Assembly: GCA_021779935.1 (NCBI GenBank)
Contig: JAJXZT010000040.1
Span: 186,001 to 250,000, forward strand
Reading direction: 5' to 3'
Length of the DNA stretch: 64,000 bases
Source of the DNA: Acidobacteriota bacterium
Lineage (GTDB): Bacteria > Acidobacteriota > Terriglobia > Terriglobales > Acidobacteriaceae
Each line of letters opens with the position of its first letter. The first letter of the stretch is position 1. The notes beneath the pieces are model-generated. The model did not search any database. It saw only the letters and a program-made list of their open reading frames with translations, and was not told the origin of the DNA. Below are positions 1 to 64,000 of this stretch, piece after piece. A program made the position numbers and the translations under genes.

Positions 1-117
1 CTTCTCCAGTACGACACTCGCATCGCTGCCACCGTTCGATTCCTTGGCTGGATCGGGATGATCGCCACCACCTGTTGGTTTGCACTTCGCACCTGGCGGA
101 CATCTTCAGAGCTGTAA
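1..117 (+). CDS. C-terminal end of a membrane protein (partial)
   Basis: Frame 1 is open from the window edge for 38 codons to a TAA at 115-117. The visible tail has a hydrophobic helix beginning around VRFLGWIGMIATTCWFAL and ends in a short, partly basic stretch, which looks like the last transmembrane helix and cytoplasmic tail of an integral membrane protein. The gene converges on the caspase-like gene, whose stop lies 15 bases further on. The start is outside the window, so the family cannot be named. The short length makes this a tentative call. Confidence 0.45.
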   Translation, partial: LLQYDTRIAATVRFLGWIGMIATTCWFALRTWRTSSEL

Positions 118-132
118 TCATCCGGGATGGAA

Positions 133-1353
133 TTACGGTCTGAGCGGATTCTCGCTCTCCCGCTTCACCAGTTCCGTATATTCCTGCTTCAATTTCGTGT
201 CGTGGGACTCATTCAGGTCATGCGCCAGAACCACACTCTTCACCAAGCGCGCGAATCGCAGCACCTTGGCATCCCACAATTCGTCGCGTCCGAATTTCCG
301 CCGCCCTTTTCCATTGAGTATGTCAAAGGCCTCCAGCGGACTCCGGTCGCCCGAAAACTTCAGTTCCGCTGCCAGCGCCTCCAGCGCCGCCCGTTGCGCC
401 GGCGTCGCCCATCGCAGCACAAGCGAGAAACTCTGCGCGAAGGTCACTACATCCGCGGTGTTTACAAATCGCCGCAGAAATACATCGGATGTATCCACCG
501 GCGTGTCGATTGAATCGTCATGTATCAATGTATAAGCGAAGGCTTCATCCATTCCGACCTTGCCGTCGTGGTTGTAATCCGCGCCGGTCACCGGGTTTCC
601 CATGCGGTCCACACCCGTCAGCGCGGCAAAAAAGTAGGTTGTAAAGTCGTGATAGTTGGCCTCATTCACTTCCGCCGTGCACCCTGCCGCGGGCCACTCT
701 GCAATGCTCGCGAAAAAGGCCGCAATGGGCCTGTCTTCAAACTCACCCTTCGGGTCCGCGTTTTTGAACAGTATGTTGCCGAACCCTCCCGAAAAGCACT
801 GCACCATCACCAGCGTTAACGGCGTCTCTTTTGGAAACTGATCGATCTCCGTCGCCAGGTCTTTCACCGTCAGACGTTGGTTCCCCCATAGACCAAACCA
901 GTTGTTATCAAAATCCCGACGCCTCCCCGGATCTCCATGCCCCGTGAAGTAGAGCAGAGTCGGAGTGGCTGCCTGCTTTTTATCACTCGCCAATGCTTCC
1001 AGTTCTGCACGAACCTCGCTCTCCGTGGAAGGCCCATCGATCTGTGGCAGGTTCGGTGTCCGAAATCTCGGTGTCTCCTTCTTGTCTCCCGGCTCCACGT
1101 ACACAACCGTGGCTGAATCTGCCTTGCCATCCGCGAAAAGCACGCGCCGAGGCGTCCCGTGTGGGAGGATGTGGTCGACATAGCGAACATTGCTCTCGAT
1201 GCCCACCTCGTTCATCATCCTGTTTGGCCCTCCACCCACGATCAGCGTGCGAAGGGTTGTGCCCGGTTGCGCCAGTCCCGAAGCAGGGAAAAAGAAGAAT
1301 ATCGCGGCGGCCAAGGTCAGCGTTGCCGGCCGCATGCTGTCACGGAGAGTCAT
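133..1353 (-). CDS. Secreted caspase-fold (C13/C14-like) peptidase with EF-hand loop
   Basis: A 406-residue protein with an N-terminal signal peptide (hydrophobic residues about 11-27, cleavage after the Ala-Gln near 28-29). Two segments fit a caspase/legumain-type catalytic dyad: a hydrophobic strand leading into FTGHGD (His139) and a strand leading into MVQCFSGGF (Cys186). A canonical EF-hand loop lies at about 259-270 (D-x-N-x-D-G-x-x-x-x-x-E) and suggests calcium binding. It is likely periplasmic or extracellular. The substrate is unknown, and no obvious partner is adjacent. The family is inferred from motif pattern rather than from a recognised orthologue, so a non-peptidase caspase-fold role remains possible. 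Confidence 0.7.
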   Translation of the reverse strand: MTLRDSMRPATLTLAAAIFFFFPASGLAQPGTTLRTLIVGGGPNRMMNEVGIESNVRYVDHILPHGTPRRVLFADGKADSATVVYVEPGDKKETPRFRTPNLPQIDGPSTESEVRAELEALASDKKQAATPTLLYFTGHGDPGRRRDFDNNWFGLWGNQRLTVKDLATEIDQFPKETPLTLVMVQCFSGGFGNILFKNADPKGEFEDRPIAAFFASIAEWPAAGCTAEVNEANYHDFTTYFFAALTGVDRMGNPVTGADYNHDGKVGMDEAFAYTLIHDDSIDTPVDTSDVFLRRFVNTADVVTFAQSFSLVLRWATPAQRAALEALAAELKFSGDRSPLEAFDILNGKGRRKFGRDELWDAKVLRFARLVKSVVLAHDLNESHDTKLKQEYTELVKRESENPLRP

Positions 1354-1517
1354 CTGAGATCCTTTTGTGAATGGGCGTGTCGCTTATATTGACGCACATG
1401 CCGGAAAAAAGCTCGCAGCATTTTCACCATTCCCGCTCCTGCATCCATCGTCAATATCCTTCGCTCACCACGTCGGGCATCGGCGATAATGTTCTCACGC
1501 CCTTCGAAAGAGGAATC

Positions 1518-2018
1518 ATGCAGACCGCCGACAATGTCTTCCGCATTCTTGCCGCGAACCTCCACACCATCGTCGAGCAGGTGGAACCGACTCTGCGCAA
1601 CTTGACGGAGGAGCAGGCCGCCGCGCCCGTCACTCCCGGCAACTGGTCTCCCAAGCAATGCATCGGACACCTGATCGACTCTGCGTGCAATAATCACGCG
1701 CGTTTTGTGCGCGCCCAGTTGGAAGGCAGTTTCAGCGGCTCAAGTTATGACGGCGATGGCTGGGTTCGTATCGGCAATTCTCAATCGGCTCCGTGGCCGC
1801 TCCTTATTGATCTCTGGTCAACCTATAACCTCTATCTCGCGCACATTTTTCGCCACATTCCCGCCGATGCTGCCGAATTGCAGTGCACGATCGGCAACGC
1901 CCCCGCGATCCCGCTCTCTCACCTCGCCGAGGAATATTTCCTGCACCTCGTTCACCATCTCGTCGGCATTGGCATCGTCGAAGAGGACACATATCCGCCC
2001 TACCAACCGCTCTTCTGA
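1518..2018 (+). CDS. DinB-family (DinB_2) putative metal-dependent protein
   Basis: A 166-residue four-helix DinB-like protein. The family's metal-ligand histidines are visible as His51 in the IGHLIDSACNNH segment and the His143-x3-His147 pair (LHLVHH). The family includes thiol-dependent transferases (bacillithiol S-transferase relatives), but most members have no assigned reaction. An open frame extends upstream to 1371, but the ATG at 1518 is preferred. It is preceded by a purine-rich GAAAGAGGA ribosome-binding site, and the upstream extension is poorly protein-like. It stands alone, divergent from the peptidase gene and converging on the dehydrogenase gene. Confidence 0.8.
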   Translation: MQTADNVFRILAANLHTIVEQVEPTLRNLTEEQAAAPVTPGNWSPKQCIGHLIDSACNNHARFVRAQLEGSFSGSSYDGDGWVRIGNSQSAPWPLLIDLWSTYNLYLAHIFRHIPADAAELQCTIGNAPAIPLSHLAEEYFLHLVHHLVGIGIVEEDTYPPYQPLF

Positions 2019-2078
2019 ACGCACATGACGTCGTGCGTTAGTTCGCTTCCGATGTAAGCGAAATCATCTCTGCAAGCT

Positions 2079-2107
2079 CAAAAAGAAGACCGGCATTCAC
2101 GCCGGTC
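2079..2107 (-). terminator. Rho-independent terminator after the 2-hydroxyacid dehydrogenase
   Basis: A perfect 7-bp stem GACCGGC/GCCGGTC (2088-2094 with 2101-2107) with a 6-base loop. Read on the minus strand it is followed by a T-rich tail at 2087-2079. It lies 24 bases beyond the dehydrogenase stop. Confidence 0.75.
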
Positions 2108-2130
2108 TCCATGACTGTTATGCGCTTTCG

Positions 2131-3246
2131 TTACTCTTCGCAGAAAGCTTCCTTGTTCACCACGTACGGCATTTTTGAACAGTCGCCACCGTAATTCTTC
2201 TCCAGCATGTCGATCAACCCCTGTGCGCAGCGGCCTGCCATGCCGACATTTGGATCGGTGGAGAGTCTCGTCGCCGTTCCACCGCTCGCGAAATGATGAA
2301 ACAGCCTGCAGCGGTCTTCAATCGCCGGATCGCGCAGCGGTGACTCCGGCTGCAGCGGCTCTTTCTCAAAGACATCGAGCGCCGCGCCCGCAATCCAATG
2401 CTCCTTCAAAGCCTTGTAGAGAGCCCTCTCATCCACCACCGGCCCGCGCGCCGTATTGACCAGATACGCCGAGCGCTTCATCATCGCCAGCGTCGTTTCG
2501 TTGATGAGGTGATAGGTTGTCGCTTTCGATTCGCCCTCGCGCAGCAGCGGAACGTGCAGACTCACGTAATCCGCCTGCTGCAAACACTCCTCCAGGGACG
2601 CGTACTTGATCCAATTCCTTTCGACGCTTACTCCGTGCCGTTGCTTGTAGTCGAGAAACTCCTGGATCTTATCGATGAATGCCTGGTTTCGGAACGCAGT
2701 GTCGTAGCAGAGGATGTTCATGTCGAAGCCGACGCACTTGCGTATGAACGCCTGTCCGATGCGTCCGGTGCCGATCACAGCCACTGTCTTGCCCGTAACC
2801 TCGTCTCCCAGGAAAGGCAGGAACGGATGCCACGATCCCCACTTAAAATCGCGCACCTGACGTTCGCTCGGCCACAGCTTTCGGCTCACATCAAGCATCA
2901 TCGCGAAGGCGAATTCCGCGGTCGCGTCCGTCAGAACGTCCGCCGTGTTCGTGAAGGGAACCTTGTAACGGTTCGCATCGTTACGATTGATATTGTCGAA
3001 TCCAACCGCAAGCTGCGCCACACCCTTCAGCGTCCCCTTGCCCGCCTCGAAAATCTCCGCATCGATCTGATCGCGCAGCGTCGTGATTAATCCATCGACA
3101 CCGCTCTTCACTTTCTCGATCACCAGGCTCTTCGGAGGCGCGTCCGGCCCTGGATAGATTTCAATTTCATAGCCGCGCTTCCGCAGCAACCCTATGCTCT
3201 CCCCGATGTCGCACGTAGCGAACACGCGGAACCGTTTGCTTTCCAT
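2131..3246 (-). CDS. D-isomer-specific 2-hydroxyacid dehydrogenase
   Basis: 371 residues, NAD(P)-dependent oxidoreductase of 2-oxoacids/D-2-hydroxyacids. The nucleotide-binding Rossmann signature GTGRIG is at 159-164. Family catalytic residues are visible as Arg267 (NTARGP), Glu296 (FEKEP) and a His at 317/318. The segment NTADVLTDATAEFAF resembles glyoxylate/hydroxypyruvate reductases. The protein is about 40 residues longer than typical family members. The extra length is mainly an insertion after the Rossmann glycines (around 185-215) and an acidic/Cys-containing C-terminus. The usual P-H before the catalytic His is replaced by F-H-H, so substrate cannot be assigned. Single gene with its own terminator. 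Confidence 0.88.
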   Translation of the reverse strand: MESKRFRVFATCDIGESIGLLRKRGYEIEIYPGPDAPPKSLVIEKVKSGVDGLITTLRDQIDAEIFEAGKGTLKGVAQLAVGFDNINRNDANRYKVPFTNTADVLTDATAEFAFAMMLDVSRKLWPSERQVRDFKWGSWHPFLPFLGDEVTGKTVAVIGTGRIGQAFIRKCVGFDMNILCYDTAFRNQAFIDKIQEFLDYKQRHGVSVERNWIKYASLEECLQQADYVSLHVPLLREGESKATTYHLINETTLAMMKRSAYLVNTARGPVVDERALYKALKEHWIAGAALDVFEKEPLQPESPLRDPAIEDRCRLFHHFASGGTATRLSTDPNVGMAGRCAQGLIDMLEKNYGGDCSKMPYVVNKEAFCEE

Positions 3247-3331
3247 TTGTTTGATCCCTCTCTGATTTTCTCACCGCCGCGAAGTTCTCCACCCGTCCCT
3301 CCGCGACACCACCCACCACACATCGCATCGC

Positions 3332-3359
3332 AAAAGAAGGCCCGCTCATGGGCGGGCCT
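3332..3359 (-). terminator. Rho-independent terminator after the aminotransferase
   Basis: An 8-bp perfect stem AGGCCCGC/GCGGGCCT with a 6-base loop at 3338-3359. On the minus strand it is followed by TTCTTTT. It is 26 bases past the aminotransferase stop and 85 bases before the next minus-strand start. Confidence 0.85.
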
Positions 3360-3385
3360 GATCTGCGGAGCTTACCGCTACAATT

Positions 3386-4576
3386 CTACAACCGTTTGCC
3401 GACCCATTCTTCCACGCGATCCAACGCCTTCGCGATGTTCTCGATTGAGTTTGCAATGCTGAACCGGAGGTAGCCTTCGCCGAACGCTCCGAAAGCCGTG
3501 CCGGAAAGCGCCGCCACGCCTGCTTCGTTTAGAAGTGCGTCGGCCAGCTTCTTTGACTGCCAACCCGTCTTCGTAATGTTCGGGAACATATAGAACGCGC
3601 CCTTCGGCACCCTGCAACTGAAACCCTTGATCTTATTGACCCGCTCCGCGAAGTAGTCGCGGCGCTTCACGAACTCGACGTTCATCCGGTCAACCGAGCT
3701 CTGGTCGCCGCGGATCGCCTCGATGCCGGCCATCTGCGAGAAGCTCGCCGTACACGAATTCGAGTTTGTCTGGAGGCGGGCAATGTGCTGAGCGAGATCG
3801 GCGCGCATCACGCCGAAACCCATCCGCCATCCGGTCATCGCCCATGTCTTCGAGAATCCATCCAGAATGATCGTGCGCTCGCGCATATCTTCAATCGATG
3901 CAATCGAGTGATGCGCTCCTTCAAAGATCAGCCGGCTGTAGATCTCATCGGAGAGCACAGTGATATCGCGATCGCCAATGGCTGCCGCAATATCATCGAT
4001 GTCCTTCTTGGTCAGGACGCCGCCAGTTGGATTCTGCGGCGAGTTGATGATGATCAATTTTGTCTTGTCGTTGATCAGGCTCGCCAGTTCGTTGACATCG
4101 AAGCGGAAATCCCGCTCTTCGCGTAAACGGATCGGCACGGCTTTTCCGCCGAGGAAATTGATCATCGACTCATAGATGGGGAAGCCAGGGTTCGGGTAGA
4201 TGACTTCATCACCCTCCTCCACCAGCGCCAGCATGGTAAAGAAGATGATTGGCTTACCGCCCGGTACTACCACGACTTCTTCCGGCTTTACCTTGATACC
4301 GCGAGTACGGCTCACTTCGTCGGCGATGGTCTGCCGGAGCTCCGGCAATCCGGCCGATGGACCGTAGTGCGTAAATCCCTTGTGCAGTGCATCCACCGCC
4401 GCTTCCACGATATTTGCGGGGGTATCGAAATCGGGCTCACCGATCTCCAGATGCACAATGTCTCTGCCCTGTGCCTCCAGGGCGCGCGCCTTCACCAGCA
4501 CTTCGAAGGCAGTTTCCGTACCCAGCCGCGACATACGCTTGGCCAGACGCAGTTCTGTTTGTGTAGCTCGGCTCAT
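3386..4576 (-). CDS. Class I/II PLP-dependent aminotransferase (aspartate aminotransferase-like)
   Basis: 396 residues from the preferred ATG at 4576; a GTG 27 codons upstream is also in frame. Fold-type I aminotransferase transferring amino groups between amino acids and 2-oxoacids via pyridoxal phosphate. Visible signatures are the substrate/cofactor residues around INSPQNPTGG (Asn182), the Asp210-x-x-Tyr213 pair (LSDEIYSR) and the Schiff-base lysine Lys243 in LDGFSKTWAMTGWR. The pattern fits the AspC/AatA-type branch used for aspartate or alanine-type amino acids. Donor specificity cannot be read from sequence. It is monocistronic, with a hairpin terminator downstream. Confidence 0.9.
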   Translation of the reverse strand: MSRATQTELRLAKRMSRLGTETAFEVLVKARALEAQGRDIVHLEIGEPDFDTPANIVEAAVDALHKGFTHYGPSAGLPELRQTIADEVSRTRGIKVKPEEVVVVPGGKPIIFFTMLALVEEGDEVIYPNPGFPIYESMINFLGGKAVPIRLREERDFRFDVNELASLINDKTKLIIINSPQNPTGGVLTKKDIDDIAAAIGDRDITVLSDEIYSRLIFEGAHHSIASIEDMRERTIILDGFSKTWAMTGWRMGFGVMRADLAQHIARLQTNSNSCTASFSQMAGIEAIRGDQSSVDRMNVEFVKRRDYFAERVNKIKGFSCRVPKGAFYMFPNITKTGWQSKKLADALLNEAGVAALSGTAFGAFGEGYLRFSIANSIENIAKALDRVEEWVGKRL

Positions 4577-4785
4577 ATGAGTTCTCACAGCCTCGAACGA
4601 GGCAAGTAGTTCGTCTGATACGCCGCCAGAATGGGCAGGTGCCCCGTGGGTGTCCACTGGAGCCGGACTGAGCGGCAGAAGAACTAGCCATTGTACACGG
4701 CGGGATTGATTGTCAGCGCAAGAGAATTTCCTGGCAGTGACTCAGGATGGTCATCCGTGTGATGGATGCCACTGTTCCCCGAATG

Positions 4786-4810
4786 AAAAACGCCCGGACA
4801 TTGCCGGGCG
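4786..4810 (-). terminator. Rho-independent terminator after the GT2 gene
   Basis: A 7-bp stem CGCCCGG/CCGGGCG with a 6-base loop at 4791-4810. On the minus strand it is followed by TTTTTC. It lies 20 bases past the glycosyltransferase stop. Confidence 0.85.
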
Positions 4811-4830
4811 CATTTGCGGTTCTTAATCCG

Positions 4831-5811
4831 CTATTCGTGGATTTCCGACTCTTCGCCCTCTTCGCTGCGGATGACCTTGGCGACACGATAGGGCATGCCG
4901 CTGGTGGGCTCGTGGAAGTGGCGCACCTGGAGGTCGCCGAGCAATCCCAGAGCGAGCAGTTGCACGCCGGCCATGATCAGTACCGCCGAGAACATCAGCA
5001 GCGGGCCGTGCTCGGTCATGACGTGCGTGCCGTGGAGGAGCTTGTCCACGGCGAGCCAGACCGCAATCATCATGCCGCTGAACATTCCCGCCATGCCGAG
5101 ACCGCCGAAGAAGTGCAGCGGCTTCATCATGTACTTGAGCAGGAAGCGGATCGTGATCAAGTCGAAAAACACGCGGAAAGTGCGCGAAATTCCGTAGTGC
5201 GATGCGCCTTGCGGTCGCACGATGTTCTTGATGGGAATCTCGCAGATGGTGGCGCCGTACCAGGAGGCCAGTGCCGGGATAAAGCGGTGGAGTTCGCCGT
5301 AGAGAGGCACCTGGTCGAGCAGGTCCCGGCGATACGCCTTGTAGGTCGTCCCGAAGTCGTGGAGGTCTACCCCGCTCAGCTTGGACATCAGCCAGTTGGC
5401 GACGCGCGAGGGGATGCGTCGCATGACCAGGTTGTCCACCCGTTCCTTGCGCCATCCGCTGACGATGTCGTAGCCCTCCTGCAACTTCCCGATGAAGGCA
5501 GGGATGTCATAGGGGTCGTGCTGAAGGTCGCCGTCCATGGCGATGACGAACTCGCCCTCGGCGTGATCGAAACCGGCCGCCAGGGCGGGCGTCTGGCCAA
5601 AGTTCCGTCGCAGTTTGATCACGACTACCCGGCTATCCACCGAGGCAATCTGCTGCAGCAGGGGGAACGTCATGTCCCGGCTGCCGTCGTCAACGAAGAC
5701 CAGTTCGAAGCTCTCGCCGTTGGCTTCCATGACGGCCTTCAGGCGGTCATAGAGCTCGGTGACGCTCTCCTGCTCGTTGTGAAACGGAACGACAATGGAG
5801 TACTTAGGCAC
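4831..5811 (-). CDS. Membrane-anchored GT2 glycosyltransferase (DPM1/GtrB/ArnC-like)
   Basis: 326 residues from a GTG at 5811; a TTG 13 codons upstream is an alternative start. The N-terminal GT-A domain shows SIVVPFHNE, the nucleotide-binding DDGS (41-44) and the DxD metal/UDP site (AMDGDLQHDP, Asp93/Asp95). The C-terminal third has two predicted transmembrane helices (MAGMFSGMMIAVWLAV and LLMFSAVLIMAGVQLLALGL) typical of polyprenyl-phosphate sugar transferases such as GtrB, ArnC and dolichol-phosphate mannose synthase. Likely role: transferring a sugar to undecaprenyl phosphate at the inner membrane for envelope glycan modification. No partner flippase or arabinose/glucose pathway genes are adjacent, so the sugar is unknown. 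Confidence 0.88.
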   Translation of the reverse strand: MPKYSIVVPFHNEQESVTELYDRLKAVMEANGESFELVFVDDGSRDMTFPLLQQIASVDSRVVVIKLRRNFGQTPALAAGFDHAEGEFVIAMDGDLQHDPYDIPAFIGKLQEGYDIVSGWRKERVDNLVMRRIPSRVANWLMSKLSGVDLHDFGTTYKAYRRDLLDQVPLYGELHRFIPALASWYGATICEIPIKNIVRPQGASHYGISRTFRVFFDLITIRFLLKYMMKPLHFFGGLGMAGMFSGMMIAVWLAVDKLLHGTHVMTEHGPLLMFSAVLIMAGVQLLALGLLGDLQVRHFHEPTSGMPYRVAKVIRSEEGEESEIHE

Positions 5812-5848
5812 GGATTTTATTATACCGGGAGTGAGCTCCTGAACGCAC

Positions 5849-5876
5849 AAAACAGGCGTGCCTCTCGTGGCACGCC
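5849..5876 (-). terminator. Rho-independent terminator after the 73-aa membrane protein
   Basis: A perfect 8-bp stem GGCGTGCC/GGCACGCC with a 6-base loop at 5855-5876. The minus-strand tail is TGTTTTG. It lies between the small membrane protein gene and the glycosyltransferase. Confidence 0.8.
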
Positions 5877-5895
5877 CGTCGAGTCCCGGTTGATG

Positions 5896-6117
5896 CTATT
5901 TTTCGGCCTTCTGGCCCATTCGAGCGTTGGCCGCCGCGCACGCCTCATTGGCAATGGCGACCAGAAGAAACACCGCGCCAGCGAACAAGAATGCTCGTGG
6001 AGCAACTTGCCCCAGCGAAAGCTTCGAGACCATCATTAAACCCTTGTCGAGGATCCCAATTACCAGCAGAACCAGACCGATTACGAAGGACCACCGCGTG
6101 AGCTGTGTACAACCCAT
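5896..6117 (-). CDS. Small two-helix membrane protein of unknown function
   Basis: 73 residues. Two hydrophobic segments (about 10-26 and 42-59) are separated by a short basic-containing loop, with a hydrophilic C-terminus ending QKAEK. The start is well supported by a near-perfect ribosome-binding site, AAGGAGGA, placed immediately upstream (6121-6128), and a terminator follows. These two signals mark it as a real gene despite its size. No family is recognised. Upstream lies a long AT-rich non-coding block that probably carries its promoter. Confidence 0.7.
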   Translation of the reverse strand: MGCTQLTRWSFVIGLVLLVIGILDKGLMMVSKLSLGQVAPRAFLFAGAVFLLVAIANEACAAANARMGQKAEK

Positions 6118-6789
6118 GTTTCCTCCTTAGATGTTTTCAGTGATTTCGTCCGGCGGGAGGAAAGCATATACCTACACGGCACGGGATCAAGAGGAAATCG
6201 TGTATCACAACGACAGGGTTACCCCCCACCCCCCTATTTTTAAATACTTTGTTTTCTAATATTTAGCGACAATTTCCGTAAATATCACTAAACAAAGGGG
6301 TTAACGACCGGTGCGAGGTCCTGGGTATTCGGCATCCGAGAGTCGCGAAAAGCCAGCCACAAGCGGCAAGCCAAAATCGAAAACAAAAGCCGTCGGTCGT
6401 TGGTCGTCAGTGGCCGACAAAAGGAAAAAGCCCGCACGCGGCGGGCTCTGGTCCTTTGTCTCTCTATATCTAGTGTGACATACGGGAGGGGTGAAAAGGG
6501 ACATCGAATTTGAAACTCTATTTGCTTTGGAATGAAATAGCTGGGGGAAATGTGTGACCTAAAACATCTTGACGTGTGATGAATCAAGTTTCGAAGGTGT
6601 CGGAGGTGTCCGAGGTTTCAGAAGCGAAGGATCAACACAGAGGGCACGGAGGGACACGGAGGAAAGAGTGTTGCTACCCACGTTATCGGCCAAAAGAAGG
6701 CGCGAACGTGAGGCACCCGAGTTACTTCTCCGTGATGACTTTTCGTTCTCCTCTTAACCACCTTTCCTCCTCTTCCCTTCCTGCTTACA
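6118..6789. other. 672-base non-coding region
   Basis: No convincing protein gene. It contains a strongly AT-rich block at about 6225-6300, including C and G runs that partly mirror each other, in front of the 73-aa membrane protein gene. It also contains an orphan minus-strand terminator (6421-6447) and a low-complexity purine-rich stretch at 6590-6665 with imperfect repeats of GGTGTC and of GGCACGGAGG/GACACGGAGG. Open frames here have no start signal, domain or typical codon use. Confidence 0.6.
6421..6447 (-). terminator. Orphan Rho-independent terminator
   Basis: A 7-bp perfect stem AGCCCGC/GCGGGCT with a 5-base loop (6429-6447), followed on the minus strand by TTTTTCCTTTTG. No recognisable gene precedes it on that strand within about 340 bases. 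It may therefore end a small RNA or an unrecognised short transcript. Confidence 0.7.
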
Positions 6790-7623
6790 ATGCTCTCAAT
6801 GGATATCTTTGAAGAGATCGTGGCGTTGCGGCGTTCGGGACGGAAGGGCGCGGTGGCGACCATCACCAGCGTGCGCGGGTCGATTCCCTCGTTCCAGACG
6901 GCGAAGATGCTGGTGCGCGATGATGGGTCCATCCTCGGCACCATCGGCGGCGGATGCGTGGAGGCCGAGGTTTGGCAGGCGGCGCGCGAAGTGATGGAAC
7001 AGGAAAAGCCGCGCACGATGACCTTTAACCTCAACAACAATCCCGGATATGACACCGGCCTGGTTTGCGGCGGGACGCTGGAGGTGTTTATCGAACCCGT
7101 ACTGCCTCCCTCGGAGCTTTATCTTTTCGGCGCGGGACACGTCTCGCTGAACGTCTGCAAGGTGGCACAGTTGGCGGGGTTCAACGTGCACGTGGTGGAC
7201 GACCGCGAGGCCTATGCAAGCCGCGAACGCTTCCCCGAGGCCGAGGTGATCGCCGGGGATTTCGACGAGGTGCTGACACGGTTGGCGCTGCCGGAGGGTG
7301 CATACGTGGTGATAGTGACGCGCGGCCACAGGGACGACATGCGCGTGTTGCGCTGGGCGGTGGAGACGCAGGCACGCTATATAGGGATGATCGGCTCGCG
7401 TCGGAAGGTGCTGACGACCTACAAAGAGCTGGAAAAAGAAGGCGTGGCGGCGGAGAAGTTCGAGCGGGTGAACGCGCCGGTGGGGTTGGAGATTGGGGCG
7501 GTGACGCCGGAAGAAATTGCAGTGGCGATTGTGGCCGAGATGATTGCGGTGCGGCGGAAGGTGGACGTCTCGCAACTCTCGAAGAAGTACGAGCAGAAGG
7601 CGTCGCCGGTGGAGCCCGCCTGA
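6790..7623 (+). CDS. xdhC: XdhC/CoxF-family molybdenum-enzyme maturation protein
   Basis: 277 residues. The N-terminal XdhC_CoxI domain contains the hallmark GTIGGGCVEAEV. The C-terminal Rossmann-like XdhC_C domain begins LYLFGAGHVS and contains VTRGHRDD and YIGMIGSRRK. Family members insert or sulfurate the molybdenum cofactor of xanthine dehydrogenase or CO dehydrogenase-type hydroxylases. Gene context supports this: a MocA/MobA-like nucleotidyltransferase follows 0.4 kb downstream on the same strand. The large/medium/small hydroxylase subunits are not in this window. An in-frame ATG at 6799 is an alternative start; no strong ribosome-binding site separates the two. Confidence 0.9.
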   Translation: MLSMDIFEEIVALRRSGRKGAVATITSVRGSIPSFQTAKMLVRDDGSILGTIGGGCVEAEVWQAAREVMEQEKPRTMTFNLNNNPGYDTGLVCGGTLEVFIEPVLPPSELYLFGAGHVSLNVCKVAQLAGFNVHVVDDREAYASRERFPEAEVIAGDFDEVLTRLALPEGAYVVIVTRGHRDDMRVLRWAVETQARYIGMIGSRRKVLTTYKELEKEGVAAEKFERVNAPVGLEIGAVTPEEIAVAIVAEMIAVRRKVDVSQLSKKYEQKASPVEPA

Positions 7624-7630
7624 CGGACGG

Positions 7631-7771
7631 CTAGAGGCGGTCGTGGTAGCGCAGGCGGCAATTGGTGCATCGAAACGGATAAATATTGCTGCGCCAGCTT
7701 CGAATCAAGTCCCGCAATCCCCGGCGCACGCGAACAGCTTTGTGTTCAAAACATCTTGGACACCGGTACAT
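7631..7771 (-). CDS. 46-residue zinc-ribbon protein
   Basis: A very small protein beginning MYRCPRCF with a second knuckle FRCTNCRLRYHDRL. The two CxxC pairs are about 28 residues apart with a basic arginine-rich linker, which is the form of a rubredoxin-like/zinc-ribbon fold binding one zinc. An upstream in-frame ATG exists, but GGGAGAGA directly before the ATG at 7771 decides the start. It lies on the opposite strand between xdhC and the MocA-like gene, with its stop 7 bases from the xdhC stop. No function can be assigned. Confidence 0.65.
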   Translation of the reverse strand: MYRCPRCFEHKAVRVRRGLRDLIRSWRSNIYPFRCTNCRLRYHDRL

Positions 7772-8006
7772 CTTCTCTCCCATCCTGTCTGCTCCGCAGA
7801 GGGTAGCCCCGAACAACATCGAACGTTGGGTTATGAAAACACAAAATCGCTTCCGATGGAATTGATAAGTATGGAAATAGCTGGCGGAATCAACCGCAAG
7901 GGACGTTGAGCAAGTTCCAGGACAGCGTCCTGTTTGCGGATTGGCACGAGGGCGACTGCAGAGACGAGTTCGTGACTCGCGCCCCGCTTCTTGCTATGGT
8001 TAGGAC

Positions 8007-8636
8007 ATGCGAGCATCCAGCTTCTGCGGTGTAATTCTTGCGGCGGGCGAGTCGTCGCGCATGGGACGAGACAAGGCACTGCTGCCGTGGCCTGCTTCGC
8101 ACGGCGCGACCGGCACGGGCACGTTCCTGACAGCAACCATACAGGCGCTGCGGGAAAACACCGACATGATTATCGTGGTGGCCGGAAAAAACACGGCCGC
8201 ACTGGAGCCGATCGTTTACGCGCAAGGTGGATTCATCATCACCAACACTGCGCCGGAACTGGGACAGTTCAGTTCGTTGAAGCTGGGAATACAGGACGTG
8301 CTGAACCGCGGTCGCGACGCGGCGATTGTGACGCTGGTGGACAAGGCTCCGGTGGCGAGCGCGACGGTGGCGGGATTGCGGCAGGAGTACATGGTATCGA
8401 CGGACGACGTGTGGGCGGTGGTGCCGGAATACGAAGGCGACCACGGTCACCCGATCGTTGTGGGACGAGAAATGATGTCGGCGTTCCTGCATACTCCGCT
8501 GACGGCCACGGCGCGCGACGTGATGCACGCAAACGAAAAGCATGTGCGCTATGTCCGGGTAAACGATCCGCATGTCACGCTGAACATCAATACGCCGGAA
8601 GACTATGAACGCCTGATTACGGCCCCTACCCACTAA
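8007..8636 (+). CDS. MocA/MobA-like molybdenum cofactor nucleotidyltransferase
   Basis: 209 residues. The N-terminal signature LAAGESSRMGRDKALLP is the nucleotide-binding loop of the MobA-like NTP transferase family. Members attach CMP or GMP to molybdopterin, or act on related nucleotide substrates. GDHGHPIVV and LNINTPEDYERL complete the pattern of the MocA/PucB branch (molybdenum cofactor cytidylyltransferase). The metal-binding D-x-P motif appears as DKAPV rather than the more usual DQPL. Proximity to xdhC supports a role in maturing xanthine/CO dehydrogenase-type enzymes. It is followed by the HAD gene after 25 bases, probably co-transcribed. Confidence 0.85.
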   Translation: MRASSFCGVILAAGESSRMGRDKALLPWPASHGATGTGTFLTATIQALRENTDMIIVVAGKNTAALEPIVYAQGGFIITNTAPELGQFSSLKLGIQDVLNRGRDAAIVTLVDKAPVASATVAGLRQEYMVSTDDVWAVVPEYEGDHGHPIVVGREMMSAFLHTPLTATARDVMHANEKHVRYVRVNDPHVTLNINTPEDYERLITAPTH

Positions 8637-8661
8637 CAGACCATCCGGGAGAATCCGCAAG

Positions 8662-9375
8662 TTGAAGCAGGGAGTTCTAAGCGCCAAAGCCACGACGTTC
8701 GTGAACGCCGTCCTCGCAAAAAAACCGTCCATCGCGGTCTTCGACTGCGACGGGACACTGTGGTCCGGCGACGCCGGCGCGGATTTCTTCTACTGGGAAA
8801 TCGAGCGCGGGTTGATTCCGCCAGATGCGGTGGAGTGGATTCTGCCACGCTACGACGACTATAAAGCCGGCAAGGTGGACGAGGTGACGATCTGCGGAGA
8901 GATGGTGGCGATCCACGACGGCGTAAGCCTGCAACGGATACGCAACGCAGCGGCAGAGTTCTTCCGGAGCGTGGTGGAGCCGAGAATTTTCCAGGACCTG
9001 CGGGAGTTGACGCGGCGCCTGGGCGAACAGGGTTGCGAACTCTGGGCGGTGTCGTCGACGAACGACTGGGTGATCAATGAGGGCGTGAAGCAATTCGGCA
9101 TCCCGCTGGAACATGTGCTGGCGGCGTCGGTGGCGTCGAACGACGGGATCGCTACGGCAGAACTGATTCGCGTTCCGACCGATGAGCTGAAGGCGACGGC
9201 AATCGAGGAAGTGATTGGACGTCCAGTGGACGCAGTGTTCGGAAATTCCATCCACGATTACGCGATGCTGGAACTGGCGCGCGATGCCTATGCGGTGAAT
9301 CCCAACGCGGACCTGGAAACAATGGCGCGGGAGATGGGATGGACTGTCTACTGGCCGGAGAAAGTTCTGCAATAG
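8662..9375 (+). CDS. HAD-superfamily (IB, phosphoserine phosphatase-like) hydrolase
   Basis: 237 residues starting at a TTG; no ATG lies near the conserved N-terminus. HAD motif I is FDCDGTLW with the nucleophile and acid/base aspartates. Motif II is the Ser in WAVSSTND, and the late motif FGNSIHDYAML supplies the metal-binding Asp. The helical cap between motifs I and II (WEIERGLIPP to the VEPRIF region) matches subclass IB phosphatases such as SerB. A phosphomonoesterase on a small metabolite is likely; the specific substrate is unknown. Probably in the same transcript as the preceding nucleotidyltransferase. Confidence 0.82.
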   Translation: MKQGVLSAKATTFVNAVLAKKPSIAVFDCDGTLWSGDAGADFFYWEIERGLIPPDAVEWILPRYDDYKAGKVDEVTICGEMVAIHDGVSLQRIRNAAAEFFRSVVEPRIFQDLRELTRRLGEQGCELWAVSSTNDWVINEGVKQFGIPLEHVLAASVASNDGIATAELIRVPTDELKATAIEEVIGRPVDAVFGNSIHDYAMLELARDAYAVNPNADLETMAREMGWTVYWPEKVLQ

Positions 9376-9379
9376 ATGG

Positions 9380-9736
9380 CTAAGGTAGCTGCGCCAGCGC
9401 TGCCTTGAGAGTGTCAAGCGCGAGGTGAGCGGCATGGCCAGAGGCCTCGGGGAGGCCGCCGATGCGCTCGATGAGTTCGTCGAGCCGGAGAGAACGGGCT
9501 TCGGCGACGGTCCTGCCGGTAATCAGCTCAGTCAAAAGAGACGCACAGGCCATGGAGGGCACACAGCCCCTGGCGCGGAAGCGCGCCGCGACGACAACAC
9601 CATTCTCAATCTTCAAAGACAACTCAAAGATGTCGCCACAGGCGGGGTTCTCGAGGCGGGCGCGAGCATTGGCGTCGGGGAGCAAGCCGGGGTTGCGCGG
9701 ATTCTGAAAATGATCGAGTAGGGCTGCGGAATACAT
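9380..9736 (-). CDS. NifU/IscU-like Fe-S scaffold protein lacking the third cysteine
   Basis: 118 residues from ATG 9736, which has AGGA upstream and begins MYSAALLDHFQNPRN, the usual opening of IscU/SufU. Scaffold residues are visible as Cys33-Gly-Asp35 (NPACGD) and Cys58 (ARGCVPSMACAS). The third ligand cysteine that follows a His in IscU (LHCSILA) is absent: the equivalent stretch reads SGHAAHLALD (His101-Ala102). An extra cysteine, Cys64, is present. It may still bind a cluster with altered ligation or act as an accessory protein. It overlaps nothing and is divergent from the BtuF-like gene, 40 bases away. Confidence 0.82.
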   Translation of the reverse strand: MYSAALLDHFQNPRNPGLLPDANARARLENPACGDIFELSLKIENGVVVAARFRARGCVPSMACASLLTELITGRTVAEARSLRLDELIERIGGLPEASGHAAHLALDTLKAALAQLP

Positions 9737-9776
9737 GGGCGTCCTGCTAAGCTCTGGGGATAGGGTAGCAGTTCTC

Positions 9777-10595
9777 ATGAGTAATCACACACCAGGCAGA
9801 ATCATCTCATTGCAGCCGAGCATTACGGTGACGCTGGCTCGACTGGGCGCGCTGGACCGGGTGGTGGCGTGCACGAAATATTGCGCGGATGTGTGCCCCG
9901 AGGCGGCGGCCGGAAGGCTGATTGTGCAGGACTCGTGGACGGCCCAGGCAGAACAAATTCTGGAGGCGAAGCCGGACCTGGTGATCGCGTCGGTCCCATA
10001 CCAGTTGGAAGCCGTGGCGGAGATTCTGAAGACGGGGCTTCCCTTCCTCGGACTGGCGCCGAAGTTGCTCGACGACGTTTACAAGGACATAGCGATGCTG
10101 GCGGGGATCATCGGTGAAACGGAACGGGGCGAGCGGTTGATTGAGGAGATGAAGGCGGGGATTGAGGCGGTTCGGACGAAAGCCGCAGGGCTGGCGCAAC
10201 CGCTGGTTTATTGCGAAGAGTGGGGCAAGCCGCTGATCCATTCGCAGCCGTGGGTGGCGGAAATGGTGGAGGCGGCGGGAGGAACTTTTCTGGGCGCACC
10301 CGGAGAGCACGCCACGGAGGATGAAATTCGCGAGGCCGATCCGGAGGTGGTGATCGCGGCGTGGTGTGGCGCGGGTGACAGGGTTCCGCTGGACAAAGTG
10401 GTGACGGGACGCGGATGGCAAAACACACGTGCGGCAAAGAACCGCCGGGTTTACTGCATCGCGGATGAACTACTGAATACTCCGGCACCGACGCTGCTGG
10501 GCGGACTGGAGGCGCTGGCGTGGGCGATCCATCCGGAGACGTTTGCGCGGGCGAGAGGCATAAGGCAGATCGGGGAGCCGGTCAAAGAAAGTTAG
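9777..10595 (+). CDS. BtuF/TroA-like cobalamin- or metal-complex-binding protein without signal peptide
   Basis: 272 residues from ATG 9777. It has the periplasmic-binding type III fold pattern: RIISLQPSITVTLARLGALDRVV at the start, KPDLVIASVPYQLEAV mid-domain, then a helix-rich linker and a second lobe with ADPEVVIAAWCG and a typical C-terminal helix. BtuF and related proteins bind vitamin B12 or corrinoid/ferric complexes for an ABC importer. This copy has no hydrophobic signal peptide even if the upstream in-frame ATG at 9735 is used, and no ABC permease or ATPase is adjacent. A cytoplasmic corrinoid-binding or other role is possible. Its 3' end overlaps the convergent Cys-cluster gene by 4 bases. 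Confidence 0.78.
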   Translation: MSNHTPGRIISLQPSITVTLARLGALDRVVACTKYCADVCPEAAAGRLIVQDSWTAQAEQILEAKPDLVIASVPYQLEAVAEILKTGLPFLGLAPKLLDDVYKDIAMLAGIIGETERGERLIEEMKAGIEAVRTKAAGLAQPLVYCEEWGKPLIHSQPWVAEMVEAAGGTFLGAPGEHATEDEIREADPEVVIAAWCGAGDRVPLDKVVTGRGWQNTRAAKNRRVYCIADELLNTPAPTLLGGLEALAWAIHPETFARARGIRQIGEPVKES

Positions 10596-11200
10596 CGCGC
10601 AAGGCAGAAGGCGACGATAGTCTCGCCGCGCCGTTTGGTTCTCTTCTCAACTTCCTTTACAAGTACAGGTTCAAGATTGTCGGGATCAACTGCCATTTCA
10701 CAGGCGGCGATATCGTCGTCGGATGCGCCGTGGAAACAGAGTTCGCAGACGCCGAGGCCACCTTCGGAGCGGACGGGCGGACCGAAGACACGGCAAGTCA
10801 TGGGACGCGCGGCGTAGAGATCGCAGAGGCCGGTGGCGGGATCGAGCGCGGGACAAGGCTCGTCGTTGCCGAACTCTTCAAAGCTGGCTTCGGCTTCTTC
10901 GGAGTCATCAAGCAGGCCGGTGGCGAGGTCTCCGGGAAAATCGGGGGCGAGACGCTTGACGGATTCCTTTGCACGCCGGCGAACGCGGGCGGCACGGCGG
11001 GGATCGTCGGCCTCCAGTTCGGTCATTCCCTTTCGTAAACGCGAGGCGTCCAGTTGGTTGATGGCGAAGACGCCAACGCAACACTGCGTACATCCCGGAC
11101 GGCAGACGAGCCATTCACCACTGCGGTGCGCGGCGTCGGCCAGCGCGGCATCGACGATCTGGACGAGACGCTGGTCGGCGCGGGGATGCGGCGGAGGCAT
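10592..11200 (-). CDS. YkgJ-family cysteine-cluster protein
   Basis: 202 residues. The N-terminal CRPGCTQCCVG and the later CPALDPATGLCDLYAARPMTCRVFGPP form the YkgJ-type CxxxCxxCC...CxxY...RPxxCR pattern. This is thought to bind a metal or Fe-S cluster. A second Cys pair (GVCELCFHG) follows. The family is widespread, and its function is undetermined for most members. It is convergent with the BtuF-like gene (4-base overlap) and divergent from the DoxX-like gene. Confidence 0.82.
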   Translation of the reverse strand: MPPPHPRADQRLVQIVDAALADAAHRSGEWLVCRPGCTQCCVGVFAINQLDASRLRKGMTELEADDPRRAARVRRRAKESVKRLAPDFPGDLATGLLDDSEEAEASFEEFGNDEPCPALDPATGLCDLYAARPMTCRVFGPPVRSEGGLGVCELCFHGASDDDIAACEMAVDPDNLEPVLVKEVEKRTKRRGETIVAFCLAR

Positions 11201-11233
11201 GAGTAAAAGATAGCGTAAAAAGACGGGAGATGC

Positions 11234-11262
11234 TTGACAGTAAATCGGAGCAAAACTACCTT
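11234..11262 (+). promoter_or_regulatory. Candidate sigma-70-type promoter
   Basis: A consensus -35 TTGACA at 11234-11239 is followed after 17 bases by TACCTT (11257-11262), a weak -10. It precedes the preferred start of the DoxX-like membrane protein by 22 bases. The -10 match is poor, so the call is tentative. Confidence 0.35.
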
Positions 11263-11284
11263 GGTAGCCCTCCGTGGGGTGGAA

Positions 11285-12112
11285 ATGACTGGAAAATCAC
11301 TGACCGAAAGCGGTCCGCTGGGGCGGACTGTGGGCGCATTGCCGTGCGCGGGACGAGTCATCTATTCGCTGGCGATCGTCGCGCTGGGCGTCGAGACGAT
11401 TGTGTGTGCGGGGGTGGTGGCTCACCCGCTCGGGAAACAATACAACCTGATCCCGGTGATTCCGTGGGTGCCGGCGATTCGTTGGGTGGCGTATCTGTTC
11501 GGCGCGATTTGGGTAGTGTGCGGAGCAGGATTGCTGGTCCGAAAAATGGAGCAGCGCGCCGCGCTGACACTCGGCACGGTGCTCTTCTTGTGCGGGCTGG
11601 TGCTGGACTTGCCAAAGACCATCCCCGTCCCCGCCAGCATCGGGATGCGGACGATTGTGTTTGAGACGCTCGTGATCGCGAGCCTCGCATGGCTGCTGCC
11701 ATACCGGGGCGCGTCGCCAAACTGGCTGACACGAGTAGCACGCTATGTGGTTGCGGTAAGTCTCATCGTGTTTGGCGTGGACCACTTCCTGGGGCTGACG
11801 TTCATCGCGGCCATAGTTCCGGGGTGGATCCCGTGGCACAAGTTCTGGGTTGTGTTTTTCGGCGTGGGACTCATCGCTGCCGGAGTGAGCATCGGACTCA
11901 ATCTGCTGCAACGGTGGGGCGCAGCGTGCGCTGGACTGATGTTCGGAATTTGGGTGGTCACACTACATATCCCAAGAGTTATGGGACTGCTGGGTATTCC
12001 AGGAGCGCCGCGCGATCCGGATGAGTATTCCAGCCTGCTGATCGCGATTGCTCTGTGGGGAGGGTTGTGGGCGCTAACGGGGCGGCAGAAGATGGATTCA
12101 TCCGCACCGTAA
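11285..12112 (+). CDS. DoxX-like polytopic membrane protein
   Basis: 275 residues from ATG 11285, preferred because GGGGTGGA precedes it. The frame opens earlier with a TTG that overlaps a possible -35 box. About eight hydrophobic segments can be seen (starting near IYSLAIVALGVETIVC, WVAYLFGAIWVVCGAGLLV, LTLGTVLFLCGLVLDL, TIVFETLVIASLAWLL, YVVAVSLIVFGVDHFLGL, FWVVFFGVGLIAAGVSIGL, AACAGLMFGIWVVTLHIP and SLLIAIALWGGLWAL). The repeated four-helix pattern with GVDHFL resembles tandem DoxX/DUF-type membrane proteins. No enzymatic residues are recognised. A palindrome-rich intergenic region follows. Confidence 0.65.
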   Translation: MTGKSLTESGPLGRTVGALPCAGRVIYSLAIVALGVETIVCAGVVAHPLGKQYNLIPVIPWVPAIRWVAYLFGAIWVVCGAGLLVRKMEQRAALTLGTVLFLCGLVLDLPKTIPVPASIGMRTIVFETLVIASLAWLLPYRGASPNWLTRVARYVVAVSLIVFGVDHFLGLTFIAAIVPGWIPWHKFWVVFFGVGLIAAGVSIGLNLLQRWGAACAGLMFGIWVVTLHIPRVMGLLGIPGAPRDPDEYSSLLIAIALWGGLWALTGRQKMDSSAP

Positions 12113-12146
12113 GTTCCCGTGCCAGAGGATTCGCCACTGGGCGGAC

Positions 12147-12175
12147 CCCATGCAAGCAACCTCGGCTTGCATGGG
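12147..12175. repeat. 11-bp perfect inverted repeat
   Basis: CCCATGCAAGC at 12147-12157 pairs with GCTTGCATGGG at 12165-12175 around a 7-base loop. There is no T-tract on either side, so it is not a standard terminator. It lies between the convergent DoxX-like and aldo/keto reductase genes. Confidence 0.75.
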
Positions 12176-12322
12176 CCAGCAGTGAAGCCCCGTCTCGCTC
12201 TGCAACAGGTTCTCATATAAACGGTGACCGTCGCTCCTTGATCAGTCGTTTTCGCGGGGTGATGTGCTCGCTAGTGAGAACTTCAGTCGTCCCTCCGGGA
12301 CTTGGTCGTCGTTTCACGTTTT

Positions 12323-12368
12323 CCCGGCCATGAATGGCCGGGCTATTTTCGTGCGCCCCTGACGGGGC
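12323..12368. repeat. Paired palindromes resembling an interspersed intergenic repeat
   Basis: Two adjacent hairpins: CCCGGCCA/TGGCCGGG with a TGAA loop (12323-12342), then GCCCC/GGGGC with a TGAC loop (12355-12368). They are separated by an AT-rich linker ending in TTTTCG. Their form is that of the small interspersed palindromic repeats common between genes in acidobacterial-type genomes. Whether other copies exist cannot be seen in this window. Confidence 0.6.
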
Positions 12369-12375
12369 TTGGTGA

Positions 12376-13518
12376 TTATCCCAACGCCGTGGCGACCTTG
12401 GGCAGCCACTCGCTGATCGGAATTTTCTGTGGGCACAACTCCTCGCAGACCTTGCACGTGGTGCATTCCTCGGCGTGTTCCGGCTTGGGGAAAAATGTCT
12501 TGTAGATATAACGGGAGCCGGGAATGTCTTCGTGCAGGTGCGCCTCGTTAAACAGTTCGAGGTTGCGCGGAATGTTTACGCCGTTGGGACACGGCATGCA
12601 ATAGCCGCATTTGGTGCACGGGATGGGCGTGCGTTCGAGGTATTTGCGGCGGAGCTGCTCGATGACCTGGTGGTCGGCGGGAAGGAAGGAATGCAGGCGC
12701 GAACGGCTGGCCGAGTCGAGGTTGGCGTCCACCTGTTCGAGGCTGCTCATGCCGCTGAGAATGGTGGAGACCTCGGGCTGATCCCAGATCCACTGCAAGG
12801 CCCAGTCGGCGGGAGAGCGCTTGATGGTGGAGCGGTCGTAGATTTCGCGGATCGCCGCCGGAGGGTTCGTGAGCCTGCCGCCAAGCAACGGTTCCATGAC
12901 AACAACGGCGAGGCCCTTTTCGGCCGCAAGCTTCAATCCCGCGAGGCCCGCCTGGTTGTCCACGTCCATGTAGTTGTACTGAATCTGGCAGAAGGTCCAA
13001 CGGTCATATCCATGGAGGATTTCGGTGAAGGTGTTGAAATCGTCGTGGAAGGAGAAGCCCAGGTAGCGGATGCGGCCGTCGCGAATCGCCTGCTGGGAGC
13101 GCTCCAGAAGATTGAATTTGAGGACGACGTTCTGCCAGGTTTTCTTGTTGAGGCCGTGGAGGAGATAGAAATCCACGTGATCGGTCTGGAGACGCTGGAG
13201 CTGCTCGGCCAGCCGCGTGTCGAAATCGGCTTCGTCGCGGAGCAGCCAGATGGGCGACTTGGTGGCGAGCATTACCTTTTCGCGGTAGCCGTCCTGCAAG
13301 GCATGGCCAACCGCAAGTTCACTGTTACCGCCATGGTAGAAGTACGCGGTGTCGAGGTAGTTGACGCCGCCGTCGATGGCGCGGCGAATCATCCGCACCG
13401 CTGCCGGTTGGTCAACGCTGGAACTGCGCGGGTCGCCATCCGTGGTGGGCAGACGCATGGCTCCGAAGCCGAGAGCCGAGACTTTCCAATCAAGCGTTCC
13501 AAAATTGCGAAATTGCAT
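12376..13518 (-). CDS. Aldo/keto reductase with C-terminal 4Fe-4S ferredoxin domain
   Basis: 380 residues. The N-terminal TIM-barrel carries the AKR catalytic tetrad as Asp56, Tyr61, Lys87 and His121 (YLDTAYFYHGG, TKSP, LLHGL). The C-terminal 80 residues hold ferredoxin-type clusters of cysteines, CTKCGYCMPCPNGV and CTTCKVCEELCPQ, expected to bind two 4Fe-4S clusters. This fused architecture is known in predicted aldo/keto reductases of the YccK-like group and suggests coupling of carbonyl reduction to ferredoxin-type electron transfer rather than only NADPH. The substrate is unknown. It is monocistronic, with palindromic repeats at its 3' side. Confidence 0.9.
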   Translation of the reverse strand: MQFRNFGTLDWKVSALGFGAMRLPTTDGDPRSSSVDQPAAVRMIRRAIDGGVNYLDTAYFYHGGNSELAVGHALQDGYREKVMLATKSPIWLLRDEADFDTRLAEQLQRLQTDHVDFYLLHGLNKKTWQNVVLKFNLLERSQQAIRDGRIRYLGFSFHDDFNTFTEILHGYDRWTFCQIQYNYMDVDNQAGLAGLKLAAEKGLAVVVMEPLLGGRLTNPPAAIREIYDRSTIKRSPADWALQWIWDQPEVSTILSGMSSLEQVDANLDSASRSRLHSFLPADHQVIEQLRRKYLERTPIPCTKCGYCMPCPNGVNIPRNLELFNEAHLHEDIPGSRYIYKTFFPKPEHAEECTTCKVCEELCPQKIPISEWLPKVATALG

Positions 13519-13993
13519 TCCCTACGTCCTGCGTGCCGGAATTTTCTTCATAAATACTACCTTGCCTGACCGGGGCTAAGGCACTTTTCTTGTAGGCGCG
13601 AATTCCGCGAGCCTCTCCCCTTTCGCTATGCGCAAAGGATAGGCGGAGTCTGTAATCTCGTCTTATTCCTCCAGATATACAAACCAAACATTTACGCCAA
13701 TCGGAGACTATGAATATTTACGTATGAGAATACGTACTCGGTCGCGCTCGCACTGCGCGAAAGAGCGACAATTCGTTGCGCGGGAAAGTTGCGAGTGCTA
13801 CACTCCGGCGCGAATAAAATCGCCGTCGGCTATGACTCCTTGTTTTGCGGAGGCTGCTCTACGGTAAAGTGCTGCCGCCTTGCAGCGCGTGAATGATGCC
13901 CTGTTACCTGCGTCACGACCGTTCTACCGTCATGAACGCGTATAAGGATTAGCGTGTCGACGAACCTGCTGTGACAGTTCAGGAGGTTTTCCA
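13519..13993. other. 475-base non-coding region between divergent genes
   Basis: Separates the aldo/keto reductase start from the PDZ-TPR gene start. It contains a perfect interrupted palindrome (13719-13736) and, immediately before the PDZ-TPR ATG, a consensus AGGAGG ribosome-binding site at 13981-13986. No protein gene or recognisable RNA was found. Confidence 0.6.
13719..13736. promoter_or_regulatory. Perfect interrupted palindrome, candidate operator
   Basis: TACGTAT-GAGA-ATACGTA: two 7-base arms around a 4-base spacer in an AT-rich setting, 258 bases upstream of the PDZ-TPR gene. The symmetry and position suit a dimeric regulator. No T-tract follows, so it is not a terminator. The regulator is unknown. 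Confidence 0.45.
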
Positions 13994-16078
13994 ATGATCG
14001 CATTGCCATACTTTAGTTTCCGAAGGTTATTCTTCTCTGCCGTCTTCTGCTCGCTATTTCTTGCGTTTGCAGCCCTGAAGGCGCAGGCGCAAACTCCAGC
14101 GCTGGGCGTTCGCTTCCTGGCTCCTGATCTGGCGTATCAACTTGATGAAGGAGTGAGAACGACGAGTCTGTCCAAGGGAGCATTCGTCGTTGTCCAAGTT
14201 ACCCCCGGTGGCCCTGCCGCGATGGCAGGTATTCATCCAGGCGATGTGTTGATTTCGATAGCGGGCAAAAGAGTGTGCCAGGGAGATGACGTATCCACCT
14301 CGATCAACAGCGCAGGAGTCGGCACGGACTTACCGATCGTCTTTGTACGAGACGGGGAGATCAAGGAACTGAAGGTCAGAACGGCGAACAGGACGGACTT
14401 CGATCCGGACGCGAGCCGCGAGGCGGAAGCCGTGGTAAGGATTGCCGCAGACTGGCAGCGTAACGACGATAAGGCTGTGCTTTCAGACTGCCGAGTGATT
14501 CCCGAAGCAAAGCAGGCGCTTGCGCATTTCGCATGCGGGCTGTCTGAGTTTCGTCGCCGGCGTGCCAAGCAGGCCGAAAAAATCTTCAAACTGAGTCAAG
14601 GCCTTTGCCCAGGGTGCCCGGACCTATTTGCGAATGAAGCTTTCGGACTCCGGATAAGTGGATGGGACTATGTGGCGCCATGGTCTACGGCCACAACATT
14701 AATGAACCGCTACGGGACGGCCGAGAAAATGGCCTTTACTGCGCTGGATACGCGGCTGCAAACGGACATGAAAATGTTGGCGGAAAAGGGTCAAACGCAG
14801 GCCGCACTTGACCGGTACATAGCATATGCCAATGGGGAGTCCTCATGCCGGAATGTACCGCCACCTCCAGAGCTGGCGAACCTCGTCATCCAGCTTGTGA
14901 CAAAGGTGAACCCGTCGTTGGCCGTACCACAATCGGCACGGCGCAAAGCGGACCAGGCACGCACAACCGCCAAGATTGCCAACAGCGCCGCGCAACTGGT
15001 TCAGGCGGAGGAACAGTGGAACGCCGTTATGTGGCTCGCGCCGTGGTGGGGAGAACCCTATGCCAAGGCAGCAGATTTGCTCGAAAGGACGGGGCATCCC
15101 AACGAAGCCGTCGAGATCGCAAAGCGGGCGCTCAGTTTGCCGCGTGTTGATGCCCCGGAGGCCGAACCAGCCACACCGGAAAGCGCTCCCGGAGGCGGCC
15201 AGTTCTCGGGTAACCCGGCGGATGTTCTGCGCCAATGTATCGGAGCACTCGCCACTACCCAACAGGGCAGCCCGGAGGAACAGCAGCTCCTGAAACAAGC
15301 AATCCAGGCAGCATCGAAAATGACATCTGCGCCAACGGTGCCGGATACCGCACAGCGGTATCTTGCGCGAGGCCAGGCGGCATTGGAGATGGCGCAATCA
15401 CCATCCGATTATGCGGACGCCGTAACCGAGTTCGAGAATGCGGTCCGGACTGCGCCGTGGTGGGCGGACGCCTATCGTGGCATGGGTTTGGCGCAGGAGA
15501 AGGCAACCAACTACAAGGATTCGATTGCAGCGTATCATCTTTACCTTGCTGCAGCTCCCGGCGCCGCAGATGCGAAGGACGTCCAAAACAAGATCTACAA
15601 ACTGGAGTATGCGCTCGATCGGTCGCAAAAGCAGTCGGTTGAAAAAGCGCTGGCCGAGAAGGAACTTGCCGCCCGCATCCAGGGACTGGAAGGACTGTGG
15701 CAGGAAGAAGGAACGGGGCACATGTGGCGAGCGTCGATCCAGGACGGCATGTTCGTAGCGCGGAAGCCCGGGTATGTTGACAAGGAGAACTCATACAACG
15801 GCGAGTTCCTGATTCGCGCTGTGTTCAAAGCCAATGGTCTCGAAGGGACGTACCAGGTACCACCGATGACAGAAACCAAAAGTAGCTGCTCGACAGGCCA
15901 GAGCGAGCAGCCTTTGAGCGCAACCGTCAGCAACGGGGGCAGGACGATTACACTCAAGTACCAGTCTCCGGTGTATTCGAGCAAGTATGTTCGCGCCACG
16001 TTGTTTACGGTGGCGAAGTGCATCTCATTCGACAAGATGCGCGACGACGTGAAGATCGTGGTGCTTCAAAAGCAATAG
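13994..16078 (+). CDS. Secreted PDZ-domain and TPR-repeat protein
   Basis: 694 residues, start fixed by AGGAGG eight bases upstream. A signal peptide occupies about 1-33 (FFSAVFCSLFLAFAALKAQAQ). A PDZ domain follows (about 35-135), with GAFVVVQVTPGGPAAMAGIHPGDVLISIAGK typical of the carboxylate-binding loop and second helix. Residues about 150-560 are helical with TPR-like units; the clearest is the repeated A-PWWG/ADAY pattern near 345-360 and 490-510. The last 130 residues form a beta-rich domain of unknown type. No protease domain is present, so it is likely a periplasmic scaffold or substrate-recognition protein. It appears monocistronic, with a terminator downstream. Confidence 0.8.
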   Translation: MIALPYFSFRRLFFSAVFCSLFLAFAALKAQAQTPALGVRFLAPDLAYQLDEGVRTTSLSKGAFVVVQVTPGGPAAMAGIHPGDVLISIAGKRVCQGDDVSTSINSAGVGTDLPIVFVRDGEIKELKVRTANRTDFDPDASREAEAVVRIAADWQRNDDKAVLSDCRVIPEAKQALAHFACGLSEFRRRRAKQAEKIFKLSQGLCPGCPDLFANEAFGLRISGWDYVAPWSTATTLMNRYGTAEKMAFTALDTRLQTDMKMLAEKGQTQAALDRYIAYANGESSCRNVPPPPELANLVIQLVTKVNPSLAVPQSARRKADQARTTAKIANSAAQLVQAEEQWNAVMWLAPWWGEPYAKAADLLERTGHPNEAVEIAKRALSLPRVDAPEAEPATPESAPGGGQFSGNPADVLRQCIGALATTQQGSPEEQQLLKQAIQAASKMTSAPTVPDTAQRYLARGQAALEMAQSPSDYADAVTEFENAVRTAPWWADAYRGMGLAQEKATNYKDSIAAYHLYLAAAPGAADAKDVQNKIYKLEYALDRSQKQSVEKALAEKELAARIQGLEGLWQEEGTGHMWRASIQDGMFVARKPGYVDKENSYNGEFLIRAVFKANGLEGTYQVPPMTETKSSCSTGQSEQPLSATVSNGGRTITLKYQSPVYSSKYVRATLFTVAKCISFDKMRDDVKIVVLQKQ

Positions 16079-16131
16079 GAGACACGTGCGAGCCACGGGG
16101 CCTTAAACAATCCGGAGTTAGTGACACTGCG

Positions 16132-16160
16132 CAGGCGGTCGATTCTGGCCGCCTGTTTTC
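16132..16160 (+). terminator. Rho-independent terminator after the PDZ-TPR gene
   Basis: A 7-bp stem CAGGCGG/CCGCCTG (16132-16138 with 16149-16155) with a 10-base loop, followed by TTTTC. It lies 53 bases past the stop. Confidence 0.75.
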
Positions 16161-16280
16161 ATTTGAGAAAACTCCTGGCAGACTGCCGGACTCCCAGAGT
16201 GGGCCGAATGGGTTGCTGAGAGAAATGCTTCTGCCGAAAGTGACGTTGACAGCGACGTGGCTGCGGCCAAGTATGTGCGT

Positions 16281-17123
16281 ATGGGGCGATGGATCGCCAG
16301 GTCGCTTGCGTCGCGAGTGGGAGGAGTAGCGGTGCTGCTGCTGTGGGCGGCGGCTCTACGGGGGCAGGCACCATCTTTCGTCATCGTCACTCCCGACAAG
16401 GCAACGGTGCTCGCGGGTCAGTCGAGAGCGTTCCGGCTGGTCGACCAGAACGGGCAGATGCAACACGGTGTTTCGTGGGACGTTTCCGATCCAGGGGCGT
16501 TCGAGGTTTACGCGGGCGACGACCTGCTGATTACGGCGAAACGGGCGGGCGATTTCCTGATCAGCGCACGGTTGGGAGACAGACGTGCCAAGGCCATGGT
16601 CAAGGTGCTGGAAGGAGATACACTCCCGATCGGTACGGTGAAATGGTCCTCAGGCACCGTTCCGGGATGCAAGACCACGAAGGTTATCCCGGCGGAACCA
16701 TCCTCGAACGGGCCCGACATCTTCGAAGAGAGCCAATGCGAGGACGGTCCGTACGTGGCCGCCTATTCGGCGGATGGAATCCAACTGTGGCGCCGCAAGA
16801 TGGCCGACCCGGGCGAACAGGCCGTCGCGGAAAGCAAACCCGCGCCACCCCTTGTACCGCCCTTTGTGCCGACTGTTGCAGCGCCTGTTGCGCCGTCCGT
16901 TGCCCGGATCAACCCGAGCGCGACTAACGTTTGCGATGCAGTCTCAGCGGGAGCCAGCCAACAGGAAATTCGCGAGCTGCTGCAGAAGCGCAACCTCTCC
17001 TTCAGCGAAGGCGCACCCAGCGAGCGCATGTGGACGGTGGAGGAGCCTAAGGTGCAGTGCAATCTGTGGTTCGACGAGAAAGGGACTGTGACGAAGAAAC
17101 GGAAGATCTTCGTTACGGAGTAG
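16281..17123 (+). CDS. Secreted protein with Ig-like (Big_2-type) domain, unknown function
   Basis: 280 residues from ATG 16281; a GTG eight codons upstream is also in frame, and neither has a clear ribosome-binding site. A signal peptide covers about 9-28 (VAVLLLWAAALRGQA). Residues about 30-110 resemble a bacterial Ig-like fold (VTPDKATVLAGQSRAF, then GVSWDVSDPGAFEV). A Pro/Val-rich linker (VPPFVPTVAAPVAPSVA) follows near 190-210. The C-terminal 75 residues, with cysteines in TNVCDA and VQCNLWFD, form a separate small domain. Export to the periplasm or surface is likely; no enzymatic motif is visible. Its stop is 8 bases from the convergent GGDEF gene's stop. Confidence 0.7.
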   Translation: MGRWIARSLASRVGGVAVLLLWAAALRGQAPSFVIVTPDKATVLAGQSRAFRLVDQNGQMQHGVSWDVSDPGAFEVYAGDDLLITAKRAGDFLISARLGDRRAKAMVKVLEGDTLPIGTVKWSSGTVPGCKTTKVIPAEPSSNGPDIFEESQCEDGPYVAAYSADGIQLWRRKMADPGEQAVAESKPAPPLVPPFVPTVAAPVAPSVARINPSATNVCDAVSAGASQQEIRELLQKRNLSFSEGAPSERMWTVEEPKVQCNLWFDEKGTVTKKRKIFVTE

Positions 17124-17131
17124 GAGGCAGA

Positions 17132-18718
17132 TTACTCCGGCAGCGGATCTTCGCCGAATGGTGTCGATTGCCGAGACGGCAGAGTGACCCCATTCCAGGC
17201 GGCGACTTTATTGCGACCGTCAGCCTTGGAGCGATACAGCGCCTGATCCGCCTGCTCCAGCAATTGTCCCCAGTCCACAGGGCGGGCTGGATCACGGGTG
17301 GCCAGGCCGATGCTGGACGTAATACTGATCTCCAGGCCGTCCACGTCCACGGGGTCATTGGCGACGGCCGCACGGATTCGTTCGGCAACTTCGAGTACAC
17401 CCTCCTGACCAGTTTCAGGCAGAAGAATGGCAAACTCATCACCGCCGTATCGGCTCAGGAGATCGGTGCCGCGGAGGCATTGAGCAATTCTGACGGCAGC
17501 CGTGTTCAGTACCCGGTCTCCCGCAGCGTGGCCAAGACGATCGTTGATCTCCTTGAAATGGTCGACATCCACAAGGATCACGCTGAAGAAAGCTCCGTGG
17601 CGGACTGCACGCGAATGCTCATGCTCAATTGCGGAAACGAAGCGGCGACGGTTGGCGACACCGGTAAGCTCGTCGGTTTCGGCGTCACGGCGCAACTCGT
17701 GAACGAGACGGCGCTGGGCGGTAATGTTGGCAAAGATGGTAGCCCAGCCAAACTGGTGATCTTCCACCGTCAGAGGAAAGAAACTGACCTCGAAGTGCTG
17801 CAGCTCACCGTCAACGGCGAGATCGAGGTCGCGATGGGCACCGGGTTCGTGGACGATTGCGGCAAGGGCGGGCGGTTCGCGCAGTACGGAGGCGAGGTCA
17901 TCCCCGAGTTTGGCCGAGGCAAGTTCAGGCAGCAGTCTACGGGCAGCAGGGTTGAAATCGACGAGATGGCGCTTCAGGTCGACGACAAGCACGGCGTCGC
18001 GAATGCCGCCGAAGACGAGAGAGCGCGCCATGGGCACGAGATCGAAGCTGCCGAAGTGAAAGATGGCGACATACGCCAGAATGGCACTAACGGCTAGAGT
18101 GAACGGGGCAAGATCCAGTCCCCAGGGGCTCCAACCGCAGAGATATACAAAATAGCCAATCCCCGGAAAAATCGCGGAGCAGACGAGGATGATGGCCTGA
18201 AAACGGTAGAACCTTGGCGTATCGCGGAGGCGGGAGACATAGATCCAGGCCCCGTAGAAAAGAGCAAAGTAAAGGTAAATGAGATTGAGCCACGCGAGCG
18301 GCGCACGGTCGGCAACGACGACCCAGAACGGTCCACGTTGCACCATCGTCATGGAGCGGTCATACAAATGGTGATACGAGTTGGTGAGCTCGGCTATAAA
18401 CGTGATGACAGGGATGGTGAACAGAGGGACCAAATGGGTATGGAGCTTGTTGTGACGGCGAGCTAGAAGCACCCAGAGAGCGGGAATCCACGGGATGCCA
18501 AGGTATTCGATGTGAAGCCAGAACTGGGCGCCGACAAGGGTGGTCTCGGCAAGTTCTCCGCCATAGCCGAAGCAGTAGATGGCTGCAGAGACGAGGAGAA
18601 GAGCCAGGACCGAAGCTTCCGGGGAACGACGATGACGAGCCCACGCCGCGATTGCCATAAGGACCAGCAGGGCCGCGGTGAGAAACATCCGCCCGAAAAG
18701 TATGACGCTAACTGACAT
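17132..18718 (-). CDS. 7TM-PAS-GGDEF diguanylate cyclase
   Basis: 528 residues from ATG 18718; the frame opens 69 codons earlier but that extension is not protein-like. The N-terminal 230 residues hold about seven transmembrane helices of the HisKA_7TM sensor type. A PAS-like segment follows (IRDAVLVVDLKRHLVDFNPAARRLLPEL). The C-terminal GGDEF domain carries an intact active site, RYGGDEF (425-429), preceded by an inhibitory I-site R-x-x-D five residues before it. It should make cyclic di-GMP from two GTP at the inner membrane in response to an unknown signal, with product feedback. It is divergent from the fRMsr-like/MutT pair. Confidence 0.92.
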   Translation of the reverse strand: MSVSVILFGRMFLTAALLVLMAIAAWARHRRSPEASVLALLLVSAAIYCFGYGGELAETTLVGAQFWLHIEYLGIPWIPALWVLLARRHNKLHTHLVPLFTIPVITFIAELTNSYHHLYDRSMTMVQRGPFWVVVADRAPLAWLNLIYLYFALFYGAWIYVSRLRDTPRFYRFQAIILVCSAIFPGIGYFVYLCGWSPWGLDLAPFTLAVSAILAYVAIFHFGSFDLVPMARSLVFGGIRDAVLVVDLKRHLVDFNPAARRLLPELASAKLGDDLASVLREPPALAAIVHEPGAHRDLDLAVDGELQHFEVSFFPLTVEDHQFGWATIFANITAQRRLVHELRRDAETDELTGVANRRRFVSAIEHEHSRAVRHGAFFSVILVDVDHFKEINDRLGHAAGDRVLNTAAVRIAQCLRGTDLLSRYGGDEFAILLPETGQEGVLEVAERIRAAVANDPVDVDGLEISITSSIGLATRDPARPVDWGQLLEQADQALYRSKADGRNKVAAWNGVTLPSRQSTPFGEDPLPE

Positions 18719-18870
18719 TTGGGGGAAACCACTTATCGTACAGAATAACTGCATCGGCGATTCGTGGGAAGAATCTTTCGTAACGGGTGAATATCTTGCA
18801 GCACGGGCTCGTAAGACGATGGGATGGCCTGACCAACGGCTTTCCGTCGCTGTGGTTAAATAATGTGGAC

Positions 18871-19362
18871 ATGTCCAGCACAAGGGAAATTGCGGAGGAG
18901 CTGCGGAGAGATGCGTCCGTGGCACGATCGGTGGAGGAGCTGATGACGACGATCGTCAGGCGACTCAAGGACAGGCTCTCGAAGTACAACTGGGCCGGGT
19001 TCTACATGATCGAGAAGGACGCCTCGGGAGAACCGCCCATGCTGGTGCTGGGCCCGTTTGTGGGGGCCGATACGCCGCATAAACGTATTCCGCTGCATCA
19101 GGGGATTTGCGGAGCAGCGGCGTCGACGGGAGAGACGGTGATCGTGGACGATGTGAACGCCGATCCTCGCTACCTGGCGTGCTCGATTGAGACGCGCTCA
19201 GAGATCGTTGTGCCGGTGTATGTGCACGGCGAGGTGGTGGGAGAGCTGGACATCGACAGCCATACCCCGTCGGCATTTGACGAAAAAGACCGGGAACTGT
19301 GCGAGCTGTGTGCACGGCTGGTGAGCGAATACCTGGAACGGGCGAGGGGTGAGAAGGCATGA
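18871..19362 (+). CDS. GAF-domain free methionine-(R)-sulfoxide reductase-like protein
   Basis: 163 residues from ATG 18871. It aligns by eye with fRMsr/YebR: NWAGFYMIEKD, LVLGPFVG, KRIPLHQGICGAAA and LACSIETRSEIVVPV, ending with GELDIDS. The catalytic Cys (Cys104) and one resolving Cys (Cys80) are present. The other resolving Cys of the E. coli enzyme is replaced by His70. It should reduce free methionine-R-sulfoxide in the cytoplasm via a Cys80-Cys104 disulfide. Its stop overlaps the MutT gene start by 4 bases (ATGA), indicating translational coupling of two oxidative-damage functions. Confidence 0.85.
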   Translation: MSSTREIAEELRRDASVARSVEELMTTIVRRLKDRLSKYNWAGFYMIEKDASGEPPMLVLGPFVGADTPHKRIPLHQGICGAAASTGETVIVDDVNADPRYLACSIETRSEIVVPVYVHGEVVGELDIDSHTPSAFDEKDRELCELCARLVSEYLERARGEKA

Positions 19363-19751
19363 AGCAAGTGGTGGCAGCGCTCATCCTGCGTGGCGATGAA
19401 GTGCTCATCTGCCAGCGAACAAAGCATCAGCCTATGCCGTTGCAATGGGAGTTTCCCGGAGGAAAGGTGGAGCCGGACGAGAGCGCCGTGGAAGCACTGG
19501 CGCGGGAACTCGACGAAGAGTTGGGGATCAAGGCAGAAATCGGCCGCGAGGTGGCGACGATTCGCCATATGTACAAAAACGGCGGCGAACTTGAACTGCA
19601 CTTTTTTGCGGTGGATCGATATACAGGAGAGATCGAAAACCGGATATTTAAGGAAGTCCGGTGGGAAAAGCTCGCCAAGCTGCCGCAATACGATTTCCTG
19701 GAAGCTGACCTTGGGCTGGTAAGAGATATTGCGGCGGGAAAGGTGCTGTAA
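19359..19751 (+). CDS. mutT: MutT-like Nudix hydrolase
   Basis: 130 residues. A complete Nudix box G-x5-E-x7-R-E-x-x-E-E-x-G-I spans about 35-57 (starting GGKVEPDE). The N-terminus VVAALILRGDEVLICQR and length match MutT/NUDT1-type 8-oxo-dGTP diphosphatases, which cleanse the nucleotide pool. Small members may alternatively act on CTP or other dNTPs. It is coupled to the upstream methionine-sulfoxide-reductase-like gene by an ATGA overlap. Confidence 0.87.
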   Translation: MKQVVAALILRGDEVLICQRTKHQPMPLQWEFPGGKVEPDESAVEALARELDEELGIKAEIGREVATIRHMYKNGGELELHFFAVDRYTGEIENRIFKEVRWEKLAKLPQYDFLEADLGLVRDIAAGKVL

Positions 19752-19760
19752 GAAAGACAA

Positions 19761-19786
19761 TTTCGAGTTTCAGGTTTCGAGTTTCA
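19761..19786. repeat. Short tandem direct repeat
   Basis: TTTCGAGTTTCA occurs twice with 14-base spacing (19761-19772 and 19775-19786), just after the MutT stop. It is probably incidental or a remnant of an interspersed repeat. Confidence 0.6.
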
Positions 19787-19794
19787 AGAAAAAA

Positions 19795-19822
19795 TAAATT
19801 CTGACGTCCGGTCGAGGACGTC
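19795..19822 (-). terminator. Possible terminator after the Nramp gene
   Basis: Stem GACGTCC/GGACGTC (19803-19809 with 19816-19822), followed on the minus strand after a few bases by a T-rich run (ATTTATTTTTTC). It is positioned 42 bases past the Nramp stop. The gap between stem and T-run weakens the call. Confidence 0.45.
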
Positions 19823-19864
19823 TGGGCCTGCATAAGCAACGCACCAACAACTGCCCGAGGTTCC

Positions 19865-21118
19865 CTACCCGCTTCCGCCAAATAACATGGCGACGGTCAG
19901 CACGATCATGATGATGGTGGTGGCCCATGCGACGATGTTGAAGAAGCGCGAGTTCGTGTGCTTCCCCATCAGGCCGCTCTTGTTAATCAGCAGCAGCATG
20001 GCAATGAGGACGAAGGGGAGGACTGCACCGTTGATAACCTGCGAGAGGATGCTGACCTTGACGAGCGGGATGTTGGGCAGGAGAATGACTCCGGCCCCGG
20101 CGGCGATCAGGATGGTGTAGAGCCAGTAGAAGACCTTGGCCTCGCTGAATTTCTTGTCGAGGCCAGCCTCGAATCCCAACCCCTCGCAGACCGCGTAGGC
20201 CGTGGAAATGGGCAAGATGGACGCGGCAAAGATCGAGGCGTTGAACAATCCAGCCGAAAAGAGAATGTAGGCGTATTCGCCGGCCAGGGGACGAAGGGCC
20301 TGGGCTGCGTCGGCGGCGTCGCGCACTTCGCGGTGTCCGTGGACGAAGAGCGTGGCGGCACAGGCGACGACGATGAACCAGGCGACGATGTCAGTAAACA
20401 GGCAGCCGAAGATGACATCCAGGCGCGAGGCAGAGTACTCCTTCTCGGTGACACCCTTTTCTACGATGGAAGATTGCAGGTAGAACTGCATCCACGGAGC
20501 GATGGTGGTGCCGACCAAACCTACGACCATGTACAGGTACGCCGAGGAGCGGAAGTCATGGATGTGAGGGGGAACAAGCGTGGCGACGGCAGCGGTCTTC
20601 CACTCGGGATGGGCCAGCACACCGGCGATGATGTAGGCAAAGTAGAAAAACGAGGCTGCGAGAAAGACCTTTTCGACGCTCTTGTAACTTCCCTTCACCA
20701 CGAGCAACCAGACGATGGCGGCGCAAACGGGAACGCTGATGAGGCGAGAGATTCCGAAAAGCTCCAGGCTGCTGGCGATGCCGGCGAACTCGGCAACGAC
20801 ATTGCCGAAGTTGGTAAGGACCAATCCAACCATGAGGAGGAAGGTAACGCGGAAGCCGAACTCCTCGCGGATCAGGTCGCTGAGGCCCTTGCCGGTGACG
20901 GCGCCCATGCGGGCCGTCATCTCCTGAACGACGATGAGAGCGAGGGTCATGGGGATCATGACCCAAAGGAGAGAGTAGCCGAAGTGCGCACCTGCGGCGG
21001 AATAGGTCCAGATGCCACCTGCGTCGTTATCGACGTTGGCTGTGATGAATCCGGGCCCTACAACGGCCAGGAAGATCGCAATTCGGATTCTCCACAGTCT
21101 CCACTTTTTAGAGGACAT
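19865..21118 (-). CDS. Nramp-family divalent metal transporter with atypical TM1 motif
   Basis: 417 residues with 11 or so hydrophobic helices; ATG 21118, with a TTG four codons upstream as alternative. The overall Nramp fold is recognisable (VVGPGFITANVDNDAGG near the start, TNFGNVVAEFAGIASS, LVGTTIAPWMQFY). The canonical TM1 metal site D-P-G-N is replaced by D-N-D-A-G-G. The TM6 region reads APWMQFYLQSS instead of the usual M-P-H motif. Such changes are expected to alter ion selectivity (Mn, Mg or other). It lies 105 bases downstream of, and on the same strand as, a PRC-MgtE_N-CBS gene, suggesting an operon and a regulatory partnership. Confidence 0.85.
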   Translation of the reverse strand: MSSKKWRLWRIRIAIFLAVVGPGFITANVDNDAGGIWTYSAAGAHFGYSLLWVMIPMTLALIVVQEMTARMGAVTGKGLSDLIREEFGFRVTFLLMVGLVLTNFGNVVAEFAGIASSLELFGISRLISVPVCAAIVWLLVVKGSYKSVEKVFLAASFFYFAYIIAGVLAHPEWKTAAVATLVPPHIHDFRSSAYLYMVVGLVGTTIAPWMQFYLQSSIVEKGVTEKEYSASRLDVIFGCLFTDIVAWFIVVACAATLFVHGHREVRDAADAAQALRPLAGEYAYILFSAGLFNASIFAASILPISTAYAVCEGLGFEAGLDKKFSEAKVFYWLYTILIAAGAGVILLPNIPLVKVSILSQVINGAVLPFVLIAMLLLINKSGLMGKHTNSRFFNIVAWATTIIMIVLTVAMLFGGSG

Positions 21119-21223
21119 GAGCAGGCGCAAGTTGGATCAAGATTTACATCGGCAAACCCAGAATAAACGGCATCGGCGAGAACGCCAACACAGGAAGAGA
21201 AAGTTTTTCAAAAAAAGCGAGAA

Positions 21224-22468
21224 TCAGAGACGGTCGCGCAGGATGCTGATGACATCATCGGCGGTGATGACGCCAGTGAGAGTGCCAGCTTCGTCGACAA
21301 CCGGCAGGGTGAGCAGGTTGTATTTGTCGAAGATTTCGGAGACTTCGTTCTCGTCCGCCTCGGGTGAACAGGAAATGAGCGGATCGGCGGCAAGATCGGC
21401 CAGCCGGGTTTCAGGCGAAGCAAGCACCAGTTTGACCAATGGGACGGCACCCACGAGCTTTTCACCCTCGCCAACAAGGAAAATCGTGCTCATGCTCTCG
21501 ATACCGCCCTCGAACTTGCGCAACATATCCACGGCATCCGAGACGCGGGCGTTGGGACTGAGCGCCATGTAGTCGGTGGTCATGCGACCGGCCGCAGTGT
21601 CTTCCTCGAATTCGAGGAGGTCGCGAACGTCCTGACGCTCCTCGGGTTCCATCTCCTCCAGAATTTCTTCGGAGCGCTCCTGCGGCAGGTCAGCCAACAG
21701 ATCGGCGGCAGCGTCCGGGTCCATCTCCTCGAAGATGTCGGCAGCGCGGTCGGAATCGAGCGAATTGACGATGGCGACCTGAAGCTTGGGTTCGATTTCC
21801 TCCAAGGCCTCGGCAGCGACTTCTTCGTCGAGGCTCTGGAAGACGGCATCGCGCTCGGCGGGAGCAAGATCCTCGATGATGTCGGCGAGATCGGCGGGGT
21901 GGAGCTTTTCGAGGCGATCGGACGAAATCTTCAGGCGTACGCGCCGCGCCGGATCGGTCTCGATGAGATTGACGAACTCCCACGGGATCGGCTTGGGCGG
22001 AACCTTGCTGACTACAGAGGCAAGCGCAGCGCGCGGAATAATATTCTTGAGCAATCGGCGCATGCCGCCGCGAGCGCCAACATCGACCGAGCCAACGCGA
22101 AGGCGAATTCCGTCGCCGGTAATCCGCTCCTGGAGGAGATCGACATCGTTGACGCGTACAACTTTCCGGCCATGAACGTCGATGATCTGCTGGTCGAGAA
22201 GATCGCGCTCGAGCAGCAGCATGCCTTCGGAACTGCCGTAGGCGGACCACTCGGAAGGCTCGGCGGAGCTGCGAACACCGCCATTTATCTGCACGATGGA
22301 ACGCATGGAAAGGAGGCGGTCGCCCTCACTTGTCTTAACTACGAACGCGGAAATGTGGTTCGAGTCCTCTTGTGGAACGATGGCAACCTCGCGCACGCGT
22401 CCGACCCGGTTGCCGCCAGGGCCGTAAACCGGGAGACCGAGAATTTCCGAGAGCGCAAGAGCCGTCAT
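21224..22468 (-). CDS. Cytosolic PRC-barrel, MgtE_N and CBS-pair protein (no transporter domain)
   Basis: 414 residues from ATG 22468; the frame is open 126 codons further but that part has no protein-like features. PRC-barrel-type beta segments occupy about 1-150. An acidic helical superhelix of the MgtE N-terminal type spans about 185-285 (KLHPADLADIIEDLAPAERD, then repeats ending EEMDPDAAADLLADLP). Two CBS domains follow (about 290-412). MgtE channels use the N and CBS domains as an intracellular magnesium sensor, but here the transmembrane pore is absent. The adjacent downstream gene encodes an Nramp-type transporter, so this protein likely senses cation or nucleotide and gates or regulates it. 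Confidence 0.88.
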   Translation of the reverse strand: MTALALSEILGLPVYGPGGNRVGRVREVAIVPQEDSNHISAFVVKTSEGDRLLSMRSIVQINGGVRSSAEPSEWSAYGSSEGMLLLERDLLDQQIIDVHGRKVVRVNDVDLLQERITGDGIRLRVGSVDVGARGGMRRLLKNIIPRAALASVVSKVPPKPIPWEFVNLIETDPARRVRLKISSDRLEKLHPADLADIIEDLAPAERDAVFQSLDEEVAAEALEEIEPKLQVAIVNSLDSDRAADIFEEMDPDAAADLLADLPQERSEEILEEMEPEERQDVRDLLEFEEDTAAGRMTTDYMALSPNARVSDAVDMLRKFEGGIESMSTIFLVGEGEKLVGAVPLVKLVLASPETRLADLAADPLISCSPEADENEVSEIFDKYNLLTLPVVDEAGTLTGVITADDVISILRDRL

Positions 22469-22762
22469 GGCGACGAGAATATACGGTTCGCGGCAACATT
22501 CCAACTGCGGCGAACTGAGATTTACAACGGAAAATGCGAGTTCAGGAAAAAACCGGATGCGAAGGCGACAAAACCCGGCAAGGGATGGACGCATCTTACG
22601 TCTGCAAGACGCCGAGCAAGGATCATTGGGGAAAGTCCGTGTTGAAACGCTCTGGCGGTCGCGTCGACAAGCATGATTGACAGATGAGTCCTCCAAAGGG
22701 CAAACTAACGAATCTCCGTTGAAACGCGTTTTGGAGCGCCGCTTCGAAAAGAAGCTCGGCAC

Positions 22763-23227
22763 ATGGGTAAACGCCAGGCGATGAATTCGACCAGGGTTTC
22801 GTACACGCTGGAGTCCTCCTTGGAAAGCGTCAACAGGGCGGAACAAGCGGCCTATGACATTGCGATGAAGTCTGGATTCGACGAGGAAGAAGTCGGACGG
22901 ATTTCCATGGCAGTTCGTGAGGCGACGGTGAATGCCGTTTTACACGGCAACCAATACGATCCTCAGAAGCGCGTGACGGTCTCTTTCGAGACGTCCCCCG
23001 ACACACTGGCGGTGTCGGTTCGAGACGAAGGCAAGGGACTCAATCCGGGAATCATTCCGGACCCTCTTGCACCGGAAAATCTCTTGAAGGAATCAGGAAG
23101 AGGTATTTTTTTGATTCGGGCTTTCATGGATGAGGTGCGGTTCCGTAACATGGAGCCCGGAACGGAAATAACACTTATCAAGCACGTCCGCGGAGTGGAC
23201 CGCGACAACAAGGAGGATTCCAAGTGA
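22763..23227 (+). CDS. RsbW-type anti-sigma factor / serine kinase (HATPase_c)
   Basis: 154 residues (an in-frame ATG at 22781 is an alternative start). GHKL ATPase motifs are visible: N-box AVREATVNAVLHGNQ, G1-box VRDEGKGLNPG and G2-like ESGRGIFLIRAFMDEV. These match RsbW/SpoIIAB-like kinases that bind a sigma factor and phosphorylate an STAS antagonist. The next gene is exactly such an STAS protein, overlapping by 4 bases (GTGA). The sigma factor and upstream phosphatase of this partner-switching module are not in the window. Confidence 0.9.
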   Translation: MGKRQAMNSTRVSYTLESSLESVNRAEQAAYDIAMKSGFDEEEVGRISMAVREATVNAVLHGNQYDPQKRVTVSFETSPDTLAVSVRDEGKGLNPGIIPDPLAPENLLKESGRGIFLIRAFMDEVRFRNMEPGTEITLIKHVRGVDRDNKEDSK

Positions 23228-23571
23228 CGATGAAGGCGAGCACACGTCAGGTTGACGGAGTAACCATCGTGGACCTGAGCGGGCGCATCACTCTGGGTGA
23301 AGGCAGCGTAATTCTGCGCGACACAGTACGGGAAGTCGTCGGCCAGGGCAACAAGAAGATATTGTTGAATCTCGGGGACGTCACCTACATCGACAGCTCG
23401 GGAATTGGCGAGCTTGTCAGCGCATTCACCAGCGTCCGCAACCAGGGTGGCGAACTGAAGCTGCTAAACCTGACCAAGAAGGTTCACGACCTGCTCCAGA
23501 TCACCAAGCTTTACACCGTCTTCGACATCAGAGACGATGAAGCGGGAGCGATCAAATCTTTCACGAAGTAA
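23224..23571 (+). CDS. STAS-domain anti-sigma factor antagonist (RsbV/SpoIIAA-like)
   Basis: 115 residues, GTG start overlapping the kinase stop. The phosphorylatable serine sits in the conserved YIDSSGIGELV. The flanking GVTIVDLSGRITLGEG and LKLLNLTKKVHDLLQITKL are typical of STAS antagonists. The unphosphorylated form would bind the RsbW-like kinase and release its sigma factor or other client. A strong terminator follows, so the pair forms a two-gene operon. Confidence 0.92.
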   Translation: MTMKASTRQVDGVTIVDLSGRITLGEGSVILRDTVREVVGQGNKKILLNLGDVTYIDSSGIGELVSAFTSVRNQGGELKLLNLTKKVHDLLQITKLYTVFDIRDDEAGAIKSFTK

Positions 23572-23586
23572 GAAAAACATCCTGAT

Positions 23587-23612
23587 AAAAGGCTCGCTGC
23601 GGCGAGCCTTTT
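23587..23612 (+). terminator. Rho-independent terminator after the RsbW/RsbV pair
   Basis: A 7-bp GGCTCGC/GCGAGCC stem (extendable by A-T pairs) with a TGCG loop, followed by TTTT. It lies 16 bases past the STAS stop and separates it from the AhpD-like gene. Confidence 0.85.
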
Positions 23613-23759
23613 CCTATTGCCGCCAGATAACAATTCCGTGTGATGCGCGCCCTTGTTCGACTGCGGGCAAGGCATTTCTGCTGAAGAGGCCGTATCCCTC
23701 GACAGCACATGGCAAGAGCGGGCAAAATGGTGACTCCGATCGTTGACCCAGGAGGCAGT

Positions 23760-24284
23760 ATGCGAATTCCCCGGCTGGATAGAGACCAGGTAGACGGCGA
23801 GACACAGAAGATTTTTGACAAATATCTCGAGGAACGCGGCAACGTGCCGAACATGTTCCGGACGGTGGCGCACCGACCGGAGATTTTCCGCACGATGATC
23901 GCGCACTTCCGGGCCGTGATGAACACGGGCACGCTTTCGCAGAAGCTGAAGGAACTGGTGATCGTACGGACATCGCAGATCAACCGCTGCGAATATTGAC
24001 TGTCTTCACACACCGCCTTGGCAAGGCGGCACGGATGGTCGGACGAACAGATCGACAACCTGGCGGATTTCCGCAACCGGACGGACTTCACGGATGCCGA
24101 GAAAGCGGCGCTGGAACTGGCGGAACGCGAAACGAGCCGACCACTGGAAGTCGACGATGCACTGTGGAGTGAATTAAAAAAATATTACAACGACGGCGAG
24201 ATCATAGAGCTGGCCGCGGCAATTGGATTGTTCAACTACTTCAACCGTTTCAACGATGCCCTGAAAATGGAGCCTACCAAGTGA
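23760..24284 (+). CDS. AhpD-like (carboxymuconolactone decarboxylase family) protein, probable selenoprotein with in-frame TGA
   Basis: 174 residues if TGA 23997-23999 is read as selenocysteine (residue 80). ATG 23760 is fixed by AGGAGG just upstream. The motif reads C77-E-Y-U80-L-S-S-H84 with Glu65 twelve residues earlier. This is exactly the spacing of the AhpD catalytic residues Glu118, Cys130, Cys133 and His137. Sequence on both sides of the TGA is family-typical: KELVIVRTSQINRCEY before, then HTALARRHGWSDEQIDNL and FTDAEKAALELAERE after. AhpD-type proteins are thiol peroxidases or disulfide reductases. A hairpin suited to a bacterial SECIS follows the TGA. The full-length stop overlaps the next gene's GTG. 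A nonsense mutation or sequencing error is the alternative. No selA/selB/selC/selD gene is visible here. Confidence 0.8.
24013..24029 (+). promoter_or_regulatory. Candidate bacterial SECIS stem-loop
   Basis: CCGCCTT (24013-24019), loop GGC (24020-24022), AAGGCGG (24023-24029): a perfect 7-bp stem. The apical loop begins 20 bases after the TGA and starts with GG. Known bacterial SECIS elements have a G within the first two loop bases and a loop about 16-37 bases from the UGA, so both criteria are met. The hairpin lies inside the coding sequence of the AhpD-like gene, as expected in bacteria. Confidence 0.65.
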
Positions 24285-24751
24285 AATTATCGAGAGTAGT
24301 GCCTGCGGTCCTGATGTTTGCGGCCGTGATGATTCTCGCTCTGCCGGTAATGGCAGCGGACGATCCGTGCATCCCTTTTGAAAAAGCACCGGAGTATATC
24401 GGCAAGAAAGTCTGCGTAAAGGGGACGCTGGTGCGCGTCTCCATGTTGAAGAGCGGCACGATGTTTCTCAACTTCTGCCAGGACTATCGCAACTGTCCGT
24501 TCACGGTGGTCATCTTCCGCAGCGACGCGCCCGATATCGGAGACTTGCGCGCGCTGCAAGGCAAGGAGATCCGGGTGGAAGGCAAAGTTCGCGACTACAA
24601 GGGGCAGGCGGAGATCGTGATGCGGGACCGCAAACAACTGCTGGTGGATTTCAACCGCGTTCCGCTGCCGGCCGAGTTTGATGCCACTCGTGACGACGCG
24701 GTGCGGCGTGGTGCGATGCCGCGTCAGGATCGTCGCGGACGGGCGTGGTAG
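24281..24751 (+). CDS. Exported OB-fold domain protein
   Basis: 156 residues, GTG start overlapping the stop of the AhpD-like gene by 4 bases, so translation is probably coupled. The signal peptide is about 1-25 (VVPAVLMFAAVMILALPVMA). Residues about 30-125 look like a small OB-fold/nucleic-acid-binding-like domain: EYIGKKVCVKGTLVRV, TMFLNFCQDYRNCPFTVVIF, LRALQGKEIRVEGKVRDYKGQAEIVM. Similar domains occur in exported nucleases and in stand-alone periplasmic proteins. Three cysteines after the signal (positions about 30, 46, 66, with a fourth at 72) could form disulfides. No catalytic domain is attached. Confidence 0.75.
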   Translation: MKLSRVVPAVLMFAAVMILALPVMAADDPCIPFEKAPEYIGKKVCVKGTLVRVSMLKSGTMFLNFCQDYRNCPFTVVIFRSDAPDIGDLRALQGKEIRVEGKVRDYKGQAEIVMRDRKQLLVDFNRVPLPAEFDATRDDAVRRGAMPRQDRRGRAW

Positions 24752-24772
24752 CAAAAAGATTAAGTGGAAGAA

Positions 24773-24799
24773 AGAGCGCCCGCCGAGGCGCTCTTTTTA
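24773..24799 (+). terminator. Rho-independent terminator after the OB-fold gene
   Basis: A perfect 8-bp stem AGAGCGCC/GGCGCTCT with a 6-base loop (24773-24794), followed by TTTTTAT. It ends 2 bases before the stop of the convergent glycosyltransferase gene. Confidence 0.88.
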
Positions 24800-24800
24800 T

Positions 24801-25994
24801 TTATCGCAAAGATGAGCGCAGTTCGCTAAGCGGATAGAGCGTCCCCCGCCAGACGATGCCGCCACGCCAGAGCGCGGAGACCGTCGAGTTGACGATGGCG
24901 CCGGCCATCAGCACGGTCGAAACCGGGTGCAAGAGGATGTATAGCGGCGAGATAGTCGAACGCTTCGACATCCCGACATACAGTCCAAAGATGCAAGCAA
25001 GCGCTAGCGCATAACCAGGCCACGCCCAGCCACGCGCGAAGATCACGCCGAGAAACGGCGAGAGATTGAGCGCAAGCAATCCAATGAACGCTCCAGCGGA
25101 CATGGCGATGTTGTAGCGGAACTCGGCGAATAGGTTTTTGTTGAGGTTACGCACCATGCCGAGCGCACCATGGGCCCAGCGAATGCGCACGAGGTCGCGT
25201 CCGAAGGCGTTTCGCTGAGCGTATCCGTGCTGCTTTACCAGCGCGCCGAGCTGCATGTCATCGACGACGGCGAGCCGCATTCGCTCATACGTTCCGAGCG
25301 CTTCGTAAACATCGCGACGAATGAAATTGAATGCGCCGACGCCCATGTGATCCTTCGATTTCGGGTCGGCAACTTTCCACGGACGATGCGCAAAAACGAA
25401 GAGCGCCTGGAAGAAGGCGATCATCATGCGCTCGCCGACGCTCTCCATGACGATGGTTGGAAGCAGAACGACGTGGTCGGCACGTTCGCGTTGTGCATAA
25501 GCGAGACAGCGCCGCAGGGCGTCGGGACGCTGGTGGACATCGGCATCGGTGAAGAGGAGCCAGTCGCCGGTGGCGCGCTGCGCAGCCGTCCACATGGCAT
25601 GAGTTTTGCCGAGCCAACGCGGCGGCAGCTCGCGAACATGGACAACGGTGACGCGACCTCGCGCGGATACGTCGGACGCGATGGCGTCAACGATCTCTCC
25701 GGTGCGATCGGTGGAGCGATCATTGACGACGATGATTTCGTAATTCGGATAATCGAGCTCAAGCAGCGAGCGCAGAGCGGGCTCGATGGTCGCGGCCTCG
25801 TTGCGCGCGGGGACGATGATGCTGACGCGGGGCGTGCGCTTCCCTGCCGGAGTGACGATTTCCGCGGCGGGAATGTCCCACTGCGACTGCGTCAGTTCGG
25901 CAAGTTTGCTCATGCCGAACCCGGCACGAACGGCGCTCCAAAGCCAGACAAGCGCCAGGCTCCAGGCAGCTAACAGATTCAACAAGTGGATCAC
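24801..25994 (-). CDS. Membrane GT2 glycosyltransferase
   Basis: 397 residues: one N-terminal hydrophobic helix (about 5-22), a GT-A domain, then three or four C-terminal transmembrane helices. GT2 signatures are VSIIVPARNEA, the nucleotide-binding VNDRSTDRT, the DxD site FTDADVHQRPD, and acceptor-region residues VVDDMQLGALVKQHGY. Related enzymes include CrtQ-type carotenoid glycosyltransferases and hopene-associated HpnB-like proteins. It lacks the ceramide-glucosyltransferase features of HpnI. It starts 2 bases after the MFS gene stop, so the two are surely co-transcribed, suggesting a lipid-linked or exported glycoside. The product is unknown. Confidence 0.83.
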   Translation of the reverse strand: MIHLLNLLAAWSLALVWLWSAVRAGFGMSKLAELTQSQWDIPAAEIVTPAGKRTPRVSIIVPARNEAATIEPALRSLLELDYPNYEIIVVNDRSTDRTGEIVDAIASDVSARGRVTVVHVRELPPRWLGKTHAMWTAAQRATGDWLLFTDADVHQRPDALRRCLAYAQRERADHVVLLPTIVMESVGERMMIAFFQALFVFAHRPWKVADPKSKDHMGVGAFNFIRRDVYEALGTYERMRLAVVDDMQLGALVKQHGYAQRNAFGRDLVRIRWAHGALGMVRNLNKNLFAEFRYNIAMSAGAFIGLLALNLSPFLGVIFARGWAWPGYALALACIFGLYVGMSKRSTISPLYILLHPVSTVLMAGAIVNSTVSALWRGGIVWRGTLYPLSELRSSLR

Positions 25995-25996
25995 TT

Positions 25997-27271
25997 TCAG
26001 GCCTCGACTCCATTATCAGGGGTTGGGACCGGCGGCGCGAAGCGCATCCCGTAGAAAAGTATTCCGGCGGAAAGTGCAACCGCAACGGTGGCCGCGAGAA
26101 ACGCCGTCTGGAAATTGCTGCGATCCGAGATGTAGCCCATCAGGGTGGGAGAGAGCGCGTCGCCAAGGATGTGAATGGTGAAGAGATTGACCGCAATCGC
26201 CGTGGCGCGGATGTTGGCATCGACGGAGTTGACGAGCGCGGCGTTGAGCGGCGCAGTGTTGAGCAACAAGAAAAATTCGCCGCAAAAAATTGCCGGATAC
26301 ATTGCCGAGCCGGTAAAGTATACCGCCGCGAGAATCGCGGGCACGGCCAGTGTCATGCCAATGGCGGAGACAAGATAGTACGAGCCGCGATGATAGCGAA
26401 GCAGCCGGTCACCCAACCAGCCGCCAAGAAGCGTTGCGAGAATTCCGCTGGCAAGGGTGAGAAGGCCGAAGGTTTCGTTGGCGTTATTCAGCGGAACATG
26501 GCGCACTCGGGAGAGGAAGGTCGGCATCCAGACCTGCATACCGCCGACGGCGAAGGTCATCATGGCCATGCCAAGGCTGCAAGTCCAGAAGGCGCGGTTG
26601 CGTGTAAGACCGAGTAGCGTTCCGCGCTCGATGGTGCGCGGCAAGTGATCTGCCGCACCACGCACCGGCTCCGGCGTGAACATCAGCAGAAGCGCGAGCA
26701 GCACTCCGGGGCCGGCGGCGACATAAAAGGGAGATCGCCAACCGAAGTGGTGCCCCATGTAGCCGCCGAGCAGATAGCCCATGGCGGTACCAACAGGAAT
26801 CGCAAGATAGAAAATCGAGAGGATGCGCCCGCGACGATGCTCCGGAAACATGTCGGAGAGGAACGCGGGAGAGATGGTGACGAACGTCGCTTCGCCGATG
26901 CCGACGACGGTGTGGCGAATCAATAGTTCGGTGAAGTTGTGCGTGACGCCCGTGAGCAGCGTGGCGCCGCTCCAGATGAGGGCGCCGGCGACCATGATGG
27001 TGCGCCGGGGAAAGCGGTCGGCAAGCACGCCCATGAAGGGCGCGGTGAGCATGTAGCAGATAAAGAATGCCGAAGTCAGCCAGCCGAATTCAGCATCGGA
27101 CTTATGGAACTCCGCCTGGACCAGCGGCTGCACGGCAAAGAGCACCGAACGGTCAATGTAATTGACGAAGTTGAGCGCCGTCAGGATAAAGAGCGCGGTT
27201 TTTGCCCAGCGCGTGCTCTTTTCCAGGACACCAGATGCCGTTGCCATTTTGACGGATTCCGGAAGCTCCAC
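25997..27271 (-). CDS. Major facilitator superfamily transporter (spinster-like)
   Basis: 424 residues with 12 predicted transmembrane helices. Start is GTG 27271, or ATG eight codons later. MFS loop signatures are visible: GVLADRFPRRTIMVAG between helices 2 and 3, and GGWLGDRLLRYHRG in the second half. ALNFVNYIDRSVLFAVQPLVQAEF at the first helix is characteristic of the spinster/hexuronate-like (Spns) branch, which carries lipids, sugars or organic anions in different organisms. The adjacent glycosyltransferase gene follows by 2 bases, and queF lies 35 bases upstream on the same strand. The substrate is unknown. Confidence 0.87.
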   Translation of the reverse strand: MELPESVKMATASGVLEKSTRWAKTALFILTALNFVNYIDRSVLFAVQPLVQAEFHKSDAEFGWLTSAFFICYMLTAPFMGVLADRFPRRTIMVAGALIWSGATLLTGVTHNFTELLIRHTVVGIGEATFVTISPAFLSDMFPEHRRGRILSIFYLAIPVGTAMGYLLGGYMGHHFGWRSPFYVAAGPGVLLALLLMFTPEPVRGAADHLPRTIERGTLLGLTRNRAFWTCSLGMAMMTFAVGGMQVWMPTFLSRVRHVPLNNANETFGLLTLASGILATLLGGWLGDRLLRYHRGSYYLVSAIGMTLAVPAILAAVYFTGSAMYPAIFCGEFFLLLNTAPLNAALVNSVDANIRATAIAVNLFTIHILGDALSPTLMGYISDRSNFQTAFLAATVAVALSAGILFYGMRFAPPVPTPDNGVEA

Positions 27272-27306
27272 AGTGCGCCGAGTCTACCACGGCGGAACGT
27301 TTGCCA

Positions 27307-27720
27307 CTACCGGCGCTTTGGGCGTGGCCAGCGAGCAACGACGGTGGTGCCGAGTCCGCCGCGCGGACGAAACTCGCCGCGCACTTCAGCCCATACAGGG
27401 CGGGTGGCCTTCACTATATCCTCAAGCACCTGGTTGACGACATTCTCCTGGAAGATGCCGAGGTTGCGATAGCAATTGACGTATTCCTTGAGCGACTTCA
27501 ATTCGAAACAGAGCTTGTCCGGCATATACCGGATCCAGATGGTCCCGAAGTCGGGCAAGCTGGTCTTGGGGCAGACGGAGGTAAATTCAGGAATGTCAAT
27601 CTCGATTTCGTAGCCGGGGAATTGATTCGGCCACGTCTCGATTTCCGGAAAGTTGAAATCGAGGCCGGATTTCGCGTGGTCCGGGGTATAACCGAGCCGG
27701 GTCGCCTTGTTCTTTGCCAT
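27307..27720 (-). CDS. queF: NADPH-dependent 7-cyano-7-deazaguanine reductase QueF
   Basis: 137 residues, the unimodal (short) QueF type. It reduces preQ0 to preQ1 with two NADPH in queuosine tRNA biosynthesis. The catalytic cysteine Cys50 lies in EFTSVCPKTSLPDFG, with Asp57 as proton donor. The QueF substrate motif appears as FELKSLKEYVNCYRN followed by the conserved Glu in FQEN. It is the first gene of an apparent queF-MFS-GT transcript. I searched the short upstream region by eye for a preQ1 riboswitch and did not see one. Confidence 0.95.
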   Translation of the reverse strand: MAKNKATRLGYTPDHAKSGLDFNFPEIETWPNQFPGYEIEIDIPEFTSVCPKTSLPDFGTIWIRYMPDKLCFELKSLKEYVNCYRNLGIFQENVVNQVLEDIVKATRPVWAEVRGEFRPRGGLGTTVVARWPRPKRR

Positions 27721-28112
27721 GGAGCTATTTTACTGGAAGACGGCGGTCCTGGTGGACGGTGGGATATCCGGATGTGTCCCACGATGAGCCGGCGATTCCC
27801 CCGATTGGGCATTCCGGGAGTGGCCCCGGCAGGAGGCGAACGCGTACAATATGATGTAGCCCGCAGGCTGGTATTGAGGCCGCGGAGGATCCTGCTATCC
27901 GGCATGGATTCGAACGCTGCTGCCGCGTTGCGCCGGACGGCTGGCACTGAGAGTCCGGAGAGGCCGATGCATCCAAGAATCGGCCAGCGTTGTCGTCGCA
28001 AGGTTGCAAAAGGCTACATCACGATACTTGTAAAACCATGTCCTGAGGCCTAGTCTGGCGCATCTGGACCCAACATGATTGTGGTGATTATTACAGGCAA
28101 GCACGGATACTC
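27721..28112. other. 392-base non-coding region between divergent genes
   Basis: Lies between queF and the HlyD-like adaptor. It has no credible protein gene or tRNA. It must hold the two divergent promoters, but I could not identify convincing -35/-10 pairs. Some short GC-rich inverted repeats occur without T-tracts. Confidence 0.55.
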
Positions 28113-29372
28113 ATGGCCAACGGAAATAACGGCAGTGCGAAAAGCGGCTGGCGGCGCACGGTAATCATCCTCTCCGTTCCGCTCGTCATCCTGATCCTGG
28201 TGAGCGCATTCATGGCGCTGCGTCCCAAGCGGATTCGGATTATGATCACGCAGCCCGTCCGCAAGAACATCACCGACACGATCACAACCAACGGCAAAGT
28301 TGAACCGCTTCAGAACTTTGAAGCCCATGCTCCAGTCGCAACCATCGTACGGCGAATCCTAGTGAATGAAGGCCAGAGAGTGCACCGCGGTCAACTCCTG
28401 CTGGAACTGGACGCCACGGATGCACGCGCCGCGGTCGCCAAGGGGCAAGCACAGTTGAAATCGGCGGAAGCGGCAGAGGCAGCGGTACGCGCCGGCGGAA
28501 CACAGGCGGAAATTCTGTCGCGCGAGACGGACCTGACAAAAGCGAAAACCGACCTGGCAACCGCAAAGCGCAACCTTACGGCGCTGGAACGGTTAGAACA
28601 GAGTGGCGCCGCTTCTCGCGGAGAAGTGCTGGCGGCCCGCGAACGCGTGAAACGCGCGCAGGCAGATGCCGACCTGCTGGCACGCAACGGCAAGGACCGT
28701 TCGTCTCCGCAGGAACGCGCCAGTGTGGAGGCCGCAGTGGCCGAGGCGCGAGCCGCGCTGCAGGCGGCTGCAGACGTGTTGCGCAACTCGATGGTTCGCG
28801 CGCCGTTCGATGGAACCGTCTACGCGATTCCAGTTCGGCAGGACGCGTTCGTCAACACCGGCGACCTGCTGCTGCAGATGGCGAACCTGGACGAGATGCA
28901 GGTGCGAACTTTTGTGGACGAACCCGAGATCGGCCGGCTGGCACTGGGACAACCGGTGCAGGTCACGTGGGACGCGGTTCCCGGTCGAGCATGGACAGGC
29001 CACGTAAAGACCCTGCCGAGCACGGTGGTGAACCGCGGAAGCCGAGTGGTGGGAGAAACAATGTGCTCGGTAACAAATAACGATGGGAAGCTGTTGCCTA
29101 ATATCAACGTGAACGTCACGATCATCACATCGAGCAAAGCCAATGCATTGGTCATCCCGCGCGAGGCGCTAAAAGAGATCGACGGCAGGAAATACGTTTA
29201 CATCGTGAGGGACAACCGGCTGGTACGGCGCGAAGTGACTACGGGAGTCTCCGACCTGACGAGCATCGAGATTGCGGAAGGATTGAACGCCAACGAGACG
29301 ATCGCGGTTTCCTCCCTCAGTCCGACGCCGCTGACCGACGGGATCATGGTCAAGATTATTGGGAGTCAGTAG
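28113..29372 (+). CDS. HlyD/MacA-like periplasmic adaptor (membrane fusion protein)
   Basis: 419 residues. An N-terminal signal-anchor helix (about 16-36) is followed by a biotinyl/lipoyl-like half (THNG-type start at ITTNGKVEPLQNFEAHAP and VNEGQRVHRGQLLLELD). A long alpha-helical hairpin rich in Ala/Lys/Glu spans about 100-230, and the second lipoyl half begins VRAPFDGTVYAIPV. The beta-barrel and membrane-proximal parts follow. It bridges an inner-membrane pump to a TolC channel. It is co-directional with a TPR gene (2-base gap) and a TolC-like gene. A MacB-type permease converges from the other side, so the tripartite pump is probably MacAB-TolC-like. Confidence 0.9.
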   Translation: MANGNNGSAKSGWRRTVIILSVPLVILILVSAFMALRPKRIRIMITQPVRKNITDTITTNGKVEPLQNFEAHAPVATIVRRILVNEGQRVHRGQLLLELDATDARAAVAKGQAQLKSAEAAEAAVRAGGTQAEILSRETDLTKAKTDLATAKRNLTALERLEQSGAASRGEVLAARERVKRAQADADLLARNGKDRSSPQERASVEAAVAEARAALQAAADVLRNSMVRAPFDGTVYAIPVRQDAFVNTGDLLLQMANLDEMQVRTFVDEPEIGRLALGQPVQVTWDAVPGRAWTGHVKTLPSTVVNRGSRVVGETMCSVTNNDGKLLPNINVNVTIITSSKANALVIPREALKEIDGRKYVYIVRDNRLVRREVTTGVSDLTSIEIAEGLNANETIAVSSLSPTPLTDGIMVKIIGSQ

Positions 29373-29374
29373 TA

Positions 29375-30343
29375 ATGGTGCGGTATTCCAAATTATTTGC
29401 AGTCATAGTTTTTTGCCTGCTTCTGGCGGGAGTTGCGGCCTCGGCCGAACCAGCTTGCATGGATTTGCTGACGGCGGGCCGCGCGGACGATGCGATTCGT
29501 TCCCTGACGCAGAAGACCAATTCCAACGCGGCTACGGCGCAGGATTACAACCTGCTGTGCCGCGTGTATTTCTCCCTGGAAGATTGGGACAACGCCGTGA
29601 AGTATGGCGAACGTTCCGTGCAACTGAATCCGAACGTCTCGTCCTACTATCTCTGGCTGGCGCGTTCCTACGGGGAGAAGGCAGACAGCGTCGGCGCGCT
29701 CGCGGCCATTGGGCCGGCAAGAAAATCGGTGGCGGCGTTCGAGAAGGCCGTTCAACTGGATCCGAACGACCCGGGCGCACGGCACGACCTGGCGGAGTTC
29801 TATGCGACCGCGCCTTCCATCATCGGCGGCGGCAAGGATAAAGCGCGACGGCTGGCGGATGAGATCGCGACGAAAGACCCGGTAACGGCGGCGTCCATAC
29901 GGGCAATGGTGGCGGCTCGCGAGGGAAACTACGCTGAAGCCGAGCGGCAATACAAGCTGGCAATTTCGACCAGCGGAAATTCAGCGCAGGAGTGGCTGGA
30001 GATTGCGAACTTCTACCGGCGTCGCAAGCAGTTCAGCGAATTCGAAAACGCCGTGGTGCAGGCAATGAATGCGCCGAAGAAGCGGCCGCAGGACCTGTTC
30101 GACGCGGGAGAGTTGCTGGTGGCGGGTGGCAGGAACCTGCCGGGCGCGACAAAAATTCTGGAGTCGTATATCGCCGGACCAACAAGCGATACGGGGCCGG
30201 TCTTCCGCGCTCACTACCTGCTGGGACGCGCATACCAGGGACTCGGCGATCGTGACTCTGCGATTCGCGAATACCGAGCAGCACTGGCACTGGCCAAAAA
30301 CTACAAGCCCGCGCAAGTAGCCTTGCGCAGGATCGGCGGCTAA
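29375..30343 (+). CDS. Secreted TPR-repeat protein
   Basis: 322 residues, signal peptide about 1-24 (LFAVIVFCLLLAGVAASAEP). At least five TPR units are visible, for example around WDNAVKYGERSVQLNPN, VAAFEKAVQLDPNDPGARH, YAEAERQYKLAISTS and the C-terminal GDRDSAIREYRAALALAKNYKPA. It is sandwiched between the adaptor gene (2-base gap) and the TolC-like gene (37-base gap to its preferred start). This implies a periplasmic accessory or scaffold role in the same export system. Confidence 0.85.
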   Translation: MVRYSKLFAVIVFCLLLAGVAASAEPACMDLLTAGRADDAIRSLTQKTNSNAATAQDYNLLCRVYFSLEDWDNAVKYGERSVQLNPNVSSYYLWLARSYGEKADSVGALAAIGPARKSVAAFEKAVQLDPNDPGARHDLAEFYATAPSIIGGGKDKARRLADEIATKDPVTAASIRAMVAAREGNYAEAERQYKLAISTSGNSAQEWLEIANFYRRRKQFSEFENAVVQAMNAPKKRPQDLFDAGELLVAGGRNLPGATKILESYIAGPTSDTGPVFRAHYLLGRAYQGLGDRDSAIREYRAALALAKNYKPAQVALRRIGG

Positions 30344-30380
30344 AGTCGCGACAATGCGTGCTCAATCGAAAGGTGACCTG

Positions 30381-31694
30381 ATGGAATTCCGTGAGGGCAG
30401 TGGTCGACTAGTGCGACTGATGATGTGCGCGCTCATCGCCTGCACTCCGCTGGCGGCGCAAACCGCACCCGTGCCGTTTCAGCGCGTTCTGGAACTGGCG
30501 CTGCAGCACAGCGGAACCATGACGATCGCCCAAGCGGACCAGACGAAGGCGCATGACGCATACCTGGAAACGCGCGCGGGCTTTTTGCCGCAAGTGATCT
30601 TTGGCTCGGGCCTTGGCTACTCGTACGGCGTTCCGCTCTCGATTGAGGGCTCGGCGCCATCGGTGTTCAACATCAACTCACAGCAGTTTCTGCTCAACTT
30701 CGCACAACACTCTCTTTTGAAGGCATCCAAGACGGACTGGAATGCGACGCGGATCAGCCTGGAAGACCGGAAGAACGATGTCATCCTGCGAACCGCGCTG
30801 GCATATATCGAACTCGACAACCTGGCGGCGCGAATGAAATCGCTGGAAGAAGAGAGCCAGGTGGCACGGAAGGCTGTCTACATCAGCAACGCGCGCAAGA
30901 CAGAAGGGCTCGACAGCGATCTCGACCTGAAGAAGACACAGCTTGCGGCGGCACGAGTGGAGATGCGCATCGCCAATGCGCAAGGCCGGGCCGACGTATT
31001 GCGTGAGCGGCTTTCCAAACTGACGGGGCTGCCGGTAGCGGCCATCGAGACGGCGTCGGATTCAATACCGAAGACGCCGGAAGTCTCGCAGGACGCAGAC
31101 GCGGCGTCAGTGGCGGTGCACAGCAGCAGCGACGTAAAACTGGCGGACGAGAAGATCCGCTCAGCGCAACTCCGCGCGGATGCGGAGAAGAAGCAGATGC
31201 TTCCCTCCATCGATCTGGCCGGCCAATATGCGATGCTGACAACCTTCAACAACTACGACCAGTACTACCGGAAGTTTTCGCGCAACAATTACAGCATCGG
31301 CCTCAACATACGATTTCCCTTCCTCGATTTTGCGCAGCGTGCGCGAGCCGACGCTGCCCGGGCCGACGTGGTGAAGGCAAAAGCCGAGGCGCAACAGGTG
31401 CGCGGCAAGGTTTCCGAGGCGGCGGTGGAGTTGCAAAGGAGCCTGAGGCAGTTGCAGGCGGCGGAAGAAGTTGCGCGGCTGGATTATGAAGTCGCAAAAG
31501 GCACTGTAGCGGCCATACACGCGAAGATCCAATCCGGCGATGCAACGTTGAAAGATGAAGAACAGGCCCGCATGGACGCCTCCGACAAGCAGGCCACCTA
31601 CCTGGAAGCCGCATTTGCGCTGGCCAAGGCCAAGCTGGAGTTCATCCGTCAGACAGGCGACCTACAGGCCTGGGCACTGGCGGCCGGCCGCTGA
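30381..31694 (+). CDS. TolC-like outer-membrane efflux protein
   Basis: 437 residues from ATG 30381 (GAAAGGTGA upstream); an ATG nine codons earlier is also in frame. A signal peptide is present (LMMCALIACTPLAAQ). The two OEP repeats show the typical coiled, Ala-rich helical sequence and beta segments (FGSGLGYSY and YSIGLNIRFPFLDFAQR). It forms the trimeric outer-membrane exit duct for the adaptor and pump encoded next to it. It converges on the MacB-type permease gene with a 9-base gap. Confidence 0.9.
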   Translation: MEFREGSGRLVRLMMCALIACTPLAAQTAPVPFQRVLELALQHSGTMTIAQADQTKAHDAYLETRAGFLPQVIFGSGLGYSYGVPLSIEGSAPSVFNINSQQFLLNFAQHSLLKASKTDWNATRISLEDRKNDVILRTALAYIELDNLAARMKSLEEESQVARKAVYISNARKTEGLDSDLDLKKTQLAAARVEMRIANAQGRADVLRERLSKLTGLPVAAIETASDSIPKTPEVSQDADAASVAVHSSSDVKLADEKIRSAQLRADAEKKQMLPSIDLAGQYAMLTTFNNYDQYYRKFSRNNYSIGLNIRFPFLDFAQRARADAARADVVKAKAEAQQVRGKVSEAAVELQRSLRQLQAAEEVARLDYEVAKGTVAAIHAKIQSGDATLKDEEQARMDASDKQATYLEAAFALAKAKLEFIRQTGDLQAWALAAGR

Positions 31695-31703
31695 ACGGTT
31701 GCG

Positions 31704-32906
31704 CTATTCGTATCGCAGAGAATCAGTGGGCTGGAGCTTCGAGGCGCGACTGGCAGGCAGGTATCCGAACGTAAGTCCGGTGGCGCAGGAAACGACGAAA
31801 GCCGCGAGAATCGACATCGGCGAGATCGGAATCTTCAATCCCAGTTCGGCAGGCAGCAGGGGCTGGATAATCAGTTTCAATCCAACGGCGATCAAGACAC
31901 CTACAAACGCGCCCAGTCCGCTGATGATGAATGCCTCGATCAGGAACTGGTAAAGAATCTCATCGCGACGCGCGCCAACCGCCTTGCGCAAACCAATCTC
32001 CCGCGTGCGCTCCGTCACCGTGACCAGCATGATGTTCATGATGCCCACGCCGCTGATGATGAGCGCGATGCATCCGACCAGCAAAAGGACGGCGGTCAGC
32101 GCCATGGAGATTTTCCGGGCGGCATCGAGGATGGACGAAAGATTCTGTACGTTGTAGACGGCGCCGGTGCGATGGCGCGCCTGTAGCAATTTCCGCACTT
32201 GCGTGGTCACTTCCGGAACATTTTCCGCCGTATCCGCCTGCGCATAGAGCGTCTTGATGTAGTCGCGCCCGGTGTAGTACTTGATGAGCGGGAATGGAAT
32301 CAGGATGGATTCCGAAGTGATTTCCGACTGCCCGAAGGTCGCGACACGCTCGCGGAAAACCGCTATCACGGTGAACGTCAGTTCGCCGACCCGGAGCTGC
32401 TTGCCGATCATATTTTGATTCGGAAACTTGTTGGCGAGATCCTGGGTAATGAGGCACGCCTTGGCGGCGGTCTGCATATCCACGTCGTCAAAGAAGCGGC
32501 CGCGGAGGATCAGCAGATTGCGAATCTTCTGGAAGCCATCGGTCACGCCGATGAGGCTGACGGCGCGTTCCTGCCCGTTGACGACCATGTTGGTGGCCAT
32601 GTCGTGCGTGCCGGCGACCTCGACGACGTGAGGGATCTGCCGGATCGCATCCATGTCAGCCAGGGTGATTTCGTCGGAGAGCGAACGGGCGCTTTCGTTT
32701 CCGCCCATGTAGTAGGCGTAAACGATGTTCGAGCCGACGCCCTCGATCTGGGCGAGTACGTAGGTTTTTCCGATCAGCGCGATGGTGACGACCAAAACAA
32801 TGCAGGCACTGCCAATCACCACGCCCAGCATGGTGAGTGCGGCCTTAACCTTGTTGGCCCGGAGGGCGTCAATGGCGACGCCCCATGTCTCCTTGCTGAT
32901 CTTCAT
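31704..32906 (-). CDS. MacB/FtsX-type ABC transporter permease
   Basis: 400 residues. A first transmembrane helix at about 22-45 is followed by a large periplasmic MacB_PCD domain (about 50-265). Three more helices close the FtsX domain: LTAVLLLVGCIALIISGVGIMNIMLV, then the T-E-R-T-R-E-I-G-L-R-K-A-V-G-A signature, then FIISGLGAFVGVLIAVGL and ILAAFVVSCATGLTFGY. No ATPase domain is fused, and no separate MacB-like ATPase gene is present beside it. It converges on the TolC-like gene, so the two halves of the putative pump are on opposite strands. Confidence 0.9.
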   Translation of the reverse strand: MKISKETWGVAIDALRANKVKAALTMLGVVIGSACIVLVVTIALIGKTYVLAQIEGVGSNIVYAYYMGGNESARSLSDEITLADMDAIRQIPHVVEVAGTHDMATNMVVNGQERAVSLIGVTDGFQKIRNLLILRGRFFDDVDMQTAAKACLITQDLANKFPNQNMIGKQLRVGELTFTVIAVFRERVATFGQSEITSESILIPFPLIKYYTGRDYIKTLYAQADTAENVPEVTTQVRKLLQARHRTGAVYNVQNLSSILDAARKISMALTAVLLLVGCIALIISGVGIMNIMLVTVTERTREIGLRKAVGARRDEILYQFLIEAFIISGLGAFVGVLIAVGLKLIIQPLLPAELGLKIPISPMSILAAFVVSCATGLTFGYLPASRASKLQPTDSLRYE

Positions 32907-33077
32907 GGGCGATACCGGGAGCTCCAGTTAGAACTATAACAAAGGGGCCATATCACACGTTGGTGTGCCGTCCCGTAGACCGCTGCCACACGCCGCCCGC
33001 ATCCGATTCCATACCGTCCACTGGCATTTGCCTGCGGGTAGCCGGTATGCCGATGTTAATATAAAGCATTACGCATT

Positions 33078-34553
33078 ATGCCTTTAAAGACGCTGTTCCT
33101 GAATCCGCCCTCGTTCGAGAACTTTGATGGAGGCGCCAGTTCACGCTGGCCCGCCACCCGAGAAATCGAGTCGTATTGGTATCCCGTCTGGCTGGCCTAT
33201 CCGGCCGGCATGCTGGAGGGGTCTCGCCTCCTGGACGCACCGCCGCATCACGTGAGTGCGCAGGAGACAATTGAGATCGGAAAACAGTATGAGTTCCTCG
33301 TGCTGTTTACGAGTACACCGGGCTTCCCCGGCGACGTGAAACTGGCAGCGGCCATGAAGGACGCGAATCCGAATCTGAAGATCGCGTTCGTCGGCCCGCA
33401 CGTCACCACACTGCCCGAGCAGACACTCAACGATTGCCCGGCGATCGATTTCATCGTGCGGCGCGAATTCGACTACGCCGTGGTGGAATACGCCAACGGC
33501 AAGCCGCTGGAAGAAATTCTGGGCGCGTCGTACCGAAAGAACGGCAAGGTGGTACACAACCTGGACCGTCCGTCGGTTGCCGATCTGGACGCCATGCCGG
33601 ACGTGGTCGACGTCTACAAGCGCGATCTGGACGTGACGCGCTACAACGTACCGTTCCTGCTTCATCCCTATGTCGCGCTCTACACGACGCGCGGCTGCCC
33701 GGCGCAGTGCACCTTCTGCCTCTGGCCTCAGACTCTGAGCGGCCATCCGTGGCGCAAACGCTCCAGCGATGCCGTGGCGCACGAAATGATGAAGGCGAAG
33801 GAATTCTGGCCGAACGTGAAGGAATTCTTCTTCGATGACGACACGTTCAATATCCAGAAGGCGCGCACGATCGAGCTTTGCGAGAAGCTGAAGCCGCTGA
33901 AGCTGACATGGTCGTGCACGTCGCGCGTCACCACGGATTACGAAACCCTGAAGGCAATGAAGGAAGCAGGCTGCCGCCTGCTCATCGTCGGCTATGAATC
34001 GGGCGATCCGCAGATCCTGAAGAACATCAAGAAGGGCGCAACCGTGGAACGTGCGCGCCAGTTCAGTAAGGACTGCAAGAAGCTCGGGCTTGCCGTGCAC
34101 GGGGATTTCATCCTCGGACTTCCGGGGGAAACCAAGGAGACGATTCGCCGGACGATCGACTTCGCCAAGGAGATCAACGTCGAGACCATACAGGTCTCAG
34201 TGGCGCATGCCTACCCCGGAACCGAACTCTACGAATTCGCGGAGTCGAACGGGTTCATCATCAACACCAAGGAAATGGTGGATACAGGCGGTCACCAGGT
34301 CGCCCATATCGAGTATCCGGGACTTCCGGCAGACTACGTCATGGAGATGGTGCACAGGTTCTATGACGAGTATTACTTCCGCCCGAAAGTCTGGGTACCC
34401 ATCGTCTTCAAGGCGATGTGGAAAAGCGATGAGCGCAAACGACTCTACAAAGAAGCGAGAGACTTCCTCAAACTGCGCTCGGCCCGCAATCGCGCGGTGA
34501 AGGAAGCCCGCGCGAAACAGCAGGCCCGCGACGCGGAAACAGTGCGCGTCTGA
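33078..34553 (+). CDS. hpnJ: Hopanoid-associated B12-binding radical SAM protein HpnJ
   Basis: 491 residues. The opening (LFLNPPSFENFDGG, then SYWYPVWLAYPAGML) and the cluster motif TRGCPAQCTFCLW (Cys207, Cys211, Cys214 binding the 4Fe-4S that cleaves S-adenosylmethionine) match HpnJ. An N-terminal cobalamin-binding-like domain precedes the radical SAM barrel. HpnJ is linked to formation of the cyclitol ether head group of bacteriohopanetetrol. The usual upstream enzymes for that head group (HpnI, HpnK) are not in this window. It is separated by a terminator from the two half-size DMT genes and lies 2 kb from hpnE. Confidence 0.92.
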   Translation: MPLKTLFLNPPSFENFDGGASSRWPATREIESYWYPVWLAYPAGMLEGSRLLDAPPHHVSAQETIEIGKQYEFLVLFTSTPGFPGDVKLAAAMKDANPNLKIAFVGPHVTTLPEQTLNDCPAIDFIVRREFDYAVVEYANGKPLEEILGASYRKNGKVVHNLDRPSVADLDAMPDVVDVYKRDLDVTRYNVPFLLHPYVALYTTRGCPAQCTFCLWPQTLSGHPWRKRSSDAVAHEMMKAKEFWPNVKEFFFDDDTFNIQKARTIELCEKLKPLKLTWSCTSRVTTDYETLKAMKEAGCRLLIVGYESGDPQILKNIKKGATVERARQFSKDCKKLGLAVHGDFILGLPGETKETIRRTIDFAKEINVETIQVSVAHAYPGTELYEFAESNGFIINTKEMVDTGGHQVAHIEYPGLPADYVMEMVHRFYDEYYFRPKVWVPIVFKAMWKSDERKRLYKEARDFLKLRSARNRAVKEARAKQQARDAETVRV

Positions 34554-34569
34554 TTGACGCTACAATCTC

Positions 34570-34595
34570 AAGCCCGCTTTTCGGAGCGGGCTTTT
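34570..34595 (+). terminator. Rho-independent terminator after hpnJ
   Basis: A 9-bp perfect stem AAGCCCGCT/AGCGGGCTT with a 6-base loop, followed by TTGAATTT. It lies 17 bases beyond the hpnJ stop. Confidence 0.85.
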
Positions 34596-34664
34596 GAATT
34601 TATCCGGCCCGCAATTTACGATAGTGTTTTGCCCGATTCATAGCCACCGCCGATTTGAGGCATA

Positions 34665-35105
34665 GTGAACGTCCGTAAATATCTCGTCCTTCTTTCCATC
34701 GTGATCTTCGGGTCCTGCGGCGATGTGCTGCTCTCGCGCGGCATGCGCGACGTGGGAGAGATTCACTTCAATCAATTGCTTCATGTTTTTTCCGCGCTTG
34801 CGAATCCATGGATAGTGGCCGGAATTCTGTGCCTGTTCGTTTTCTTCGGGAGCTACCTCAGCGCGCTCTCCTGGGCCGACCTTACGTTCGTGCTTCCAGC
34901 AACCGCCATTGGATACGTGGTGCTGGCGCTTCTCTCCAAGGTCTTTCTGCATGAACACATCAGCATGACGCGGTGGGCAGGAATTCTGTTTATCACCGCG
35001 GGGGTGGGATTCGTTGCGGGTGGCCCGGAGCGGACCGAGCAACATCCACACGAGAAGGCCGCTGGTGAAACAGTGAGCATCGCGAGCCAGGAGAAAGAGG
35101 CATGA
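34665..35105 (+). CDS. Half-size DMT (EamA-like) membrane protein, first of a pair
   Basis: 146 residues, GTG start. Four transmembrane helices, with SIVIFGSCGDVLLSRGM at the first, and the EamA-type last helix RWAGILFITAGVGFVAG followed by a charged tail. Four-helix DMT proteins usually act as dimers, as in the small multidrug resistance and ArnE/ArnF flippase families. Its stop overlaps the start of a second half-size DMT gene by 4 bases, which strongly suggests an obligate heterodimer. Placement between hpnJ and the hpn operon invites a role in lipid or lipid-glycoside translocation, but that is inference. Confidence 0.75.
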   Translation: MNVRKYLVLLSIVIFGSCGDVLLSRGMRDVGEIHFNQLLHVFSALANPWIVAGILCLFVFFGSYLSALSWADLTFVLPATAIGYVVLALLSKVFLHEHISMTRWAGILFITAGVGFVAGGPERTEQHPHEKAAGETVSIASQEKEA

Positions 35106-35482
35106 AGACGTTGAACACCTGGTCGGCGATTCTTATGGTTGTGGTGGCCTCCACTGCCGGCGACGTGCTGCTGGCGAATGCGATGCAGAAAATCGGCGAC
35201 CTCGGACAATTGCGGCGATCGAAGGGAATTTTTGCTGTCGTGCGGCGCGTCCTGGGCAACGGAACGTTTCTGTTCGGCGTGTGCTTCATGGCGGCAGCGT
35301 TCTTCAGTCTGCTGGTAGGACTGTCGTGGGGAGACGTAAGCCTGGTAGCGCCTGCCTCGGCGTCGCTCACTTTTGTGACCAACGCGGTTGCCGCACGTTT
35401 CTTCCTGAAGGAAAACGTCGACCGGCGCCGGTGGATAGCTGCCATCTTTGTGGCAGCTGGTGTTGCACTGCTCGCACGATAG
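35102..35482 (+). CDS. Half-size DMT (EamA-like) membrane protein, second of a pair
   Basis: 126 residues with four predicted helices. The first helix AILMVVVASTAGDVLLANAMQKIG mirrors the partner's GDVLLSRGM element. The last helix WIAAIFVAAGVALLAR ends the protein. The ATG overlaps the partner's stop (ATGA), so both are translated together. By analogy with ArnE/ArnF and SMR pairs, the two would form an antiparallel heterodimeric transporter or flippase in the inner membrane. Substrate unknown. Confidence 0.75.
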   Translation: MKTLNTWSAILMVVVASTAGDVLLANAMQKIGDLGQLRRSKGIFAVVRRVLGNGTFLFGVCFMAAAFFSLLVGLSWGDVSLVAPASASLTFVTNAVAARFFLKENVDRRRWIAAIFVAAGVALLAR

Positions 35483-35599
35483 CCTCGCAGCAGTCCTGTC
35501 AGTTCCCTCCGCAAAATTCAGGATGGCGCGAGAAACCGTGCGCCCACGCGACTGGATGCCTCATCCAATAGGAAAATCCCTAGTCGGAAGAGGTCTCGC

Positions 35600-36565
35600 G
35601 TGAAAATCGCAAACAACCTTACTGAACTTATTGGACGCACTCCGCTTCTCCGCTTGAATCGCGTCACGGAAGGCTGCAAGGCCACCGTAGCCGTGAAGCT
35701 CGAAAGCTTCAATCCGTGCAACAGCGTCAAGGACCGGATTGCGGTGAGCATGATCGAGGAAGCCGAGAAGGCCGGAAAGATTCATCCGGGGCGCACCGTG
35801 CTGGTGGAACCAACCAGCGGAAACACAGGCATCGGGCTTGCATTTGTCGCGGCGGTGAAAGGCTACCGGCTCATCGTTACCATGTCAGATTCGATGAGCC
35901 TGGAGCGGCGCGTGCTGTTGCTGGCCTTCGGCGCGGAAGTGATCCTTACGCCGGCATCCGGCGGAATCAACGCCTCCATCGCCAAGGCGCAGGAGATCGT
36001 CAACAACACGCCCGGCGCGTACATGCTGCAACAGTTCGAGAATCCCGCGAATCCGAAGATTCATCGCGAAACGACCGGCCCGGAAATCTGGGAAGACACG
36101 GACGGAAAAGTCGATGTACTCGTCTCGGGCGTGGGCACCGGCGGGACGTTTACCGGCATATGTGAATACATCAAGCCGAAGAAGCCCAGCTTTCGTGCGG
36201 TTGCCGTGGAGCCCGCGAACAGCCCGGTTCTTTCCGGAGGCACGCACTCTCCGCACAAAATCCAGGGAATTGGCACGGGAATGATTCCGGCAAACATGAA
36301 CACCAAGTTCATCGACGAAATTGTGACGGTGACGGACGACGAAGCGCTGGAGATGGCACGGCGTCTGCCAAAAGAAGAAGGCCTGTTCGTTGGAATCTCT
36401 TCGGGCGCCGCGGTGCACGCCGCGATCAAGTTGGCAAAGAAGCCGGAGTATGAGGGCAAGCTCATCGTCGCCATCGTCCCCAGTTTTGGCGAGCGCTACC
36501 TGAGCACGATTCTTTTCCAGAATCTTTTCGAGCAGGCGAAGGCACTGCCGACGGTTCAAGTGTAG
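35600..36565 (+). CDS. cysK: Cysteine synthase A (O-acetylserine sulfhydrylase)
   Basis: 321 residues, GTG start. PLP-dependent beta-replacement of acetate in O-acetylserine by sulfide to give cysteine. The Schiff-base lysine Lys44 lies in [10 protein letters not shown]. The substrate loop is [12 protein letters not shown], and the phosphate-binding glycine loop is [11 protein letters not shown]. The C-terminal SGAAVHAA and length match CysK rather than cystathionine beta-synthase. It is plus-strand, 117 bases after the DMT pair, and converges on hpnE with a 19-base gap. Confidence 0.95.
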
Positions 36566-36584
36566 CAATTGATTTTGGTCGGGC

Positions 36585-38030
36585 TTACTTGAAGAACTTC
36601 ATCAATCCGCGCGCCGGAAGGTCGGGCACCATGAACCGGCGCGCCTCTCCGGTTGCGTTCGCGACGGCCTCCGCGGTGGCGTAGCCCGCGCGCACAGCAC
36701 CTTCCATCGTGGCGGGCCAACCGGTGGCCGTCCAATCTCCGCTGAAGAATACGTGCGGCCACGGACTCTGCGGGCGCAAGCGATACTGGTCCGATCCAGG
36801 CGCGGGAGCAAACGTCGCGTGAACCTCCTTGACGACGGTTGCCTTCAGCAGCTTCGCCTCTTTTGCGACTGGAAAAAACTCGGCGAGTTCGCGCAACGCC
36901 AAGTCGATAATTTCTCCGCGCGATTTGTTGAGCAGTGTCTTTGACGAACTGACCACAAGTTCGAGATAACTGCCGGCGTTCTGATCGTCTTGTCCCGGGC
37001 GCGATTGAATCTTTGATTTCTGGAACATCCACTGAACCGTACGGTCGAGCAGCACGGCGTGTTCCAGTGGGGTAATTTCGCGATCGAACCAGAGGTGGAT
37101 GCCGGTAATCGGAACGGTCTTGAGGTGTTCCAGCCCTGCAACAATGTCTTCGGAAGCCTTGGTCTTTGGCAACAACGCTCCGAGCGCGTGAAACGGAACG
37201 GCAGGAATGACGAAATCGAAAGTCGACTCGCCGCCGGCAGTTGAGACGATTACCTCGTCGCCTTCCGTGCGGAACGACTCAACGGAAGTGCGCAACGACA
37301 CTTCCCCGCCGCGCGCCTCGATATATCCCCGGGCAGTGCCGTAAAGATCGGAGAGCGGAACAGTGGGCACGCCCATGCGTCCGGCTTCTGCTGATTTGAG
37401 GAATGCGTCGCGAAAAACCATGGCTCCGTAATAGACAGAAACCTGGTCGAGATCCTCATTGAGTGCGCTGACCAGCACCGGGCTCCAGAAGCGATCGATG
37501 GCACGCTGCGTCTGTCCGTGCTTCAACAACCACGATTGGAAATCGCTGCCATCGTCGGGAGGAGTGCGCTCCATCAGAGACAACATGGCGCGCGCGACAG
37601 CCAGCTTGTCGCTTGTAGCAAGCAATGGGAATTTCAGAAACGCCATAGAGGCGTGAAACGGCGCGGGAAGTCCCGAGGGTTCAAGGATTCCGCTGCGACC
37701 GCCGGGTTCGATGAACGTGAGACACTCGTACCACTTGATGCGGTCCTGCACGCCGAGGCGCCGGTAAAACTCGATGAGATTTGTGCAGCAACCGAGGAGA
37801 ATATGCTGGCAGTTGTCGACAACTTCACCCGTACCGGGATGCTCGTACGATGAGGCACGCCCGCCGAGATACGGCCGCCGCTCATAAAGCGTCACCGAGT
37901 AGCCGGCATCGGACAGCGCGCAACCTGCCGCAAGGCCGGCAAGGCCGCCGCCGATAATGGCTACGCGGACACGCGTGGAGACGGCGCCGGATGACGGCGC
38001 GCTACCGTTCTGTTTGAGCGTGGTGTTCAC
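36585..38030 (-). CDS. hpnE: Hydroxysqualene dehydroxylase HpnE
   Basis: 481 residues. FAD-binding dinucleotide motif IIGGGLAGLAAG at about 25-36, with the following LYERRPYLGGRASSYEH typical of squalene-associated FAD-dependent desaturases/amine oxidases. The C-terminal FSGDWTATGWPATMEGAVRAGY completes the FAD site. HpnE reduces hydroxysqualene to squalene, the last step of the HpnCDE route. The start overlaps the hpnD stop by 4 bases. It is the last gene of the hopanoid operon. Confidence 0.95.
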   Translation of the reverse strand: MNTTLKQNGSAPSSGAVSTRVRVAIIGGGLAGLAAGCALSDAGYSVTLYERRPYLGGRASSYEHPGTGEVVDNCQHILLGCCTNLIEFYRRLGVQDRIKWYECLTFIEPGGRSGILEPSGLPAPFHASMAFLKFPLLATSDKLAVARAMLSLMERTPPDDGSDFQSWLLKHGQTQRAIDRFWSPVLVSALNEDLDQVSVYYGAMVFRDAFLKSAEAGRMGVPTVPLSDLYGTARGYIEARGGEVSLRTSVESFRTEGDEVIVSTAGGESTFDFVIPAVPFHALGALLPKTKASEDIVAGLEHLKTVPITGIHLWFDREITPLEHAVLLDRTVQWMFQKSKIQSRPGQDDQNAGSYLELVVSSSKTLLNKSRGEIIDLALRELAEFFPVAKEAKLLKATVVKEVHATFAPAPGSDQYRLRPQSPWPHVFFSGDWTATGWPATMEGAVRAGYATAEAVANATGEARRFMVPDLPARGLMKFFK

Positions 38031-38941
38031 GTGAGGCGGCGGAAGAATCCTTTGCCAAGGATTTTCAACTTTTCCGGAACCGTCAGCCGGACGCGCTCCG
38101 TGTATACATCATATTCACGAGTCTCGATCTTCCCGAGAAGCCCGCGGTAAATCTCCACCAGCGTCCAGAGGGCCGGCTGGCTCTCGTCGTCGATCAGCGG
38201 AAGCAATTCGCCAGCCGCGACGTAGAACTCCTTTGCACGGCTCGCTTCCATCTCCAGAAGGGGGCGCAACCGCGCCATGTCAGCGCCGGATGCGAGCTCC
38301 GCAACGCTGACTCCAAAGCGATCAAGATCCTCCTGCGGGATGTAGACGCGGCCCATCTGCGCATCTTCCTTGACGTCGCGCAAGATGTTGGTGAGCTGGA
38401 AAGCAATGCCGACGTGCTCCGCAAGCTGCTCCGCCGCAGGGTCACGATAACCAAAGATGCGAATGCAGACCAGTCCCACGACCGACGCCACATGATAGCA
38501 ATAGTCGTAGAGCTCGCCAAAAGTCTGGTATGCGATCAGGGGGTGAGCGTCCGCCGTCTCGGGTCCGGCCTCCTGGATATCCATCCCCGTTCCCTGCACA
38601 AGCTGTTCGAGCAGTTCAAACGGAATGTGGTAACGCTCTTGCGAGTCGCGCAGCGCCATGAAGACGGGATCATCGGTGGGCGCTCCCTCGGAGACGCGAC
38701 GGTATCCTTCGATGAATTCGGTGAGTTTACGGCGACGCTCATGGACGCTCATTCCAGGATTGTCGGAGAGATCGTCGGCGTGACGCATGAAGGCATAGAC
38801 CGCCGACAGGGCGTTACGCTTGCGCCGCGGAAGCACCATGAAGCCGTAATAGAAATTTTTCGCGGATGAACGCGCGATGTGCCGGCAGACACCGTAGGCC
38901 GTGGTCAATTGCAACGGATGATGTTGGACGGCAGCGCTCAT
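38027..38941 (-). CDS. hpnD: Presqualene diphosphate synthase HpnD
   Basis: 304 residues, squalene/phytoene synthase family. The first Asp-rich motif MRHADDLSD (Asp56, Asp57, Asp60) and the second NILRDVKEDAQMGRVYIP (Asp189, Asp193) coordinate magnesium and diphosphate. HpnD condenses two farnesyl diphosphates to presqualene diphosphate. The distinctive LPRRKRNALSAVYAF N-terminal segment and position between hpnC and hpnE support HpnD rather than phytoene synthase. Both ends overlap neighbours by 4 bases. Confidence 0.95.
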   Translation of the reverse strand: MSAAVQHHPLQLTTAYGVCRHIARSSAKNFYYGFMVLPRRKRNALSAVYAFMRHADDLSDNPGMSVHERRRKLTEFIEGYRRVSEGAPTDDPVFMALRDSQERYHIPFELLEQLVQGTGMDIQEAGPETADAHPLIAYQTFGELYDYCYHVASVVGLVCIRIFGYRDPAAEQLAEHVGIAFQLTNILRDVKEDAQMGRVYIPQEDLDRFGVSVAELASGADMARLRPLLEMEASRAKEFYVAAGELLPLIDDESQPALWTLVEIYRGLLGKIETREYDVYTERVRLTVPEKLKILGKGFFRRLT

Positions 38942-39978
38942 TGCGACGATCCCGCTGTCATTTTTCCGGCAAGCGCCCGGAGCAGCAATCCTACCTTGCG
39001 TACCTTCGAGATGGAAGGCCGGCTTTTCAATACGTCGAATCCCTGTGCTTCAATCGCGTTGAGTATTTCCTGACCGCCACGGGTGAAAAGTTCAAGATCA
39101 AGCGCAAGTTGCTTGTCCACTTTTCCGATCAGCGGCACTCCCCGCTCAAACCACTGGTGTGCGCGCGCAACTTCAAAACGCATCATTTCGAGAAATGCCG
39201 GGGTCGTCCGCCGTTCGGCAATATCGCTCTCGCTGACACCGAAGCGACGAAGGTCTTCCAGCGGGAGGTAGATGCGTCCCTTACCGTAATCCACTGAAAC
39301 GTCCTGCCAGAAGTTTGCCAACTGAAGCGCCGTGCAAGTGAAGTCGGAGAGTTGCTGGCGCTCCGGGTCAGAGTATCCACCGAGGTAAAGCACGAGATGG
39401 CCGACGGGATTCGCCGAATTCCTGCAATATCCAAGCAGATCGTCGAACGTCTCATAGCGCTTCACGCCCTGATCCTGACGGAACGCAACAAGCAGGTCGG
39501 AGAACTCGTGTTGCGGAATTGCAAACCGGCGAATGGTTTCCGCCAATGCGACGAAAACGGGATGACTGGGCGCGGGAGCGCTCGCCGGATCAGCCAGCAA
39601 GGCGTATGTGCAGCGCAACTCTTCTTCCCAGCGATCCAGCAACCGGAGCGAGAGGCGCGTATCGCCGACCTCGTCGCCGAGATCGTCTGAAATACGGCAG
39701 TAGGCGTAAACGTTGTAGAAGTGCTGATGAAGGTGCTTCGGCAAAAACCAGGTGGCGACGGAAAAATTTTCGTAGTGGCTGCGGGCCAGGCGTTCGCAAT
39801 AACCTCGCGCTTCCTCAACAGTAGGAGCTACTTCGGGAATCCGATATGACTCTGGCAGCCGTGCCCAACCTTCCGCCAATGCGGCGGCATCGCCGGTCAC
39901 TTCCGGGGACACACGAGTGCGCGGGTCAGGATTGATGCGCGACTCCAGGGAGGAGCCATTGCTGGAGATGGACGCCAT
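38938..39978 (-). CDS. hpnC: Hydroxysqualene synthase HpnC
   Basis: 346 residues, squalene/phytoene synthase fold. The first Asp motif is YCRISDDLGDEVGD (Asp98, Asp99, Asp102). The second is LANFWQDVSVDYGKGRIYLP. HpnC converts presqualene diphosphate to hydroxysqualene. The about 45-residue N-terminal extension before LPESYRIPEVAPTVEEARGYC is low-complexity and may be untranslated in part, although the ATG at 39978 is the only nearby start. The stop overlaps the hpnD start by 4 bases. Confidence 0.95.
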   Translation of the reverse strand: MASISSNGSSLESRINPDPRTRVSPEVTGDAAALAEGWARLPESYRIPEVAPTVEEARGYCERLARSHYENFSVATWFLPKHLHQHFYNVYAYCRISDDLGDEVGDTRLSLRLLDRWEEELRCTYALLADPASAPAPSHPVFVALAETIRRFAIPQHEFSDLLVAFRQDQGVKRYETFDDLLGYCRNSANPVGHLVLYLGGYSDPERQQLSDFTCTALQLANFWQDVSVDYGKGRIYLPLEDLRRFGVSESDIAERRTTPAFLEMMRFEVARAHQWFERGVPLIGKVDKQLALDLELFTRGGQEILNAIEAQGFDVLKSRPSISKVRKVGLLLRALAGKMTAGSSQ

Positions 39979-40014
39979 GTATACCCGATCCGCGGCCCTT
40001 TAAAGACTCTCGAC

Positions 40015-41052
40015 TCAGTGGCCAGGGATGATGGCCGTCTTGATTTGTCCGTTGCGGTTGAGCATGTGACGCAACACCTGCTGCAAACGCGACAACGGGG
40101 CTTCGCCAGTGACGTAATCGCCGCCTTTGATCTTTCCCTCGGTGATCAGCGCGAACGCCTTCTTTACCGTGTCCGGGGTGTGATGGAAGGTCGCCTTGAG
40201 CGTGATCTCCGAATAGTGCAGCCGTTGCGTGTCGAGTTGAACCTTGGTTCCGCTGGCGCAGCCGCCAAAGAAATTCACGGTGCCACCCTTCCGAACCATT
40301 TCAATCGACTGCTCCCATGCCTCGGGACGGCCAACCGCTTCGATCACCACGTCCGGACCGCGTCGGTCGGGAGTGATCGCGCGAACCGCTTCCACGGGGT
40401 CATTGACCTTGGTGATTTGCACCACGTCATGCGCTCCGGCGCGCTTTGCGGCATCGACCTGGCTGTCGCGCTTGACCACCGCGAGCACGTTGCAACCGGT
40501 GAGCTTGGCAACCTGCATGAACATCAGCCCAATGGGACCGGCCCCGATCACCGCGACCGTATCGCCAATCTCCACGCCGGTTTCATGCAATCCGCGAAGC
40601 ACGCACGCCAGCGGTTCCACCAGCGCCGCCTCTTCATAGCTGACGTCGGTTGGAACGGCCAGCATGTTGAGATCGACAATGCGCTTGGGAACCCGGATGT
40701 ATTCAGCGTATGCGCCGTTGTTGAAGAGCAGGTCCTCGCACAGGTTCTCCTGGTGCTTGGAGCAATAGAAGCACTGCTGGCACGGCGCCGAGTTCAATGC
40801 CACTACGCGCTGTCCGCGCTTGAATCCCTTCACGTTCGGCCCGACTTCCTCAATGACACCGGCAAGTTCATGGCCGAATAACGCCGGGGGAACGATCATG
40901 CGCGCGTGGTATCCGCGCTGATAAACCTTGAGATCCGTGCCGCAAGTGAGGGCCACCTGCACTTTGACCAGAACTTCACCCTCACCTACCCGTGGTATCG
41001 GAACCCTCTCAATTTTCACGTCCTCTTTTCCATAGAGGACCGCAGCGGTCAT
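40015..41052 (-). CDS. Zinc-dependent medium-chain alcohol dehydrogenase (hopanoid operon, copy 2)
   Basis: 345 residues from ATG 41052, preceded by AACGGA; an in-frame start ten codons earlier would overlap the previous gene. Catalytic zinc ligands are seen as Cys in ALTCGTD and the His-Glu of FGHELAG. Structural zinc cysteines occur in CQQCFYCSKHQENLC. The Rossmann motif is AVIGAGPIGLMF. It belongs to the sorbitol/threonine dehydrogenase-like MDR group. It follows a second, related dehydrogenase by 8 bases within the hopanoid operon and precedes hpnC by 36 bases. It is a candidate for oxidoreduction of the hopanoid side chain. Confidence 0.88.
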   Translation of the reverse strand: MTAAVLYGKEDVKIERVPIPRVGEGEVLVKVQVALTCGTDLKVYQRGYHARMIVPPALFGHELAGVIEEVGPNVKGFKRGQRVVALNSAPCQQCFYCSKHQENLCEDLLFNNGAYAEYIRVPKRIVDLNMLAVPTDVSYEEAALVEPLACVLRGLHETGVEIGDTVAVIGAGPIGLMFMQVAKLTGCNVLAVVKRDSQVDAAKRAGAHDVVQITKVNDPVEAVRAITPDRRGPDVVIEAVGRPEAWEQSIEMVRKGGTVNFFGGCASGTKVQLDTQRLHYSEITLKATFHHTPDTVKKAFALITEGKIKGGDYVTGEAPLSRLQQVLRHMLNRNGQIKTAIIPGH

Positions 41053-41060
41053 CGTTCCGT

Positions 41061-42203
41061 TCACTCTGTCATTCCTTCCCATGTGCTGCCGGGCTGGATC
41101 GCGATTTTCATCGTATCCGGCTGTGGATGCGCCGCTAACTTAAGAGCCTCCACGGCCTGCTCCAGCGGAAAACGGTGGCTGTACAAGCCTTCCAAGTCCA
41201 TTTCCCGGCTTAGCACAAATCGTGCAACATCTTCGTTCAGGTCCACCGATGCACTGTAGGACCCGAGAAGAGTTTTCTCGTCGACGCATATCGCAGCGGG
41301 ATCAATCTGCACTTCACTGCGAACAGTCTGCGCAAATAACATTACCCGGCCACCCGGACGAGCTGCATCCACGGCGGGCCGGATCAAAGCATTCCCCGCA
41401 ACCGCAAGAATGACTGCATCCGCTCCTCGATTGCCGGTCACCGCGCGAACCCGGTTGAGAGTGCTTTCGGCGGATGCATCCACGGTGTTGTTCAGACCAA
41501 ATCGCTTACTTATTGTAAGCCTCTGCGGGAACAAATCGGAAGTAATTACCTCCGCTCCCGCCCGCTTGGCCAGGAACGCAAGGATTAACCCGATGGGCCC
41601 CTGCCCTATGACCAGTACAGTTTCACCCGGCTTTGGAGCCAGCGTTTCAATCGCCTTGAAACAAGTATTCACCGGTTCGATGAAAGACGCCTGTTCGTAG
41701 GAAACTCCGTCGGGGATACGAATGACACCCCGCTCCACGATCCAGTCCATTACCCGGACATATTCGGCAAATCCCCCACCGCTTGGCTCGTAACCGGCCG
41801 TGACACCCACTTGTTTGTAAACCGGACACTGGGCAAATGTTTTGTGCTGGCAGTAATAACAGTCGCCGCAGGGAATGTGGTGAAAGACCATCACCCGGTC
41901 GCCCAGCGAATACTTTGTCACTCCCTCGCCAACCGCAACCACCATCCCGGCCGTTTCGTGGCCGAAAATGCGCGGCGCCGAGTGCGAACCGGTGGCAATC
42001 TTTTTCAGGTCGGTTCCGCAGATTCCGCAAGTATGGACACGAACGAGGATCTCGCCCTGTCCAATTTCCGGTACCGGAACCGTCTCCAACCGGATGTCAT
42101 CCTGGCCGTGGTAGACGGCCGCCAACATTTTTCCTGGAATGACGCCCAAGCGGCGCTCAGTACGGGTTTGTGTGTCTGCTTCCATCTGTGAACTGCGATT
42201 CAC
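41061..42203 (-). CDS. Zinc-dependent medium-chain alcohol dehydrogenase (hopanoid operon, copy 1)
   Basis: 380 residues. The GTG start overlaps the hpnG stop (GTGA). Zinc ligands are HTCGICGTD and GHETAG, structural zinc in HIPCGDCYYCQHKTFAQC, and the dinucleotide motif VIGQGPIGL. It is related to, but clearly diverged from, the following dehydrogenase, so the pair is an old duplication or two recruitments. Lying directly after hpnG, whose product is ribosylhopane or its phosphate, it could catalyse the otherwise unassigned reduction toward bacteriohopanetetrol. This is inference from position. Confidence 0.88.
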   Translation of the reverse strand: MNRSSQMEADTQTRTERRLGVIPGKMLAAVYHGQDDIRLETVPVPEIGQGEILVRVHTCGICGTDLKKIATGSHSAPRIFGHETAGMVVAVGEGVTKYSLGDRVMVFHHIPCGDCYYCQHKTFAQCPVYKQVGVTAGYEPSGGGFAEYVRVMDWIVERGVIRIPDGVSYEQASFIEPVNTCFKAIETLAPKPGETVLVIGQGPIGLILAFLAKRAGAEVITSDLFPQRLTISKRFGLNNTVDASAESTLNRVRAVTGNRGADAVILAVAGNALIRPAVDAARPGGRVMLFAQTVRSEVQIDPAAICVDEKTLLGSYSASVDLNEDVARFVLSREMDLEGLYSHRFPLEQAVEALKLAAHPQPDTMKIAIQPGSTWEGMTE

Positions 42204-42970
42204 TGGTTTCCTTTTGCCGCCGGCGCCCTTTCACCTGCGATACCGGCAACTGCCATTGGCCTTCGCGCTGAAAACTGACGCTCGAACTCCGCAACGTCCC
42301 TGATCAGCAGACCGACAGTTTTGCAAAGTCCGTCGGAGGCCAGTTGACTTTGATCTTTCAATTTTCTGACCGAGCCCCACAAGGCCGGTCGAACCGCTAT
42401 ATGTCCGAGAAATGCCGCCGTTCGAAAACCCTCTGGACGAACGTAAGGTGCAAGAAACTCCATCTCGTCTTTCCACCCATCGGAGATGGCCTTGATCGCC
42501 AAAAACTTTTTGCCACTTGCGGCACAAACCTCAGCCACTGTCGCAGCTTCCATGTCCACCGCCTCGGCGCGGTAAACTCGCCGCAACTCCGCCTTGAGCT
42601 CCCTGCCCGCGATTGCATCCGCGGTGACAAGCACCCCGGCGCCAAACCACGATTGAAACTCGGCCCCGGTGCGGCTGGATACCACTTTAGCGGGCACCAG
42701 TACATCCCCCGCCGTCAAATCCGGAACCGTTGCTCCGGCGAATCCAATCGACGTTATCACCTCGGGAGCAAACGTCTCAATGACCACTTGTGTGCATTCA
42801 TGAGCTCGCTGCTGGCCCACTCCCGCACAAACTACCACCGAAGTGCCAGAACTCCAGCAGCGCTTCCTGTATCCATAAATATCAATGAACTTCTGCTCCC
42901 AGCCTCGCACAATCGGCGCAACCTCTCGCTCCAGCGCAGCGATGATCGCGAGTTTGATCACATTGCTCAT
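42200..42970 (-). CDS. hpnG: Adenosylhopane nucleosidase/phosphorylase HpnG
   Basis: 256 residues from ATG 42970, which overlaps the hpnA stop as ATGA; a longer in-frame opening is rejected for that reason. It has the nucleoside phosphorylase (PNP/MTAP-like) fold: LAIIAALEREVAPIVRG, VVVCAGVGQQRAHE, TSIGFAGATVPDLTAGDVLVP and the active-site VDMEAATVAEVCAASGKKFLAIKAISDG. HpnG removes adenine from adenosylhopane to give phosphoribosylhopane/ribosylhopane. It lies between hpnA and a dehydrogenase in the hopanoid operon. Confidence 0.93.
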   Translation of the reverse strand: MSNVIKLAIIAALEREVAPIVRGWEQKFIDIYGYRKRCWSSGTSVVVCAGVGQQRAHECTQVVIETFAPEVITSIGFAGATVPDLTAGDVLVPAKVVSSRTGAEFQSWFGAGVLVTADAIAGRELKAELRRVYRAEAVDMEAATVAEVCAASGKKFLAIKAISDGWKDEMEFLAPYVRPEGFRTAAFLGHIAVRPALWGSVRKLKDQSQLASDGLCKTVGLLIRDVAEFERQFSARRPMAVAGIAGERAPAAKGNQ

Positions 42971-43983
42971 GCCGTCGCGCACGCTTCGCCATATGCCGGC
43001 GCGTGTCCGTGCGCCACGAACCACTCCGCCGCCCGGCGCAACGCATCGCGCACGGGACCGTGCTGGTATCCCAGCTCCCTCTCAGCCTTGGCGGAGGAGA
43101 CCCACATCATTTTCCGCCCCATGCGCACCGAGTCCAGTGTCACTCTGGGTTCCCGCCCCATGAGCACGCCAGTGAAGAACGTGTCGCACGCACCGCTAAG
43201 ATACGCGACAGCGTACGGAAGCTTGATGCTCGGCGAAGGCAGGCCGGTGATTTCACCCAGCGTGTCGAGAATCTGCTTGAGCGTCATGTCCTCGCCGCCC
43301 AGAATGTAGCGCTCGCCGGAGCGTCCATTCTCCATCGCCAGCAGATGCCCCTTGGCCACATCCTTGACATCCACCAAGTTCAGTCCGGTTTCGACGTAGG
43401 CGGGAAATTTCTTCTTGAGGAAGTCCACCAGGATGCGTCCGGTGGGAGTCGGCTTGATGTCCTGCTCGCCGATTGGCGCACTGGGATTCACAATCACGAC
43501 GTTCGCACCAGCGCGCGCCATCTGGACAGCTTTTTGTTCAGCGAGATATTTCGAGCGCTTGTAGTGGCCGATCATGTCCGCTTCGGTCACCGGAGTGTCT
43601 TCGTCCACCGCCACGGCGCTATAGCCGAACCCCATCGTCGCCACCGAACTGGTGTAGATCACCCGCCGCACACCTGCCTGCTGCGCCGCGCGGATCACGG
43701 CTTCGGTCCCGGCAACGTTCGAGGCATACATGCCGCTCGGGTCCTTCATCCATAGACGATAGTCGGCGGCAACGTGGAAGACGAAATCGCAGCCTTCCAT
43801 TCCCCGGCGAAGCGATTCCGCATCGGTCAGGTCGCCGGTCACCAGGTCCGCCCGCAGGCCCTCTATGTTGTCGCGCCGGCTGGTGGAGCGCACAAGGAGA
43901 CGAAGGTCGGCACCGCCATCCGCCAACTGACGGGCGACATGACTCCCAACGAAACCTGTTGCTCCGGTAATGAAGGTTTTCAA
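42967..43983 (-). CDS. hpnA: Hopanoid-associated sugar epimerase HpnA
   Basis: 338 residues, extended SDR/NAD-dependent epimerase family. Rossmann motif FITGATGFVGSHVARQL at the N-terminus. The active site is Ser/Tyr-x3-Lys around IYTSSVATMG and YKRSKYLAEQ. FHVAADYRLWMKDPSGMYASNV is characteristic of HpnA. It is commonly linked to hopanoid gene clusters, with an exact reaction still uncertain. The stop overlaps the hpnG start by 4 bases. Confidence 0.93.
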   Translation of the reverse strand: MKTFITGATGFVGSHVARQLADGGADLRLLVRSTSRRDNIEGLRADLVTGDLTDAESLRRGMEGCDFVFHVAADYRLWMKDPSGMYASNVAGTEAVIRAAQQAGVRRVIYTSSVATMGFGYSAVAVDEDTPVTEADMIGHYKRSKYLAEQKAVQMARAGANVVIVNPSAPIGEQDIKPTPTGRILVDFLKKKFPAYVETGLNLVDVKDVAKGHLLAMENGRSGERYILGGEDMTLKQILDTLGEITGLPSPSIKLPYAVAYLSGACDTFFTGVLMGREPRVTLDSVRMGRKMMWVSSAKAERELGYQHGPVRDALRRAAEWFVAHGHAPAYGEACATA

Positions 43984-44001
43984 GCCGTTCTCAACTCTTA
44001 A

Positions 44002-44403
44002 TTATTCTTGCGTGTCGGGAGTGAGACCATACGATTCGCCGGCGGCACGTTTCTCCCAATATTTGCGAACCCAGGATTCCCAGCTCTTGCCCGCCGCCAT
44101 GTCACGGCCACTGAAGGCCAGTGCGGCAATTTCCGAGTATGGAATCGAGAGTCGATGGTTTGAGTCTTTCGGCAGGACGCGCACCAGCGAGTCGCGCAGT
44201 GTCTTTGCGGACTTGCGATCGAAGATATATCCCTCAATCACGGTTCCATCTTTCCTGGTGATCGTCACATCGCCACGATAATCGAACGCCCGTTCGAGCG
44301 CTTCGCGAAGGTCATCCTCGCTCGCCAGCTCCGGAACCCAGCCCTGGTAACTTTCGAGTTCAGCGGAACTCGATTGGGACTTTGCCTCGTCACACATGCT
44401 CAT
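44002..44403 (-). CDS. Conserved small protein of the hopanoid operon, unknown function
   Basis: 133 residues, ATG overlapping the hpnH stop (ATGA), with hpnA starting 18 bases downstream. The core reads as a small beta-rich domain (FDYRGDVTITRKDGTVIEGY, then NHRLSIPYSEIAALAFSG), reminiscent of an Sm-like barrel with a Gly-Asp-Val strand and a V-I-E-G-Y turn. It ends with a Trp-rich, basic helix (WESWVRKYWEKRAAG). No catalytic motif, signal peptide or transmembrane helix is visible, so it is likely cytosolic. Tight coupling on one side to hpnH suggests a role in adenosylhopane formation or operon regulation. It is unlike any hpn gene I can name. Confidence 0.75.
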   Translation of the reverse strand: MSMCDEAKSQSSSAELESYQGWVPELASEDDLREALERAFDYRGDVTITRKDGTVIEGYIFDRKSAKTLRDSLVRVLPKDSNHRLSIPYSEIAALAFSGRDMAAGKSWESWVRKYWEKRAAGESYGLTPDTQE

Positions 44404-45512
44404 TTGAAGCTCTCTTGCTGCTTGATCTGTATGAGCGGATTGCGCGCATGTGCCGGTATAACTTCGTTCTTCGTCAGAGCGTCCATCGCCGTCGGATCCG
44501 CATACTGGCTGAACATTGCCCTGACCGTCGCTACCATGCCGCCTAAAGACCCGAACGTATCGTTGACCGCCGACGGTTCAAATCCACTGTGCACCATGCA
44601 GTTTTCGCACTTGGGATTGCCGCTGGCGTGTCCATACCGGCCCCAGTCGGTTTCCGCTATCAATTCCTGGAACGTATCGGCATAGCCGTCCTGCAATAGA
44701 TAGCAGGGCTTCTGCCAGCCGAAGACGTTGTAGGTCGGGATGCCCCACGGCGTACATTCGTAATCCCGCTTCCCCATCAGAAACTCAAGGAACAGCGGAC
44801 TCTGATTGAACCGCCACTTCTTGCTGCGATTGCTCAATATCTGGCGGTACAGCTCGCTCGCGTTCTGTTTTGCGAGGAAATGTGACTGGTCGGGAGCTTT
44901 TTCGTAGCTGTATCCCGGCGAGATCATCATTCCTTCCACGCCAAGATCCATCACTTCATCCATAAAGCGGCGAACGCTCTTGGGATCGGCTCCTTCGAAC
45001 AGCGTGGAGTTTGTTGTGACTCGGAAGCCTTTTTCCAGTAATAGCTTGACCGCCTCAATGGCAATGTCGTAGGTGCCCTCGTGGGCCACGGCAAAATCGT
45101 GATGGTCCCGCTCGCCATCGAGGTGAATCGTGAAAGTCAGATATTTGCTTGGCTTGAAAAGGTGAAGTTTTTCTTTAAGAAGAAGCGCGTTCGTGCAGAG
45201 ATATACGTACTTACCACGCGCGATCAACCCCTCCACAATTTCGCCGATCTGGGGATGCAGCAGGGGCTCTCCACCGGGAATGTTGACGATCGGCGCTCCC
45301 GCTTCTTCCACTGCCTTGAAGCAATCCTCGGGAGTCAACTGACTCTTCAAGACGTGCGCCGGGTACTGAATTTTCCCGCATCCCGCACAGGCGAGATTGC
45401 ACCGGAACAGAACTTCGAGCATCACGACGAGCGGATACCGCCGACGTCCTGCCACCTTCTGCTTCATGACGTACGTGGCAACCGTCCACATCTGGGACAC
45501 TGGCACCGGCAT
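44400..45512 (-). CDS. hpnH: Adenosylhopane synthase HpnH (radical SAM)
   Basis: 370 residues. The radical SAM cluster motif is CNLACAGC (Cys38, Cys42, Cys45), within MLEVLFRCNLACAGCGKIQY, a hallmark of HpnH. PGGEPLLHPQI is the SAM-binding glycine motif, and the C-terminal half carries extra cysteines (PKCENCMVHSGFEPS) as in the family. HpnH joins the 5'-deoxyadenosyl radical to diploptene, giving adenosylhopane, the first side-chain step. GGAGG precedes the ATG, and shc ends 34 bases upstream. Confidence 0.96.
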   Translation of the reverse strand: MPVPVSQMWTVATYVMKQKVAGRRRYPLVVMLEVLFRCNLACAGCGKIQYPAHVLKSQLTPEDCFKAVEEAGAPIVNIPGGEPLLHPQIGEIVEGLIARGKYVYLCTNALLLKEKLHLFKPSKYLTFTIHLDGERDHHDFAVAHEGTYDIAIEAVKLLLEKGFRVTTNSTLFEGADPKSVRRFMDEVMDLGVEGMMISPGYSYEKAPDQSHFLAKQNASELYRQILSNRSKKWRFNQSPLFLEFLMGKRDYECTPWGIPTYNVFGWQKPCYLLQDGYADTFQELIAETDWGRYGHASGNPKCENCMVHSGFEPSAVNDTFGSLGGMVATVRAMFSQYADPTAMDALTKNEVIPAHARNPLIQIKQQESFK

Positions 45513-45546
45513 CGCTTATCGATTCCTCCAAAACATCTGCACGCTG

Positions 45547-47472
45547 CTAAGCGCTCTTCATGTAGCTGGCAAACTTCGTCAGCGCCATCAGCGGGAAATA
45601 CTGGTAGTACAGCGTGTATTTCAGATAAAAAACCCGTGGGAACCCGGTTCCGGTATAAGGCGCTTCATCCCAGGAACCATCCGCGCGTTGTTGTTCCAGC
45701 AGGTAATTGATGCCATGGGTGAGCGAGTCGCTACGATAGTCGCCAGCAGCCATCAGCCCGAGCAGCGCCCAGGCGGTCTGCGAACAGGTGCTTGGGCCAA
45801 TGCCGCGAAGGTTCGGATCGTCATATGACTCGCAGCTCTCGCCCCAGCCTCCGTCGGGATTTTGCACCATGCGAATCCATTCGGCTCCCTGCTGTACCAG
45901 GGGGTCATGGTTATCGAAACCGAGCGCTTCCAAGCCGCGGAGCACGCACATCGTACCGTAGAGGTAGTTGACACCCCAGCGCCCGAACCACGAACCGTCG
46001 GGCTCCTGTTGCTGGCGGATAAACTTCAAGGCGCGTTTTACCGGCACGTCGTTGAGCGTGTAACCGTAGTTCGCCAGGCACTCCAGCACGCGGCCCGTGA
46101 TGTCGACCGTTGGCGGATCCAACATGGCATTGTGGTCGGCAAACGGGATGTACTGGAAAACCATGCGGTCGTTGTCCTTATCGAACGAAGCCCAGCCGCC
46201 ATTCTTGCATTGCATGGAGAGCACCCAATCGAGTCCGCGCCTTATGCTCTCGCGCTGGTAGCGCTCGTTCGGAGTGTCCACATGGTTCAACGCCAGCATC
46301 ACCATGGCGCTGTCGTCAACGTCGGGATAGAACTCGTTGTTGAACTCGAAGTACCAGCCGCCCGGCTGAGTGTTGGAATTCTTGACGGCCCAGTCGCCCT
46401 TGTGACGGACCTCTTTTTTCAAAATCCACTCGGCGCTGGCGACCATGCGCGGGTCGGTGCGTCCGGCGCCGCTTTCGCCCAGGGCGAACATCGCATACGC
46501 CGTGTCCCACACCGGGGACATGCAGGGCTGCATGCGGAAGGTATCTTTCTCCTCGATCCCCAGCTTTTCAAATTCGTCCATCGCGCGGATGACCTGCGGA
46601 TCGTCGAGCGAATACCCAAGGCAACGCATGGCGATAATTGAGTTCAGTATGGACGGATAAATTGCGCAGATGCCGTCGCTCATCTCGAAGTGTTCCAACA
46701 TCCACTTCTCCGCCTTCTTCAGCGCGATGGAACGCAGCGGGCGAACATGCACACGCTCAAAGCCGTGGCAGATGCGATCCAGCACGAGGAAGAAATTACG
46801 CCAACTGATCAGCTTGTCGTCCCAGTGCAATCGTAGTTGCGAGCGCTGGCGACCGTTCGGAAAGAGTTCATCGATGCTCCACGCATCGGGAATCTTCTTG
46901 AACGGCTTTTTCGCGTAACAGATGGACAGTGGAATCAGGATGGCGCGCGACCACGACGAAATCTCGTAGATGTTGAACCAGAACCAGCTCGGAAAGAGGA
47001 CGATTTCGGGCGGTATGGCCGGCACCGCATCGTAGTCGTATTGTCCGAGCGCGCAGAGATAGATCTTGGTAAATGTGTTGACCGCCGGCACGCCGCCATG
47101 CGCAAGAATCCACTCGCGCGCCCTGGTGAGAACGGGATCGTCCGGCTTATGGCCGGTCATCTTCAGGCCGAAATATGCCTTAACCGACGCGCTGATGTTC
47201 GACGGGCCACCGTGGTAGATGGGCCAACCGCCATCGGCGTTCTGGAAGTGGAGGATCTGGTTCGCGCATTTCTGCATGCGCACTTCGTCCCGCGTATTCA
47301 GCAGGGTATGAAGGAAAATGTAGTCAGAGACAAGAGTCGTGTCGGCTTCAAGTTCGCCGCACCAGTAGCCATCCGGATGCATGCGGGAAAACAGGTAATC
47401 GCGTGCGGAAGAAATCGCACCAGACATCGTTTGCGCAAGCTGACCAAGTTTTCCGAATCGAATTTCTGCCAT
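45547..47472 (-). CDS. shc: Squalene-hopene cyclase
   Basis: 641 residues from ATG 47472; the longer opening to 47685 overlaps ispH and is rejected. The catalytic DXDD motif is present as Asp384-Val-Asp386-Asp387 in FYPDVDDSAM. Multiple QW repeats are visible (QNADGGWPIYHG, QEPDGSWFGRWG, QNPDGGWGES, QRADGSWDEA). It cyclises squalene to hopene/diplopterol at the membrane. The start is only 11 bases after the ispH stop, so precursor supply and cyclisation are co-expressed. hpnH follows 34 bases downstream. Confidence 0.97.
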   Translation of the reverse strand: MAEIRFGKLGQLAQTMSGAISSARDYLFSRMHPDGYWCGELEADTTLVSDYIFLHTLLNTRDEVRMQKCANQILHFQNADGGWPIYHGGPSNISASVKAYFGLKMTGHKPDDPVLTRAREWILAHGGVPAVNTFTKIYLCALGQYDYDAVPAIPPEIVLFPSWFWFNIYEISSWSRAILIPLSICYAKKPFKKIPDAWSIDELFPNGRQRSQLRLHWDDKLISWRNFFLVLDRICHGFERVHVRPLRSIALKKAEKWMLEHFEMSDGICAIYPSILNSIIAMRCLGYSLDDPQVIRAMDEFEKLGIEEKDTFRMQPCMSPVWDTAYAMFALGESGAGRTDPRMVASAEWILKKEVRHKGDWAVKNSNTQPGGWYFEFNNEFYPDVDDSAMVMLALNHVDTPNERYQRESIRRGLDWVLSMQCKNGGWASFDKDNDRMVFQYIPFADHNAMLDPPTVDITGRVLECLANYGYTLNDVPVKRALKFIRQQQEPDGSWFGRWGVNYLYGTMCVLRGLEALGFDNHDPLVQQGAEWIRMVQNPDGGWGESCESYDDPNLRGIGPSTCSQTAWALLGLMAAGDYRSDSLTHGINYLLEQQRADGSWDEAPYTGTGFPRVFYLKYTLYYQYFPLMALTKFASYMKSA

Positions 47473-47483
47473 AGAGCTTTGCC

Positions 47484-48458
47484 CTACTCCGTTATCGCCG
47501 GCGCGGAACCGATCGCTTCCACGATCTCCGGCGGCAGCGCGAAGCGCACATTCTCCGGCATTACTTCCACTTCTTCCACGTTCCCAAACCCGAGCTTCTT
47601 GAGGAACTGAATCACGTCCTGCACCAGGATTTCCGGCGCGGACGCACCGGCCGTAAGCGCGACAGTCGTCACGCCCTCCAGCCACTCCAACTTGATGTCG
47701 CGCGAAGTATCGATCAGATAAGACTTGGTACGGAGATTCTCCGCGACTTCAACCAATCGGTTGGAGTTCGAACTGTTCGGAGAGCCCACGACCAGAACGA
47801 CGTCGGCTTTCTTTGAGACGTTTTTCACCGCCACCTGGCGATTTTCCGTCGCGTAGCAAATGTCCTGGGCGTGCGGCCCCTTGATCTTGGGGAATTTTTT
47901 CTTCAGCGCTTCAATGATGTCGCGCGCTTCGTCCAGACTCAGCGTTGTCTGGGTCAGATACGCCACTCGTTCCGGATCGGGAACCACAAGCGCTTCTACC
48001 TGCTCCGGTGTGGTGACAACCTGGGTGACTTCCGGAGCTTCGCCCAGGGTTCCAATAATCTCGTCGTGGTTCAAGTGGCCGATCAGGATCAGGGAGTGTC
48101 CCTGCTTGGCGAACTTGACCGCCTCGACGTGAACCTTTGTGACCAGCGGGCAGGTGGCATCAATGACGCGAAGATTGCGCAGTTCGCTGCCCTCGCGGAC
48201 TTCCGGGGCAACGCCGTGCGCGCTGTAGATGACGCGCTCGCCCTCCGGCACTTCCGCGACATCGTCCACGAAGATGGCGCCCTTGGCCTGAAGTTCTTCG
48301 ACCACGTAGCGGTTGTGGACAATCTCCTTGCGTACATAGATGGGTGGCCCAAACGTCTCCAGGGCGATCCGCACGATATCAATCGCGCGAACAACTCCGG
48401 CGCAGAAGCCACGGGGTTTCAGCAAAAGAATGGTCTTGGCGTCGGTCGTCGCTGTCAT
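47484..48458 (-). CDS. ispH: 4-hydroxy-3-methylbut-2-enyl diphosphate reductase IspH
   Basis: 324 residues from ATG 48458; a longer frame to 48497 lacks support. The three cluster cysteines are Cys19 (PRGFCAGV), Cys103 (DATCPLV) and Cys201 (DICYAT). Substrate residues are seen in RKEIVHNRYV, YSAHGV, LTQTTLS and VGSPNSSNSNRL. It reduces HMBPP to IPP and DMAPP, the last step of the MEP pathway. As first gene of the apparent hopanoid operon it ties isoprenoid precursor supply to shc. Confidence 0.97.
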   Translation of the reverse strand: MTATTDAKTILLLKPRGFCAGVVRAIDIVRIALETFGPPIYVRKEIVHNRYVVEELQAKGAIFVDDVAEVPEGERVIYSAHGVAPEVREGSELRNLRVIDATCPLVTKVHVEAVKFAKQGHSLILIGHLNHDEIIGTLGEAPEVTQVVTTPEQVEALVVPDPERVAYLTQTTLSLDEARDIIEALKKKFPKIKGPHAQDICYATENRQVAVKNVSKKADVVLVVGSPNSSNSNRLVEVAENLRTKSYLIDTSRDIKLEWLEGVTTVALTAGASAPEILVQDVIQFLKKLGFGNVEEVEVMPENVRFALPPEIVEAIGSAPAITE

Positions 48459-48792
48459 TCGTTTGTCCAATCCAGATTCGTAACCACAGATAACCACATT
48501 CCAGCTTAACGGAGCGGGTTTGAAACTCGCGAATCTAAGACATACAAAGTGCCGGAATATTCATTCGTCAGCGTGAATCCGGGCCTGAAATGCACACCGG
48601 CTCCACGTGCGAAAAAGACACAGCACCCACCATCTGAAACCCAGCCATCGGCTAGAGGTTTCAATACCTTCCAGATAATTGTAGCAGTTGTTTGGCGCTT
48701 CCCTGTACCACGTTTAGGGAGCGAATCCTCCGCCACAACATCCGTCCGGATGGGCAGCGCGGCTCGGCCTGATGATCGGATCTCGATGTTAC
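48459..48792. other. 334-base region between ispH and recN
   Basis: It must carry the promoter of the ispH-hpn operon, read on the minus strand, but no convincing promoter pair was found. A minus-strand open frame ending at 48506 overlaps the 3' part of recN. Its last 60 codons include segments such as LKPLADGWVSDGGCCVFFARG and have some protein-like character. It has no start signal and no recognised domain, so I leave it uncalled. Confidence 0.5.
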
Positions 48793-50472
48793 TCAGGCGT
48801 TCGCCTTCAACATCTGGTCGGCATTGTTCAGCGATGCGTCCGTCACCTTTGCTCCGCTGAGCATGCGGGCGATTTCCTGACGCCTCTGGTTCGCGTCCAT
48901 CCGGCGAACGGTCGTCCTGGTGCGCCCACCGGACTCCTGCTTTTCGATGAGGTAATGCTGGTCGGCAAACGAAGCGATTTGCGGCAGATGGGTAATGCAC
49001 AGCACTTGCTTGGTACGCGAGAGCGCCTTCAGCTTCTTGCCGACCGCGTCCGCCGCCCGGCCTCCAATACCCGTATCGATTTCGTCGAAGACCAGGGTCC
49101 GCTGATTGTCCGCCGCCTTGCGCGTGCGCCCGGCTTCGACGCTTGCCTTCAGGGCCAGCATGACGCGTGAAAGCTCTCCGCCCGACGCTATGTGCTCGAT
49201 CACTCCCAGTGGTTCGCCGGGATTGGCGGAGATGAGGTACGCGACCTGGTCAAATCCCGAGGGGCTCCAGTTGGCCTCCTCGTCCGAACCAGAAACTTCA
49301 ATCCGGAAGCGGGCCTTCATTGCAAGATCGTTGATCTCGGCTTCAACCGTCTTTTCCAGCTTTCGCGCCATCTCGTAGCGCTTCCGCGAGAGCGCCCTGG
49401 CCGACGCCAGATATTTTTCCGCCGCTTTTGCCAACTGCTTCCGCAAATCGGCAAGAACTTCGTCCTTGTTTTCCATCTCGCTCAACTTGCGGCGTAACTC
49501 TTCGCCATAGGCGATCACTTCGTCGAGCGTTTTGCCGTACTTGCGGCGCAAGCGTTCAAGCGTGGCGAGCCGGTCTTCGACCTCGGCAAGGCGCTCGGGT
49601 GATGCGTCGATTCCGTCGGCATAGTCGCGCAAGGTCGTGGCCAGGTCCTCCACGGTAATGCGCGCCGACTCCAGTGAGGCGAGTCCCTCCTGGAATTTCG
49701 GATCGAAGCGGACAAGGTCTTCCAACTGACGGGCCGCAGAACGCATGGTTCCCGTGGCCGAAGACTCACCTTCGTAAAGCGCTTCGAACGCGCCAACCGC
49801 CGCGCCGTATATACGCTCGGAATTTGCAAGCACGCGTTTCTCGGTCTCAAGCCGCTGGTCTTCGCCCTGTTCGGGCTTGGCGGCGTCGATCTCCTTCAGC
49901 TGAAAATTCCACAGGTCGAGCAGCCGCAGGCGATCCTGCTCGCCCTGTTCCAGCTCGGCAATTCTTTCGTGGATTCCGCGCCACTCGTGCCACGCATCCG
50001 ACGTAGCCTGTAAATCGATGCCCGCCGCGGCGTCCAGCAATGCCAGTCTTGCCGCCGGATCGAATCCCAGCATGGCCTCGTTCTGTGCGTGAATAATGGC
50101 CAGCTTCGGCGCCAGTTGACGAAGCACCGCCACGGTGGCCGGCTGGTTGTTGACGAAGACGCGGCCCTTGCCTCCCGCCGCGATCTCGCGCTTCAGGATG
50201 AGCTGCCCATCTTCGCCATCGAGGCCGTTAGCCTCAAGAATGTCCGCGACGGAAGGGGTGTCAACCTCGAAGACAGCGGCCACGGTCGCCTTGTCGGCCC
50301 CGTGACGCACGACATCGCTGGAGGCCTTGTCGCCGAGCAGCAGGGAGAGCGCATCGATGAGAATGGATTTTCCCGCTCCGGTTTCGCCGGTGAGAAGGTT
50401 CAGGCCCGTCGCGAATTCCACGACGATGTTATCGATGACGGCATAATTTTCCACTCGCAGTTCGCGCAGCAC
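48793..50472 (-). CDS. recN: DNA repair protein RecN
   Basis: 559 residues, SMC-like ATPase of double-strand-break repair. Walker A GETGAGKS at 29-36. A long coiled-coil middle runs from about 160 to 370. The C-terminal ABC signature and Walker B region read HIASGGELSRVMLALKA and TLVFDEIDTGIGGRAADAVG, followed by the H-loop QVLCITHLPQIASFADQHY. Slightly shorter than the about 555-570 norm only at the ends. It is monocistronic and divergent from the tol operon. Confidence 0.95.
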   Translation of the reverse strand: MLRELRVENYAVIDNIVVEFATGLNLLTGETGAGKSILIDALSLLLGDKASSDVVRHGADKATVAAVFEVDTPSVADILEANGLDGEDGQLILKREIAAGGKGRVFVNNQPATVAVLRQLAPKLAIIHAQNEAMLGFDPAARLALLDAAAGIDLQATSDAWHEWRGIHERIAELEQGEQDRLRLLDLWNFQLKEIDAAKPEQGEDQRLETEKRVLANSERIYGAAVGAFEALYEGESSATGTMRSAARQLEDLVRFDPKFQEGLASLESARITVEDLATTLRDYADGIDASPERLAEVEDRLATLERLRRKYGKTLDEVIAYGEELRRKLSEMENKDEVLADLRKQLAKAAEKYLASARALSRKRYEMARKLEKTVEAEINDLAMKARFRIEVSGSDEEANWSPSGFDQVAYLISANPGEPLGVIEHIASGGELSRVMLALKASVEAGRTRKAADNQRTLVFDEIDTGIGGRAADAVGKKLKALSRTKQVLCITHLPQIASFADQHYLIEKQESGGRTRTTVRRMDANQRRQEIARMLSGAKVTDASLNNADQMLKANA

Positions 50473-50552
50473 GGTCCCGACCTTCTAATACCTGAAATTT
50501 GCCGGAAGGATAGCACGAAACTACGAACCTTGCCGAGACATCGCAACCGGCC

Positions 50553-50603
50553 AATGCCCGATGGTACAACTGCTCGCGCAGCGCCTTCGCGCTATCGGGC
50601 ATT
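50553..50603. promoter_or_regulatory. Structured inverted repeat upstream of the tol operon
   Basis: AATGCCCGAT (50553-50562) pairs perfectly with ATCGGGCATT (50594-50603). An inner hairpin AGCGC-CTTC-GCGCT sits flush against the 3' arm. No T-tract flanks it. It lies between divergent recN and tolQ and could be an operator, an RNA leader structure or a repeat remnant. Confidence 0.45.
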
Positions 50604-50696
50604 CGGCACGTGACACGGTCTCATATGAAACTCATCGGTACATAGCAAGCTCGAAGAAAAATTGGCGCGCACGACTCAGGCTCGCTGTGTGGTGTC

Positions 50697-50702
50697 TATA
50701 AT
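50697..50702 (+). promoter_or_regulatory. Candidate -10 box of the tol operon
   Basis: A perfect TATAAT lies 44 bases before the tolQ ATG at 50746. No good -35 is seen at the expected distance, so only the -10 is annotated. Confidence 0.4.
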
Positions 50703-50745
50703 AATCAGTGGTGTATCCAACGAGTTACCACGCATAGAGAGAAGA

Positions 50746-51423
50746 ATGGACCCAACTACGTTGCTGGCCTCCGCCCTCGGCGGCGAGATTGTAAGCCTGA
50801 TTCAGCAGAGCGGCCTGGTCGCTAAACTGGTTCTCGTGATCCTGATGGTTTTTAGCGTCGCTTCCTGGACCATCATTGTCTCCAAGTGGGGGTTGTTCCG
50901 CCGCGCCCGCGTGCAGAGTGCGCGCTTTGTCCGCGCTTTTCGCAAGACAAATCGCCTCAATGAGATCGCCGCAGTCTCGGAGCAGTTCAAGCCGAGTCCG
51001 CTGGTGCCGGTATTTGAAGGCGCCGTGGAGGAACTGCGCAAGCAGGGCGGCAATGTCCGCACCACGCTGCTGCAACGTGCTCTTCAGGTCTCCGCATCCG
51101 AGGAGTTGACGCGCCTAGAGGACCGCCTGCCCTGGCTGGCGACGACCGGAGCGATCACTCCATTCATCGGACTCTTTGGCACGGTCTGGGGCATCATCGA
51201 TGCCTTCCATGGCCTGGGAACGGCCGGCGCCGCCACATTGCGGGCGGTTGCACCCGGAATTTCCGAAGCCCTCATCACCACCGCGGCCGGCCTTTTCGCG
51301 GCGATACCCGCCGTGATCGCCTACAACTATTTCTCGCAGGAGATTAAGCAGTTCGGCGCGCGCATGGATGACTTCAGCCTCGAGTTGCTCAACGTCATAG
51401 AACGCGGTTCCGAGCAGCGCTAA
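50746..51423 (+). CDS. tolQ: TolQ/ExbB-type proton channel subunit
   Basis: 225 residues from ATG 50746 (AGAGAGAAG upstream); the frame opens 28 codons earlier without support. Three transmembrane helices are visible: VLVILMVFSVASWTIIVSKW, then the pair around ATTGAITPFIGLFGTVWGIIDAF and ALITTAAGLFAAIPAVIAYNYF. These conserved TGAxxPFIGLFGTVWG and EALxTTAxGLxxAIPA segments define the TolQ/ExbB/MotA family. With TolR it uses the proton motive force to energise TolA for outer-membrane constriction. First gene of the tol-pal operon. Confidence 0.95.
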   Translation: MDPTTLLASALGGEIVSLIQQSGLVAKLVLVILMVFSVASWTIIVSKWGLFRRARVQSARFVRAFRKTNRLNEIAAVSEQFKPSPLVPVFEGAVEELRKQGGNVRTTLLQRALQVSASEELTRLEDRLPWLATTGAITPFIGLFGTVWGIIDAFHGLGTAGAATLRAVAPGISEALITTAAGLFAAIPAVIAYNYFSQEIKQFGARMDDFSLELLNVIERGSEQR

Positions 51424-51453
51424 CGGTTTACTCGGGCGAAACTGGAGCAAGAT

Positions 51454-51882
51454 ATGGCTTTCACCAACAACCAGGGCCGCACACAGAGTTCCCTCGCGGA
51501 CATCAACATCACTCCGCTGGTCGATGTCGTGCTCGTGCTGCTGATCATCTTCATGGTGACCGCGCCGATTCTGCAATCGGGAATCGAAGTTCAGGTGCCA
51601 AAGACGAAGACCGTGAAGCAGATCACGCAGGAGCGCCTGGTCATCACCATTGACAAGCAGCAGCGCGTCTACCTGGGCAACGATCCCATCAACATCAACG
51701 AAATTGCGACCAAGCTCCACGAAAAGATACGTGATCCACAGGGACAGTCGATCTTTATTCGCTCCGATGAGAACGTTCCATTCGGAGCATTCGCAACCGT
51801 CATGGATGCCGTGAAACAGGCTGGCATCACGAACGTGAGCATTGTGACGCAACCGATAAATGAGAATGCCGGCCAACGCTGA
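51454..51882 (+). CDS. tolR: TolR/ExbD-type protein
   Basis: 142 residues with a single N-terminal transmembrane helix carrying the proton-relaying Asp (NITPLVDVVLVLLIIFMVTAP). A periplasmic domain follows with a typical ExbD/TolR fold ending GAFATVMDAVKQAGITNVSIVT. It partners TolQ in the inner membrane. Its 3' end overlaps the TolA/TonB-like gene by 23 bases. Confidence 0.95.
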   Translation: MAFTNNQGRTQSSLADINITPLVDVVLVLLIIFMVTAPILQSGIEVQVPKTKTVKQITQERLVITIDKQQRVYLGNDPININEIATKLHEKIRDPQGQSIFIRSDENVPFGAFATVMDAVKQAGITNVSIVTQPINENAGQR

Positions 51883-52663
51883 CATCTTCAACCCGCACGA
51901 GAAGCTTGGCGGACCCTTTGCGGTATCGCTGGCACTGCACGCCCTGCTGTTTGCCTGTGCCATCTTCCTCCCCGCAATTCTCGGCCTGGGACGCGAGTCC
52001 TGGGGCAGCAACATCAACGGCAATGGCGACGCCATGACCGCGATGCTGGTGAATTCCGTTCCCCTTCCGGCAAATCCCGAGGCCACCAATGTGTTGGCAA
52101 ATGAATCAAAGGGACTAACGGAATCGCTGCCCAAGCCGAAAGAAGAAGCGAAGGCACCGGATGCGATTCCAATTCCCGACCGGACGGTGAAGGAGAAGAA
52201 AAAAGAAGAACGCATCACCCCGACCAGGCAGAAACCGCCACAATTGCCGCCACCGCCAATTTCGAACCAGGTTCCATTTGGCGAGGGTGGACCGGTGAGC
52301 GGTCCGTACGGTGTATTCACAACACCGAATGCAAAGGGAGGATTTGGATTTACCGGGAGTGGTGGAGATTTCGGCAGCAGGTGGGCCTGGTATGTCGATA
52401 TCGTGCGCCGTAAAGTCTCCGATAACTGGATGAAGTACGAGGTCGATCCGAGTGTTTCCAATGCTCATCGGGTTTATTTATATTTTGAGATCAATCGATC
52501 AGGAGCGCCGACCAACATTCGCATAGAACAGTCCAGTGGAATCCCCTCGCTCGACCAATCCGCGCTGCGGGCTCTGCAACGCATTGACACCTTCGGCCCA
52601 TTGCCCAGTGATTATCCGGGCTACAGTGTCTCCGTGGAATTCTGGTTCGACTACAAGCGATGA
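51860..52663 (+). CDS. tolA: TolA/TonB-like energy transducer
   Basis: 267 residues. An N-terminal signal-anchor helix (AVSLALHALLFACAIFLPAIL) is followed by a Lys/Pro-rich periplasmic linker (about 90-140, including KPKEEAKAPDA and RQKPPQLPPPPIS) and a C-terminal TonB-type domain (about 175-267) with SDNWMKYEV and the SGIPSLDQSALRALQRI helix. Position between tolR and tolB favours the TolA role. The C-terminal domain is TonB_C-like, as is usual outside Proteobacteria. Confidence 0.85.
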   Translation: MRMPANADIFNPHEKLGGPFAVSLALHALLFACAIFLPAILGLGRESWGSNINGNGDAMTAMLVNSVPLPANPEATNVLANESKGLTESLPKPKEEAKAPDAIPIPDRTVKEKKKEERITPTRQKPPQLPPPPISNQVPFGEGGPVSGPYGVFTTPNAKGGFGFTGSGGDFGSRWAWYVDIVRRKVSDNWMKYEVDPSVSNAHRVYLYFEINRSGAPTNIRIEQSSGIPSLDQSALRALQRIDTFGPLPSDYPGYSVSVEFWFDYKR

Positions 52664-52711
52664 ACACTTCCGTGCATGGTGACATCGCGCTTTGCTTGGA
52701 GTAACTTCAGA

Positions 52712-54049
52712 ATGGTGGCGATGAAAAAATTCGCAATCCTGATCGTAATGATGGCTGCCGCGCTTCTCCCCGCGGCGGCACAAGACTGGATTCGTACGGG
52801 AACAGGGCTCGGAGTCGAACGCATTCGAATCGCCGCTCCGGACTTCAAGACAACCTCGACAGACCCCAAGACGGCCCCACTTCTTCAGACTTTCAACAGC
52901 GTTTTCTGGAATGACCTCGAACAGGCAGGCATCTTCGAGATGGTCTCGAAGAGCTTCTATCCGCTGGGAAGTTTCGGGGCACCGGCCGACATACAGTTGG
53001 AGGCCTGGGGCAATCCGCCTCCCAACGCCGGGATGCTCACCTTCGGCAGCTTTAATGTCGGCAGCGGATACATCACCATGCAGGGCTGGTTGTACGACGT
53101 CAAGAACCCGCAAACGCCACAGGTTCTTGCCCGCCAGTACCATGAAACGGCAACCGACGAGAATGCCCGCCTCATTGCGCATAAATTTGCCGACGAAATC
53201 ATCTTCCGGCTTGGCGGTGGAATTCCCGGTATTGCTGAAAGCAAAATCTTTTTTGTACGCGGCAGCAATGGTCACAAGGAAATCTGGGAGATGGATTATG
53301 ACGGCGCGAACCAGCACGCCATTACCCACCTGGGCACCATTTCCCTGTCGCCGCGCGTGTCGCCCGACGGAACCCGTCTCGCCTTCTCGTCGTTCCTCCA
53401 CGGCGGGCCGGACATCCTCATGTATTCGCTCGTACTGAATCGCCTCGTGCGATATCCGCGCTTTGGCGGCGGCAATCTCTCGCCCGCGTGGTCACCAGAC
53501 GGCAACACGATTGCGTTTTCCTCTTCCCGCACCGGCGATCCTGAAATTTATACCGCTGATGCCGACACAGGGTTGAAACTCAAACGCCTGACCGCCTACA
53601 AAGGCCCGGATGTTTCTCCCGTGTGGAATCCGAAAACAGGCGTGCAGATCGCCTGGGTCAGCGGACGAACGGGACTCCCGCAAATCTACGTGATGGATTC
53701 CGATGGAACCAACGTGATCCGGATGACGGACGGCGGTTACGCTGTCTCTCCGTCCTGGTCCCCCAATGGGCAATTCCTGGCATTTTCGTGGATACGGCAC
53801 TATGGACCCGGGGCTCCGGGCGCGGAAGACATTTATATTATGGACGTAGCCAGCCATCAGTGGGTGCAGCTCACTCACGATGGCGGACGAAACGATTTTC
53901 CATCCTGGTCGCCGGACGGACGCCACATCGTCTTTCAATCCAGCCGGTCCGGATCGGAAGAAATCTGGACGATGCTTGCCGACGGCAGTCAACAAAAGCA
54001 GGTGACGTTCAGCGGTGTGAATTCGCAGCCGTTTTGGAGTGCGAAGTAG
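52712..54049 (+). CDS. tolB: Periplasmic beta-propeller protein TolB
   Basis: 445 residues from ATG 52712 (GGAG ten bases upstream); an ATG nine bases later is also possible. Signal peptide MKKFAILIVMMAAALLPAAAQ. An N-terminal TolB alpha/beta domain (about 30-175) precedes a six-bladed WD40-like propeller with repeated SPDGxxIAFxS motifs (LSPRVSPDGTRLAFSS, SPAWSPDGNTIAFSS, SPSWSPNGQFLAFSW, FPSWSPDGRHIVFQS). It binds Pal and is released by TolA during cell-envelope constriction. Confidence 0.95.
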   Translation: MVAMKKFAILIVMMAAALLPAAAQDWIRTGTGLGVERIRIAAPDFKTTSTDPKTAPLLQTFNSVFWNDLEQAGIFEMVSKSFYPLGSFGAPADIQLEAWGNPPPNAGMLTFGSFNVGSGYITMQGWLYDVKNPQTPQVLARQYHETATDENARLIAHKFADEIIFRLGGGIPGIAESKIFFVRGSNGHKEIWEMDYDGANQHAITHLGTISLSPRVSPDGTRLAFSSFLHGGPDILMYSLVLNRLVRYPRFGGGNLSPAWSPDGNTIAFSSSRTGDPEIYTADADTGLKLKRLTAYKGPDVSPVWNPKTGVQIAWVSGRTGLPQIYVMDSDGTNVIRMTDGGYAVSPSWSPNGQFLAFSWIRHYGPGAPGAEDIYIMDVASHQWVQLTHDGGRNDFPSWSPDGRHIVFQSSRSGSEEIWTMLADGSQQKQVTFSGVNSQPFWSAK

Positions 54050-54145
54050 TCTGGGTTTAAACTTTGCAGTTGTGTCGTGAAACTATTTTACGGGCGGCTC
54101 TGTAGGCCGCCGTGTGTTGCGAGTTTTCTCGCACTGGAGGATGAG

Positions 54146-54886
54146 GTGAATCACAGCAGGTTAAAGTGGTTTTTCCTTCTGCTGGCGTTGTTCGGAGTTA
54201 TGGCGTTGGGGGCGTGCCACAAAAAAGTAACGCCACCGCCGCCGCCACCACCGCCGCCGCCGGCAAAACCAACCGCATCACTGACTGCCAGCCCAGCATC
54301 GATTGAGCGCGGCCAGTCGAGCACGCTGACCTGGTCGACAGAGAATGCGACCACCGTCACCATCGAGGGCATCGGTACAGTGGATGCAAACGGATCGCGC
54401 GATGTCAGCCCGGCCGATTCCACCACGTACACCCTTACGGCAAAAGGCCCTGGCGGAGAGGCGAGCGCCAATGCTCGCGTCACCGTAACCGTGCCACCAC
54501 CTCCACCTCCGCCGCCGGCGCCGAGCGTGACCGACGAAGAACTCTTCACGCAAAACGTGAAAGATGTCTACTTCGATTACGACAAATACGACATTCGCCC
54601 CGGCGACAAAGACGTCCTCCAGGCGAACGCGACCTTCTTCGAGCAGCATCCGAACATCAAGTTCACGATTGAAGGTCACTGCGACGAACGCGGCTCCACC
54701 GAGTACAACCTGGCCCTCGGCGCAAATCGCGCCAATGCGGCCCGAGATGCGCTGGTGGCAGCAGGCGTTCCCGCCAGCAGCATCAAGACGATCAGCTACG
54801 GCAAGGAAAAACCGTTCTGCACCGAGCACACGGAAGAGTGCTGGCAGCAGAATCGCCGTGACCACTTCGTCTTCGGCCAGCAGTAA
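54146..54886 (+). CDS. pal: Peptidoglycan-associated lipoprotein Pal with an added Ig-like domain
   Basis: 246 residues from GTG 54146, fixed by GGAGG five bases upstream. The lipobox L-G-A-C places the lipidated cysteine at 24. A run of ten prolines follows (about 30-39), then an Ig-like domain (about 45-115, starting LTASPASIERGQSSTLTWS), a second poly-proline run, and the OmpA-like domain (about 135-246). The latter carries peptidoglycan-binding residues in FTIEGHCDERGSTEYN. Typical Pal proteins are about 150-180 residues and lack the Ig-like insert. It tethers the outer membrane to the wall and binds TolB. Confidence 0.92.
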   Translation: MNHSRLKWFFLLLALFGVMALGACHKKVTPPPPPPPPPPAKPTASLTASPASIERGQSSTLTWSTENATTVTIEGIGTVDANGSRDVSPADSTTYTLTAKGPGGEASANARVTVTVPPPPPPPPAPSVTDEELFTQNVKDVYFDYDKYDIRPGDKDVLQANATFFEQHPNIKFTIEGHCDERGSTEYNLALGANRANAARDALVAAGVPASSIKTISYGKEKPFCTEHTEECWQQNRRDHFVFGQQ

Positions 54887-54910
54887 AAGCGTAATTCTGT
54901 AACGAAACAC

Positions 54911-54975
54911 GGGGCGTTCCCGGTCCTCTCTCTGCGCGGTGATCGTGGCTGCCTGGGAGTTGGACGGGACGCCCC
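54911..54975. ncRNA. Putative structured element between pal and cpoB
   Basis: GGGGCGTTCCCG (54911-54922) pairs with CGGGACGCCCC (54965-54975) in an 11-bp stem with one bulged T, closing a 42-base interior. No T-tract follows on either strand. It could be an RNA processing site, a regulatory leader for cpoB or a repeat. No known RNA family is recognised. Confidence 0.35.
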
Positions 54976-55080
54976 AAATTGTTAACGGAACGCATTTATG
55001 CGCGTCTATCTCAAGTAAACGCAAAGTGTTCCACCGGATGCGCCACTCGCCTGTAAACTGAATGTTGCAGGAGTAATTTC

Positions 55081-55950
55081 ATGATCGGAACGGGGCAACG
55101 TATGCGATTCCAGAAGACCGTAGCCACCCTAGCCCTTGCAGCGTTTCTGCTCACTGCGGCGACGCCGTCGTTCGCCGTAAGCAAGGAAATTATTCAACTC
55201 CAGACACAGGTCCAGGCGCTTACCGACCAGATACAACGGCTCCAGCAATCGATTGATGAACGCATGGGCGTCATGCGCAGCCTTGTGGAGCAGAGCACCG
55301 ACAACGTCAACAAGCTCTCCAATTCGCTCGCTGCGGTACAGAAGACTCTGCAACAGCAGAACCTCGACACCCACACCAAGCTCGACCAGACCTCGGGGCA
55401 GATACAGACGCTCAACGACTCCATCGACGAGATCCGCGCCCGCCTCGACAAGATCAGCAAGCAACTGTCCGATATGGCCAGCGCACAACAAAGCATGATG
55501 GTGCAACAGGCCACGACACAGCAGCCGGCGCAACAGCCCTCACAGCCGCAGGCCCCGCCGCCCGACGTGCTCTATAACAACGCCCTCCGCGATTACAACG
55601 CGGGCCGTTACGACCTGGCCATCCAGCAATTCCAGCAGTACGTTCAGTATTACGCCAATACCGATCTCGCCGGCAACGCACAGTTCTATATCGCCGATAT
55701 CGAGTACCGGCAGGGCAATTACGATGCGGCAGTAAAGGACTACAACAAGGTCCTGGAGCAGTTCCCCAGCGGAAACAAGGCTGCATCGGCGCAGTTGCGA
55801 AAGGGATATGCGCTGCTCGAACTTGGCCAGCGCGAGGCGGGAATTCGCGAACTCAATTCACTGATCCAGCGTTTTCCGCGCAGCATTGAAGCGACGCAGG
55901 CACGCGACCGTCTGCGCAAGCTCGGCGTGACGCCCACCCGGCGTAAGTAG
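55081..55950 (+). CDS. cpoB: Tol-Pal system coordination protein CpoB/YbgF
   Basis: 289 residues; AGGAG eight bases before ATG 55081. Signal peptide about 8-32. An N-terminal coiled coil (about 35-140: IIQLQTQVQALTDQIQRLQQS, SIDEIRARLDKISKQL) mediates trimerisation. A Gln/Pro-rich linker (QQATTQQPAQQPSQPQ) and a C-terminal TPR domain (about 165-285) follow. It coordinates peptidoglycan synthesis with outer-membrane constriction. Last gene of the tol-pal cluster, 194 bases after pal. Confidence 0.92.
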   Translation: MIGTGQRMRFQKTVATLALAAFLLTAATPSFAVSKEIIQLQTQVQALTDQIQRLQQSIDERMGVMRSLVEQSTDNVNKLSNSLAAVQKTLQQQNLDTHTKLDQTSGQIQTLNDSIDEIRARLDKISKQLSDMASAQQSMMVQQATTQQPAQQPSQPQAPPPDVLYNNALRDYNAGRYDLAIQQFQQYVQYYANTDLAGNAQFYIADIEYRQGNYDAAVKDYNKVLEQFPSGNKAASAQLRKGYALLELGQREAGIRELNSLIQRFPRSIEATQARDRLRKLGVTPTRRK

Positions 55951-55955
55951 CCGCG

Positions 55956-56279
55956 CTACTCTTCTGGAAGCTTGAGCTGGAGTTCGCGCAGACAATAGCG
56001 CAACTCCAGCGAGAGTTCCCGGATGCGCATTCCGTCCTGCACCATCAGCTTACAGGCGAGGGCGGTGCGCTCTGGAGTGCCTTCCCCCAGGTCGTACCTG
56101 ATGCGGCAGTATTGACATTCTTCATTCCAGCAAAAACGCCCATAGGCAATTCTCTCCGCCGCCACATATTGCAGCGCGCGCAGCAGCATGTTGTTTGCTG
56201 GAACTTGAACCCCGCGGTCAAGCAGATGGATAGTGACCAGCTTGTCGTACGGTCGAAACAGCGGTCCAGGGCTGCTCAT
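55956..56279 (-). CDS. Small 2Fe-2S ferredoxin-like protein
   Basis: 107 residues from ATG 56279; the frame extends upstream but the start after TGT/GAA-rich sequence is preferred. A beta-grasp opening (DKLVTIHLLDRGVQVPANNMLLRALQ) is followed by a C-x4-C-x2-C motif, FCWNEECQYCRIRYD, and a final Cys in TALACKLMVQDGMRI. This is the ligand pattern of plant-type and NuoG-N-like 2Fe-2S ferredoxins. The C-terminal helix is charged. It stands alone on the minus strand, its stop 5 bases from the cpoB stop, and is separated by a terminator from korAB, for which it could serve as electron partner only speculatively. Confidence 0.75.
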   Translation of the reverse strand: MSSPGPLFRPYDKLVTIHLLDRGVQVPANNMLLRALQYVAAERIAYGRFCWNEECQYCRIRYDLGEGTPERTALACKLMVQDGMRIRELSLELRYCLRELQLKLPEE

Positions 56280-56324
56280 CGTTTCCGATTGTAACCCGAG
56301 TCGCAAGCCTCCCATCTCACAAAC

Positions 56325-56351
56325 AAAAGGCCTCGCCTGGCAGCGAAGCCT
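56325..56351 (-). terminator. Rho-independent terminator after korAB
   Basis: Nine-base arms AGGCCTCGC/GCGAAGCCT (one mismatch) around a 6-base loop, followed on the minus strand by TTTTGTTTG. It lies 25 bases past the korB stop. Confidence 0.7.
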
Positions 56352-56376
56352 CTTCACGCAAAGCGTCTTTTGAGTC

Positions 56377-57423
56377 CTAACGCAACTCCTCCATGCACTC
56401 TTCCAAAACCTTGCGCGACGGCCGCACGCGTTCCTCTGGCAAGGTCGCTAGTGGCACATCTGTCATGTTCAACATGTCGGCAAAGTTCGGTTTCTCGGTA
56501 TTGATGTAAAATACACCGGTCAGCGCCTCTTCCGCCTCGTGCGCCAGGGACAACCGCTTGACCGCTTCGATCCTGTTCGTCGGATCGTAGTCCTCCTCCA
56601 GCTTTCGCAGCCGCAGTTGCGAACCGTCGTGCATCGTGATGTTCACGCTGGTACCGGGATCGTAGTCCACGGCAATGTCCTCAAACGCCGGAACGAAATT
56701 CACATCCTGCAGCGGCTCCTCGTGGTCCTTCATGTACTTATAGGACTTCGTGGAACCCTCGTGATCGTTGAATGTCACGCAAGGAGAAATCACGTCGACC
56801 ATGACGGTTCCCCGGTGCGCAATGGCCGCCTTCAGGATCGAGTGCAGTTGGCGCTTGTCGCCGGAGAAGGATCGCGCCACGAACGTCGCGCCCAGTTCAA
56901 TCGCCAGCGAGCAGGTATCGATCGGGGGCAGTTCGTTGATCACGCCGGTCTTCAACTTCGAGCCGACATCGGCAGTCGCCGAGAACTGTCCCTTCGTCAG
57001 GCCGTAAACGCCATTGTCCTCGATGATGTAAATAATCGGCAGATTCCGCCGCATCAGGTGGATGAATTGCCCTATGCCGATGGACGCCGTATCGCCATCG
57101 CCACTGACGCCCAGCGCAATCAGTCGTTGGTTCGCCAGTACCGCGCCTGTCGCTACCGAGGGCATGCGACCGTGCACCGAGTTGAAGCTGTGGGAGCGAG
57201 ACATGAAATACGCCGGGCTCTTCGACGAACATCCAATGCCCGAAAGCTTCGCCACGCGCTCCGGTTGAACACCCATTTCGTAGAAGGCGTCGATGATGCG
57301 CTCGGAGATGGCGTTGTGGCCGCACCCCGCGCAGAGCGTCGTCTTGCCGCCGCGATAATCCAGCACCGCGAGTCCTAAGCGGTTCATCTTCGGTTGCGGT
57401 TGTGGAGCTGGTGTGCTGGCCAT
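56377..57423 (-). CDS. korB: 2-oxoacid:ferredoxin oxidoreductase, beta subunit
   Basis: 348 residues, thiamine-diphosphate subunit. Cluster/cofactor cysteines are visible in LCAGCGHN and GIGCSSKSP, and the TPP motif is GDGDTASIGIGQFIHLMRRN. The later EDNGVYGLTKGQFSAT and PCVTFND are family-typical. With the alpha subunit it oxidatively decarboxylates 2-oxoglutarate (or a related 2-oxoacid) with CoA, reducing ferredoxin. The ATG overlaps the korA stop by one base (TAATG). Confidence 0.93.
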   Translation of the reverse strand: MASTPAPQPQPKMNRLGLAVLDYRGGKTTLCAGCGHNAISERIIDAFYEMGVQPERVAKLSGIGCSSKSPAYFMSRSHSFNSVHGRMPSVATGAVLANQRLIALGVSGDGDTASIGIGQFIHLMRRNLPIIYIIEDNGVYGLTKGQFSATADVGSKLKTGVINELPPIDTCSLAIELGATFVARSFSGDKRQLHSILKAAIAHRGTVMVDVISPCVTFNDHEGSTKSYKYMKDHEEPLQDVNFVPAFEDIAVDYDPGTSVNITMHDGSQLRLRKLEEDYDPTNRIEAVKRLSLAHEAEEALTGVFYINTEKPNFADMLNMTDVPLATLPEERVRPSRKVLEECMEELR

Positions 57424-59264
57424 TACTTTCCCTCCTGCGCGGCAATCGCGTCGGTGATAGAACGCGCGTCAATCGGCAATCCGTTGTAGTGCCGCACGCT
57501 GCGCAGCTTGCCGGTCTCTTCCGTCGGAAGATCCAGCTTCAGCAATTGCAGCATTTGCGCATCGCGATTCTGATCGACGATATACACGCGATCATGGCAC
57601 TTGATGAACTCGTGCACTTCAGTTGTAAAGGGATAAGCGCGCAGCCGCAGGTAGTCGCAGTCGATTCCACGCTCGCGCTTCAACTGGTCTAGTGATTCGT
57701 CCAGCGCCCAGTGCGACGTGCCATAACCGATGATGCCAATCGCATTCCCGTTGTCTGCAACCGCTTCGGGCTTCGGCACGGCCGTGCGCGCGAACTCAAA
57801 CTTCCGCGCCAGCCGATCCATGTTGTTCACATAATCGTCCGGACGTTCGCTGTAGCCCGACCTTTCATTGTGACCGCTTCCGCGCGCAAAGTACGCGGCC
57901 AACGGATGCTCCGTTCCAGGCAGAGTCCTGTATCCAACTCCGTCGCCGTCCACGTCCTTGTATCGCGCAAAGCCCCCAAGCCGCTCCAGGTCTTCCTTGC
58001 TCAGCACCTTGCCGCGATGGATCGGCTCTTCGGGATACTCGAACGGATCGCTCATCCAGTTATTCATGCCCAGGTCGAGGTCGGACATCACGAACACCGG
58101 AGTCTGCAACTGCTCCGCGAGGTTGAACGCCTCCGAAGCCATCGAGAAGCACTCACCCACCGAGGAAGGAATCAGCATCACATGCTTTGTATCGCCATGC
58201 GATAGAAGCGCCACGCTCAAAATATCGCCTTGCGATGTTCTTGTCGGCATCCCGGTGGACGGCCCAACCCGCTGGATGTCCCAGATTACTCCCGGAATCT
58301 CCACGTAGTAGCCGAGACCGACGAATTCCGCCATCAGCGAGATACCCGGTCCGGCGGTGGCCGTCATCGAACGTGCCCCCGCCCACCCGGCGCCAATCAC
58401 CATGCCGATGGCGGCCAACTCGTCTTCCGCCTGCACAATGGCGAACGTCGCTTTGCCATCAGGGCCGATGCGATATGCCTTCATGTAGTCGATCAGCGTC
58501 TCGACGAGCGACGACGATGGCGTGATCGGATACCACGTCACCACCGTAACCCCGGCAAACATGCAGCCCATCGCGGCCGCGGAGTTTCCATCGACAATAA
58601 TCTTCCCTGCCGTCTTGTTCATCCTCTCCACGCGGAATGGATCGCGCTTGCGTAGCGAGGCGACAGCGTAGTCATACCCAGCCTTGGCGGCATTCCAGTT
58701 GAGGTCAGCGGCCTTCTGCTTCCTCGCAAACTGTTTGCGGATCGCCTTCTCGACTTCCGTCATGTCGAGGTCGAGCAGCCGCGCCACCACCCCCACGTAG
58801 ATCATGTTCTTGACCAGCTTGCGCAGCTTCGCCTCTGGACACACCTGCGCCACGATCTTGTCGTAGGGAATGCTGTAGAACGTTAGATCCTCGCGCAGCG
58901 ATCCGAGGTTGAGCGGCTCATCGTAGAGCACAACCGCGCCGGCTTCCAGCGACACCACGTCCTCCCTGGCCGTCTCCGGATTCATCGCCACGAGAAAATC
59001 GATTTCCTTCTTGCGCGCGATGTAGCCGTGTTTGCTGGCTCGGATCGTGTACCAGGTGGGAAGCCCGGCGATATTGGAAGGAAACAGGTTCTTGCCGCTG
59101 ACGGGAACTCCCATCTGGAAGATCGTCCGCAGCAGAACCGTATTGGCCGACTGCGACCCCGATCCGTTGACCGTCGCCACCTGTATGCTGAAATCGTTGA
59201 CCACGGGCTCGCGCCCGGAACTTCCGTCTGTGCCCTCATGCAGGGCGACATCGGTGCTTGCCAT
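57423..59264 (-). CDS. korA: 2-oxoacid:ferredoxin oxidoreductase, fused gamma-alpha subunit
   Basis: 613 residues. The N-terminal 200 residues form the gamma domain (ATVNGSGSQSANTVLLRTIFQMG and PSNIAGLPTWYTIRASK). The rest is the alpha TPP-dependent domain (NSAAAMGCMFAGVTVVTWYPITPSSS, EDELAAIGMVIGAGWAGARS, MTATAGPGISLM). It matches the KorA/OorA type rather than pyruvate synthase, but substrate is inferred. Cotranscribed with korB (TAATG overlap). The 270-base upstream region to accA holds the promoter and accA's terminator. Confidence 0.92.
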   Translation of the reverse strand: MASTDVALHEGTDGSSGREPVVNDFSIQVATVNGSGSQSANTVLLRTIFQMGVPVSGKNLFPSNIAGLPTWYTIRASKHGYIARKKEIDFLVAMNPETAREDVVSLEAGAVVLYDEPLNLGSLREDLTFYSIPYDKIVAQVCPEAKLRKLVKNMIYVGVVARLLDLDMTEVEKAIRKQFARKQKAADLNWNAAKAGYDYAVASLRKRDPFRVERMNKTAGKIIVDGNSAAAMGCMFAGVTVVTWYPITPSSSLVETLIDYMKAYRIGPDGKATFAIVQAEDELAAIGMVIGAGWAGARSMTATAGPGISLMAEFVGLGYYVEIPGVIWDIQRVGPSTGMPTRTSQGDILSVALLSHGDTKHVMLIPSSVGECFSMASEAFNLAEQLQTPVFVMSDLDLGMNNWMSDPFEYPEEPIHRGKVLSKEDLERLGGFARYKDVDGDGVGYRTLPGTEHPLAAYFARGSGHNERSGYSERPDDYVNNMDRLARKFEFARTAVPKPEAVADNGNAIGIIGYGTSHWALDESLDQLKRERGIDCDYLRLRAYPFTTEVHEFIKCHDRVYIVDQNRDAQMLQLLKLDLPTEETGKLRSVRHYNGLPIDARSITDAIAAQEGK

Positions 59265-59481
59265 TAGAAAGCCATCCTTGTTGTGTAAATCCCCAACTTG
59301 CAGAACTGCCGCGATTTACAGGTGCCTATGCGGCAATTATATGGCGCAGATATTATGTCGAATACGTTCCAAACACAAGCGGAAGGATTCGCACATCAAG
59401 GTGTACGAAAACCGACCTGACCGGTGATTCCAGCACCCAGAGCCAGTTTCGCCCGTAAACGCCTCGTCCGCCTGTGTCGCA

Positions 59482-59511
59482 AAAAAGCAAAACCCGCAAT
59501 CGCTTGCGGGC
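59482..59511 (-). terminator. Rho-independent terminator after accA
   Basis: A 7-bp stem CCCGCAA/TTGCGGG (59494-59511) with a 4-base loop. On the minus strand it is followed by TTTTGCTTTTTTG. It lies 24 bases past the accA stop. Confidence 0.85.
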
Positions 59512-59535
59512 TTTTCGCTCAAATCTCTTCCCTGC

Positions 59536-60615
59536 TTATTCTTCCGTGAAGAACTGCGCCATCTTGCGGAACTTGTTGTAACGGCCATCAAGCAGCTGTT
59601 GAACAGTCAGCTTCTTGAGTTCCGCCAGGTTCGTCTGCAACACGGCATCAAGCGCCGCAGCCGCTCCCTGGTAGTCGCGATGCGCGCCTCCCGGAGGCTC
59701 CGGCACAATCGCATCGATGATACCCATTTCCATCATGTCCGGTGCGGTAATACGCAACGCCTGCGCCGCCAGTTCCCTCTTCGTCGAATCGCGCCACATA
59801 ATCGACGCGCAGCCTTCCGGCGAGATCACAGAGTACACCGAGTTTTCCAGCATCAGCACGCGATCGCCGATGGCGATGGCCAGCGCGCCGCCGGAGCCGC
59901 CCTCGCCTGTAACCGTCACGATCACCGGCACCGTCAGCTTCGCCATTTCACGCAGGTTGTAGGCAATGGCCTCGGCCTGTCCGCGCTCTTCCGCGCCAAG
60001 TCCGGGGTATGCTCCCTGCGTATCGACAAACGTAAATATAGGCCGATTGAACTTTTCCGCCAGGCGCATCAACCGCATCGCCTTGCGATACCCTTCCGGG
60101 TTTGCCTGGCCAAAATTCCTGTGGACGCGTTGTTTAACGTCGCGTCCCTTCTGATGGCCTATCACGAGCACGTCTTCGCCGTGGAATTTCGCCATTCCGC
60201 AGACCAGCGCCGGATCGTCCCCGAAGCGCCGATCTCCGTGGAGTTCGCTCCAGTCCGTGAACATCAGTTCGACCCAGTCCAGCATGTACGGACGCTGCGG
60301 ATGACGCGCCAGCTCCGTTCGCTGCCATGGGCCCATCGCGGCAGTCACCTGCTTGCGCAGATTCGCCACCTGTTCCTGCAGCATGGCCAGTTGCCGGTGG
60401 GCCTCCTGGTTATCGCCCGCCGCGCTCTCCAACTGCACAATCTGCTGCTCGATCTTTTCCAGTTCCTGCTCTGCTTTTCCGCTAGCTTCCATATATGAGT
60501 TCGTTTCCGCGGAAGCGGCCCAGAAGCCCTGCACCGTTGCAATCCAGTATTCGATTGCCGGCAGGATACCCAACTGCCGCCACGACTGCTGTCCGGGATC
60601 GCCAGTTTCAGTCAT
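59536..60615 (-). CDS. accA: Acetyl-CoA carboxylase carboxyltransferase subunit alpha
   Basis: 359 residues. The crotonase-like carboxyltransferase core is recognised by LARHPQRPYMLDWVELMF, GHQKGRDVKQRVHRNFGQANPEGYRKA, FVDTQGAYPGLGAEERGQAEA and GEGGSGGALAIAIGDRVLMLENSVYSVISPEGCASI. The 85-residue N-terminal helical extension (EQELEKIEQQIVQLES) is longer than in E. coli. With AccD it transfers the carboxyl group from biotin to acetyl-CoA, the first step of fatty acid synthesis. It starts 39 bases after the dnaE stop, probably the same transcript. Confidence 0.95.
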   Translation of the reverse strand: MTETGDPGQQSWRQLGILPAIEYWIATVQGFWAASAETNSYMEASGKAEQELEKIEQQIVQLESAAGDNQEAHRQLAMLQEQVANLRKQVTAAMGPWQRTELARHPQRPYMLDWVELMFTDWSELHGDRRFGDDPALVCGMAKFHGEDVLVIGHQKGRDVKQRVHRNFGQANPEGYRKAMRLMRLAEKFNRPIFTFVDTQGAYPGLGAEERGQAEAIAYNLREMAKLTVPVIVTVTGEGGSGGALAIAIGDRVLMLENSVYSVISPEGCASIMWRDSTKRELAAQALRITAPDMMEMGIIDAIVPEPPGGAHRDYQGAAAALDAVLQTNLAELKKLTVQQLLDGRYNKFRKMAQFFTEE

Positions 60616-60654
60616 AGCGGGCCGCTCTCTGGACGCAGCCGCCTCCCTCTGGGA

Positions 60655-63600
60655 TTAGTCCACTACCTTGATGCTGCCGCGACCGCACACCTTCTCCACG
60701 CGATTGATAAAAGAACGGTCCGATAAGACATTATAGCCTTCGGCCTCCATCACCACCACGAAGTCTCCACTGCGCTCCAGGTCAAACAACACCTTCGCGT
60801 CACCTTTCGATTCCGAGAAAATAGCGTGCAACTCGTCCACCGTTTCCACCGTCGCCGACTCCAGTGGAATCCGCACACGCAACGAACGCGGCAATTTCAC
60901 TTTTGCTTCTTCCAGCGTCGTGATTTCCGAGATCGCAATTTTGGGCGACGCGTCTTCTTCCACGCGCACCGCCGCTTTCACCAGCACCGGCACTTCCAGT
61001 TTCACTTTTTCGGAGAGCCGCTTGAAAGCCTCGGGAAAGACCATCGCGTCAACCTTGCCGTTCATGTCTTCCAGCACAAGGTTCGCGTAGAGGTCGCCCT
61101 TGCGCGACTTCATCACTTTCACGCCGCCGAGAACTCCCGCCACCGCAACTTCTTCCCCCTTGGGACTTGAGCGCTTCATCGCCAGGATGTCGGTCGTCGA
61201 ATATGCACGCAGGTCTTCTATCTTGTCCTTGTACTTCTCCAGCGGATGCCCCGTGATGAAGAATCCCAGGATTTCTTTTTCGTTCTGCAAGCGCGTGTGC
61301 TCTTCCCAGTCGGGAACGTTGGGCAGTGATTGCGCACGTTCTTCCGGAGCATCGTCGAATACGCCGAACAATCCGTGCTGCCCGGCATCGCGATCGCGCT
61401 GCTGCTTGTTCGCCTGGTCGATCGCCTTGTCCAACACTTCCATCAATTGCGCGCGCCGTCCCAGCGCGTCCATCGCACCGCTCTTGATCAACGATTCCAG
61501 CACGCGCTTGTTCAGGTGACGCAGGTCAACCTTCTCACAGAACTGGTAGATCGATTTGAACTTTCCGTGCGCCGTGCGTGTGTCCACAATGGACTGAATA
61601 CCGTTGTGTCCCACGTTCTTCACGGCCGCCAGTCCGAAGCGGATCGCCTCTCCCACCGGCGTAAAGTTTGCGTCCGACACGTTGATGTCCGGCGGAAGCA
61701 CTTCGATCCCCATGTCGCGACACTCGGCGATGTACTTCACCACGTCATCCGTCTTGCCCGTCACCGACGTCAACAGGGCGGCCATGAACTCCACCGCGTA
61801 ATGCGTCTTGAGATACGCCGTGTTGTAGGCCACCATCGCATACGCCGCGGAGTGTGATTTATTGAAGCCGTATCCCGCAAACTGTTCCATCAGGTCGAAG
61901 ATGTGGCCGGCCTTGTCCTTGTTGAACCCATTGGCCAGCGCGCCCGCCATGAAGCGTTCCCGCTGCTTGGCCATCTCTTCCGGATTCTTCTTGCCCATCG
62001 CGCGCCGCAGCAAGTCGGCTTCACCCAGCGAGTATCCCGCCAGAACGTTGGCGATCTGCATCACCTGTTCCTGGTAGACGATGACTCCGAGCGTCTCCTT
62101 CAGTATCTTCTCCAGCTCGTCCTGCATGTAGTCGACTTTCTTGCGCCCCCACTTGCGCTCGATGAAGTCGTCAATCATGCCGCCCTGGATCGGCCCGGGC
62201 CGGTAAAGTGCGTTCAGTGCCGTCAGATCTTCAATGCTTGTCGGCCGGTAACGCCGCAACACGTCGCGCATGCCGTCCGATTCAAACTGAAACACGCCCG
62301 AGGTCTGCCCTTTGTGGAAGACCTGCTCATATGTCTCCGCGTCGTCCACGGCAATCTTCTGAAGATCGATCTCTTCGCCGCGCGTCTGCTTGATCAGCTT
62401 GAGACAGTCATCGAGAATCGTGAGCGTGGTGAGCCCGAGGAAGTCCATCTTCAACAGGCCCATCTTCTCCACCGCCTTCATGTCGTAGGCGGTCACAATT
62501 TCTTCGTTCTTCGTCTTGTAGAGCGGCACCAGTTCCTGCAGCGGCACCGGTGAAATCACCACGGCCGACGCATGCACGCCCGTATTGCGAACCATGCCTT
62601 CCAGCTTCTTCGCCGTGTCGATCAGGTCCTTGATCTGCGGCTCTTTGTTGTAAACCTCTTCGAACTGCGGCGATGCCTCGAACGCCTTGTCGATCGTCAT
62701 GCCCGGCGTGCCGGGAATCATCTTGGCGATCTTGTCGACCTCCGCATACGGCAGGTCGAGTACGCGTCCCGTGTCCTTGATGGCCGCCTTGGCCGCCATT
62801 GTGCCGAAGGTGATGATCTGCGCCACCTGCTCGCGGCCATACTTCCGCGTCACGTAGTCGATCACTTCGCCGCGACGGTTCATGCAGAAATCCACGTCGA
62901 TGTCAGGCATCGATACGCGTTCAGGATTAAGGAAGCGTTCGAAGAGCAACTCGTTCTGTAGCGGGTCCACGTCCGTGATCCCCATCGCGTAGCCCACCAG
63001 CGAGCCTGCCGCGGAACCGCGGCCCGGGCCAACCGGAATCCCGTTCTCCTTGGCGTAGCGGATGAAGTCCCAGACGATGAGGAAATATCCAGAGAACGTC
63101 ATCTGCTGAATGGTCCCAATTTCGCGGCTGAGCCGAGCCTCATATTCGGCAAACGAGTGCTTCAGACGGCCCTTTTCCTGCATCTCCCGCAGCAGGATCG
63201 TCCTGCGCTTCATGCCCTCGCGCGCCACAAACTCAAAGTAGCTGTCAATGGTGTGGCCGTCGGGAACGTCGAACTTCGGGAAAGGATTCTTGATCTTCTC
63301 CAGCTTCAGATTGCAGCGCTCGGCGATCCCCAGCGTGCGTGTCAGCAATTGCTCATACCCGAGGAAGACCTTCGACATCTCCGGGTAACTCTTCACAAAG
63401 AACTGGTTGGTCTGGAACTTCATCCGGTTGGTGTCGTGGATCGATTTCCCGGTCTGGATGCAGACCATGACGTCCTGCGCCAGCGAATCGTCTTCGCAGA
63501 TATAGTGGCTGTCGTTGGTCGCCACCATGTCGATCCCCAGCTCTTTTTCCAGCTTGAACAGCGCGGGATGAATGCGCTTCTCGTCCGCCAGCCCCTGGTC

Positions 63601-64000
63601 CTGAATCTCAAGAAAGAAATTGCCCCGGCCAAAGATGTCCTGGTAGGTCACGGCGGCGGTGCGGGCCGCGTTGTACTTGTCCTCCATCAGATCCTCGGCA
63701 ACTTCGCCCTTCAGGCACCCGGAAAGACCAATCAGCCCCTTGGAGTGCTCGGACAGGAAGCGCTTGCTGACGCGCGGCTTGTAGTAGAAGCCGTGCAGCG
63801 ATGCCTCCGAGCAGATCTTCACCAGGTTCTTGTACCCTTCCTCGTTCTCCGCCAGCACCAGCAGGTGGTTATACGAATCTCCCTGTGGCTCCGCCCGGTG
63901 ATCTTCCTTCTTGCAGATGTAAAGCTCGCAGCCGAGGATCGGTTTGATGCCCTCTTCCTTGGCCGCATTGAAGAAGTGAACCGCGCCGAAGATATTGCCG
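60655..64000 (-). CDS. dnaE: DNA polymerase III subunit alpha (5' end outside window)
   Basis: The frame runs to the right edge; an apparent start at 63858 is internal. Beyond it the reading frame continues as PHP-domain sequence (GNIFGAVHFFNAAKEEGIKP, GCELYICKKE). About 1,115 residues are visible. The polymerase active-site region is MPDIDVDFCMNRRGEVIDYV, with fingers sequence such as YQEQVMQIANVLAGYSLGEADLLRRAMGKK. The C-terminus contains the helix-hairpin-helix and OB (VAVAGVLGGVKVMKSRKGDLY) domains. It is the replicative polymerase. The first part of the PHP domain and the start codon are missing. Confidence 0.96.
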   Translation of the reverse strand, partial: GNIFGAVHFFNAAKEEGIKPILGCELYICKKEDHRAEPQGDSYNHLLVLAENEEGYKNLVKICSEASLHGFYYKPRVSKRFLSEHSKGLIGLSGCLKGEVAEDLMEDKYNAARTAAVTYQDIFGRGNFFLEIQDQGLADEKRIHPALFKLEKELGIDMVATNDSHYICEDDSLAQDVMVCIQTGKSIHDTNRMKFQTNQFFVKSYPEMSKVFLGYEQLLTRTLGIAERCNLKLEKIKNPFPKFDVPDGHTIDSYFEFVAREGMKRRTILLREMQEKGRLKHSFAEYEARLSREIGTIQQMTFSGYFLIVWDFIRYAKENGIPVGPGRGSAAGSLVGYAMGITDVDPLQNELLFERFLNPERVSMPDIDVDFCMNRRGEVIDYVTRKYGREQVAQIITFGTMAAKAAIKDTGRVLDLPYAEVDKIAKMIPGTPGMTIDKAFEASPQFEEVYNKEPQIKDLIDTAKKLEGMVRNTGVHASAVVISPVPLQELVPLYKTKNEEIVTAYDMKAVEKMGLLKMDFLGLTTLTILDDCLKLIKQTRGEEIDLQKIAVDDAETYEQVFHKGQTSGVFQFESDGMRDVLRRYRPTSIEDLTALNALYRPGPIQGGMIDDFIERKWGRKKVDYMQDELEKILKETLGVIVYQEQVMQIANVLAGYSLGEADLLRRAMGKKNPEEMAKQRERFMAGALANGFNKDKAGHIFDLMEQFAGYGFNKSHSAAYAMVAYNTAYLKTHYAVEFMAALLTSVTGKTDDVVKYIAECRDMGIEVLPPDINVSDANFTPVGEAIRFGLAAVKNVGHNGIQSIVDTRTAHGKFKSIYQFCEKVDLRHLNKRVLESLIKSGAMDALGRRAQLMEVLDKAIDQANKQQRDRDAGQHGLFGVFDDAPEERAQSLPNVPDWEEHTRLQNEKEILGFFITGHPLEKYKDKIEDLRAYSTTDILAMKRSSPKGEEVAVAGVLGGVKVMKSRKGDLYANLVLEDMNGKVDAMVFPEAFKRLSEKVKLEVPVLVKAAVRVEEDASPKIAISEITTLEEAKVKLPRSLRVRIPLESATVETVDELHAIFSESKGDAKVLFDLERSGDFVVVMEAEGYNVLSDRSFINRVEKVCGRGSIKVVD

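Follow-up and report, generated by a model that had tools for sequence, protein, structure and literature searches.

AhpD-like selenoproteins with a CxxU motif have been described before. The "AhpD-like protein, TIGR01926, CxxU" is among the selenoproteins tabulated in PMC13188914, and the AhpD-like CxxU selenoprotein is given as COG2128 YciW in PMC9312934. The Global Ocean Sampling data contained 299 AhpD-like 1 selenoproteins (PMC2398784). The first-pass annotation of the present locus had stated that such proteins were reported from metagenomes. The counts in PMC1794560 include two AhpD-like (COG2128) selenoproteins and, separately, four selenoproteins of three families in Acidobacteria. 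This was the only paper on AhpD selenoproteins in Acidobacteria found in the open-access literature searched, where no paper on UGA-encoded selenocysteine in Acidobacteriaceae was found. Three known selenoprotein genes are given for Occallatibacter riparius (Acidobacteriota) in a part of PMC12013277 that does not name their families; thus, databases may already contain AhpD-like selenoproteins from this phylum. The M. tuberculosis AhpD contains a Glu118/Cys130/Cys133/His137 relay, and PA0269, an AhpD of P. aeruginosa, shows weak H2O2 reduction (both PMC3141380).

The gene studied here lies in a stretch of 64,000 nucleotides, which is referred to as the window (Table 1). The frame of 174 codons has a sole interruption, the TGA at codon 80. 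It ends at a second TGA (24282-24284), which overlaps the start codon (GTG, 24281) of the ORF that follows. When the codon 80 TGA is translated as a residue, the motif reads E65...C77-E-Y-U80-L-S-S-H84, with the TGA at the second position of CxxC. The relay spacings (E-12-C-3-U-4-H) equal those of the mycobacterial AhpD in the numbering of PMC3141380. Mechanical ORF calling split the gene into 23709-23999 (96 codons) and 24018-24284 (88 codons). Annotation is therefore likely to miss an active-site selenoenzyme shared by several families of this soil phylum. The first-pass annotation had described the continuous frame, the place of the TGA at the second Cys, the relay spacings, the overlap with the next gene, and the splitting into two fragments by gene callers; all of these points held on re-analysis. 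Its reading of a probable selenoprotein is also supported, by the Sec machinery, the homologue codons, and the covarying hairpin described below. The gene very probably codes for a selenoprotein of the AhpD fold and the TIGR01926 type, in which codon 80 specifies Sec.

Table 1. Features of the predicted selenoprotein locus, in window coordinates.
Feature	Position	Strand	Remarks
HATPase_c_2 (anti-sigma-kinase-like) gene, upstream	22763..23227	+	neighbour of many Sec-type orthologues
STAS-domain gene, upstream	23224..23571	+	neighbour of many Sec-type orthologues
Shine-Dalgarno-like AGGAGG	23750..23755	+	read directly from the sequence, ahead of the ATG at 23760
Predicted AhpD-like (CMD/TIGR01926) selenoprotein gene	23760..24284	+	174 residues, Sec at codon 80
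Codon of Cys77, the presumed resolving residue in CxxU	23988..23990	+
In-frame TGA, read as selenocysteine (U80)	23997..23999	+
Predicted SECIS-type hairpin CCGCCTT-GGC-AAGGCGG	24013..24029	+	stem 24013-24019/24023-24029, loop 24020-24022
Downstream ORF, weak DUF4431 and xseA matches	24281..24751	+	start overlaps the stop of the selenoprotein gene; some Sec-type loci have a homologue downstream

Profile searches gave one match each to Pfam CMD (PF02627; residues 40-122, 74.9 bits, cut-off 23) and to the TIGR01926 "peroxidase-related enzyme" (residues 5-173, 103 bits, cut-off 81.8), and both matches run across the TGA. By these curated scores, the protein is a member of the CMD / AhpD-like peroxidase-related family. 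The AlphaFold model had a pLDDT of 94.1 and a pTM of 0.87, and its best PDB matches were the AhpD-like peroxidase-related proteins 2prr, 6k40, 2pfx, and 2oyo (TMq 0.90-0.91). The model, these matches, and the residues point to a predicted AhpD-like all-helical fold with the Glu/CxxC/His relay. No match of the window protein to AhpD proper (TIGR00777), the partner of AhpC, was found at E <= 0.001; in an alignment of 20 members (the window protein plus 19 sequences from the 130 matched loci), two match this profile, with a best E of 2e-4. PA0269 (2o4d/2ijc) is alike in fold and in the spacing of the Glu/Cys/Cys/His relay, but it has CxxC where the window protein has CxxU, and the identity in the structural alignment is 32-33%. 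The debrominase Bmp8 (6ohi/6ohj) also has a similar fold (TMq 0.84-0.85), although its identity to the window protein is 22-24%, and reductive debromination is the activity of Bmp8.

Two profiles that name selenoproteins were rejected as the identity of the window protein. At E <= 0.001, every one of the 20 aligned members is matched by NF053654 (YciW-related / GroundWater_YciW (seleno)protein), but the window protein scores 96.8 bits against a cut-off of 310 and is not that equivalog. NF041238 (AhpD-related (seleno)protein CFYUT) aligns with the core of the protein; its model is 357 positions long, and the score is 43.1 bits against a cut-off of 175. Compared with the AhpD-like CxxU family (COG2128 YciW/TIGR01926), the window protein likewise scores over the TIGR01926 cut-off, contains CxxU with Sec for the second Cys, and coexists with Cys homologues. 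The window gene belongs to this already known selenoprotein family, to which a lineage-specific hairpin and an evolutionary history are added here. The family members in PMC2398784 are marine-survey sequences, whereas the present ones come from a group of Acidobacteriota and share a conserved hairpin of their own, often with HATPase/STAS neighbours; the exemplar proteins were compared by description only.

By analogy with AhpD and PA0269, Sec80 would pair with Cys77 in redox cycling, and the relay would comprise Glu65 and His84. Sec80 may reduce peroxide or another oxidised substrate, with Glu65 and His84 serving as the proton relay. A selenenylsulfide between Sec80 and Cys77, the resolving thiol, would be the intermediate, and the enzyme might then be re-reduced by a cellular thiol system.

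The genome that contains the window (4.49 Mb, 72 contigs, completeness 99.02) was placed in Acidobacteriota by inference from its named relatives, which are labelled Acidobacteriaceae, Terriglobales, or other Acidobacteriota. The first-pass annotation had proposed a search for selA, selB, selD, and tRNA-Sec, and all four were found in this genome. The SelA match scored 554.6 bits and the SelB match 381.3 bits (cut-off 242.25). The tRNA-Sec scored 66.6 bits in Rfam (gathering score 47), and its anticodon was called as tca, i.e. UCA, by ARAGORN. The SelD match (360.5 bits) contains one TGA in frame, within the motif KAAGUASKLS, and Sec decoding thus appears to be required by a further gene of the genome; this in-frame TGA of SelD lies in L018 1501-2424. 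As inferred from established knowledge, SelB would carry Sec-tRNA(Sec) to the ribosome at the UGA backed by the hairpin, so that the full 174-residue protein would carry Sec80.

The UGA might instead specify another amino acid: a recoded selC-type tRNA-Cys could insert Cys, for instance, or a reassigned code could give Trp. Cys is the residue of the other orthologues at codon 80, and both selC-type tRNA-Cys and allo-tRNAs, some of them from Acidobacteria, have been described (PMC7609411). However, SelA and SelD are present, the tRNA-Sec was called by both ARAGORN and Rfam, and SelD has its own TGA. Moreover, the selenoprotein gene itself ends at TGA, which argues against a global reassignment. 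Code reassignment was rejected on the Sec machinery and the terminal TGA, and reading as any other amino acid is considered highly improbable.

Codon 80 was compared among 110 related loci, which were drawn from two collections and include duplicates, since the same genomes were fetched from both. The codon was TGA in 30 loci, TGC in 68, and TGT in 12; thus, the in-frame UGA is aligned with the Cys of homologues. This alignment had been proposed in the first-pass annotation, and at precisely this site each of the 110 loci has TGA or a codon for Cys. No other in-frame stop was found in these 110 loci or in all 130 loci with a match. The sharing of TGA by 30 of the 110 loci, none with another in-frame stop, is more than would be expected by chance.

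Matches at E <= 1e-20 were found in 101 of 200 genomes of the order. Of these, 77 were taken as orthologue-level (best match >= about 140 bits, a score cut of our own); 29 contain one TGA inside the match and 48 have no stop. The remaining 24 genomes were excluded with best matches below about 140 bits, which are paralogue-level or partial (e.g. G111), and some of them hold a TGA (e.g. G186 and G095). SelB (E <= 1e-70) was found in 27 of the 29 TGA genomes versus 10 of the 48 Cys genomes (Fisher p = 3.7e-10, uncorrected for relatedness). It was not found at this threshold in the other two TGA genomes, G126 and G023; both have SelA matches, the one in G023 being partial and below the cut-off. 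Codon 80 is also TGA in each of the nine loci taken from the sister family (f2). In a sample of the phylum, 22 of 297 genomes were matched at E <= 1e-40, 14 of them outside the order, and 13 of these 14 matches contain one TGA, counted at any codon position. Several families within the phylum have the predicted Sec form.

The first-pass annotation had described the sequence after the TGA as family-typical and had named decay downstream as evidence against its reading. No such decay was seen: the profile matches run across the TGA, and in eight pairwise comparisons the codons after it are about as conserved as those before it. Compared with L052, for example, the part before the TGA has 32 identical, 30 synonymous, and 16 non-synonymous codons; the corresponding counts after it are 39, 33, and 22. 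This conservation bears on the possibility of a regulated stop, in which the UGA normally yields a 79-residue fragment and the downstream half is made from an internal start. A TTG start at 24018, which opens the 88-codon ORF, could serve this purpose. But that ORF would begin at residue 87, without the active-site position and His84, the conservation spans the whole frame, and the Cys-type orthologues are single open frames. An internal re-start was therefore rejected on the whole-frame conservation and the missing active-site residues, and is the least probable of the explanations considered.

A pseudogene or a sequencing error, in which the TGA would truly terminate translation or be a misreading of TGC/TGT, was also considered. 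A single base change from TGC or TGT to TGA suffices, and seven of the eight CMD matches in the genome are free of stops, which indicates that this enzyme type is independent of Sec. This explanation does not account for the recurrence of the TGA at codon 80 and in orthologue-bearing genomes, nor for the absence of further in-frame stops and the conservation after the TGA. It also does not account for a covarying hairpin, located 14-30 nt after the TGA, which accompanies TGA but not TGY. As a general account it is refuted by these observations, and for the window gene it is very unlikely.

The hairpin, with a stem of seven base pairs and a GGC loop, gives the selenoprotein reading direct evidence that was absent from the first-pass annotation. 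All seven pairs are formed in 23 of 24 distinct TGA contexts, versus a mean of 1.97 of 7 pairs at the same positions in distinct TGY contexts (n = 69). In 33 distinct Sec-type sequences, 97.8% of the hairpin cells are paired, and the covariation score (0.295, 33 Sec rows) was above all 500 shuffles and all slid registers. Two-sided changes were found in 24 cells (6.2 on average after shuffling, with none of 500 shuffles reaching 24) and in four of the seven pairs (reached by 13 of 500), together with seven further pair types (reached by 115 of 500). The GGC loop is present in 33 of 33 distinct Sec sequences, counted without L148, L149, and L151 and with identical 36-base stretches taken once. 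The fold of the window's own sequence was only moderately unusual (z -2.25, with 8 of 200 shuffles as good); the weight of the evidence for the hairpin rests on sequence comparison, not on the fold of a single sequence. The hairpin is accordingly classed as a predicted bacterial SECIS-type element, kept at a constant distance behind TGA but not behind TGY. The codon of residue 90 lies in the 3' arm; Arg stands there in 33 of 34 Sec rows versus 7 of 69 Cys rows, and this bias fits a coding footprint of the hairpin.

The SECIS-type hairpin lies immediately downstream of the UGA, with the exception of the close relative L023/L151 (genome G064, 77% identity), where the TGA is kept and only two of the seven pairs are formed. 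By eye, a shifted hairpin at L023 1750-1785 (- strand) may stand in for the missing seven-pair helix. In L149, an orthologue in G151, the match is split into two overlapping pieces and is apparently frameshifted, possibly by an assembly error or a real frameshift; its helix is intact, and the loop is GTT instead of GGC. The Rfam scan of the window at gathering scores gave no SECIS match, and the library may hold no bacterial SECIS model. A scan of viral contigs for the UGA-hairpin signature found 0 stretches, which excludes exact matches to the pattern only. Scans for promoters (2 versus 0.8 in shuffles) and terminators (3 versus 2.4) around the gene were near the shuffle level.

A quick maximum-likelihood tree was built from 103 orthologues and 7 selB-side paralogues, 110 distinct proteins in all, with columns 76-92 omitted. 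This set excludes identical proteins, matches shorter than 140 residues, and the loci L148 and L151, which repeat L025 and L023. The tree requires at least four changes between Sec and Cys when the paralogues are included, two of them forced by well-supported branches, versus about 32 with shuffled labels. All nine rows of the sister family are Sec. A small CxxC clade (L028, L057, L063) falls within the Sec group with moderate support, and its members have HATPase/STAS homologues upstream. Glu65, Cys77, and His84 are all present in 34 of 34 Sec rows. Among the 69 Cys rows, position 77 is Thr in 49 and Cys in 20, and 48 of the 49 Thr77 rows fall in one clade. In these TxxC orthologues (e.g. L043, L073, and L078), the partner (resolving) cysteine is replaced by Thr. 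The Sec, Cys-with-partner, and Cys-without-partner forms stand side by side as a natural test set for the contribution of selenium to AhpD chemistry.

A tentative history, which we hold to be possible rather than likely, is that the Sec AhpD-like enzyme is old and vertically kept in Acidobacteriota, tied to the HATPase/STAS pair. Loss of Sec would have left the neighbours behind in the family of the window, and in a large clade CxxU would have become TxxC. Hence, a two-residue redox switch might have turned into a single-thiol enzyme, which is not a plain Sec-to-Cys swap. With 50 of the 107 inner branches weak, any order of these events is tentative.

A more distant AhpD-like match was found within 2 kb of selB in 21 of 86 SelB genomes of the order; five of the 21 matches contain TGA, one of them also TAA. 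Six of the 21 copies (L141-L146) were fetched, together with L147 from G126, on whose stretch SelB was not found. This second group shares 31-37% identity with the window protein. TGA occupies the same motif position (CxxU) in five of the seven fetched copies (L141, L142, L143, L144, and L147), and L145 and L146, beside selB, have Cys there. The Sec copies have a different hairpin, (T)CGCTTC-GTC-GAAGCG(A), with a GTC loop at the same distance from the TGA; the outermost pair is unformed in L141. The second AhpD-like gene beside selB is thus predicted to be of the Sec type in some relatives.

The neighbouring genes were compared over 48 TGA and 82 TGY loci, including duplicates and seven paralogue loci; the sequence compared reached 800 bases or more upstream in only 32 of these TGA loci and 56 of the TGY loci. 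On this basis, STAS homologues were found at 35 TGA loci versus 4 TGC loci, HATPase homologues at 33 versus 4, and homologues of the downstream ORF at 17 versus 4. A link of the Sec gene to a partner-switch regulator is suggestive only. Elsewhere in the window, an Acido-Lenti-1 RNA (RF01687) at 12323-12369 was the only Rfam match (39.6 bits, gathering score 37).
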